From assembly GCA_023250035.1 (NCBI GenBank), contig JAHFBK010000006.1, positions 1 through 36,192 of the forward strand: 36,192 bases of DNA, written 5' to 3'. Every line of letters begins with the position of its first letter. Position 1 is the stretch's first letter. The notes under the pieces were generated by a model. It had not been told where the DNA came from. It saw only the letters and a program-made list of their open reading frames with translations, and searched no databases. The translations under genes were made by a program, and so were the position numbers. The DNA is from Candidatus Dadabacteria bacterium. GTDB taxonomy: Bacteria; Desulfobacterota_D; UBA1144; Nemesobacterales; CSP1-2. Positions 1 through 36,192 of the stretch are shown in pieces.

Positions 1-434
1 ATTCTTAAACTGACAACTGCGTTAAAGGAACCAATTTCTTTAATTCCTGTCTCAGCCTCAAGATGCGAAACCGGACCCTCAATTCCGCGCTTTAATGTGA
101 CGGTTTTCTTAGAACCATCAACCATGTTTAGATAAACCACACCTGAATAACTCTCTGGCACTTGAACTGCTTTTAGGCTTTTATCCAGCAAGAAAAGAAC
201 GATGTCTCCACTATCATGGTTGGCTGTAAACTCTAGATGATTGTCTCCAAATGCGATTACCTGTCCACCATGTGGACCTTTCTCCTCTTTTTTCTGAACC
301 CCACTACTATCACCTTTACCAAGTTCAGGACCATGTGCCCAAATGGTTTCTGTAAATTTAGGTAATATCCCAATCACTAGCATAAGACTTAGGGTAATTA
401 CCCATCTTAAAATAGATTTACTGTTTAATCTCAT
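1..434 (-). CDS. Small secreted protein of efflux operon 1, 3' end cut by window edge
   Basis: An open frame starts at ATG 434-432 and runs off the left edge without a stop (144 codons seen). The start has a strong Shine-Dalgarno (AGGAG, 7-8 nt upstream). Residues 1 to about 31 look like a signal peptide or N-terminal anchor, ending near a WAHG motif. A charged linker and the segment KGPHGGQVIAFGDNHLEFT follow. The GPHGG...LE pattern resembles the N-terminal extension found on some CzcB-type adaptors and small secreted proteins next to heavy-metal pumps; that comparison is from memory. It lies 49 bp after the RND pump gene on the same strand, so it is probably the last known gene of operon 1. 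A periplasmic metal-associated role is inferred from context. No catalytic motif is visible. Confidence 0.75.
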   Translation of the reverse strand, partial: MRLNSKSILRWVITLSLMLVIGILPKFTETIWAHGPELGKGDSSGVQKKEEKGPHGGQVIAFGDNHLEFTANHDSGDIVLFLLDKSLKAVQVPESYSGVVYLNMVDGSKKTVTLKRGIEGPVSHLEAETGIKEIGSFNAVVSLR

Positions 435-483
435 TTTACATCTCCTTTTTTTTGGGTTTTTAATCACTTACTTTTCTCTTTCT

Positions 484-3400
484 TTATACCTTTGCCTCCA
501 CCATTTGCTTTCTTTTCTCACGCCGAGCTTCAATCTTGTTGTATAAAGTTGGAATAACAACCAGATTCAAAAAAGTTGAGGTAAAGAGACCTCCCAGAAG
601 CACGATTGCTAGTGGTCTCTCAATCTCCTTACCGGTCGGCTCTCCAATAAGAAGAGGGATAAGACCGAGTGCAGCAACAGAGGCTGTCATTAATATAGGA
701 TTCAGTCGGTCAAGTGAGCCCTGGATAATAGTGTCGCGTAGAGACAGCCCTTTTTCCTTCTGCAATTGGCTGTAATGCGTTACGAGAATAACTCCGTTAC
801 GTGTTGCAATTCCAAATAGGGTTATAAAACCAATTAGCGAAGGTATACTCAGTTCCCCTCCTGTGAGAAAAACAGCATAAACACCACCAATAAGGGCAAG
901 AGGAAGATTAACCATTACCATTACGGATTCACGTGCACTTCCAAAAGCCTGATAGAGCATCATAAAAATTCCGAGTATCGCCACAATCCCGAAGATTGTA
1001 AGAACCTTTGTTGCCCGCTGCTGGCTTTCAAACTGACCGCCGTATTCAATAAAGTAGTCCGAAGAAGGTAGTTTTACCTGAGATTCAATTTTTTGTTTAG
1101 CCTCGGTAATGACGCTATTCAGGTCACGACCGGCAACGTTAAATTGAACTACTATGCGACGTTGAACCTGCTCACGATTTATTGTGTAGGGACGATTTTC
1201 GATATGTATATCAGCAACCTCACGAAGAGGAATCTTTGCCCCTGTTGGGGTATCAATGAGGATATTCTTGGTAGCCTCAATGTTATTTCTCGATTCTTCA
1301 TTAAGTCGAATAAAGAGGTCAAAAGTCCTCTGGCCTTCTAGTACCTGTGAGACTGCAGTGCCGTTTAATGAGGTTTCTGTGATCTCTGCTAAGTCCCCAA
1401 CATTAAGTCCGTATCGAGCGGCTTTCTCACGGTCATATTTAACGACAACTTGAGGAACATCAATCTGCTGCTCTAGTTGTAAATCCTCAACCCCTTTTAC
1501 TGTCTCTATAATGTCTCTCACTTGTTTGCCGAGGGTTCGTAATTTCGTTAGGTCAGGACCGTAAATCTTAATAGCGACCTGCGCACGGACGCCTGAAAGC
1601 ACTTCATCCATCCTGTGAGAGATAAACTGGCCGACATTTACCGCAACCCCAGGAATTTCTCCTAGTTCAGAGCGAATTGCACTTAGTAAATCATCAGCCG
1701 GCCTCTTTCCATACTTGATTGTCAGGTCAAACTCGCTGAAATTAGGCGGCTGTGCATCCTCATCAAGTTCTGAACGTCCTGCCCTCTGTGCTACTGAGAC
1801 AATCTCTGGATACTTCGATTTATCACCGAGGTTTTCTCTAATTACTGACCCAAGTCGCATTGATTCCTGTAGTGATGTTCCGGGCAATGTACTCAGAGCT
1901 ATAATGAAGTTACCCTCACGAAACTCCGGCAGAAATGAGCGCCCAAAGAATGGAAGCATTGCAAGTGCTCCAATAAGTAAAATTAAAGACGCACCAACTA
2001 CTAAGTAAAAACGCTTAAGTGACTGACTTAGAACACGCTCGTAGATTTTTTTGAGAAAACGTACCAACGTACTTTCTTTTTCTACCTCATGACTAGAGTC
2101 TTCACTATTGCCTGAGCCGGAATTCCCCGGTGTGCCTGATGGATTTCCCGGATTGCTTAGGGCAGCCTCCGGCTGTAGTAATGGCACTCCTGCTTGAGCC
2201 AATTCCCTCTCATGTTCCCTCTCATATTTACGTGTAAGAAGCAAATAACAAAGCACAGGGGTTGTTGTTACAGCCACAAGTAATGAACAAAGGACACTCG
2301 CTATGAATGCAATCCCAAGTGGGGTAAAAATCCTTCCTTCAAGACCAGAGAGTAAAAACACAGGGAAAAAGGCAATGATGATAATGAATGTGGCGTAGAC
2401 AATAGAGTTTCGGATCTCGGTTGAACCTTTAAAGACAACGCTAAGCACAGGTCCAGGATGGGGTAAGGCACGGTTAAGGCGCAATCTCCTAAAGACATTT
2501 TCCACATCTATGATTGCATCATCAACAACAATACCTATGGCAATAACAAGTCCTCCAAGCGTCAATGCATTAATCCCGAGACCAAAGGCTTTTAGAACCA
2601 TTAAACCCGCAAGAAGCGATAGTGGCATAGCAAGAAGGCTTATAAAAGAGGCACGGAAATTATAAAGGAATAAAAAGAGAATCACTGTTACTATGACTCC
2701 GCCCTGCCAGAGAGCACCTTTAAGATTTTTAATCGCGGATTCAATGAAGTCCGCTTGCCTGAAAACGCGATAGTTCATATTAACTCCCTCTGGCAGTCTG
2801 GCTTTAATCTCCTCAAGGGCTTTTTCAACCTTATGTGTTGCGGTTAAGGTATCGGCACCATAAGCCTTTGAAATCGTGCCAATAACGGCGGGTTCATTCA
2901 TAAAAGCACCGTCTCCACGCTTTATCTCAGGACCGAGCTTAACTTCAGCCAACTGGCTGAGGGTAATAGGAGTTCCATCATGAACGGATACCACAGTTCT
3001 TCTTAAGTCATCCAGAGTGGTAATTCGTCCAACCCCTGTGATGGCAAACTCTGCACCACCTCGATATAGAAAACCCCCCGGGACATTTACGTTTGATTTT
3101 TCTACGGCCTCTTTTACCCGAGCCAGACTCACATCAAATGCACGTAGCTTTAAGGGATCAACTAGGACTTGATACTGCTTAACTTCCCCTCCAATAGAGA
3201 CCACGGAAGCTACTCCTCCAATTGCAAGAATCCTAGGGCGGATTTGCCAGTCTGAGATTGTACGGAGATCCATCGGAGAAAGTGTGTCGCTCGTTAAGCT
3301 GTATTTGACCATCCAGCCTACGGCAGAGGTAACGGGGAGCATTACAGGCGGTTCTGTACCCGGAGGAAACCGATTTTGTACCGACTGTATACGCTCATTT

Positions 3401-3729
3401 ACAAGCTGACGAGCCGTATAGATATTGGTACCCCATTTAAAGACAATAATTACAGTTGAAAGACCTACAGAGGATGATGAGCGAACAGTATCAATGCCTG
3501 GTGTACCGTTTACCGCACTCTCGATTGGAAAAGTGATTAGTGCTTCTACATCCTCAGGTGAGAGTCCCGGCGCCTCAGTTTGAACTACGACCTGTGGCGG
3601 TACAAACTCAGGAAAAACGTCTACAGGCATCTTTGTGGTAAGATATATCGAAGTGCCAAAGAAAATAAGAGTGGCAACGACAATTAATAACTTATTATTT
3701 AGTGACCACCTGATTATTGCGTTAAACAT
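484..3729 (-). CDS. Heavy-metal-type RND efflux pump, inner-membrane permease (CzcA/CusA family)
   Basis: This 1081-residue protein has normal length for the heavy-metal RND family, the proton-driven inner-membrane engine of a tripartite exporter. TM1 is at about 13-30, followed by MPVDVFPEFVPPQV, the usual family start. TM4 (391-410) reads AIGIVVDDAIIDVEN, with D403, D404, D408 and E410. CzcA proper carries an extra DFG aspartate six residues before D403; here that position is Ala, so the TM4 pattern is closer to CusA-like or unassigned heavy-metal pumps. The cytoplasmic loop at about 530-565 is a Pro/Gly/Ser/Asn-rich linker before TM7. The gene starts 3 bp after the adaptor stop (TGA TAG ATG). 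Exported ion unknown: the neighbouring CDF gene favours a divalent cation, which is inference. Confidence 0.93.
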   Translation of the reverse strand: MFNAIIRWSLNNKLLIVVATLIFFGTSIYLTTKMPVDVFPEFVPPQVVVQTEAPGLSPEDVEALITFPIESAVNGTPGIDTVRSSSSVGLSTVIIVFKWGTNIYTARQLVNERIQSVQNRFPPGTEPPVMLPVTSAVGWMVKYSLTSDTLSPMDLRTISDWQIRPRILAIGGVASVVSIGGEVKQYQVLVDPLKLRAFDVSLARVKEAVEKSNVNVPGGFLYRGGAEFAITGVGRITTLDDLRRTVVSVHDGTPITLSQLAEVKLGPEIKRGDGAFMNEPAVIGTISKAYGADTLTATHKVEKALEEIKARLPEGVNMNYRVFRQADFIESAIKNLKGALWQGGVIVTVILFLFLYNFRASFISLLAMPLSLLAGLMVLKAFGLGINALTLGGLVIAIGIVVDDAIIDVENVFRRLRLNRALPHPGPVLSVVFKGSTEIRNSIVYATFIIIIAFFPVFLLSGLEGRIFTPLGIAFIASVLCSLLVAVTTTPVLCYLLLTRKYEREHERELAQAGVPLLQPEAALSNPGNPSGTPGNSGSGNSEDSSHEVEKESTLVRFLKKIYERVLSQSLKRFYLVVGASLILLIGALAMLPFFGRSFLPEFREGNFIIALSTLPGTSLQESMRLGSVIRENLGDKSKYPEIVSVAQRAGRSELDEDAQPPNFSEFDLTIKYGKRPADDLLSAIRSELGEIPGVAVNVGQFISHRMDEVLSGVRAQVAIKIYGPDLTKLRTLGKQVRDIIETVKGVEDLQLEQQIDVPQVVVKYDREKAARYGLNVGDLAEITETSLNGTAVSQVLEGQRTFDLFIRLNEESRNNIEATKNILIDTPTGAKIPLREVADIHIENRPYTINREQVQRRIVVQFNVAGRDLNSVITEAKQKIESQVKLPSSDYFIEYGGQFESQQRATKVLTIFGIVAILGIFMMLYQAFGSARESVMVMVNLPLALIGGVYAVFLTGGELSIPSLIGFITLFGIATRNGVILVTHYSQLQKEKGLSLRDTIIQGSLDRLNPILMTASVAALGLIPLLIGEPTGKEIERPLAIVLLGGLFTSTFLNLVVIPTLYNKIEARREKRKQMVEAKV

Positions 3730-3732
3730 CTA

Positions 3733-4713
3733 TCATTCTCTCTCTTCCAATCCACCACCGAGTAACCACTTTGTGTAAATTTGACGATTCCCATCTGTGA
3801 CTACCTGATCTCCGGGATAAAGACCATCGGTAATTTCAACGTAGCGGTCATCGCTCACTCCGGTAGCGACATCCTGACGGACGAATTGGTTTCCGTTCTT
3901 TACAAATACGAATTTTTCTGCACCATCATCAATTATCGCCTCTACAGGGACAGTCAAGGCCTCCCTGCTATGCTCAATAACAAGAGCAACTCTAGCAAAA
4001 AGCTCAGGCTTGAGTAACCCTTCCTTGTTATCTACCGAAACCCAGAGGTGTAGAGTGCGCTTCATCGGATCAAGCTCACTTGCAACAAATATTACTTTTC
4101 CAGTAAAAATCTTGTTTGGATAAGCATCTAGCCTTACACGCGCATTTTGACCTATTTTCACCTTAGAAACATCACTTTCAAATACGTCACCCTCAACGAT
4201 TACCTTTGATAAATCCACTATATGAAAAAGATGTTTATTAGGCTCTACAGCTTCGCCAAGTACAACGCTTCTTTCCACAACGGTACCAGAAATTGGAGCC
4301 GTAACTGTGACCACTGGGGGTGGATTTCCAAGTTGCCTTGACTGAATGTCAACCAGTTTCTGACCTTTTTGAACCCGGTCTCCAAGCGAGGCATAAAGCT
4401 TTTCAATTCGACCCTCTATCCGGGTACTTACCTCAGCCACCCTGTTGGGGTCAGGCTTTACTATGCCGCTGATTACCAGCACTTCTTCCACTTGCCTTAT
4501 ATCAGCTTCAACTACTTTAAGCCCTATGCTTTTTTGAGCAATCTCTGAAAGTTCAACGCCGGCACTGTTAGAAGTAGGACTACCTCCCTTCTTTTCCCCA
4601 CCCAACTGTTCTTCGTCATGCCCGTAGACGAGCCGTGATTGTGTCATCGTTAGAATCAACACAAAAAAAATGGTAAAAAGTGAGATAAAAATTTTCTTTC
4701 TTTCGATTTTCAT
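3733..4713 (-). CDS. RND periplasmic adaptor without an alpha-hairpin
   Basis: This 326-residue membrane-fusion protein should link the RND pump to the TolC channel in the periplasm. A signal peptide or anchor spans 1-31, followed by GHDEEQ. The first lipoyl half is at about 95-125 (RIEGRIEKLYASLGDRVQKG). The second half starts at about 137 (TAPISGTVVERS), and beta-barrel and membrane-proximal domains follow to the end. Normally 60-100 residues of coiled alpha-hairpin separate the two lipoyl halves; here only about 10 residues (RQLGNPPPVV) do. The reading frame is intact, so this is a natural short form rather than a frameshift. The ATG overlaps the CDF stop by 4 nt (ATGA), which points to translational coupling. 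Confidence 0.9.
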   Translation of the reverse strand: MKIERKKIFISLFTIFFVLILTMTQSRLVYGHDEEQLGGEKKGGSPTSNSAGVELSEIAQKSIGLKVVEADIRQVEEVLVISGIVKPDPNRVAEVSTRIEGRIEKLYASLGDRVQKGQKLVDIQSRQLGNPPPVVTVTAPISGTVVERSVVLGEAVEPNKHLFHIVDLSKVIVEGDVFESDVSKVKIGQNARVRLDAYPNKIFTGKVIFVASELDPMKRTLHLWVSVDNKEGLLKPELFARVALVIEHSREALTVPVEAIIDDGAEKFVFVKNGNQFVRQDVATGVSDDRYVEITDGLYPGDQVVTDGNRQIYTKWLLGGGLEERE

Positions 4714-5711
4714 TTGTTATAGTCCTCTTCTGCTTGATTAAAATATTGCGAACGTGTTGGTAAGTCGTCACGAGCGTGCTCAAAGACTCGATGATGTACT
4801 TCTCCATTTTCGTCTATGGGATCAACATGAATAATCGCATTACCAAGATGAGGTAGATGATGTAAGAGCTGATGGTGTACTTCTTTAGCTATTTTATGTC
4901 CCTCTGCAACTGAAAGAGTTGGCTCTACAGAAATATTTACTTCTGCATGTAGGCGATGGCCAATCCATCGTGCCCGCACTTCACTAACTCCAACGACACC
5001 TTCAACATGGCCTGACGTATGCTTTATCTCTTCTAGTGTGTCATGATCCACACCATCGAGCATACGAATGAAAACCGCTTTTCCTGACTCCCATACAATC
5101 CAGAGAATAGCAACAGTAATCAAAAGACCCACGAGTGGGTCTGCCAGTGGATAACCAAACCAAACGCCTAACGCGCCAAATAGTACTGCTAAACTAGTCC
5201 AACCATCTACCCGAGCATGGTAGCCATCTGCAACTAGAGCGGCACTTCCAATCTCTTTGCCGACCTTAATGCGAAAAATAGCAACTGCTTCATTGCCAAG
5301 AAAGCCAATTATAGATGCTGCAATAACTGCCCACAGGTACTCTACTTTTCTTGGATGAATTAGACGGTCAATCGCCTCATATCCAGCAACAATAGCACTA
5401 GACAGGATAATTAGCACTATAACCACGCCTGCTAGGTCCTCAACTCTGCCCAAACCATAGGGATATCGTCTACTTGGTTTTAACCTTACAAGCACAAAGG
5501 CAACCCAAAGTGGAACCGCTGTAGCCGCATCACCAAAATTGTGAATTGTATCTGCTAAGAGTGCCACGCTACCTGAAAGCAAGACGACAACGATCTGAAC
5601 CAATGCAGTTACAAACAACCCCACAAACGACCACTTTATTGCCCAAATCCCACGCTGGGAAGTAGCTATAGCGGGGTCAAACAATCCGTGGGTATGAGCA
5701 TGACTATTCAT
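4710..5711 (-). CDS. Cation diffusion facilitator (CDF) transporter
   Basis: This is an inner-membrane metal/proton antiporter of the CDF family, with about six TM segments and a C-terminal cytoplasmic domain. TM2 carries HNFGD and TM5 carries HARVD, the paired HxxxD metal site typical of Zn/Co/Cd-type members. The N-terminus (NSHAHTHG) and C-terminus (HHQLLHHLPHLG) are His-rich. Two starts are possible. ATG 5729 overlaps the TolC-gene stop (TAATG) but has no ribosome site. ATG 5711 has AAGAGGA 5-6 nt upstream, so I chose it (333 aa). The gene lies between the TolC channel and the adaptor of operon 1. It would feed the periplasm with cytoplasmic metal for the RND pump, a pairing known for Czc systems. 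Confidence 0.92.
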   Translation of the reverse strand: MNSHAHTHGLFDPAIATSQRGIWAIKWSFVGLFVTALVQIVVVLLSGSVALLADTIHNFGDAATAVPLWVAFVLVRLKPSRRYPYGLGRVEDLAGVVIVLIILSSAIVAGYEAIDRLIHPRKVEYLWAVIAASIIGFLGNEAVAIFRIKVGKEIGSAALVADGYHARVDGWTSLAVLFGALGVWFGYPLADPLVGLLITVAILWIVWESGKAVFIRMLDGVDHDTLEEIKHTSGHVEGVVGVSEVRARWIGHRLHAEVNISVEPTLSVAEGHKIAKEVHHQLLHHLPHLGNAIIHVDPIDENGEVHHRVFEHARDDLPTRSQYFNQAEEDYNK

Positions 5712-5728
5712 TGCTATCCTCTTACGCA

Positions 5729-7042
5729 TTATTTAGTATTATTAGCATTAAAAGTAATCGTGCTTGGGTAGTTCCCGGTTGCTATTTGAAGATCATTTAG
5801 TGCAATTTGATAATCACGAACTGTATTAATGTAAGATGAGGTCAACGTGGCAAACTGCTGACGAGACTGTATAACCTCAGCAATTCCTACCAACCCCTGT
5901 TTGTAGCCACCTTCAACCAGCTTTACATTGTCCTCCGCCGTTTTCAAAATTCCCGACTGGTAAGTCTCTAAAAGAGCCGATAGTGTAGTCACCCGGTTTA
6001 GTGCGTCATTTACCTCCTGACCGATCTCTAGCTTTAAAGCCTCGACGCTTTCTTCTGCTCTTCTTTCGCGGGCACGCGCTTCAGCAATAAGGCCCTGTTT
6101 ACGGTCGAAGAAAGGAAGTGGAATAGTCAGTCTAAAACCGAGAAACTGATCTGTGTTGGGAATTTCACCTTCAGGTATATCAAGGACACCTCGATCACGT
6201 TCATAGAAAATCCCTGCTATAATATCTTCAAATCGCAAGGCTCTAGCTAGACCTAAATCCGCTCTGGCTAGCTCGATATTAAGCTCTTCAAATCTTAAAT
6301 CCGGTCTTTGTGCAAATGCCGTTTCAACACTGTACCCAGTTAAATCCTTTGGAGCTTCGTATTCGAAACTTCCCTGTGGTAATAAGGAAAAGGTAGACGG
6401 CTTGCCCAGAAGCTTATTTAATTCAAGGATCTTACTTTTTCTCTGAGCTATAAGGACTTCCTTTTCTTGCCTTGCTTGTTGTAGAGCGATAGATACGGCG
6501 TTAAGGTCTTTTTCTGAAGCGAGTCCCTCTTTAATACCAGCCTTGATTGCTCCAACTAGCTCGTTATTTAAACTAATTAATGTATCTTGTAGTTTAATTT
6601 GTTCATTAATTGCTAGAAGCTCAGTAAAAACACGACGGACGTCCCTTACTAATCCACGCTCCAGATCGGCAAGGTCGGCAAACGTTCTTTTAATGTCCAC
6701 ACGGACTACTCTTTTTTGAGCACCTATTCGACCGCTTAAGGGAAGCGGTTGAGAAATACCCGCTGAAAATGCTCGCTCACCTTCATTGGCAAAAAGAGAG
6801 TCAAAAATAAAATCAGATTCCAGGGCTGGATTAGGAAAAACTCCAGCCTGTACCAACCTCCCTCTGGCTTCTTCCACCTGTATTCGTGCTGCCCTCAGAT
6901 CACGATTCTCCATGAGGGCAATATCCACCGCCTGATCAATCGTTAAACTTTTAATTGATTCTTCCGCATCTGAGACAGAAGCAAAAAAGCCAGTTAATAA
7001 TCCTGTAACAACTACGATGAGTGTAGCAAATAATGTTCTCAT
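5729..7042 (-). CDS. TolC-family outer-membrane efflux channel of operon 1 (CzcC-like)
   Basis: This 437-residue outer-membrane efflux protein has the usual length for CzcC/CusC-type channels. A signal peptide spans about 1-27 (hydrophobic core, then SVSDA before EES). Two repeated outer-membrane-efflux domains follow, at roughly 33-215 and 245-430. Each is rich in long helices (AVDIALMENRDLRAARIQVEEARG; EARARERRAEESVEALKLEIG) and contains the family word NPALESDF. It should form the trimeric exit duct for the adaptor and RND pump downstream. The ATG lies 7 bp after the stop of the 46-residue small ORF, so the two are probably co-translated. Only a weak AGGGG ribosome site precedes it. Confidence 0.92.
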   Translation of the reverse strand: MRTLFATLIVVVTGLLTGFFASVSDAEESIKSLTIDQAVDIALMENRDLRAARIQVEEARGRLVQAGVFPNPALESDFIFDSLFANEGERAFSAGISQPLPLSGRIGAQKRVVRVDIKRTFADLADLERGLVRDVRRVFTELLAINEQIKLQDTLISLNNELVGAIKAGIKEGLASEKDLNAVSIALQQARQEKEVLIAQRKSKILELNKLLGKPSTFSLLPQGSFEYEAPKDLTGYSVETAFAQRPDLRFEELNIELARADLGLARALRFEDIIAGIFYERDRGVLDIPEGEIPNTDQFLGFRLTIPLPFFDRKQGLIAEARARERRAEESVEALKLEIGQEVNDALNRVTTLSALLETYQSGILKTAEDNVKLVEGGYKQGLVGIAEVIQSRQQFATLTSSYINTVRDYQIALNDLQIATGNYPSTITFNANNTK

Positions 7043-7049
7043 TTAACCC

Positions 7050-7190
7050 CTAACCTCTTTTGGCATAAAGGGACAATTCCTTTACGTTATCCTGCGCAGC
7101 TTTTAATGGAAATGGCAAAAGATAAATTAACAGACTATGTATAATACCGATTTCCCAAAGTATTTTTTTACCCTTATCTATTGTCCCCAT
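7050..7190 (-). CDS. Small hydrophobic ORF (46 aa) ahead of the TolC gene
   Basis: An ATG at 7190-7188 follows a textbook ribosome site (AGGAGG, 8-9 nt upstream) and the frame ends at TAG 7052-7050. The peptide begins MGTIDKGKKILWEIGIIHSL, has a hydrophobic stretch at about residues 9-30, and a charged C-terminus (KELSLYAKRG). It could be a small membrane protein or a leader peptide. It lies between the conserved structured spacer and the TolC gene, 7 bp from the latter, and probably couples translation into it. No homologous family is recognised. In operon 3 the equivalent place is taken by the helical secreted protein, which it does not obviously resemble. Confidence 0.6.
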   Translation of the reverse strand: MGTIDKGKKILWEIGIIHSLLIYLLPFPLKAAQDNVKELSLYAKRG

Positions 7191-7224
7191 GGCTTTATAC
7201 CTCCTGTTTATTTTACTTCTTTAA

Positions 7225-7338
7225 AAAGGATTTAATCGTTACCCCAACCTCGGCTATAAGATGTCGTATTGAAATTAAAGATAGTTATACGCTTTAGAGG
7301 CTATACCACTTAAGCAGAGGTAGAACTATAGATCGGAA
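7225..7338 (-). promoter_or_regulatory. Conserved structured spacer, copy A
   Basis: This spacer after the HPPD-1 gene is clearly similar to 28394-28500, which follows the paralogous gene in operon 3. Shared blocks include GGCTATACCACTTAAGCAGA (one T fewer in copy B) and the aaaggattta block. Arms 7247-7254 and 7314-7321 pair with one mismatch (ACCTCGGC with GCAGAGGT) and enclose about 60 nt. Such conservation between two non-coding spacers suggests an RNA element, for example an attenuator, mRNA-processing site or metal-responsive leader. The function is unknown. Confidence 0.5.
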
Positions 7339-7722
7339 TTATAGTAAAAGAGAGGAATTTGCTATGAATAAATCAGGTGGATGATGGTCCTTTATTCCAA
7401 GGTTTAAGGGAACACTAGGAAAATTTCTAATTTCTAAAGTTGGCAAATTAAAAACTACGGAATATGAAATTAATTCTTTAGGATTTAAGTCATGACCATG
7501 GGGTGCGTTAGGTAGTGCGTACTCGCACATGCAGATATTATGCTCAGCAGTTTCTTTGCTTTTGTAGGAATTTGCTTCAGCTTCGCTGCCGGAAATCTCA
7601 TCATGATGGTTTGTACGGGAATTAGTTATGTCCGGGAGAGTATCTGAATGATAGACATTCTCACCAAGCCCAATACGGCAGAGAACTACAATAAGAATCA
7701 ATATAAGGCTTGTGTATTTCAT
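7339..7722 (-). CDS. Short secreted HPPD-motif protein, copy 1 (first gene of efflux operon 1)
   Basis: This 127-residue protein begins with a signal peptide (MKYTSLILILIVVLCRIGLG). The middle is His/Ser-rich, followed by MCEYALPNAPHGHD, a beta-like segment ending PTLEI, and the C-terminus DHHPPDLFIANSSLLL. It is paralogous to the protein at 28501-28884: same length, with shared MC..ALPNAP, LPTLEI and HHPPDLF..NSS.LL. Both head a metal-efflux operon. Short secreted proteins of this general shape are often the first gene of heavy-metal operons (recollection, not a search). His, Met and Cys residues suggest metal binding or sensing in the periplasm, which is inference. There is no Shine-Dalgarno, and a good promoter -10 lies only 12 nt from the ATG. 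Confidence 0.8.
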   Translation of the reverse strand: MKYTSLILILIVVLCRIGLGENVYHSDTLPDITNSRTNHHDEISGSEAEANSYKSKETAEHNICMCEYALPNAPHGHDLNPKELISYSVVFNLPTLEIRNFPSVPLNLGIKDHHPPDLFIANSSLLL

Positions 7723-7733
7723 ATTTTTTGTAA

Positions 7734-7761
7734 AGTATAGCTACCTGTATTTCAAAGTCAA
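7734..7761 (-). promoter_or_regulatory. Sigma70-type promoter, near-leaderless, for efflux operon 1
   Basis: TTGACT (7761-7756), a 16-nt spacer and TATACT (7739-7734) face the HPPD-1 gene. The predicted transcription start (about 7727) is only about 5 nt from the ATG at 7722, and no ribosome site is present, so the mRNA may be leaderless. Confidence 0.6.
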
Positions 7762-7765
7762 TGGT

Positions 7766-7787
7766 TTTGAAGGTAGTTTGAAGGTAG
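7766..7787. repeat. Tandem 11-bp repeat upstream of the operon 1 promoter
   Basis: TTTGAAGGTAG occurs twice in a row, directly between the PAP2 stop codon and the -35 box. An inverted CTACCT lies at 7741-7746 inside the promoter spacer. The layout, two direct sites one helical turn apart with an inverted half-site in the spacer, suits an operator, but no regulator can be named. Confidence 0.4.
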
Positions 7788-8558
7788 TTACCATATAAAC
7801 ACAAGCATAAGCCCTCCACATTCTCCATCTGAATATGGGATGAGAGAAAACCTTCTATTTTGTTTCTTGTGAACTTTAGCAGTTGCCATTCCAATCGATG
7901 TTCCAAGCGCTGCACCGAAAAGTACATCAGATGTAAAGTGTTTATTCTCTGAGATACGTGTAAAACCTACAAACCCAGCAAATGCATAAAGTGGTAACCC
8001 GATTTTATGACCGTATAGAGAATCAATAGTTGAAGCAAGGGCAAATGTAGCTGAGGCGTGTCCCGAAGGAAATGACGTTCGCTCACTGCCATCCGGACGT
8101 CTTCTTCTAACAGCAAACTTAAGAGCGTTTGTTGCAATCTGAGTTATTATTTGAGACTCAATTAGTGCCTTTCCGGTATCAATCATTTTTTTATCCTCTA
8201 TTAATCTTCCAACGACGTAGGTCGAAATTGTTATTCCAGCAATTGTGTACCAAGCGCCGCCATAGGTTCCAATCTTTCCGTATCCCTTAAGGCTATTCTC
8301 TACTTCTTTCTGTATCCCATGATCAGCACCACTTTGGTCAAGTACCACAGTGGCTTGAACAGCTAGTCCTAAAAAGGCAAGATTTAATGGTTGGAGGCTC
8401 TCCTTTGAATCCTGAAGTAAATTCCTTGGAAGTTCTCTTAATATATATGTTGGAAAACCCTCTTCTTGAGTCTTTTCAGCTTTCGTCTCCTCCGCTGAAG
8501 CCATATTCTGGAAGAATATAAAAGAGAAAAGGATGAGCATAAGATCTCTTAGTTTCAC
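7788..8558 (-). CDS. PAP2-family phosphatase, secreted or membrane-associated
   Basis: This is a type 2 phosphatidic acid phosphatase-like enzyme that should remove phosphate from a lipid or polyprenyl phosphate on the periplasmic side. All three motifs are visible, numbering from the chosen start: K147...RP154-155 (KFAVRRRRP), PSGH at 164-167, and TR200-201 with H207 and D211 (TRISENKHFTSD). The frame could begin at TTG 8585, but GTG 8558 has an AAGGGA site about 8 nt upstream and gives a clean signal peptide (KLRDLMLILFSFIFFQNMASA before EE), so it was chosen (256 aa). It ends 65 bp before the operon 1 start. The substrate is unknown. Confidence 0.85.
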   Translation of the reverse strand: MKLRDLMLILFSFIFFQNMASAEETKAEKTQEEGFPTYILRELPRNLLQDSKESLQPLNLAFLGLAVQATVVLDQSGADHGIQKEVENSLKGYGKIGTYGGAWYTIAGITISTYVVGRLIEDKKMIDTGKALIESQIITQIATNALKFAVRRRRPDGSERTSFPSGHASATFALASTIDSLYGHKIGLPLYAFAGFVGFTRISENKHFTSDVLFGAALGTSIGMATAKVHKKQNRRFSLIPYSDGECGGLMLVFIW

Positions 8559-8669
8559 TTTCTTATCCCTTTCTAAGTGTGCCAAAAAATAGGGTCATGG
8601 TAATACTTAGAGGAAGAAAAAGATAGTCCAGATTTATGCTCTCAGGGGTTTTTCGACAGACTCCCTATG

Positions 8670-8948
8670 TTATGTGGTGTTTGCCCGTGTCCTACAATCT
8701 GAGATAACCTCTCTTGGAATTAATCTCAAAGCAAGAAATACGAGAGTCGGCACAATCACAACATCATCAAGATGACCGATGACTGGGATAAAATCAGGAA
8801 TGATGTCGAACGGCGTCAAGGTATATGCCACAGCGATAAAGAGAAGCCATTTGGCAAGCCTTGGCGTCCGCTCATCCTTCAGGACAAGTTGGTAAACCTT
8901 GAGTTCGACTTTAAGAGTACGTCCAATTGATTTTAACTTCTGAAACAT
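8670..8948 (-). CDS. DUF1232 (YkvA-like) small membrane protein
   Basis: This 92-residue protein matches the DUF1232/YkvA pattern, with an N-terminal amphipathic part, then PRLAKWLLFIAVAYTLTPFD and IIPDFIPVIGHLDDVVIVP. The paired PFDIIPDF and GxLDD signatures are diagnostic. Two hydrophobic segments at about 35-50 and 60-80 suggest inner-membrane association. Its biochemical role is unknown across the family. The ribosome site is weak (GGAAG, 13 nt away). It lies between the radical SAM and PAP2 genes on the same strand, with gaps of about 60 and 110 bp. Confidence 0.85.
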   Translation of the reverse strand: MFQKLKSIGRTLKVELKVYQLVLKDERTPRLAKWLLFIAVAYTLTPFDIIPDFIPVIGHLDDVVIVPTLVFLALRLIPREVISDCRTRANTT

Positions 8949-9010
8949 TCTATTTTGTTACTTCCAGTATGGGCCCAGGGTTTTCTTTCTTGTTCGTAGT
9001 AATTGTCTTA

Positions 9011-10429
9011 CTAAAAGGCTATAGCTACCTTACCAGCATTTATATCCTCAGTTCCAGATGTCCCCATCTCTCGTTTCAAAAGATTTATATGGTACTCATA
9101 CTCGGCCTTGGTGTCTCTGCTTGTGTAGCTCCACAGGTAGCCAAAGAAAGCTGCAACAGGGGATCTGTTAATCCAGAGAGTTCTGATAAATCTTTTTAGT
9201 AGGAACAAATTGCTTCCTGTCAGTTTATAAGCAGCTTCCCTCCTCTTTTCATAGAGTTCAAGCGCAGTTAGATTCTTCGGCTTTAGGGTCACATAACGCA
9301 TATTATATTTCTCCCAATCCTCGGGAAAGTTAGTGTACCTCAGCCTGCCTGCAGCCTTCATATCTGTAAATAGCTTTGTCCCTGGCAAGGGGCATGAGAT
9401 ATTTATGTTTTGTGTGCCTATACCAACCTCATTTATAAAATCTACAGTATCTTTAAAGACATTTTCCTCATCACCGTCGTTACCGAAAATAAATGATCCA
9501 ACCACTGTTATACCGTGTCTCTGCGTATTCCGTATATTAGTGGCATAGTCCCCAAGAGTGTTAATTCCCTTATTAATATCCTTAATAACCTTCTTATTTA
9601 TAGATTCAAGACCAAACAAAACTAGTCTGCAACCAGCCTTGTACATCCACTCTAAAACCTCATCCTCTTGCCCTAGGTTTTGAGTACACTGTGTTCCCCA
9701 ATATTTTCTTATCCCTTGTTTGCGGAGTTCGTAGAGCGCCTTGCATAACTCAATCGCTCGTTCCTTTCCTCTCTTGCCAGAACCTATAAAGTTATCATCT
9801 GCTACCATCACAATCCTTTGTTTTATATTTTTAAATTCTTCTACCACATCCTTTATAGGACGATACCTCATAGACCTTCCATTTATTATCGTGACCGAAC
9901 AAAAACTACAATTATAAGGGCAGCCCCTGGCTGTCTGTATAATGCCCCAACGATAACTGTTCCTAATTGGATGTTTTATTACTGGAACGATGTCTAGAGG
10001 CGGGGACTCACCTTCGTAGATCCGTTTAAGGGAATCTCTCTTCAAGTCTTCTAGGATTGTTTCCCAGACTGGTTCTACTTCGCCCACGCATACGCTGTCT
10101 CCATACCGCATCGCTTCTTCAGGCATAACGCTGGGATGTGGACCACCAAGTATCACAGGAATGCCCTTTCTTCTAAAAACACTGGCAATATTATAGGCTC
10201 TAGGGGCTTGGTTAGTCCAAAGGCTTATTCCAACTAAGGAAATATTAGACATATCTAGATCACTATCAAATTTACTTCTAGATTCATCTATGATTTCAAC
10301 ATCCCATGTATCCCTGGGCGTAAGAGCATCTATAATGAGAAGACCCAAGGGAGGAAACGATCCAGTGCTACTGCCTACGCCTGTAGAGTTTTCGGGGTAT
10401 GGTTGAATAAGAATGATCCTTTTCTTCAT
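9011..10429 (-). CDS. B12-binding-domain radical SAM protein
   Basis: This 472-residue enzyme has an N-terminal cobalamin-binding fold (about 1-140) with PPLGLLIIDALTP and ILGGPHPSVMPEEA. The radical SAM core follows, with cluster cysteines C170, C174 and C177 (CPYNCSFC), and then a C-terminal segment rich in basic and aromatic residues. The architecture is that of class B radical SAM methylases and relatives such as BchE or hopanoid HpnP/HpnR, but I cannot assign a substrate. The DxHxxG cobalamin motif is not evident, as is common in this class. The ATG has a strong AGGAGG site. A sigma70-like promoter (10475-10502) and a second copy of the operon 2 regulator box lie upstream, so it may belong to the metal-stress regulon. 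Confidence 0.85.
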   Translation of the reverse strand: MKKRIILIQPYPENSTGVGSSTGSFPPLGLLIIDALTPRDTWDVEIIDESRSKFDSDLDMSNISLVGISLWTNQAPRAYNIASVFRRKGIPVILGGPHPSVMPEEAMRYGDSVCVGEVEPVWETILEDLKRDSLKRIYEGESPPLDIVPVIKHPIRNSYRWGIIQTARGCPYNCSFCSVTIINGRSMRYRPIKDVVEEFKNIKQRIVMVADDNFIGSGKRGKERAIELCKALYELRKQGIRKYWGTQCTQNLGQEDEVLEWMYKAGCRLVLFGLESINKKVIKDINKGINTLGDYATNIRNTQRHGITVVGSFIFGNDGDEENVFKDTVDFINEVGIGTQNINISCPLPGTKLFTDMKAAGRLRYTNFPEDWEKYNMRYVTLKPKNLTALELYEKRREAAYKLTGSNLFLLKRFIRTLWINRSPVAAFFGYLWSYTSRDTKAEYEYHINLLKREMGTSGTEDINAGKVAIAF

Positions 10430-10474
10430 AGCAACCCTCCTGAGTGTTCATTACACATAACTATAAGATGCAAC

Positions 10475-10502
10475 ATTATAGCATAAACCTTTTTGTAATC
10501 AA
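10475..10502 (-). promoter_or_regulatory. Sigma70-type promoter of the radical SAM gene
   Basis: TTGATT (10502-10497), a 16-nt spacer and TATAAT (10480-10475) are correctly oriented 46 nt before the ATG. A second TATAAT at 10512-10507 lies nearer the regulator box. It could be an alternative -10, but its spacing from the CTGTCA repeats (12 or 23 nt) is poor. Confidence 0.55.
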
Positions 10503-10520
10503 TCCGATTATACCAAATGA

Positions 10521-10562
10521 GCGCTGACAGGAACATGACAGGGAGATTACAATTCTGTAACC
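10521..10562. promoter_or_regulatory. Second copy of the operon 2 regulator box
   Basis: This stretch is nearly identical to 16701-16742. Two TGACAG repeats lie 11 bp apart (10525 and 10536), followed by GATTACAATTCTGTAACC (10545-10562), a slightly degenerate form of the perfect palindrome near operon 2. It lies about 90-130 bp upstream of the radical SAM gene and downstream of the RND gene. It may bring the radical SAM gene under the same response regulator, or be a leftover of a duplication. Confidence 0.55.
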
Positions 10563-10630
10563 TTGTGGCTTATACCGGCGAGGGAATAATATCAATTTTA
10601 TCAAATACTTACTGCATTCAAAAAGGAGTT

Positions 10631-10705
10631 ATCATGGCGAGCGCTAGCGAAGCGCTCTCGTCTTTTTTGGATTGCTTCTTCACTTCGTTATGTCGCAATG
10701 ACAGG
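10631..10705. repeat. Degenerate palindromic intergenic repeat (REP-like)
   Basis: The ends form an imperfect inverted repeat (ATCATGGCGA and TCGCAATGAC). Inside is a perfect hairpin, GAGCGCT-AGCGA-AGCGCTC (10639-10657), followed by a T6 run, so it could act as a plus-strand terminator although no plus-strand gene precedes it. The GGATTGCTTC...TCGCAATGACAGG wording is a common dispersed repeat type in many bacterial genomes. The rest of the 10430-10841 gap (10706-10841) shows nothing further. Confidence 0.55.
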
Positions 10706-10841
10706 CTTTGTTATGCACTATCAAAAAATCGAATTGGTATAAATGGTTGAGGTAGAGGTGGTAGTGCTGGTAACAAACTCCAATGGCGATGGATTCACTA
10801 GAGAAGGTTAGGGGTCGAAAGGGAAGCGGCTAACTATAAAT

Positions 10842-13800
10842 TTAAAATAGCAAGAAAACCGGTAATATGATCAATACAATGGGTAATTGCACGACTAATC
10901 CAGAGATAATGGCAATCGCCAGGGGTTGCTGTATGGCAGAACCCTGCTCAATTCCCAAGGCTAGTGGCATGAGGGCCAGAATGGCGGCCAGTGTCGTCAT
11001 CGCTATAGGGCGCATACGGTTCTTGCCCGCCACAATCAGTGCTGTATTCCTGTCGAGATCCTCAGGCAAATCGTGGTATTCCGAGAAATAGAAGATAGCT
11101 ACTTCCGTTACAATGCCGACAAGCATAGTTATACCCATCATGGAAGAAATATTGATTTCCGTATTAGTCAGCCATAGACCGATAAAAACCGCCGATAAGG
11201 CCAACAGTGCGGTGACTAGCATGGCTAGGGCTACACGAAAGCGCTCATAGAGAAAAAGTAAGAGTAGGAAGACTAAAACTACCGCTGCAATAAAGACTGA
11301 GATAAGCCCTATAAAAGCGATCTGTTGCTGGGCGTAAAGACCACCCAAGCTATAATACACTCCCTTGGGCACCAATCCTGGACGATTTAGCACGCTTTTG
11401 ACGTCCTTGATTGCCGAACCTATATCTCGGCCGCTGATACGACCGGTAACGGCAATCATCCGTTTGAGGTCATCACGTGTGATCTGCGGCTGGCCGGTAA
11501 TTGCAATGACGGTTGCTACGCGCTTGAGGGGGAAGAGATGCCCATCCGGGGCACGCAGTCGCAGGTTTTCCAAATCACGTCCGGTAGCGCGCGCATCATC
11601 TGGAATCCATACCCGCACTCCTACCATCTTTGGACCACTCTGCAACTGTGTGGCGATCACGCCGCTCAAATAGTCTAAAAGCATGCGGGTGACCTCTTCA
11701 GGGTCTACTCCTTCCCTTGCCGCTTTTACACGTTCCATCTGTATATCCAGAGCGTCGCCCGCAAGGACAATGCCATCGCGCACATCCACCACGCCGGGAA
11801 TTTTCCCGATGGCTTCGGCCACCTGTGGTCCCAGTTTGCCGAGCAACTGGCCGTTATCGGAATAGAATTTGATCTCAATCGGCTGGGGCACGGCGGTAAG
11901 GTCGCCAATGAGGTCTTCTATTAACTGCGCCAGCTCGATTTCCAGGCCGGGAGCCTGGTGTTCTACCCGTGTGCGCACATCATCCATAACTGCCTCAATA
12001 CTGCGCCTTGGAAAGGGTTTCAGACGCACAAAGAAATCGCCCTCGTTGACCTCGGTAAGGAATCCTCCAAGTGCGAGACCGGTGCGTCGAGAGTAAGTAT
12101 CTACTTCAGGAGTTGATTGAAGAATCGCTTCCACCTGACGCAGCAGGCGATCCGTCTCGGTAAGCGAGGTTCCCGGCACCGCTCGGTAATCGAGGACAAA
12201 GCCACCCTCGTCTATTACCGGTATAAAGCCGGAGCCGACATGTTTGTAGCTGAGCCAACCTGCAATGAGCAGGGGAAGAACAAACACTAGCACCAGCCAA
12301 GGATTCCCCAGGACACGATGCATAATGGTTTCGTAAATCCTATGCACTCGCTCTGTAATTGGACCCCCCTCTTTTTGATCCGCATCCTTTTGGTTAAGTA
12401 AATAGTCCGCCAGAAGCGGCACAGCCAGCCAGGCCAAAAAGAAGGAAATGATGAGGCTGGCGGCTATGGTAAGGGAGAGCGCTTTGAAGAAGGCTCCGGT
12501 CACCCCGGAGAGAAATGCCAGGGGTGCAAAGATAATTATGGTGGAAGTGGATGAACCGGCGAGCGGTCTGGTAAACTCGTGGGCAGCGCGTATAACCCTG
12601 CCTTTGTAATCACCAGTACTTCCGCGCAGACGGCGAACGATATGTTCCAGCATAACGATGGCATCATCAATGATGAGTCCTACTGCCACCGCCATGCCGC
12701 CTAGGGTCATGATGTTAAAGCTCATACCCAGTACGTAGAGCAGCAGTACTGTGGCGGCCAGCACACTGAGCACAGAGATAGCAGCAATTAGAGTGATCTT
12801 CAGATTACGCAGGAAGAAAAGCAGTATAAGTGTTGCGAGCGCAACACCGATGAGGACGGCATCGCGTACACTACCAGAAGAGGAAACGATTAATTCGCTC
12901 TGGTCGTACCAGTTAGCGATTTTTACCCCCTCCGGTAACTGTTTGCGGAATTCGGCAAGCTTCTTCTTTATATCCCTGGCTATCTGCACAGTATTGCCAT
13001 CCCGCTGCTGGTACACTTGAAAGAGCACAGCATCATGGCCATCGGCGGTGACGCGTGTAAACTGGGGTGCTGTCCCCTGACTGAGCGTAGCAACATCATC
13101 TAGTCGCACTATGCCGTTTTCTCCCAAACTTAGTATGGTTTCACGAATCTCCTTAAGGTTATGCAGTTGGGTATCTGATGTGGCTAAATAGAATTTATAG
13201 TGGTCTTCTAGGCGGCCTACCGCAGTAATAACGTTGGCAGCAGAAAGGGCTTTTGCCACATCGTCCAGTGACAGGTTATAGGAGTCCAACCGCGCCGGGT
13301 CAACTGTTACCCGGTATTCTTCCTGGGCACCGCCCGAAACTCCGATCTGGGCGATCCCTTTTACGGTAGAAAGCAATGGGCGTAATTGATATAGCGCAAT
13401 ATCACGTAACTCAACTAATGAGTGAGTATCGGAGGTCAGGCTGTAGGCCAGTGTCGGGAAGACGGTAGGGTCGCTGCGCCGTACACTGAAAGCGGTCCCC
13501 TGCGGTAAGCTTGGTAGTACCTGATTGATGGCAGATTCCACCTGCAGCGTGGCCGCGACCATATCCTCGCCCCAGTCGAAATTAATCGAGATGTCGGCGC
13601 TTCCGCGGCTGCTGGTGGAACGGACGCTTCGCACCCCGGGAACAGCCCTCACCGCCTCTTCGACCGGCGTAGTCACCTCAAAGACCATACGTTCCGCCAG
13701 ACGATCGCCGGCATCTAAGTTTACTACCACGCGAGGGAAATCCACGAGGGGGAAAAGGGCCACCGGAAGTTTGGTAATGCTAGCAAGCCCCCCTAGGACC

Positions 13801-13862
13801 AGCATCGCCAGCAAAAACAGGATCGAGCGGCGATGAGATTGCATCCACACAGTAAATTTCAT
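10842..13862 (-). CDS. RND efflux pump, inner-membrane permease of operon 2
   Basis: This 1006-residue RND permease has the usual two-fold layout. TM1 is at about 12-30, then KLPVALFPLVDFPRV, a large periplasmic loop, and TM4 at about 386-405 reading GGMAVAVGLIIDDAIVMLEH. The adjacent D399-D400 pair is the AcrB-type proton relay and is more typical of multidrug or unassigned RND pumps than of CzcA/CusA. No methionine relay like that of CusA is seen. The start overlaps the adaptor stop by 4 nt. A CusR/CusS-like regulatory pair lies upstream, so metal-responsive expression is likely, but the exported compound is uncertain. The last residues (LPIVLIILPVFLLF) reach the last TM with almost no tail. 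Confidence 0.92.
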   Translation of the reverse strand: MKFTVWMQSHRRSILFLLAMLVLGGLASITKLPVALFPLVDFPRVVVNLDAGDRLAERMVFEVTTPVEEAVRAVPGVRSVRSTSSRGSADISINFDWGEDMVAATLQVESAINQVLPSLPQGTAFSVRRSDPTVFPTLAYSLTSDTHSLVELRDIALYQLRPLLSTVKGIAQIGVSGGAQEEYRVTVDPARLDSYNLSLDDVAKALSAANVITAVGRLEDHYKFYLATSDTQLHNLKEIRETILSLGENGIVRLDDVATLSQGTAPQFTRVTADGHDAVLFQVYQQRDGNTVQIARDIKKKLAEFRKQLPEGVKIANWYDQSELIVSSSGSVRDAVLIGVALATLILLFFLRNLKITLIAAISVLSVLAATVLLLYVLGMSFNIMTLGGMAVAVGLIIDDAIVMLEHIVRRLRGSTGDYKGRVIRAAHEFTRPLAGSSTSTIIIFAPLAFLSGVTGAFFKALSLTIAASLIISFFLAWLAVPLLADYLLNQKDADQKEGGPITERVHRIYETIMHRVLGNPWLVLVFVLPLLIAGWLSYKHVGSGFIPVIDEGGFVLDYRAVPGTSLTETDRLLRQVEAILQSTPEVDTYSRRTGLALGGFLTEVNEGDFFVRLKPFPRRSIEAVMDDVRTRVEHQAPGLEIELAQLIEDLIGDLTAVPQPIEIKFYSDNGQLLGKLGPQVAEAIGKIPGVVDVRDGIVLAGDALDIQMERVKAAREGVDPEEVTRMLLDYLSGVIATQLQSGPKMVGVRVWIPDDARATGRDLENLRLRAPDGHLFPLKRVATVIAITGQPQITRDDLKRMIAVTGRISGRDIGSAIKDVKSVLNRPGLVPKGVYYSLGGLYAQQQIAFIGLISVFIAAVVLVFLLLLFLYERFRVALAMLVTALLALSAVFIGLWLTNTEINISSMMGITMLVGIVTEVAIFYFSEYHDLPEDLDRNTALIVAGKNRMRPIAMTTLAAILALMPLALGIEQGSAIQQPLAIAIISGLVVQLPIVLIILPVFLLF

Positions 13863-14986
13863 TGGGGGACCTCTTTTACTGCCATGCCGTCCTTTAACTC
13901 GTAATTGCCGAGGATCACCGCCGGGTCGCCGGGATGAAAGCCGCTGCCGATTACTTCAACATCTTTCCCATCTTCCAGACCTAGTTGTACGGTGTGTTTC
14001 ACCGCGTGGCCATCCTTGATGGTAAAGAGAACGTAATGATCTTCTTCTGGCAGGACTGCAGCACGGGGAACGACAACTCCTACCTTTGATGCAATCGCTA
14101 TTTTTCCCCTGACATATTCATCCAATAGAAATTGATTAGAGGATGGCAACTCAACTAGGACATCAACGAGGCGCGTGGCCGGATTAATGAATCGCGAAAT
14201 CACGCGAATTCTACCGGTGACCCAATGCGACTCGGGCATGTTGAGGGAAGATAGTAAAACCGGCTGATCCACCCGCAGGTAGTTCATATCTTCCGGCTCG
14301 ACTCCCAGTCGAACTTCAACGCGACCTTGATCAACGATTTCTAAAAGTGTGCTACCGGCCGACACGATAGAGCCTTCCTGGATGGGGATATTTTTAACAA
14401 CCCCTTCCGCGGTTGCCTGGATTTGCTGCCTTTGTCCGACACCCTTCCGTTCGAGGCTTTCAAGACGTAACTGCGCTTCCTGGAATGTCTGCTTTGCCTG
14501 CACCAGTTCCTCGTTGGTGGCTAACTTGAGATCGAATCGTTGCTGCACATGTTTCAGCGTTTGTTTTGCTGATTGAGCGGCGCTGCGCGCCTCTTCTACC
14601 TGTAGGCGTGTATCCGGGCTGGGATCAACTTCCAGAAGGGTTTTTCTACTGGAAACCCTTTGCCCATTACTGACAAAGATACGGCGGACTCGGCTTTCAA
14701 ATGGTAGGGAGACGGTCTGTACCGCTCCGGGGGCGGGAATGACTGTTCCGTATGCAGTAATATTTTCCGTGATAGTCCCCTCTCTAATTGGAACCACCTG
14801 TACGGTGGCCACCTGATCATTCGCACCCGGGGCTGGGTCACTATCTGTGGTTGCAAGCTGGGGCTGAAACTTGACGCTACCCTCCTTCAATGCCGGTTTA
14901 TGACCGTATGAAAACCAGATGTATCCACCAGTCAGCACGATACAGGCAATTGCAACGATGAGGATATTTCTTCTATGATATTTCAT
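13859..14986 (-). CDS. RND periplasmic adaptor of operon 2
   Basis: This 375-residue HlyD/AcrA-type adaptor has an N-terminal anchor at about 8-27. The first lipoyl half follows (about 95-125: FESRVRRIFVSNGQRVSSRK). A full alpha-hairpin spans about 130-195, with helices such as LQVEEARSAAQSAKQTLKHV and a KLATNEELVQAK turn. The second lipoyl half starts near 198 (ATAEGVVKNIPIQEG), then a beta-barrel and a membrane-proximal domain. No Met- or His-rich metal tail is present, unlike CusB. It overlaps the pump gene by 4 nt and starts 18 bp after the channel gene, so the three are one translation unit. This adaptor is normal in shape, in contrast to the hairpin-less one of operon 1. Confidence 0.9.
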   Translation of the reverse strand: MKYHRRNILIVAIACIVLTGGYIWFSYGHKPALKEGSVKFQPQLATTDSDPAPGANDQVATVQVVPIREGTITENITAYGTVIPAPGAVQTVSLPFESRVRRIFVSNGQRVSSRKTLLEVDPSPDTRLQVEEARSAAQSAKQTLKHVQQRFDLKLATNEELVQAKQTFQEAQLRLESLERKGVGQRQQIQATAEGVVKNIPIQEGSIVSAGSTLLEIVDQGRVEVRLGVEPEDMNYLRVDQPVLLSSLNMPESHWVTGRIRVISRFINPATRLVDVLVELPSSNQFLLDEYVRGKIAIASKVGVVVPRAAVLPEEDHYVLFTIKDGHAVKHTVQLGLEDGKDVEVIGSGFHPGDPAVILGNYELKDGMAVKEVPQ

Positions 14987-15004
14987 TTTGGTACTACCTG
15001 CTTG

Positions 15005-16405
15005 TTATCTGTTTGTCTTGAGATTGATGGTATAGGCGCTTTGCCGATTTGGAAGATACTGTCCTGCAGCGATCTCAAGGGCAATACTCAGAACTGCCAA
15101 ATCCCGTTTCAGTTTGATGATCTCTATTTGCTTACCGGTCAACTCATTTCTCGCATTATAATAACTCAGAATATCAGCATTGCCTTCTTGTACGGCCGTG
15201 TTGTAGGTCTGAACTAATCGCTCCAGGGTGGGGATAGACTCTTCGGTTGCGCTGAGCTGGCGTTGTGTAGACCCCATGTCCGACAATATACGCGCAACCT
15301 CGGATCGCGCCTCAAATAGGCGGGCTACATACTCATCGAAGAGTTGATTGCGGGTCGTACGCTCAATAGCAATTTGACCCTGATTGCGGTCGAAAAACGG
15401 GAGATCTATGGTGATGCCAAAGCCGGTGGTTACCACATTGGTTGTGTCACGTGCATGGGAAAATCCGATATTGATCCTTGGAAACTGAGAGCGTATAGCG
15501 GCTCTAAGGTTTGCTTCCTGGCTTTCATATCCCACCTTGTGAGCGAGAAGATCAAGACGACGCTCCTCTATTCCGTCTATGATCTTTGTTATGGATGGAA
15601 TAGCCTGCCAAGAGGGGAGATCAATATCTCGTTGAAGCGGAACGGTCTGATCTGAAAGAAGGCCAAGCGTCTGGGTCAACATAAGCCGTTCGCGTTCCTG
15701 TTCCTGCTCCAAGGTCAGTACTGAGAGGTGAGCCTGCTGTGAGGCTGCCTCCGCAGCGGCTAATTCTGTAACTGTCTTTTCTCTGATTTCAACTGCTCGT
15801 TTAATAACTGTGAGATTTTCCTGAAGTACTTTCTCTGCTTCTCTTGCCAAAACCAATTGCTTCTCAATGTAGACCAACTGAAACACATGCATTTTAGCCG
15901 CCTCAGCCACCTGCCATTCCTGCCACGCTACATCGAGGTCTACAAAAGCGGCATGGGATTGAGCCGCATCTATTTTCGCGCCTCGGGCGATAAGGGAGGT
16001 GATGTCCCAACTCAATCCCAAGCCAAAGGCGTTGATTGTGCCCTGTGTACTTCCTCCTGTAGGAACGTCCAGACTATATGAAAATTGCGGGTTGGGAAGT
16101 ATACCCGCTTGAAGAAGTTGAGCCGCTGCAACTTCCCTCTGATCACGAATGGCGCGTAGCTTAGGGTTGATAAGAACTGCCAGTATGGCCGCCTCGTCAG
16201 GGGAAAGCCCGTTACGGTCGTCAAAGTCGAGCGGTTTTAAAATGGGGTGTTTGATTGCCTTTGCCCGGATCCGAATTGCTTCCATGCTTGGCGGCATGAG
16301 CCTCTGTGTGACTGTGGAATGATCCAACGGCATTCGGTGATATGTTGCACATCCCTGTAGGATGCCTAAAGCTATAGCGACCAAAAAATATGATTTCTTT
16401 ATCAT
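15005..16405 (-). CDS. TolC-family outer-membrane efflux lipoprotein of operon 2
   Basis: This outer-membrane efflux channel is 466 aa from the chosen start. The frame opens at 16444, but ATG 16405 gives a proper lipoprotein signal (MIKKSYFLVAIALGILQGC, lipobox LQGC, acylated Cys19), so I prefer it. A GGGAAG stretch about 10 nt upstream is a weak ribosome site. Two efflux domains follow, with NPKLRAIRDQREVAAAQLLQ and NPQFSYSLDVPTG in the first and SQFPRINIGFSHARD in the second. It is first in the operon and would form the outer-membrane duct for the adaptor and pump. Transcription likely starts near 16674, from a promoter controlled by the box overlapping the kinase gene. Confidence 0.9.
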   Translation of the reverse strand: MIKKSYFLVAIALGILQGCATYHRMPLDHSTVTQRLMPPSMEAIRIRAKAIKHPILKPLDFDDRNGLSPDEAAILAVLINPKLRAIRDQREVAAAQLLQAGILPNPQFSYSLDVPTGGSTQGTINAFGLGLSWDITSLIARGAKIDAAQSHAAFVDLDVAWQEWQVAEAAKMHVFQLVYIEKQLVLAREAEKVLQENLTVIKRAVEIREKTVTELAAAEAASQQAHLSVLTLEQEQERERLMLTQTLGLLSDQTVPLQRDIDLPSWQAIPSITKIIDGIEERRLDLLAHKVGYESQEANLRAAIRSQFPRINIGFSHARDTTNVVTTGFGITIDLPFFDRNQGQIAIERTTRNQLFDEYVARLFEARSEVARILSDMGSTQRQLSATEESIPTLERLVQTYNTAVQEGNADILSYYNARNELTGKQIEIIKLKRDLAVLSIALEIAAGQYLPNRQSAYTINLKTNR

Positions 16406-16444
16406 TATGATGCTTCCCACTATTTTGCAATGGGAACTAGCCAC

Positions 16445-16680
16445 ACAGTCACGAAGATGGCGTCGGCTAACCTACATAAACAGAACCCGCCGCCTCCGGC
16501 GCCACGGGATTTTCAGTCGAAAGCTCCAGTTTACCGGTTATGCCATATTCAAACGCTAGGGGCATAGCGGTCTCGGTTCCCTCCGACGAGGTCTGGTGCT
16601 CAAAGGTGTTTTCGACCCTAAGCGATTGAGCTTTAAGCAGAAGGTGTTCCTCCCTTTCTACTTACACTAAGTATCTAATG
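16445..16680. other. Leader region of operon 2, nothing else recognised
   Basis: This is about 235 bp of presumed 5' untranslated leader between the promoter and the channel gene. It has no convincing ORF, RNA family or terminator. A purine-rich AAAGGGAGGAA occurs near 16650 on the minus strand but has no useful start codon after it. Confidence 0.35.
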
Positions 16681-16710
16681 AATATAATGCTACTAAAGGG
16701 GCACTGACAG
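16681..16710 (-). promoter_or_regulatory. Promoter of efflux operon 2
   Basis: CTGTCA (16710-16705) as -35, an 18-nt spacer and TATATT (16686-16681) as -10 face the operon. CTGTCA is repeated 11 bp further upstream (16721-16716), next to the palindromic box. A weak -35 beside activator sites is typical of OmpR-type regulated promoters. Confidence 0.55.
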
Positions 16711-16724
16711 GAATATGACAGGAA

Positions 16725-16742
16725 GATTACAATCTTGTAATC
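16725..16742. promoter_or_regulatory. Palindromic response-regulator box, CusR/HprR/CopR type
   Basis: GATTACAATCTTGTAATC has perfect 8-bp arms with a 2-bp centre. TTACAA/TTGTAA arms are the known half-sites of heavy-metal OmpR-type regulators such as CusR and HprR. It overlaps the last four sense codons and the stop of the histidine kinase gene, so one stretch of DNA is both coding end and operator. It lies just upstream of the operon 2 promoter and is the likely target of the adjacent regulator. Confidence 0.65.
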
Positions 16743-18205
16743 CTAGGACTTAGACTATATGGCAGAAATCTTAGGGTAATCGTTGTTTCTTTAGCCGGTT
16801 TACTCTGAATTGCAACAGTGCCACCGTGGAGATCCATTATGGACTTGACGATGGCTAGCCCAAGTCCTGTACCCTGAGGGTATTGGGATCGTGCACGGTC
16901 GGCTCTGTAGAAGCGGTCAATGACTCTAGGAAGATGTTCTGGAGCGATGCCAGAACCTGTGTCACTCACATTGACTTCGACGGATTGATTCTCTAATTGC
17001 TTGACAGAAATAGTAATCTTTCCACCAGGAGGGGTATATTGTAGAGCATTGGAAAGCAGGTTGCTTATCGCTCGCCGAAATAAGATCGGCTCCGCATTTA
17101 GTAGCGCATTCCCTTGGCACGTAATCTCGACCTCTTGTTCTTCAGACATAGCCTCATGAAATTCCCGAACCGCTTCAATCTCCTTGCCAGCGTTGAATAG
17201 CGAGCGTTCTATCCGTGTTTCCGGGCTCTCGGCACGAGCCAAGAAAAGCAGATTATCAATCATACGGGATAACCTTGCATACTCCTCAAGGCTCGATTCA
17301 AGAACCTGTCGGTACTCATCAAGCGTTCTAGTTCTGGACAGAGCCACTTCGGCTTCACCCATGAGGTTATTAATGGGCGTGCGTAGTTCATGAGCTAAAT
17401 CTGCCGAAAATTGGGACAGTTGGGTAAAAGAGTCCTCAAGACGATTGAGCATCTCGTCGAAGGCGGTGGCAAGGGCGGTTAGTTCCTTTGGCCATCGTGC
17501 CGGACCGATTCGTTCATGAAGCTGAGTTGCCGTGATCCGTTGAGCCATCTTCGTGATCTCTCCTAAGGGGCGCATTCCTTTGCGGGCAACGGCAACGCCC
17601 GCTCCGGTAGAAAACAAAATCCCAAAAAAGAGCACAACTGCCAGTTTTCGGCGATAGTTGACGATAAAGACATCATCCTGTGATATATCCAGCGCTCCCT
17701 GCAGAAGTCGCTGTCTTCCACCGGAGTGACCGACCTCTGCCCAGGCCGCCATCAAAAGGTACGACTTGCCATCATGCGACTTACATCTTACTCCTTCCCT
17801 TGGCTCCTCCGTCACCCCAATTGGAGTCGGAAATAAAGGTGGGGTAATGATACCATTCATACCGGGAGTCTCGATCAGCGTGTGGCTCCCTTCATCCAGA
17901 ATCCTGGCGATGAATTGGGAATTGGCTCCCTCCAATTTTACCTCTTGCTCTAGGGCTTCTGGATCATCAGGATGTTCCTGCAAAATAAGACGTAGAATTC
18001 GAACCTCGTCGGCAAGCAACTTGTTATTGTTCCTTTCCAAACCGCTTGCAAGCACCCAGTACAAAAAAACAGTGGATAGGAGGAGCATTCCGAAGGCCGA
18101 CAAAGCGTATAGAAAGGCTAGTCTGCTGGTTATAGATGACCAGAACACGTAGTAATCCAATCCGACCCTTTTACCTGTTTTGTTCTCAGCGGTCTTCAAA
18201 GACAT
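16727..18205 (-). CDS. Heavy-metal-type sensor histidine kinase (CusS-like)
   Basis: This 492-residue membrane sensor kinase has TM1 at about 30-54, a periplasmic sensor region at about 55-185 and TM2 at about 187-207. A HAMP linker follows, then the H-box [15 protein letters not shown] with phospho-accepting H272, the N-box with N386, G1 DTGSGI (415-420) and G2 GTGLGLA (445-451). The order and length match the CusS/CopS heavy-metal sensor group. The periplasmic loop has few His or Met residues, so the inducing signal is not obvious. The ATG lies inside the end of the regulator gene (20-bp overlap), so the pair is coupled. The stop codon lies in the palindromic box of operon 2. Confidence 0.92.
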
Positions 18206-18857
18206 ACCCTACTCCACGGACTGTATGAATCAGCTTCCTTGTGAAAGGATCATCCACTTTTCTCCTAAGTCGGCGAACCGCCACATCCACTACGTTGGTA
18301 TCGCTGTCGAAGTTCATATCCCAGACCTGTTCCGCGATTAGCGTTCTGGATAGAACTTCACCTGTTCGTCGTGCCAGAAATGATAAAAGAGAGAACTCCT
18401 TCGTCGTCAGATCAAGACGTTTTCCACCTCGTATCGCCTTGTGTCGCAGAAGGTCAATCTCCAGGTCCGTGATGCGAAGTATTTCAGGTTGCCGGGTCGG
18501 ACCGCGACGTAGGATGGAACGTACCCGAGCGAGCAATTCCGAGAATGCGAATGGCTTCACCATGTAGTCATCCGCCCCCAATTCTAGTCCCTTGACCCGA
18601 TCTTGAACCGTGTCGCGCGCTGTCAGAAAGAGAACCGGCGTTTGCTTGCCACTGCGCCGTATCTCAGCGATGACTGACCATCCATCCTGGTTGGGGAGCA
18701 TTATGTCGAGGATAACAAGGTCGTAGTCGATCCTGAGTGCACAGCGAAGCCCATCCTCGCCTTGGTCTGCGACGTCTACGATAAAACCGTTCTCTGAAAG
18801 ACCTTTTTTGAGGTAAGCAGAGGTCTTCTTTTCATCTTCGACAATTAAAATACGTAT
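18186..18857 (-). CDS. OmpR-type response regulator (CusR-like), no canonical start codon
   Basis: This regulator of operon 2 has a full receiver domain and a winged-helix DNA-binding domain. Read from ATA 18857-18855 it is 223 aa and begins [19 protein letters not shown]. Acidic residues E7 and D8, phospho-acceptor D51, T79 and K101 fall at the normal CusR positions if that ATA is residue 1. The frame has a TGA at 18863-18861 and no ATG, GTG, TTG or CTG before Met53 (18701), which would remove the phosphorylation site. So either ATA is used as a rare start, or the start codon was mutated, or one base is wrong in the assembly. The rest of the domain is intact, arguing against old decay. The 3' end overlaps the kinase gene by 20 bp. 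Confidence 0.85.
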
Positions 18858-18912
18858 CTCTCACCCGCAAACATTAATTTATCTATAAAAAAATAGATTT
18901 TTAAATGCCTAG

Positions 18913-18928
18913 TGTTGAATTTTCAACA
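18913..18928. promoter_or_regulatory. Short palindrome upstream of the regulator gene
   Basis: TGTTGAATTTTCAACA has perfect 7-bp arms and lies 56 bp upstream of the regulator's first codon. It may be an operator or a small hairpin. It does not match the GATTACAA box. The 18858-19101 gap is otherwise AT-rich, without a convincing gene. Confidence 0.3.
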
Positions 18929-19144
18929 GATACAAAAGAGAAAGAGTTGATCTACACAGCTTGCACCAGCATCTCTATTCCGATAATATTTGTGGACCTT
19001 CCTATTCATGTTTGTGCGGGAGCTTATCTGCAGGAACATTTCCTTTCTGAAGATTCTGATTACCTTACTTGGCATCTTTATATGTTTTCGGACTCGCTTT
19101 CTCAATGATCGTGCATATGACCATGTTCACGACTCTGACCATGT

Positions 19145-19648
19145 TCACCGGGTTTTTCCTTGAGCGGCTTTTTCCATTTCCCGGTATTCTTCTGGGGTTA
19201 AGTCAGGGAGACGCTTTAAGAAAGCTACTATAGACCAAAGTTCCTCATCTTTATGAGTGGGACCAAAAGCTGGCATTGCGCTCATCTTAATACCGTTCTT
19301 TATAATCCAGAATAGTTCAGCAGGACTCCATTCAAAACCCTTTGAAAGGTCAGGGGGTTCGTGGTAAAAGCCGAGGTCCATCTCACTCGGAGAAAGACCA
19401 GGTTTTCCATGACATCCCTCGCACATCTCACTATAATGATCGAATCCTGTCTTGACGAGAGACTCATCCAAAGTAGGCGTGTTGATTCCTTTTGCGTGGG
19501 TCTTAACAGACCTCTCCATCGTGGTATGCATTATCCACAGTACGAGTTTGGTATGCGGTTCTGTAGCAGCTATATTGTAGATTCCTGAATATATAAAGAT
19601 GAGAAACCCTATGATTATTAAAATGATAAGAGTTAAGATATTTTTCAT
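19145..19648 (-). CDS. Membrane-anchored c-type cytochrome; His-rich tail lost by frameshift
   Basis: This 167-residue monoheme cytochrome c has an N-terminal anchor at 4-22, heme site C76-x-x-C79-H80 (CEGCH) and a likely distal ligand Met125 in SAMPAFG, so it acts in electron transfer on the periplasmic face. The stop follows GGA AAA ACC CGG. If one A is removed from the A5 run (19153-19157), the frame continues for PGEHGQSREHGHMHDH to a TGA at 19104-19102. That would add a tail with five His in 16 residues, which looks like a real metal-binding C-terminus. A recent frameshift, a +1 recoding event or a sequencing error are all possible. It lies upstream of the two-component genes. Confidence 0.88.
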   Translation of the reverse strand: MKNILTLIILIIIGFLIFIYSGIYNIAATEPHTKLVLWIMHTTMERSVKTHAKGINTPTLDESLVKTGFDHYSEMCEGCHGKPGLSPSEMDLGFYHEPPDLSKGFEWSPAELFWIIKNGIKMSAMPAFGPTHKDEELWSIVAFLKRLPDLTPEEYREMEKAAQGKTR

Positions 19649-19738
19649 TACCTACTCTCCTATCAAAGATATCGTTACTCAGAAATTCCAACGCAATGTA
19701 TAGGGCAACCAACCTTTGGTGTACAGTCAAAGCATAAA

Positions 19739-20077
19739 TTACCAACCACGACGACCACCACCTCTCTTCCCTCCGCCTCCACCTCTGCCTCCTCCTTCTC
19801 TACCACCACCTCCACGTCCACCTTCACGACGTTCGGTTCTAGGGCGGGCTTCACTAACATTTAGGGTTCGTCCCTTTAAGTCCTTGCCGTTTACACCGCT
19901 TATAGCAGCCTCGGCTTCCTTTCTTCCAGGCATCTCAACAAAACCAAATCCACGGGACTCGCCGCTAAACTTATCCTTAATAATGTTTACTGATGAAACC
20001 TGTCCGAATCCTTCAAAAAGTTTTCGTAAGTCCTCGTCAGTAACATCTCGTGTCAAATTACCAACGTATATATTCAT
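19739..20077 (-). CDS. RRM-domain RNA-binding protein with Gly/Arg-rich tail
   Basis: This 112-residue protein has a single RNA recognition motif (1-78), with RNP2 IYVGNL at 3-8 and RNP1 RGFGFVEM at 42-49. A low-complexity tail of Gly, Arg and Lys runs from about 83 to 112. Such small RRM proteins occur in cyanobacteria and several deeply branching Gram-negative groups and are often linked to cold or stress response. The ATG has a perfect AAAGGAGG ribosome site. ATTCATACTTACCT occurs twice around the start (about 20081-20105), placing a duplicate decoy ATG just upstream. No functional link with the metal genes is evident. Confidence 0.92.
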   Translation of the reverse strand: MNIYVGNLTRDVTDEDLRKLFEGFGQVSSVNIIKDKFSGESRGFGFVEMPGRKEAEAAISGVNGKDLKGRTLNVSEARPRTERREGGRGGGGREGGGRGGGGGKRGGGRRGW

Positions 20078-20301
20078 ACTTACCTCCTTTATTCATACTT
20101 ACCTAATTTATTTTGAAAGCCTCATCAATCTCTTTCTTATCATAAGGTATCAAGATAAACTCTGAATTAACATCTTACACGAAATATTTATGATTTACAT
20201 ACCCCGAGTTAAATAAACGAACTTTCCAGTTCCCTAACACATTCATAGTTGACCCTACCCCTGTCATGGAGGAATCCCTCCGCGCCTGAATAGGAAGTTG
20301 A

Positions 20302-20664
20302 TTATCTTTGCATCTCTTGATCAGCCATTTTCCGATGTTCAGCTGCCAAGTTTTTATATCCTTGAGCCATTTCCATGTACTTCTTTGATTGACCTGAGTA
20401 ATTCTTTGCAAGCCCAAGTAATGGCTTATCCCTATTTGCGCATGAGTCAGCCATAGAGGCATAAAAACGTGCCTTTTCCTCGTCCTTTTTAGCCTGCTTA
20501 TCAAAGTAATCTGCAATCTTCAGGTGATCCTCTGGGGAAGTAGCTGTCTGTATAAGTATAATAATCTCCTCTTCCTCAGAGGTCAAACCAGAGACTTCTC
20601 TTATAAAAGAGAAAAGAAGGAGTGGTAATAATAAAACTATGCTTAAAAGTGTTAATTTTTGCAT
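20302..20664 (-). CDS. Small secreted helical protein, PEDH family, copy 2
   Basis: This 120-residue protein has a signal peptide (1-26) followed by almost continuous amphipathic helix. It is rich in Lys, Glu, Ala and Met and has a TSPEDHLKIADYFDKQA motif and KPLLGLAKNYSGQSKKYMEM near the middle. It is paralogous to the 120-residue protein at 27949-28311, sharing the same length, (T/S)PEDHxKIAxYxxxQA, KPLLGLAK and a Met-rich end. Both accompany the Cus-type operon 3. This one lies beyond the operon terminator and has its own strong AAAGGAGG site. A periplasmic metal-binding or chaperone role is inferred from context only; no named family is recognised. Confidence 0.82.
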   Translation of the reverse strand: MQKLTLLSIVLLLPLLLFSFIREVSGLTSEEEEIIILIQTATSPEDHLKIADYFDKQAKKDEEKARFYASMADSCANRDKPLLGLAKNYSGQSKKYMEMAQGYKNLAAEHRKMADQEMQR

Positions 20665-20768
20665 GTCTATCGCCTCCTTTGATTTAATAATTAGTTTTAG
20701 CTTACTTCATGATTCCTCATTAATTAGTTGATCTATCAAAGATCGTGTTCCTTCTTGTCGTTATGAGT

Positions 20769-20790
20769 AAAAACCTCTAACTCTTTAGAG
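20769..20790 (-). terminator. Intrinsic terminator of efflux operon 3
   Basis: On the minus strand CTCTAA-AGAG-TTAGAG (20790-20775) is followed, after two G (20774-20773... read as GG), by a T-rich run ending near 20769. It lies 115 bp after the stop of the last operon 3 gene and before the separate helical-protein gene. The stem is short, so termination may be partial. Confidence 0.5.
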
Positions 20791-20904
20791 CTTTGATATT
20801 ATATTGTGAGGAAATGGTAAACCAAAGTTTTGCATATTTCGCTCTTTTATTTATGCGTTCTCAATATTACATTAGGTGAACAATTACGATTTCTTAAAAT
20901 TCAA

Positions 20905-21369
20905 TTATCTAAACATCTCCCGCCAATACCCCTGGTGTGCTCCCAGATCTTTAAGTTTCCTCTCCATCTCTTTGAGACATTCGACTTCACAGGCATCTTT
21001 GGGTCTGTCGAATCCTTCACGATGTAGAATTTTTATAGCAAGTGTTATATCTTTTCGAAATTTTCGGACAGGAGCTTGGTGGATCGATACATCAAAAGGT
21101 CTGATTCCATATACGCTATCACGTTCCTCCTTGGGCATAATCCAATGTGCAATTTGATTTAGGTCTTCATATACTTTCACACATTCCTTGCAACCCGGTG
21201 TAGGTGATTGCACCGGATGATAATGTGTACCTACAAGGTCTAATTCAAAACCGATCTGTACTTTTTCGCCTTTTTGGTTTATATGATATTCTGGCCATAC
21301 CTCCCAACAAACTTTATGCTGCCCTACGAGTACCTTGATTTTGTCAAATTCCTCAAAGGTTTGCTTCAT
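20905..21369 (-). CDS. Conserved-looking hypothetical protein with Cys pairs, last gene of operon 3
   Basis: This 154-residue protein has no signal peptide. It contains C60-x-x-C63 (TPGCKECVKVYEDL), C127-x3-C131 and C21, a His-containing GTHYHPVQ segment and a mixed charged sequence with YGIRPFDVS. The Cys and His pattern suggests a cytoplasmic metal-binding protein, perhaps Zn or Cu, but no known domain is recognised. It starts 34 bp after the CusA-like stop and is followed by an intrinsic terminator, so it is co-transcribed with the pump. A role in metal sensing or cytoplasmic copper handling would be inference. Confidence 0.78.
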   Translation of the reverse strand: MKQTFEEFDKIKVLVGQHKVCWEVWPEYHINQKGEKVQIGFELDLVGTHYHPVQSPTPGCKECVKVYEDLNQIAHWIMPKEERDSVYGIRPFDVSIHQAPVRKFRKDITLAIKILHREGFDRPKDACEVECLKEMERKLKDLGAHQGYWREMFR

Positions 21370-21403
21370 TGTACATTACCTCCCTCATTTCCTGGATTTG
21401 CCC

Positions 21404-24400
21404 TTATCCATTCTCTTTTCCCTCCCTATGTTGTTGCAAACCCCTGCCTTTCCATATCGCGTATATTGCAGGGATTATAAGAAGCGTCAGAATAGTTGAT
21501 GTTACAAGTCCACCGATCATAGGAGCTGCGATTCGCTTCATTACATCCGCTCCAGTGCCGTGACTCCAAAGAAGTGGAAGGAGTCCCAGAATCATTGTCA
21601 TCACAGTCATCATCTTAGGTCTCACCCTCTGCACGGCCCCTTCATCTATCGTTTCAGCCAAATCGTCCCAGTTTTTCATCCTTCCTTCTTTTACTCTCTT
21701 TTCATAAGCGTTGTCGAGATAAATTATCATTACAACCCCGGTTTGAGCCGCAAGGCCTGCGACTGCAATAATACCTACCCAGACTGCTATACTTATGTTG
21801 TAACCGAGTAGATACATTAACCAAACACTACCAACCAATGCAAATGGAACGGAGAGAATAACAATCAGAGTTTCCGTAATACTTCGAAAGTTAAGATAAA
21901 GAAGAACAAAGATTATAAGTAGCGTAATAGGGATTACTATTTTTAATTTCTCCCTAACTCTTAGCAAAAACTCGTATTGACCACTCCACGAGATGTAATA
22001 ACCGGGTGGAAGTTCTACCTTTTCACTTACTACCCGTTTGGCCTCATCAACATAGCCTCCTATATCCCTTCCTCTCATATCAATAAAGACATAAGCTGCT
22101 TTGGAACCATCCTCATTTCGTATCTCAGAGGGTCCCGTCCGCGTCTGAACGTCGGCAAGCTGCTCAAGGGGAACCTGTGCCCCCATGGGTGTAGGAACAA
22201 GAACTCTTTTGAGTTTCTCCACATCATCACGAAGTTCCCTTGCGTACCTAACATTTACCAGATACCTTTCAGGTCCCTCTACGGTCTGTGTTACGCTATT
22301 CCCTCCTATCGCCGCCTCTATTATATCCTCTACGTCTCCGACAGTAAGCCCATAGCGTGCTGCTTCTTCACGTCGGATATTGAAATCGAGATAGTATCCA
22401 CCTGTTACCCTTTCTGCGTAAGCACTTATCGTGCCCGGAACATCTCTTAGAGCAGCCTCTATTTGCTTTCCTATCTCTTCTATTACGTTCAGGTCTTTCC
22501 CGTATATCTTTATCCCTACAGGGGTTCGAATCCCTGTTGTAAGCATATCTGTTCTATTTCTTATAGGCATAGTCCATATGTTTGTAACACCGGGGAATTT
22601 GAGCATACTGTTCATCTCAGCGGTCAGTTCATCCCAAGACATCTTTCTCTGCTCGGGCCAAATAGGCCGGAGGATTTTTTTAATAAACTCAGGTGCCCAA
22701 CCTGAATACCATCTTTTTTGTGAAATCATTCGCCACTCGTCCTCGGACTTTAGGGTTATGGTATTTTCAACCATTGAAAGGGGTGCGGGATCAGTTGGGG
22801 TTTCGGCTCTACCTACCTTGCCAAAAACGGTTTCAACTTCAGGAAATTGACTAATGATTTTATCCTGAATTTGAAGTAACCTTCCGGCTTCTGTAATGGA
22901 GATTCCAGGAGGAGTTATGGGCATGTACATTATGCTCCCTTCGTTAAGGGGAGGCATAAACTCAGAACCCAGCTTAAAAAAGATGGGAATTGTAACCAAT
23001 AAAATAAGAATGGCTACAGCGACGGTTATATTTCTCAACCTTACAACGAGTCTTACTAAAGGCTCATAAACCCGAATTAAAAAACGGCTTATGGGATTTT
23101 TCTTCTCTGAAACAATTTTCCCCCGTATAAGAATCGTTATGAGGGCAGGTGTAAGGGTAATTGAAAGAAGGGCCGCGAAAAACATTCCGAAGGTCTTAGT
23201 GTAGGCTAGAGGCTTAAATAGCCTTCCCTCTTGAGCTTCCAATGTAAAAACAGGAGTGAATGAAACTACTATGACAAGAAGCGCAAAGAATATTGGTTTT
23301 CCAACCTCTTTCGAGGCATCTATCATTACCTTTAGTCTATCCCCAACCCCTCCCTCTTCCTCCCAGTGTTCAAGCCTTTTATGTACGTTCTCAACAAGCA
23401 CAATCGCAGCATCAACCATAGCCCCTATGGCAATTGCAATTCCACCTAGAGACATAATATTGGATGTGAGTTTCATGTAATACATAGGGATGAATGAAAA
23501 AAGTATTGCAAACGGGAGTGTGAATATAATTACAAGCGCAGAGCGGAAATGAAAGAGAAAAAGGATACACACTAGGCTTACGATTATGCTTTCTTCTATT
23601 AGGGTTCGTTTTAGGGTGTCTATAGCTCTTAAAATCAGATTTGACCTATCATAAGTTACGACTAACTTAACCCCTTCAGGAAAGGCAGGCTCTACTTCCT
23701 TTAGTTTCTCCTTTACCCTTTTTATAACGTTAAGCGCATTCTCACCGTATCTCATAACCACGACTCCGCCTAATACCTCCCCCTTTCCATCAAGGTCTAC
23801 AATTCCACGCCGAATATCGGGACCTAGAGTTACATCGGCAATGTCTTTTATAAATACTGGTGTTCCTGTTCCCCTTCCATCCATAGCCACGACGATATTT
23901 TCAATATCATTGAGTGATTTTATATATCCTCTTCCTCTTACGACGTACTCTCTTCCTGTAGCTTCTACCACTCTTCCACCGACATCGTTGTTGCTCATCC
24001 TTATGGATTGAATAACCTTGGTAAGTGTTATGTTATAAGCAAGAAGTTTACTTGGGTCTACGTTTACCTGATACTGCTTTTGGAAACCCCCGATACTTTC
24101 AACCTCTGCAACTCCAGGAACACTTCTAAGCCAGTATCTTAAATACCAATCGTTAAACGAGCGTAGTTCTGCTAAATTGTGCTTACCAGTTTCATCCACG
24201 AGGGCATATTGAAAAACCCATCCTACACCGGTAGCATCAGGCCCAATTACTGGAGTAACCCCTTCGGGGAGTCTTCCCCGGATTCCACTCATATACTCGA
24301 GGACACGGGTCCTTGCCCAGTATATATCCGTCCCATCCTCAAATAGAACATAAACGAAGGAAAAACCGAACATTGATGTTCCTCTTACAACTGTGACCTT

Positions 24401-24631
24401 TGGTGCTGAAAGGAGCGTTGTGACGATAGGGTATGTAATCTGGTCTTCTACCAAATCCGGGCTTCTTCCGGGCCACTCTGTAAAGACTATTACCTGGACA
24501 TCTGAGAGGTCTGGTATTGCATCGAGCGGCACACGTTTTAGCGCCCAGATGCCCCAGACCGTAAGAAAACCAACTATAAGGAAAACAACGAATCTATTTC
24601 GAGAGAAGTATTCAATCGTTTTTTCTATCAT
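21404..24631 (-). CDS. cusA: Cu(I)/Ag(I) RND efflux pump, CusA-like permease
   Basis: This 1075-residue heavy-metal RND permease has the CusA hallmarks RVPLDAIPDLSDVQVI (33-48) and PDATGVGWVFQYALVD (131-146). TM4 reads AIGAMVDAAIVLVEN, with D407 and E414. The copper-binding methionine triad is in place: M570 (YMP), M620 (PLSMVEN) and M688 (WTMPIRN) fit E. coli CusA M573, M623 and M672. This makes Cu(I)/Ag(I) the best-supported substrate in the window. It pumps from the periplasm and inner leaflet, energised by protons, into the CusB/CusC assembly. It follows the CusB-like gene after a 125-bp spacer filled with two palindromic repeats. Confidence 0.95.
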   Translation of the reverse strand: MIEKTIEYFSRNRFVVFLIVGFLTVWGIWALKRVPLDAIPDLSDVQVIVFTEWPGRSPDLVEDQITYPIVTTLLSAPKVTVVRGTSMFGFSFVYVLFEDGTDIYWARTRVLEYMSGIRGRLPEGVTPVIGPDATGVGWVFQYALVDETGKHNLAELRSFNDWYLRYWLRSVPGVAEVESIGGFQKQYQVNVDPSKLLAYNITLTKVIQSIRMSNNDVGGRVVEATGREYVVRGRGYIKSLNDIENIVVAMDGRGTGTPVFIKDIADVTLGPDIRRGIVDLDGKGEVLGGVVVMRYGENALNVIKRVKEKLKEVEPAFPEGVKLVVTYDRSNLILRAIDTLKRTLIEESIIVSLVCILFLFHFRSALVIIFTLPFAILFSFIPMYYMKLTSNIMSLGGIAIAIGAMVDAAIVLVENVHKRLEHWEEEGGVGDRLKVMIDASKEVGKPIFFALLVIVVSFTPVFTLEAQEGRLFKPLAYTKTFGMFFAALLSITLTPALITILIRGKIVSEKKNPISRFLIRVYEPLVRLVVRLRNITVAVAILILLVTIPIFFKLGSEFMPPLNEGSIMYMPITPPGISITEAGRLLQIQDKIISQFPEVETVFGKVGRAETPTDPAPLSMVENTITLKSEDEWRMISQKRWYSGWAPEFIKKILRPIWPEQRKMSWDELTAEMNSMLKFPGVTNIWTMPIRNRTDMLTTGIRTPVGIKIYGKDLNVIEEIGKQIEAALRDVPGTISAYAERVTGGYYLDFNIRREEAARYGLTVGDVEDIIEAAIGGNSVTQTVEGPERYLVNVRYARELRDDVEKLKRVLVPTPMGAQVPLEQLADVQTRTGPSEIRNEDGSKAAYVFIDMRGRDIGGYVDEAKRVVSEKVELPPGYYISWSGQYEFLLRVREKLKIVIPITLLIIFVLLYLNFRSITETLIVILSVPFALVGSVWLMYLLGYNISIAVWVGIIAVAGLAAQTGVVMIIYLDNAYEKRVKEGRMKNWDDLAETIDEGAVQRVRPKMMTVMTMILGLLPLLWSHGTGADVMKRIAAPMIGGLVTSTILTLLIIPAIYAIWKGRGLQQHREGKENG

Positions 24632-24700
24632 TGTTTTTCACCTTTTTATTTTACTAACTATATTTCTTTCCCCTTTTACAATTATTTTCTCCAACTGTAG

Positions 24701-24751
24701 GGGCAGGTCTTGCACCTGCCCTCTTCTTCTGGGCAACCGCAAGGGTTGCCC
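24701..24751. repeat. Twin-hairpin palindromic repeat between cusB-like and cusA-like genes
   Basis: Hairpin one is GGGCAGGT-CTTGC-ACCTGCCC (24701-24721). Hairpin two is GGGCAACC-GCAAG-GGTTGCCC (24731-24751). The outer edges also match (AGGGGCA and TGCCCCT). It begins 5 bp after the cusB-like stop. Such twin palindromes are dispersed repeats in many genomes and may stabilise or attenuate the mRNA between the two pump genes. Confidence 0.65.
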
Positions 24752-24756
24752 CTGCA

Positions 24757-26355
24757 TCATTTAACATTCAAATCAAAACTCTCATTTACGGGTGGTGTTC
24801 CGGGCACAAGAGCACCAACGCCTAGAGTCCATCCCCCACTCACAGGGATATTTAACTCTCCTTCATAGACTCCATCTCCAGCATGTCTTGCGTCACTCGC
24901 GCTCCTCATTTCAGCCATTCCTGGCATTGCAGGCATGAGGATAGTGAATTTAACCTTCGCATCTGTAATCGGCTTACCTTCAGGGTCAGTGAGTTTAAAC
25001 CTGAAAGTAGTTTTTCCTGACTCAGGCGGGTCTGGGTCTGTGGAGAATGAAATCTTAATATCACTTTTCCCTCGCGTCTGATCTCCGCCGACGGCAACAG
25101 CCTCTTCCCTGCCTCCACTTAAAGACTGAAACGCCGCCTTAAGGCGACTTTCAGAGTCTACGAAGAATGCGGCACTTCTTACAACTTGCTCTCCTTCACG
25201 CAGTCCGTCCATTACTTCATAATACCCCTCAGCCTTTTTCCCTACCTTAACTTCCCTTGGGTCGAAGTATCCATCTCCTGAGGCGATAAATACGACTTTC
25301 CTCTCTCCTGTGTCAATTACAGCGTCCTCGGCTACAGAGAGTATCTCGCCCAAGTCGCTTTGGAGAACCACGTTTGCATACATTCCGGGCTTGAGTTTGT
25401 TGTCTGGATTGGGAAATTCAAACCTTACCTTCGCAGTTCTAGTACTTATATCAAGCATGGGGTAGATATACATTACTTTTCCGGTAAATGTTTCACCCGG
25501 ATAGTAGGAGAGCTGAAGTGTTGCTTCCTCTCCCTCTTTAACTAATGGAAGTTCGTACTCATAAACGTTTGCAATTACCCATACTGTTGATAGGTCTGCC
25601 ATTATTAACACATCTTCGTGCTCTGCTACATGCATTCCAGGGAAAAACATTCTTTTAGTTATATACCCGTTCATGTGCGAGTGGATTGTCATATACGTAA
25701 GTGGCTTTCCAGTTTTCTCAATCGTTTTAAGCTCACTTTCTGATATATCCCAGAGACGAAATCTCCTTCGCGTAGCCTCAAGCAGAGAACTAGCACCGGA
25801 TGACACTTCAGGATATGAACTCTTATCGAGCGTATTCTTTGCCTTTAAAGCCAGAAGATACTCCTCCTGGGTCGAAACCAAATCAGGACTATATATTGTA
25901 AAAAGTGGGTCACCGTGTTTTACATACGCTCCTTCATAGATAAACATATCCTTTATCCAACCGCTGAACTTAACATGCACATGTGCTATTTTTCTCTCAT
26001 CCGCCTCAACAATACCTACGGTTCTTATATTTTTTACCAGTTTTCTAAGAGCAATCTCTTCAGTTTTTATTCCTATTAGTTGTTGTTTCTCTGGGCTTAT
26101 CTCTATACCTACAAACTCGGAGGGGATTTGGTTATCCTGCATCTGTCCTTCGGCCCCGCTTTCATTTTGCATCCCCTCCATTCCCTGCATGCCTTGCATT
26201 CCCTGCATCCCTTCCATTTCCTGAGAAGATTCTGTGACTGTGCTTTTTTCTCCGCCCCCTCCTTTTAGCTTCGTTGAGACATAGGAAAAGGCAAAAATTA
26301 GAATAAACAGGGTCACAACTGTCAAGGCTCCCAATTTAATTATCTTTTTTTTCAT
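24757..26355 (-). CDS. cusB: CusB-like RND adaptor with Met-rich segment and C-terminal YtkA-like domain
   Basis: This 532-residue periplasmic adaptor has an N-terminal anchor (8-26) and a methionine-rich stretch at about 47-72 (MEGMQGMQGMQGMEGMQ), which should bind Cu(I)/Ag(I). The CusB-type core has lipoyl halves and a short three-helix arm (LVSTQEEYLLALKAKNTLDK and SLLEATRRRFRLWDISESEL), then a beta-barrel. From about 430 to the end there is an extra immunoglobulin-like domain of the YtkA/FixH type, with LMPAMPGMAEM and VSGGWTLGVGALV. The extra domain adds more methionines and may be a second metal-handling site. The order matches cusCBA operons. Confidence 0.93.
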   Translation of the reverse strand: MKKKIIKLGALTVVTLFILIFAFSYVSTKLKGGGGEKSTVTESSQEMEGMQGMQGMQGMEGMQNESGAEGQMQDNQIPSEFVGIEISPEKQQLIGIKTEEIALRKLVKNIRTVGIVEADERKIAHVHVKFSGWIKDMFIYEGAYVKHGDPLFTIYSPDLVSTQEEYLLALKAKNTLDKSSYPEVSSGASSLLEATRRRFRLWDISESELKTIEKTGKPLTYMTIHSHMNGYITKRMFFPGMHVAEHEDVLIMADLSTVWVIANVYEYELPLVKEGEEATLQLSYYPGETFTGKVMYIYPMLDISTRTAKVRFEFPNPDNKLKPGMYANVVLQSDLGEILSVAEDAVIDTGERKVVFIASGDGYFDPREVKVGKKAEGYYEVMDGLREGEQVVRSAAFFVDSESRLKAAFQSLSGGREEAVAVGGDQTRGKSDIKISFSTDPDPPESGKTTFRFKLTDPEGKPITDAKVKFTILMPAMPGMAEMRSASDARHAGDGVYEGELNIPVSGGWTLGVGALVPGTPPVNESFDLNVK

Positions 26356-26390
26356 TATGTTTACCTCCTCTAGATTTGCTGATAATTAAT

Positions 26391-26418
26391 GTAGAGACAC
26401 ACTGCAGTGCGTCTCTAC
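26391..26418. repeat. 28-bp near-perfect palindrome
   Basis: The left arm GTAGAGACACACTG and right arm CAGTGCGTCTCTAC match in 13 of 14 pairs, meeting at a central CTGCAG. It lies between the CusC-like stop (26440) and CusB-like start (26355). The GTAGAGAC...GTCTCTAC wording is a widespread dispersed repeat. It could be an mRNA stability element within the operon. Confidence 0.65.
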
Positions 26419-26439
26419 TGCTTGTGTTTCTCCTGTTAA

Positions 26440-27822
26440 TCACCTCGTCAAGTCCACCCCGATATTTTCCTCAATCCTTGCCAAAGCCTTTTGATACTCA
26501 GCGAGTTGAGTGTAGTAAGAAAGCTCGAAATTAAAGAGTGTAACAAGGTTGTCTAGGAGTGTAAGGAAATCAACGTTTCCAACCTCATATCCGGCAATTG
26601 CAGACTCGAGTGAGAGAGTGGCTTGTGGGATTATCCCCTTAGAGTAGAGGTCTAAGAGCTTCTCTGAGGTCTTAGCTGTAATGTATTTATCTTTTACGGT
26701 AAAGGATAGATTTAAACTTGTGCTTCTGTATTCTTCTTTCGCTTCTTGAAGTTGGAATACTGATTCTTCGACTCCAAATCTCTCCTTTCTCGAAAAATAA
26801 AGTGGGACTATAAAGCCAACCCTTACTACCCACTCATTGGCAAAGGGACCTTCGTTTGTAAACTTTCCTCGATTAAACCACCCAAATCCTGCTATAAAAT
26901 CAGGGAAATACCCTTTCTTTGCGAGTCCTAAAGCCTGCTCATTTCTTTCGATAAGATTTCCCCTTGCTCTAAGAATTGGACTCTCACTCTCTGTAAGTTT
27001 GTAGAGTTCGTCTAAAGATAGTTGGAGTTCTGACTTTTTCACCTCCTCGGGTTTCCCAAGAGGGGAATCAGGTGGACGACTAAGAATGCTTCTTATCCTG
27101 GCTACTACAACCTCTTTCTTCTGGTTTAAAAGCTCAAGTCTTTCAATAAATCCTGAAACTTCTACCTGAGCTTTTATCACATCCTGCTGTATTCCCCTTC
27201 CAACGGCGTATTTGGCCTCGGCAATCTTTACGAATTTATCAAGAAGTTCCTTATTTTTTGAAGTGACCTCTATTGATTTATTCACTAGATACCAGTCGTA
27301 GTAAGCTTCCTTAAGGTCGGCTGTAACCCTTCTTACTGTAACTTCTAAGAACTGCTCTTCAGCCTCGGCTTCTTCTTTTGCAATTTTACCTTTCAGGGAA
27401 AGCTTACCGGGAAAGGGAAACTCTTGAGAGGCATAAAATTCAAGTTCTGTAAAGTCGTCATCTCCAAGTGTGAGTTTGTTAAAGGTCACATTCTTATAGT
27501 TAACTCCTATTTCGGGATTTGGAAGTGTGCTGACCTGTGAGGGGCGTTTTGTCGACGATTCCCATCTGGCTTTTGACGCTTTTATTTCAGGGTTATTACG
27601 TAATGCTTCTTCAACAAGGGATTTAAGGGGCGTAGCCTCTATTTTATTTCCATCTGATGCACATTGTTTATTACCATTCGTTCCACACTGCGGAACGGAT
27701 AATGCAGCATCAGATACTACCTTTTTATTTCCATCTGATGCAGACTGCGCATCAGATACTACGGCAAAAGCACTAACCCCAGTTAAGGCCATAGTAAGTA
27801 TGAATGCTAGAATGAGTCTCAT
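26440..27822 (-). CDS. cusC: CusC-like TolC-family outer-membrane channel with palindromic insertions
   Basis: This 460-residue outer-membrane efflux protein has a signal peptide at 1-19 (MRLILAFILTMALTGVSAFA). Residues 20-62 are an odd repetitive Ser/Asp/Asn/Gly/Lys linker with VVSDA twice and ASDGNK twice. They are encoded by palindromic DNA (27652-27757). Two efflux domains follow, with ALRNNPEIKASKARWESS and LPNPEIGVNYKN in the first and a second repeat from about 255. It would be the exit duct for the CusB/CusA-like partners. The gene is the first pump component, following the helical secreted protein after a 126-bp spacer. The linker is probably tolerated because it lies at the flexible periplasmic N-terminus. 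Confidence 0.92.
   Translation of the reverse strand: MRLILAFILTMALTGVSAFAVVSDAQSASDGNKKVVSDAALSVPQCGTNGNKQCASDGNKIEATPLKSLVEEALRNNPEIKASKARWESSTKRPSQVSTLPNPEIGVNYKNVTFNKLTLGDDDFTELEFYASQEFPFPGKLSLKGKIAKEEAEAEEQFLEVTVRRVTADLKEAYYDWYLVNKSIEVTSKNKELLDKFVKIAEAKYAVGRGIQQDVIKAQVEVSGFIERLELLNQKKEVVVARIRSILSRPPDSPLGKPEEVKKSELQLSLDELYKLTESESPILRARGNLIERNEQALGLAKKGYFPDFIAGFGWFNRGKFTNEGPFANEWVVRVGFIVPLYFSRKERFGVEESVFQLQEAKEEYRSTSLNLSFTVKDKYITAKTSEKLLDLYSKGIIPQATLSLESAIAGYEVGNVDFLTLLDNLVTLFNFELSYYTQLAEYQKALARIEENIGVDLTR
27652..27757. repeat. Palindromic elements inserted in frame in the CusC-like gene
   Basis: Two units share ATTTCCATCTGATGC and GCATCAGATACTAC ends. Unit one has outer arms ATCTGATGC (27652-27660) and GCATCAGAT (27707-27715) around an inner hairpin CGTTCC-ACACTGC-GGAACG (27679-27697). 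Unit two is ATCTGATGC-AGACTGC-GCATCAGAT (27733-27757). Both preserve the reading frame and encode a low-complexity linker directly after the signal peptide. Their make-up recalls coding palindromic elements such as those of Rickettsia, but no sequence identity is claimed. Confidence 0.65.
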
Positions 27823-27901
27823 CTTTACACCTCCTTATAGAAATCCACTCAAAGCTTTTCACAACACGAGTAAATCATATGCAGAATAAATGATATAGGC
27901 G

Positions 27902-27939
27902 TTCCCCAGGCAGGTTAGGCTTCTTCCATGCCTGGGGAA
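27902..27939. other. Strong hairpin between helical-protein and CusC-like genes
   Basis: TTCCCCAGGCA and TGCCTGGGGAA form a perfect 11-bp stem with a 16-nt loop, extended by weaker TGATATA/TATATCA outer pairing. It lies 9 bp after the helical-protein stop. It has no T-run, so it is more likely an mRNA processing or stability element, or leaky terminator, than a full stop. Confidence 0.55.
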
Positions 27940-27948
27940 TCATTTATA

Positions 27949-28311
27949 TCACTGCTTTTGCATCTCCTGAGCCATCTTCATATGTTCCATTGCCATAGCC
28001 TTATAGTCTTTTGCGGCTTCCATATACCTCTTTGAAAGATCAGAGCAGTGTTTAGCAAGCCCAAGTAAAGGCTTACCCCTACTCTTGTACGAATCGGCTA
28101 GAGAGGCGTGGAAACTCGCCTCTTGCTCCATTTTTGCAGCTTGCTTTTCGTAGTACTCTGCAATCTTTATATGATCCTCGGGGGTATTAGCAGTCTCTAT
28201 CATTTTGTCTACATCTTCCTCCTCAGCAGCACCTCCAGGAACCACTCCTATGAAAGAGAAAAGCATGAGGAATACTATCAAAGCTATAACTATTTGTGAC
28301 ATCTTGTTCAT
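27949..28311 (-). CDS. Small secreted helical protein, PEDH family, copy 1 (operon 3)
   Basis: This protein is 120 aa from ATG 28311, the same length as its paralogue at 20302-20664. A signal peptide spans about 1-25 (MNKMSQIVIALIVFLMLFSF). A long amphipathic helical body follows, with NTPEDHIKIAEYYEKQA, HASLADSYKSRGKPLLGLAK and a Met/Lys-rich end (MAMEHMKMAQEMQKQ). The 28311 start has AGGAGG 8 nt upstream. An in-frame ATG at 28359 also has a good site (GGGAGG) and would add 16 residues; the paralogue length favours 28311. It lies between the structured spacer and the CusC-like gene, so a periplasmic metal-related role is inferred. The Met/His-rich end might bind Cu(I). Confidence 0.85.
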   Translation of the reverse strand: MNKMSQIVIALIVFLMLFSFIGVVPGGAAEEEDVDKMIETANTPEDHIKIAEYYEKQAAKMEQEASFHASLADSYKSRGKPLLGLAKHCSDLSKRYMEAAKDYKAMAMEHMKMAQEMQKQ

Positions 28312-28393
28312 TTTTGATACCTCCTTTCTTTTTATAAGCGAATTACTATGCTTAATCATTGTTTGTAACCTCCCTTTTAAAGTTTTATAAAAG

Positions 28394-28500
28394 GATTTAT
28401 TTGGCACTTTACCTCTGCCGGAAAGTATGATAACGATATAAAGATACTGATATGCTTTTAAAGGCTATACCACTAAGCAGAGGTAAGACCAGGGTTGGAA
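28394..28500 (-). promoter_or_regulatory. Conserved structured spacer, copy B
   Basis: This is the counterpart of 7225-7338, in the same place: just after an HPPD gene and before the rest of an efflux operon. Arms TACCTCTGC (28410-28418) and GCAGAGGTA (28477-28485) pair perfectly over 9 bp, enclosing 58 nt. The block AAGGCTATACCACTAAGCAG is nearly identical to copy A. The arms pair better here than in copy A. It may be an attenuator or processing element in the operon mRNA. Function unproven. Confidence 0.5.
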
Positions 28501-28884
28501 TTAAAGTAAAAAGGAGGAATTAGATAAGAATAAGTCAGGTGGATGGTGTTCCTTTATTTCCAAACTAAAGGGAAAACCAGGAACATCATTAATTTCTAAA
28601 GTTGGCAAATTAATAGCTAACGAGCATAAAAGAAGATTTGTTAGATCAAAGTCATGACTAAGAGGGGCATTAGGTAGGGCATCTTGACACATATGTATTT
28701 TATACTTTATTGTGTCGGAATTCTTGTATGAATATGGTATGGTCTTATAACCGGAAAGGTTATCCTGCTTGTTTGAATGGCAGCTCTTCATATTCGGTTG
28801 AGTATGGGAGTTAGCAAAATCTGAACAAATCCCTGTGTAACAAAGAAATGTAGTAAGAATCAAAAGAAAATTTAAATATTTCAT
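28501..28884 (-). CDS. Short secreted HPPD-motif protein, copy 2 (first gene of efflux operon 3)
   Basis: This protein is 127 aa from ATG 28884, exactly the length of its paralogue at 7339-7722. The frame extends up to 28932, but the extra 16 residues lack the signal-peptide start and are not shared, so 28884 is chosen. A signal peptide (MKYLNFLLILTTFLCYTGIC) is followed by a polar His/Ser/Lys region, MCQDALPNAPLSHD, LPTLEI and the C-terminus EHHPPDLFLSNSSFLL. There is no Shine-Dalgarno, and the promoter -10 lies 16 nt upstream, so translation may be near-leaderless as in copy 1. A role in metal sensing, binding or as a regulatory leader of the Cus-type operon is inferred from position. Confidence 0.8.
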   Translation of the reverse strand: MKYLNFLLILTTFLCYTGICSDFANSHTQPNMKSCHSNKQDNLSGYKTIPYSYKNSDTIKYKIHMCQDALPNAPLSHDFDLTNLLLCSLAINLPTLEINDVPGFPFSLEIKEHHPPDLFLSNSSFLL

Positions 28885-28899
28885 GGTTGCTACGCAATT

Positions 28900-28928
28900 A
28901 ATATAACTCTCAAAATTTAAAAAGTAAA
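28900..28928 (-). promoter_or_regulatory. Sigma70-like promoter of efflux operon 3
   Basis: TTTACT (28928-28923), a 17-nt spacer and TATATT (28905-28900) face the HPPD-2 gene. The predicted start lies about 9 nt before the ATG, too close for a ribosome site. This mirrors operon 1, although the surrounding DNA is not similar. Confidence 0.5.
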
Positions 28929-29034
28929 GCATATATATCTTTAAAGCTTAAAATTGCCTGATTGAAGAAGTTTGGTTCAAATACACCCTGCTCATATAGG
29001 GAAAGTGTTTTAGCCGTTAAGTCTCTATCGGAAC

Positions 29035-30444
29035 TCATCCATAGAATAAGTGTAATACCTTTTTTGCGAAAGGAGTCAGCTTATTTGCGTAGTATAAACT
29101 GATGATCCGCTTGTTCACTCGACTAGCTGTGGGATAGGGATAGACCTTGCCGAAGATATGCTTTAGCTTAAGTCCGCTTGAGTTTGCAAGTATAAGTTCC
29201 TGGGAAAGTTCGCCTGCGTTCTCAGCTACCATAGAACCACCGAGGATCCTGTCTTTCGCAATGAATAATAGAAGCTTGCCATACTGGGCCTCATCAACGA
29301 TTGCCCGGTCGTCTTCATCGAAGTCAAACACGACCTTTTCATACGATATTCCACGCTGCTTAAGTTGCTCCTCATTCAAACCAAAAGTGGCTATTTCAGG
29401 AGATGTATATGTCACCCAGGCCATGTGGTCATTGTTTAGCTTTTTCTTAAAGGGAGAGAAGAAATTGTTTATGATGACACCTGCATGAACCTCAGCGGCA
29501 TGGGTGAACTGGTAGGAGCCAGCGACATCCCCAGAGACATATACACGCTTATTTGTAGTACGGAGGTATTCATCTACCTTGAGCCTTTTTCCAGTCTCGT
29601 CAAGCTCAATCCCCGCCTTCTCGAGAGATAAACCATTTATATTATAATCCCTCCCAATACTCACGAGCATAGTATCGAAATCAATCCGTGTCTCTTTATT
29701 ATCCTTGTTAATAATGATTGCCTGATTAGGTGAGGTAAACTCTCTGACGCTTGCGTTAAAGATGAAATTTACGCCCTCTGATTCCATTCGCCTGCGAAGA
29801 ACCTCTGCAATCTCAGGACTTTCCTTCGGGAGAAATTTCGAATCCATCTCTACTACTGTAACTTTTGAACCAAGATGCCGGAAAGCTTGACCTAGCTCAA
29901 TCCCAATTGGCCCGCCGCCAATAACAACCAGATGATCGGGAAGCTTATCTAGATCAAATATAGTTTCATTAGTCTCATATTTCACCTTTTCGATTCCTGG
30001 TACATTCAGCTTCCGTGGACGAGAGCCAGTTGCAAGGATTATTTTCTTGCTACGATATGTCTCGTTTCCAACAGTCACAGAATCAGGACCTGCAAACCGG
30101 GCTTCTCCAAGTGCAACGTCCATTCCGATCTTGCGGAAATGATCAGCATTTTCATGAACCCTGATGACTTCTTGTTTTTCCTTGACATAACCTAAAACCT
30201 CTGTGATGTCGGCTTTGCCATTGACGGTGAGACCGAACCTATTTGCCTCATTAGCGTTTTTCAAGAGACGAGCTATATGTATCAACGCCTTACTTGGAAC
30301 GCAACCAGAGTTGAGACAGTCACCACCGATACGTCTATCAGTTTTGTCAATAAGAAGCACCTTAAAACCGGCTCGATTCATAAAGCCTGCTATGTTAAGT
30401 CCACCACTCCCTGCGCCAATGACGATTATGTCATATTTCTTCAT
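29035..30444 (-). CDS. Mercuric-reductase-like FAD pyridine nucleotide-disulfide oxidoreductase
   Basis: This 469-residue flavoprotein has an FAD fold (IVIGAGSGGLNIAG at 8-21), the redox disulfide C43-x4-C48 (GGDCLNSGCVPSK) and an NAD(P)H-binding GGGPIGIELG at about 176-185. The second FAD motif is VYVSGDVAG (301-309), followed by a dimerisation domain. The catalytic His-Glu pair of lipoamide dehydrogenase (HPxxxE) is replaced by YPTASR, with Tyr437, so it is not a lipoamide dehydrogenase. The N-terminal metal-binding domain and the C-terminal Cys pair of true MerA are both absent. It belongs to the MerA-like/RclA-like group with unknown substrate. Its place next to the Cus-type operon suggests a metal or thiol redox role. 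Confidence 0.88.
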   Translation of the reverse strand: MKKYDIIVIGAGSGGLNIAGFMNRAGFKVLLIDKTDRRIGGDCLNSGCVPSKALIHIARLLKNANEANRFGLTVNGKADITEVLGYVKEKQEVIRVHENADHFRKIGMDVALGEARFAGPDSVTVGNETYRSKKIILATGSRPRKLNVPGIEKVKYETNETIFDLDKLPDHLVVIGGGPIGIELGQAFRHLGSKVTVVEMDSKFLPKESPEIAEVLRRRMESEGVNFIFNASVREFTSPNQAIIINKDNKETRIDFDTMLVSIGRDYNINGLSLEKAGIELDETGKRLKVDEYLRTTNKRVYVSGDVAGSYQFTHAAEVHAGVIINNFFSPFKKKLNNDHMAWVTYTSPEIATFGLNEEQLKQRGISYEKVVFDFDEDDRAIVDEAQYGKLLLFIAKDRILGGSMVAENAGELSQELILANSSGLKLKHIFGKVYPYPTASRVNKRIISLYYANKLTPFAKKVLHLFYG

Positions 30445-30608
30445 AATGAATTACCTCACGTATGCGTTTTCTATTAAGTGCGAATAATATAACAAGCTTT
30501 TAACTTATTATTAGACGGTTAAAAGCTTAGTATCGTTTCACAGAGTTGCTTCTAGCCCCTCCAAAAACGGATATTTTATGAAAATTATTGGCAAATTTTG
30601 CACAACAC

Positions 30609-30636
30609 TTGACAATAGTTAACTTATAGTTATAAT
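30609..30636 (+). promoter_or_regulatory. Strong sigma70 promoter of the XRE-ImmA gene
   Basis: TTGACA (30609-30614), a 16-nt spacer and TATAAT (30631-30636) form an almost consensus promoter. The start would be near 30643, leaving a leader of about 25 nt with no clear ribosome site. TTAACT-like words repeat around it (30618-30624, 30649-30656, 30660-30665) and could be operators for the helix-turn-helix product. The rest of the 30445-30668 gap shows nothing. Confidence 0.65.
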
Positions 30637-30668
30637 ATTACATTAATTAACCAAAAAGATTAACTGAA

Positions 30669-31784
30669 ATGATTGGTGAAAAAATTAAAAACCTGAGAGA
30701 ATCTGAGGGCTTAACTCAGGAAGAGGTTGCAGAAAAAGTTGGGGTTTCAAAGGAGTTTATTTCTATGGTTGAGTCCGGCAAAAGAAATCCCAGCCTCGAA
30801 GTACTATCGAAAATTGCTTCAATTTTCAGTAAAGAAGCAAGCTATTTCATGGACACTAAAAGAGATGACTTCGCTCTAGCTCTAAGAACGGCTGAAATAA
30901 ACGAGAAGGACAAAGATGAAATCAGGAAGTTCAAGGACTTTTGTGAGGATTATTATTTTTTAGAAAAGGCAACAGAAGAAATTCTCCCATCTCTTACTCC
31001 AATTTATCCTGACCCTCCCTCTAGCATATTAAGCGATTTCGGTCAGACATATCGTTATGCTGAAAAGTTAGCCCTGGATGAAAGAAGAAGATCGAGTTTA
31101 GGAGATGAACCTATAAGAGACATCTTCCTGCTACTAGAAACTCAAGGGGTCCGTATTGTAAGAATGAACATTGAGGAATCCTCGGTTGATGGTGCTTTTA
31201 TCTACAACAGAGATAAAGGGGCTTTTATGCTAATAAACACATCTCGAAGTAAAGGGAGACAAGTCTTTACCGCGGCCCACGAGTACTGTCATTATCTAAA
31301 GGACAGAGAAAAAGGTTATGCGATTTGTCAGATTATAACGGGTGGCATTGAAGAGCATAAAAAACCAATAGAGCGCATTGCCAATTTATTTGCCGCAAAC
31401 TTCCTTATGCCAGAGGCTAGTGTCTCAAAACTTGTAAGTCTTTATGCAAAAAACAGGCTTGAAGCTGAAGAGGTTGTTTATATAAAAAGATATTTCGGCG
31501 TGAGCTACCAAGCGATGCTCTACAGGCTGAAAGATTTAAGATACTTAAGAAGACCCAAGCTTCTCGAACTCTTAGAGATAGATCCTGCTAACATAGAAGA
31601 ATCTCTTTTCGGATTTACCGAAGAGAGTGTAAAAGAACCCCAACATCTTCCTGAGAGGTACTGCAAGCTGGCAGTCCGAGCTTATACAGAACGAACGATT
31701 TCTTTCGAAAAACTAGCTGAACTTTTAAAGTTGGATTTAGTCGAACTTAAAGAACGGTTATCAAAAGGCGGTTTCATTAAGTAA
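30669..31784 (+). CDS. XRE helix-turn-helix / ImmA-IrrE metallopeptidase fusion
   Basis: This 371-residue regulator-protease has an XRE helix-turn-helix at 3-58 (LRESEGLTQEEVAEKVGVSK and ISMVESGKRNPSLEVLSKIA). A linker follows, then a zinc metallopeptidase core with HEYCH (H204, E205, H208). The third-ligand region is KPIERIANLFAANFLMPEA, with E235 as probable ligand. The C-terminal part, about 270-371, is helical. Related proteins (IrrE, ImmA, PezT-linked regulators) cleave repressors after damage or are antitoxin-like in accessory islands. Here it is the first gene of the plus-strand island and probably acts on its own promoter. The substrate is unknown. Confidence 0.92.
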   Translation: MIGEKIKNLRESEGLTQEEVAEKVGVSKEFISMVESGKRNPSLEVLSKIASIFSKEASYFMDTKRDDFALALRTAEINEKDKDEIRKFKDFCEDYYFLEKATEEILPSLTPIYPDPPSSILSDFGQTYRYAEKLALDERRRSSLGDEPIRDIFLLLETQGVRIVRMNIEESSVDGAFIYNRDKGAFMLINTSRSKGRQVFTAAHEYCHYLKDREKGYAICQIITGGIEEHKKPIERIANLFAANFLMPEASVSKLVSLYAKNRLEAEEVVYIKRYFGVSYQAMLYRLKDLRYLRRPKLLELLEIDPANIEESLFGFTEESVKEPQHLPERYCKLAVRAYTERTISFEKLAELLKLDLVELKERLSKGGFIK

Positions 31785-31808
31785 TGGAGGGAACTGAGGG
31801 AGAAAACT

Positions 31809-31943
31809 ATGTGCCGCTTAGGTGAGTTGATCGTGAAAGGTTCTACCGATTTCACACCTTTTGGCACGCTTTTTGAACCCAAGATATATATCTACCCTAT
31901 TTCATTGAGAAAAGGAGGTTTTAGTTATGGAGCATCAGATTAA
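31809..31943 (+). CDS. Small ORF (44 aa) overlapping the AAA+ gene start
   Basis: The ATG at 31809 follows GAGGGAG with 6-nt spacing. The frame runs 44 codons to TAA at 31941-31943 and overlaps the AAA+ start by 17 nt in another frame. The peptide begins MCRLGELIVKGSTDFTPFGT and ends GGFSYGASD. It has no signal peptide or known motif. Good ribosome site, length and tight overlap make it plausible as a real small gene coupling the XRE-ImmA gene to the ATPase, but chance cannot be ruled out. Confidence 0.4.
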   Translation: MCRLGELIVKGSTDFTPFGTLFEPKIYIYPISLRKGGFSYGASD

Positions 31944-33045
31944 AGAGTTTACATCCCCAGTTTTAGATAAGCCTCTCAGGAAATATAAGATTCATTGTCC
32001 GCTTCATTTCTTTGCCTTTGGAACATTTAAAAAAGTTTTACTAAAAAATGGATATGAAGTCGCTCATCCTGAAGGAATATTTTACCATCGCCCCAATAGA
32101 GCACTTATCTATCCGACAATAGCAGGACCTCACGAGTACTACACACTAATGTTTTTAACCACCCTTGATTTCAAGGACTTAGAGAACCTATTCTTTCAGG
32201 CATTTAATGAAGATTATAAAAATAAATATACACTCATAGAGGGAATTGAATCCTGCAGAGTTCGAAACAGTTTAAGCGGTCCACACTTTGATGAAATAAA
32301 ACACACTTTACCACAATCAGTTGTAACAATTCTGGAAAACTCCCTATGGAAATTTGAAGATTTTTGTAACAGGTTTTCTACATATAACATGTCCAACACT
32401 CTGGGAATGTTATTTTATGGTCAACCCGGTGTCGGAAAGACCTATATACTTAGGAGCTATTTCAATAAGCTTCTTCTTGAAAGGAACTTTACCATAGTCC
32501 AGGTTTATCAGGACTGCCTTGATTACATGAATATGTCGGTACTGTTAAACAGTTGTAAGGCTTTGTTTCCATGTATCCTATTTTTAGAAGACATAGACGT
32601 AAATTTTAAAGATAGGAGAGAACCAGCTAATAGTTTAGTTGGATTTTTACTTGAAACTTTTGAAGGACTATTAAATGTGGAAAAGGTCGTGCTTATTGCT
32701 ACATCAAATAATGTAGATATGATAGAAAAAGCCCTGCTTCATCCTGGGAGAATTGACTATCTTGTAGAGCTTGAAAAGCCCTCTAAGAGTGCAAAAAAAT
32801 TGGTCTTATCCAATTATCTAAATGGATCGGATTTAAATCTACCAGATCCTCTAAAAGAACTACTGATAAATAACGTTGATACCTTTGCCGAACTCAAAGG
32901 GGGGTTCCAGCATTTGCTAAGAACTTACGTAACCAAAGGAGATTTTCCATCTATGGAGGAAGTTTCAAGGTTGATAAGGACTTGGAAGGAAGCAAAAGTT
33001 GTGGGTGGTTTAGAAAATGGGGAAAGGAGGATGGGGTTAGTGTGA
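31927..33045 (+). CDS. AAA+ ATPase of unknown function
   Basis: This 372-residue single-module AAA+ protein has an uncharacterised N-terminal domain (1-140; aromatic, with HFFAFGTFKKVLL). Walker A follows (GQPGVGKT, 165-172), then Walker B (LFLEDID, 218-224), sensor-1 region ATSNN (258-262) and a likely arginine finger R275 in HPGRIDYLVEL. The ATPase core is closest to the classic FtsH/Cdc48/BCS1 clade. It starts with a strong AAAAGGAGG ribosome site and ends overlapping the next start (GTGTGA). It follows the XRE-ImmA gene, a combination not among the defence systems I recognise. A remodelling or defence role is inference. Confidence 0.9.
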   Translation: MEHQIKEFTSPVLDKPLRKYKIHCPLHFFAFGTFKKVLLKNGYEVAHPEGIFYHRPNRALIYPTIAGPHEYYTLMFLTTLDFKDLENLFFQAFNEDYKNKYTLIEGIESCRVRNSLSGPHFDEIKHTLPQSVVTILENSLWKFEDFCNRFSTYNMSNTLGMLFYGQPGVGKTYILRSYFNKLLLERNFTIVQVYQDCLDYMNMSVLLNSCKALFPCILFLEDIDVNFKDRREPANSLVGFLLETFEGLLNVEKVVLIATSNNVDMIEKALLHPGRIDYLVELEKPSKSAKKLVLSNYLNGSDLNLPDPLKELLINNVDTFAELKGGFQHLLRTYVTKGDFPSMEEVSRLIRTWKEAKVVGGLENGERRMGLV

Positions 33046-33294
33046 GAGAATTGTCTAAAAAGGGGATAATTTTTAAGCATAAAATTTAATAGCCATCCTC
33101 TATGGTATAGCGCCGAAGGTTGGGCTGTAGATAAAAACAATACTCCATACAGAGTTGGATATGAAGCTTATAACTGGTGGTGGTATGAGGAACTGGGTTT
33201 TAGAGCCTATCGTGTTTATTGTGATAAAGACTTTATAGAAAGAAATTTTAGAGCCATAACTCCTCTGCAAGAAATAAAACGAGCGGGAGTATGA
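33042..33294 (+). pseudogene. Small gene broken by a one-base frameshift
   Basis: A GTG at 33042 overlaps the AAA+ stop, with AGGAGG about 9 nt upstream. The frame (VRELSKKGIIFKHKI) stops at TAA 33087-33089. Removing one A from the A4 run at 33081-33084 restores a frame of about 83 codons to TGA 33292-33294, rich in Trp and Tyr (NWWWYEELGFRAYRVYCDKD). The tight coupling to the ATPase and smooth reading after repair show it was a real gene. The family is unknown. A sequencing error is possible. Confidence 0.55.
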
Positions 33295-33336
33295 AACTGC
33301 GGGAAAAGTTAAAAGTACTTAAAGGAGGAATCAACT

Positions 33337-33576
33337 ATGAAGACCGATCTTTATACAAAAATAGTTCTTACAATTATTGCCATAGCTCTTTGGGGATTTT
33401 TGCTTAAACCGATTTTCATCTCGGAGAGCGTTGGCGCATCAAATCAGGTACTGGATGTCAATATAAAGGAGATAGGTGGTCGGGTGGTCTACGAGAAAAT
33501 TCTCGATGTAAACATAGAGAGAATAAGAGGGAAAACCTTAAGCGGTTCTACTCTTCCTGTAGAGATAAAGAAATAA
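33337..33576 (+). CDS. Small single-pass membrane protein
   Basis: This 79-residue protein has a membrane segment or uncleaved signal at about 8-29 (TKIVLTIIAIALWGFLLKPI). A short extracytoplasmic tail has an internal repeat: VLDVNIKEIGGR and ILDVNIERIRGK, about 17 residues apart. The ATG has a strong AAAGGAGG site. It lies in the plus-strand island, 42 bp after the frameshifted gene. No function is assigned. Similar small anchored proteins with short repeated tails occur in many genomes. It could be a membrane partner of the AAA+ protein, which is speculation. Confidence 0.75.
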   Translation: MKTDLYTKIVLTIIAIALWGFLLKPIFISESVGASNQVLDVNIKEIGGRVVYEKILDVNIERIRGKTLSGSTLPVEIKK

Positions 33577-33731
33577 GCTGAATTTATGGCTGCTCTACAA
33601 TCAGTAGATGAGAATAGCAAGGGGACTAGGTATGGAGAGAATTAGATAGTATGTTAACCTGGACAGGGGTCCATTATGTATAGGGAAAAAATTAAGCCAG
33701 TGAAACATGCTTATTTAAATTTTAACACTTA

Positions 33732-35207
33732 ATGACGGGTAAAAATATGTCAAAAAATCTTTCAAAATCAAAATACCTCTCAGGTCTTCAGTGTGAAAAG
33801 CGTCTATGGCTTGAGATCAACGATCCAGATAAAGCTTCGGAGGCACCAGAATATCAGAAAAGACTATTTGAGCAGGGTAAGGAAGTTGGAATCACGGCAC
33901 GAAGTTATTTCGGGGAGGGATATTTGATTAATACAGATCGTTCAAAAATTTATAATTGTGTCGGGGAAACGCAAAATGCTATAGCGAGAGGAAAATCAAT
34001 AATCTTTGAAGGTACTTTCTTTCATGACAATACCTTCGTAATGGCTAACATAATAAAAAAGAATAAGGATGAATCATGGGATATTATAGAAGTTAAGTCA
34101 GCTATTAGTATTAAGGATGAATACATACCAGACTTAGCGGTGCAAAAATATGTTTTAGAAGGATCGGGGTTAAAGATAAATGGAACCTGGATTATGTACA
34201 TAAACAGAAAATGTGTCTATCCTGACCTTTCAAATTTGTTCGTGATTAAGGATGTAAGCGATAGGGTAGAAGAGAAAATCCATGAGGTATCAGGAAATAT
34301 AACCACGTTTAAAGATGTGATTAAGTTCGAAAATGAACCTAAAATCCTTATAGGCCCGCATTGTAACAGCCCCTACGCATGTCCTTTTAAGGAGTACTGC
34401 TGGCAGAACGTAGGCAACAGAACTGTCTTCAATATACCCAAGCTTGATTATAATAAAAAAATCGAATTGAGAGAAAGGGGAATAATCTTACTTGAGCAAT
34501 TACCCAATGATTATCCACTAACTGATGTTCAACGTAAATACATAAACTGGATATTCAACGGGCAAACGGAGATTGACCATGTTGGAATCAGAAAAAAGCT
34601 ATCCAAACTTGAATATCCGCTTCATTTTCTCGACTTTGAAACTGATAGTTCTGCGATTCCGCGATTCAATGGAACGAGGCCTTTTGATAAAATTCCGTTT
34701 CAATATAGTTGCTACATCATGTATAAAAACAGAGATATAGAACATTTTGAATATATCCACTTGGATCAAACTGACCCGAGGTTGCCTCTGTTAGAATCTT
34801 TAGTTAAAAATATCAAACAGAAGGGATCAGTAGTGGTTTACTATGCACCATTTGAAAGGGAAGTACTCACGAGTTTAGCTAAATCTTTTCCTGAGCATTC
34901 ACTGCAATTAACTTCGATAACCAATAGGCTATGGGATCAGTTTGATATATTTAAACGTTATTATAAGCATCCTGATTTTAGAAACTCAAATTCCCTAAAA
35001 AGCGTTCTTCCGGTGTTAATACCGGAGTTGAGTTACAAGGAACTGGCTGTTGGGGAAGGGAATCAAGCTCAGTTGGTGTGGAATTTAATGATTAGAACTA
35101 AAAACGAAGTAGACAAAAATCAAATGATTGAAGACCTCAGGGCTTATTGCAAGATGGACACCCTGGCCATGGTCGAGATTCATAAGTTGTTAAAAAACAT
35201 TGTTTGA
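33732..35207 (+). CDS. DUF2779 protein: Cas4/RecB-like nuclease fused to DEDD-type exonuclease
   Basis: This 491-residue fusion has an N-terminal PD-(D/E)XK nuclease: E93 in IIFEGTFF, then E120 and K122 in DIIEVKSA, with Q138. Cysteines C21, C211, C217 and C223 (HCNSPYACPFKEYCW) fit an Fe-S cluster as in Cas4/AddB. The second half is a DnaQ/DEDD-like exonuclease, with D301 and E303 in LHFLDFET, D404 and the YxxxD motif ending at D476. Such proteins occur in phage, mobile-element and CRISPR-associated settings, but no repeat array or cas gene is seen here. Start ATG 33732; ATG 33747 is an alternative. Neither has a good ribosome site. A 155-bp gap before it holds nothing recognisable. Confidence 0.9.
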   Translation: MTGKNMSKNLSKSKYLSGLQCEKRLWLEINDPDKASEAPEYQKRLFEQGKEVGITARSYFGEGYLINTDRSKIYNCVGETQNAIARGKSIIFEGTFFHDNTFVMANIIKKNKDESWDIIEVKSAISIKDEYIPDLAVQKYVLEGSGLKINGTWIMYINRKCVYPDLSNLFVIKDVSDRVEEKIHEVSGNITTFKDVIKFENEPKILIGPHCNSPYACPFKEYCWQNVGNRTVFNIPKLDYNKKIELRERGIILLEQLPNDYPLTDVQRKYINWIFNGQTEIDHVGIRKKLSKLEYPLHFLDFETDSSAIPRFNGTRPFDKIPFQYSCYIMYKNRDIEHFEYIHLDQTDPRLPLLESLVKNIKQKGSVVVYYAPFEREVLTSLAKSFPEHSLQLTSITNRLWDQFDIFKRYYKHPDFRNSNSLKSVLPVLIPELSYKELAVGEGNQAQLVWNLMIRTKNEVDKNQMIEDLRAYCKMDTLAMVEIHKLLKNIV

Positions 35208-35283
35208 ATATAACAAGAGTAAATAACCCCGCAACAAGCTGTGGGTATTTGCACATAAACAGACAGTCCCGCATGAAAATATC

Positions 35284-35307
35284 CCTTCCCCCCAATATGG
35301 GGGAAGG
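35284..35307. repeat. G/C-run hairpin repeat
   Basis: CCTTCCCCC (35284-35292) and GGGGGAAGG (35299-35307) form a 9-bp stem, followed by CTAGGATGGGGGGAGG. This wording is a common dispersed intergenic repeat. It may act as a terminator-like stem after the nuclease gene, but no T-run follows. Confidence 0.55.
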
Positions 35308-35410
35308 CTAGGATGGGGGGAGGTAGAAATGAGGAAGTTAAGTATGGCATTGAATGTCATTAGCGGAAATCCAGTAGCCAGTTCAATTGAATTTGTAAGT
35401 TGGTGAAAAT

Positions 35411-35620
35411 ATGAGAAAGGATAGCCTCTCAATATCTGAAAAGAAAGAATTAGCTTTAAAAATAAAGGCGGAATTAGAGATGGAAGGCTTTAAAACAAGC
35501 TGGTCTGATGAGATAGGAATTCATGTTGAAGATTTACCCATTCCAAAGATTGTGCCATTTGATACTGCAAAGCTAACCATCAGTGTTGACGAAAATTACA
35601 TTTATTTGCAGTCACTATAA
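35411..35620 (+). CDS. Short hypothetical protein, possibly truncated
   Basis: This 69-residue ORF encodes a charged protein (SISEKKELALKIKAELEMEG; SWSDEIGIHVEDLPIPKIV) with no signal peptide or known motif. A 25-codon ORF at 35329-35406 with an AGGT ribosome site directly precedes it and may be a leader or a fragment. After the TAA, another frame continues smoothly for KFIKVLEDLVDAGEINNVYD to TGA at 35698-35700, so the gene may have lost its C-terminal third by a one-base change in an AT run near 35620. The ribosome site for 35411 is weak. Confidence 0.45.
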   Translation: MRKDSLSISEKKELALKIKAELEMEGFKTSWSDEIGIHVEDLPIPKIVPFDTAKLTISVDENYIYLQSL

Positions 35621-35647
35621 AATTTATAAAAGTCCTAGAAGACCTCG

Positions 35648-36056
35648 TTGACGCTGGGGAAATCAATAATGTTTACGACCTTCACAATAATATGGTTTGA
35701 TGAACTTACGTCTTATTTGGGTAGTATAGACCCCTCCGCTAAACTTAAGTGGGATGTTGAATACGATGTGGATATTGAAGATGCTATGTATAGCATTTTG
35801 AATACAGTAGATGAGACAATTATGCTTATTGGTAAATTGAGAAAGCTTTTAAATCCGAAACTAAGCGAGCATAGTAGATGGTAGGCTATTAGAAATGCAC
35901 TCTTTGAGGATGAACATTGGCGCAGGAATTTAGTTTACAGCTCACAGTTATGAGACTTACTATTATATCGCGAACCATACTTTTTCTGACCCCGTTTATG
36001 ACAACGCAACTTTAAAGAAATTTGTTGTTGTGTTAGAATTATTCTTAATGACATAA
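35648..36056 (+). pseudogene. Decayed gene with internal stop and frameshift
   Basis: One frame codes for about 75 residues (DELTSYLGSIDPSAKLKWDV) to TAG 35882-35884. It continues in the same frame as AIRNALFEDEHWRRNLVYSS to TGA 35951-35953. A different frame then carries SYETYYYIANHTFSDPVYDN to TAA 36054-36056. Coding-like composition across a stop and a frame change suggests a decaying gene. The exact start (TTG 35648 or ATG 35669) is unclear, and chance cannot be excluded. Confidence 0.35.
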
Positions 36057-36134
36057 TCGTGTTAAGGAAGTCCGTCCAGTAGTAGATAAAGAACGAAAGC
36101 TTTAAAATAAAGTAAACATGGTTAGGAGACTCGA

Positions 36135-36192
36135 ATGGATCATTTAAATTATTTCGCTCCATACATAAGTAAGACTAGTTATCATGAAGACC
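36135..36192 (+). CDS. Start of a gene cut by the right edge
   Basis: The ATG at 36135 has AGGAG 6-7 nt upstream (TTAGGAGACTCGAATG). The frame is open for 19 codons to the window end (MDHLNYFAPYISKTSYHED). The wording resembles the start of a family of hypothetical proteins in accessory regions, from memory. Only continuing sequence can confirm it. Confidence 0.5.
   Translation, partial: MDHLNYFAPYISKTSYHED

Follow-up and report, generated by a model that had tools for sequence, protein, structure and literature searches.

The HPPD proteins resemble metal sensors that control the genes downstream, switching them on or off during their own synthesis. Two copies are encoded in the window, a 36,192 nt stretch of Candidatus Dadabacteria DNA. 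We think that HPPD probably acts in cis as a leader ORF, in the manner of CutF and CruR. Metal binding would set the time that a ribosome stays over a probable Rho site, with a hairpin or anti-Shine-Dalgarno sequence tuning the output. An earlier note, made from the window alone, had proposed that the leader protein senses metal; our analysis partly supports that proposal. The features concerned are as follows.

7734..7761, minus strand: candidate σ70 promoter of copy 1, predicted from sequence (TTGACT, 16 nt, TATACT; the start codon is ~12 nt further on).
7339..7722, minus strand: HPPD ORF copy 1, the putative leader, 127 aa, with a hydrophobic N-terminus, a CMC motif and a C-terminal HHPPDLFIANSSLLL.
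7309..7386, minus strand: C-rich, G-poor tract across the copy 1 stop codon, C minus G = 15 in 78 nt; a candidate Rho-utilisation site.
7228..7338, minus strand: structured spacer copy 1, with an outer stem pairing 7314-7322 with 7246-7254.
7050..7190, minus strand: small secreted-looking ORF of 46 aa, the first gene past spacer 1, with Shine-Dalgarno (SD) sequence AGGAGGT and a homologue in the sister species.
484..7042, minus strand: downstream operon 1, comprising OEP (5729-7042), CDF (4710-5729), MFP (3733-4713) and CzcA/CusA-family RND (484-3729) genes.
28899..28928, minus strand: weak candidate promoter of copy 2, from sequence only (TTTACT, 18 nt, TATATT).
28501..28884, minus strand: HPPD ORF copy 2, the putative leader, 127 aa, with CH and MC motifs and a C-terminal HHPPDLFLSNSSFLL.
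28471..28548, minus strand: C-rich, G-poor tract across the copy 2 stop codon, C minus G = 19 in 78 nt, in the top 0.4% of minus-strand windows.
28393..28500, minus strand: structured spacer copy 2, with an outer stem pairing 28477-28485 with 28410-28418 and an inner hairpin at 28445-28475.
27949..28359, minus strand: helical secreted protein past spacer 2, starting at 28359 or 28311.
21404..27822, minus strand: downstream operon 2, comprising OEP (26440-27822), CusB-like MFP with a YtkA domain (24757-26355) and CusA/CzcA-family RND (21404-24631) genes.

The resemblance between the two loci described in the earlier note was confirmed. The HPPD proteins share the motifs quoted there, with a full-length identity of 45% (E=1.3e-31). 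The non-coding DNA on the 3' side of each ORF also aligns; the first 72 bases of the spacers are 81% identical (E=1.6e-10), and a 24 nt probe from copy 1 found no chance match in 100 shuffles. The proposed pairing arms are present in both spacers. In copy 2 the pairing of UACCUCUGC with GCAGAGGUA is perfect, and in copy 1 UACCUCUGC pairs with GCCGAGGUU with two mismatches. The copy 2 spacer folds better than its shuffles (z=-3.5 to -3.9); the copy 1 spacer, taken alone, does not (z=0.2 to -0.7). As the note had stated, the efflux sets downstream differ. Copy 1 is followed by the 46 aa ORF and OEP, CDF, MFP and CzcA/CusA-family RND genes; copy 2 is followed by the helical protein and OEP, CusB-like MFP and CusA/CzcA-family RND genes. 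The distance from the HPPD stop codon to the next start codon is 148 nt for copy 1 and 141 nt for copy 2.

Several features of the downstream genes were apparent. The 46 aa ORF had no match in Pfam. The helical protein past spacer 2 has weak similarity, below cut-off, to the NCBIfam LIC_10421 family. The 3' arm of the copy 2 outer stem, GCAGAGGTAAAGTG (28405-28418), looks like an SD sequence plus GTG and would lengthen the helical ORF to 152 codons. The sister species lacks a GTG at the position of 28407, so this codon is probably not a start. Related small helical secreted proteins (20302-20664 and 27949-28407) flank operon 2, one before the OEP gene and one after the RND gene. In other genomes, too, their relatives adjoin RND operons, and they show a weak resemblance to LIC_10421 proteins of Leptospira. 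In operon 2 the CusB-like adaptor (24757-26355, 532 aa) ends in a YtkA-like domain (Pfam E=7e-20). In operon 1 the CDF gene (4710-5729) separates OEP from MFP. In the sister species, Candidatus Dadabacteria bacterium CSP1-2 of the same genus, the OEP and MFP genes overlap directly and no CDF gene was detected there (locus L071). Hence, the CDF gene was either gained in the window species or lost in CSP1-2.

The HPPD family was searched for using an alignment of 25 relatives. It is present in 24 of the 44 genomes of one Dadabacteria order and in none of 14 other genomes of the class. Among the remaining genomes of a search covering 387, there was a single match, in genome G098; it is spurious, an unrelated lipoprotein-like resemblance at the N-terminus. 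CSP1-2 carries both HPPD copies in the same two operons. In a tree, each window copy groups with its CSP1-2 counterpart (support 0.98 for copy 1 and 0.82 for copy 2). Thus, the nearest relative of each copy is the same-operon copy of another species, and the pair is not the product of a recent duplication. The pair predates the split of the window species from CSP1-2. The earlier note had seen a duplicated cassette particular to two operons; rather, metal-resistance operons throughout the order usually begin with this cassette.

HPPD is nearly always the first gene of an OEP-MFP-RND operon or lies ahead of a multicopper oxidase gene. In most loci the next recognised gene encodes the RND outer-membrane channel, followed by an adaptor and a CusA/CzcA-family pump. 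The RND channel gene follows ~50-160 nt past HPPD in genera that do not belong to the window's family. Within that family, several members have one or two small secreted genes in this position. In four genomes (G029, G031, G017 and G025) the gene after HPPD is multicopper oxidase-like, as judged from its N-terminus. The one examined, in G031, has three Cu-oxidase domains, with a resemblance to copper_res_A below cut-off. The sequence TTGAC occurs no more than 75 nt upstream of HPPD in 23 of 31 family members, which argues that the HPPD gene is normally promoter-proximal. G006 has a second HPPD copy, interrupted by a stop codon or frameshift (L045, 14635-15108). It precedes a 386 aa protein with no Pfam match (L045, 15227-16387), and a similar-looking 372 aa protein follows the second HPPD copy in G002 (L044, 3501-4619). 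In two plasmid multicopper oxidase neighbourhoods no comparable leader gene is annotated.

Members of the family share a simple anatomy. A short charged N-terminus is followed by a hydrophobic segment; by inspection, this is MK and ~14 hydrophobic residues, and a helix is predicted at residues 2-17 (pLDDT ~80). Most members then have a CH or similar site. A Cys, often a pair, lies 45-55 residues ahead of PP. The pair is CC in most relatives and CXXC in G007; copy 1 has CMC, and copy 2 has CH plus a single MC. The CxxxC of the Rhodobacter capsulatus CutF type is absent from both window copies. The protein ends with the pattern PPDLFxxNSSFLL-stop. The PP (RP in one member) starts exactly 13 residues from the C-terminus in each of the 28 members with this motif, both window copies included. 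A few members without PP keep the NSSFL[LI] tail. Both window copies are 127 aa long and most relatives, as called, are 123-146 aa, which is below the limit of 150 aa for CutF-like proteins. No fold is predicted for the mature part of the chain (mean pLDDT 54, from an alignment of only 25 sequences).

Neither window copy matched a family in Pfam, and profile scans of 25 members gave only weak matches of single members. For DUF2946 (PF11162), none of 46 genomes scored above cut-off and the best HPPD member had E=0.19. The CopL profile (NF033807) gave a best E of 0.035 in one member and nothing in the other 24. HYC_CC_PP (NF047658), presumably, from the family name, a set of small exported Cys/PP proteins beside copper genes, was above cut-off in none of 44 genomes.

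The strongest signal at the RNA level lies at the end of the HPPD ORF. Among the 21 members ending in Leu, the last codon is CTA in 17, where local codon usage would predict 2.5 (p=1e-13). With one copy taken per genus and paralogue the count is 11 of 14 (p=2e-9); the other p-values here count related genomes as independent. CTA is used last even in genomes where it makes up 3-7% of Leu codons. In control genes from the same loci, CTA is last in 5 of 25 Leu cases (Fisher p=7e-5). The base 3' of the stop codon is T in 25 members, A in six and C or G in none (n=31), compared with C or G in 106 of 278 controls (p=1e-6). Synonymous G is avoided over the 15 codons before the stop (mean z=-1.1, compared with -0.07 for 262 control genes; p=9e-8). 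The final Leu codon is CTA in particular and not just any Leu codon that lacks G, with TTA favoured before it (e.g. 7339-7344). The CTATAAT at the end of the ORF was considered as a promoter −10 element and rejected. On inspection, no −35 element lies 16-19 nt away, and members with TGA or TAG as the stop codon do not retain the hexamer.

These positions lie within a C-rich, G-poor tract. From −45 to +30 (78 nt), C minus G averages +15.8 compared with −4.5 in controls (p=4e-19). The core is 5-11% G and 24-31% C, and the tract has sharp edges at approximately −50 and +30 around the stop codon. The tract is predicted to be among the most unpaired parts of the region, and the folded spacer begins at approximately +20. 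C itself is not enriched through synonymous choice (z=0.08); the C-richness is partly forced by the encoded Pro, Ser and His residues, and a C>G skew by itself is no proof of a rut site. Rho is encoded in 41 of the 44 genomes of the order.

The spacers are structured across the family. Over 31 loci the mean folding z is −2.14, compared with −0.59 for 84 other co-directional spacers of the same loci (p=3e-7). Similarity of spacer sequence is limited to the window's family and one genome (G008) of another family. There, the pairing recurs at nine loci of seven genera, so conserved pairing extends beyond the two window copies. The nine loci share the long outer stem and four of its nine pairs are compensated, for example GCUUCUGC/GCAGAAGC and UAUCUCUGG/CCAGAGAUA; shuffles give 1.3, and 7 of 500 reach four. 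The count of four comes from arms aligned by hand, which favours structure, and automatic alignments give three compensated pairs. The covariation term of RNAalifold is approximately zero on the automatic alignment because one sequence is misregistered. In other genera the spacer sequence is replaced by unrelated hairpins and HPPD is kept. Since the sequence turns over between genera while the hairpin persists, the spacer is not one portable RNA motif. Most of the hairpins, on inspection, have no U-run, and they were rejected as intrinsic terminators.

The earlier note had pictured a portable control module in which the hairpin sets readthrough. The combination of a metal-sensing leader and an RNA element fits the wider family data and matches mechanisms studied by experiment in CutF (PMC9973294) and CruR (PMC9426467); the portability of the RNA did not hold. 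A hairpin persists across genera, but the tract at the ORF end is the stronger RNA-level signal. Hence, Rho-dependent control is indicated at least as much as hairpin-controlled readthrough.

We propose the following sequence of events. HPPD would be transcribed first and its product exported co-translationally. While the last 13 codons, from PP to the stop codon, are being read, the Cys and His residues would already be outside the ribosome and could bind metal, probably copper. Binding would alter the stay of the ribosome at the C-terminal PPDLF..NSSFLL-stop segment. The mRNA of this segment and the 30 nt past the stop codon, being C-rich, nearly G-free and largely unpaired by prediction, may act like a Rho-utilisation site. 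A lingering ribosome would deny Rho access and could expose the ribosome-binding site further on. Once the ribosome departs, Rho would be able to terminate transcription within the spacer, where the hairpin may provide a stable, protected 3' end; in the oxidase-linked copies, the hairpin may contribute to masking of the SD sequence. In an efflux operon, metal would be expected to lengthen the stay and turn the pump genes on. A ribosome paused at PP would be short of the spacer and only one at the stop codon would come near it, so the site of arrest is uncertain. On a more speculative and rather doubtful version, the invariant PPDLF..NSSFLL tail and the CTA before the stop codon hold the terminating ribosome on the Rho site. 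The stop codon, not PP, would then be the metal-controlled step of a separate class of arrest peptide.

The closest competitor dispenses with Rho. As in CutF, a post-stop anti-Shine-Dalgarno sequence would mask the next ribosome-binding site, and a ribosome held at the HPPD end would uncover it. In four multicopper oxidase-linked loci, TCTCCA lies directly 3' of the stop codon. In at least two of these loci, and probably in a third, it is complementary to the SD sequence of the next gene, TGGAGA. When the stop region is masked in silico, the SD sequence is freed: its unpaired probability rises from 0.01 to 0.81 in G031 and from 0.03 to 0.63 in G007, where HPPD heads an OEP gene. A few other loci behave likewise. 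Post-stop/SD duplexes are also stronger than swapped pairs (p=0.018). Conversely, the effect pooled over all loci is weak (mean z −0.37, p=0.04). It is absent from both window copies, where the SD sequence is ~130 nt from the stop codon, with no special sequestration predicted. Extended to every spacer, the anti-SD model was only weakly supported. We consider purely translational control possible but unlikely.

Explanations that assign no sensing role to HPPD translation are less probable still. HPPD could be an ordinary periplasmic metal-binding accessory protein, with the hairpin merely adjusting mRNA stability between the first and later genes. The protein is small and exported-looking, carries Cys and His and belongs to metal operons, and first genes are commonly followed by hairpins. 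However, the choice of last codon, the post-stop base, the synonymous depletion of G and the fixed distance from PP to the stop codon are not expected from protein function alone, and the mature part lacks a predicted fold. We regard this explanation as improbable. Least probable of all is that the spacer acts as a metal-sensing riboswitch or as a DNA operator, with HPPD only incidental to it. The stems with compensatory changes in the window's group, and the inner TAGTGGTAT..ATACCACTA dyad, would suit such an element. Against it, Rfam gave no family at gathering score in the window and no relevant match between 7000 and 7800 with E up to 5. A covariance-model search, which the earlier note had suggested, found the element solely 3' of HPPD genes, weak matches aside; an extra match in G020 (E=0.005) was rejected as its sequence has no HPPD-type context. 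Moreover, other genera replace the spacer with unrelated hairpins but retain HPPD. The metal-sensing leader ORF acting over a probable Rho site remains our preferred reading.

This arrangement resembles systems worked out in Pseudomonadota. In Rhodobacter capsulatus, the nascent exported CutF chain binds copper, its completion is delayed at a C-terminal PP, and the ribosome opens a stem masking the next gene (PMC9973294). CutF and CutF-like proteins share with HPPD a length below 150 aa, apparent export, a PP within the last 15 residues, Cys as metal ligand (putative in HPPD) and an intergenic stem-loop, and they head multicopper oxidase or OEP/RND operons. HPPD agrees with the published filters for length, PP position and downstream gene; its N-terminus looks like a signal peptide on inspection. 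It differs from CutF in lacking CxxxC, in having a conserved tail of 11 residues past PP, and in that the window spacer stems do not clearly mask an SD sequence. Dadabacteria are not mentioned for the CutF-like class in the portion of PMC9973294 available.

CruR of Bordetella pertussis is a DUF2946 protein. Copper relieves arrest at its RAPP motif and Rho ends the transcript (PMC9426467); the arrest was confirmed in vitro (PMC12992588). The Rho site of CruR was shown to lie in a C>G bubble over the 3' end of the leader. A CXXC lies 45 residues before RAPP with nearly fixed spacing, the Arg of RAPP is R139 of 145, and the protein is reported to be unstructured (PMC9426467). HPPD likewise has Cys ~45-50 residues before a C-terminal PP, a C>G bubble over the ORF end, a chain predicted to be unstructured and the leading position in its operon. 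Unlike CruR, it has no PF11162 match, has xPPD for RAPP, and has C, CC or CxC and seldom CXXC. The known CruR case also controls uptake rather than efflux, and its PP is almost at the very end, whereas 11 residues follow the PP of HPPD (PMC9426467).

Other small proteins show parts of the same pattern. CopL (NF033807), like HPPD, is a small exported Cys/PP protein beside copper genes, although HPPD falls below the cut-off of its profile. CopL is needed in cis for copA expression, according to PMC9973294. CzcI of Cupriavidus, discussed in the same paper, is the first gene of czcCBA-type operons and is proposed to be a metal-sensing regulator. It is like HPPD in these respects and unlike it in having no C-terminal PP (PMC9973294). 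Given agreement with the CutF-like filters, the negative DUF2946, CopL and HYC_CC_PP profiles and the near absence of CxxxC and CXXC, we call the HPPD family CutF/CruR-like in probable function, with descent undecided. The stop-centred signature is the part without a counterpart in the available portions of the CutF and CruR accounts (PMC9973294, PMC9426467). HPPD is a lineage-specific family with the architecture of CutF and CruR but without a DUF2946, CopL or HYC_CC_PP profile match. The family offers a natural alignment in which differing conservation could set the putative arrest tail apart from the candidate Rho site and from the hairpin. The presence of such a family at the head of most RND metal operons in an order without cultured members suggests that the sensing of metal by nascent chains has spread very far or has evolved repeatedly.
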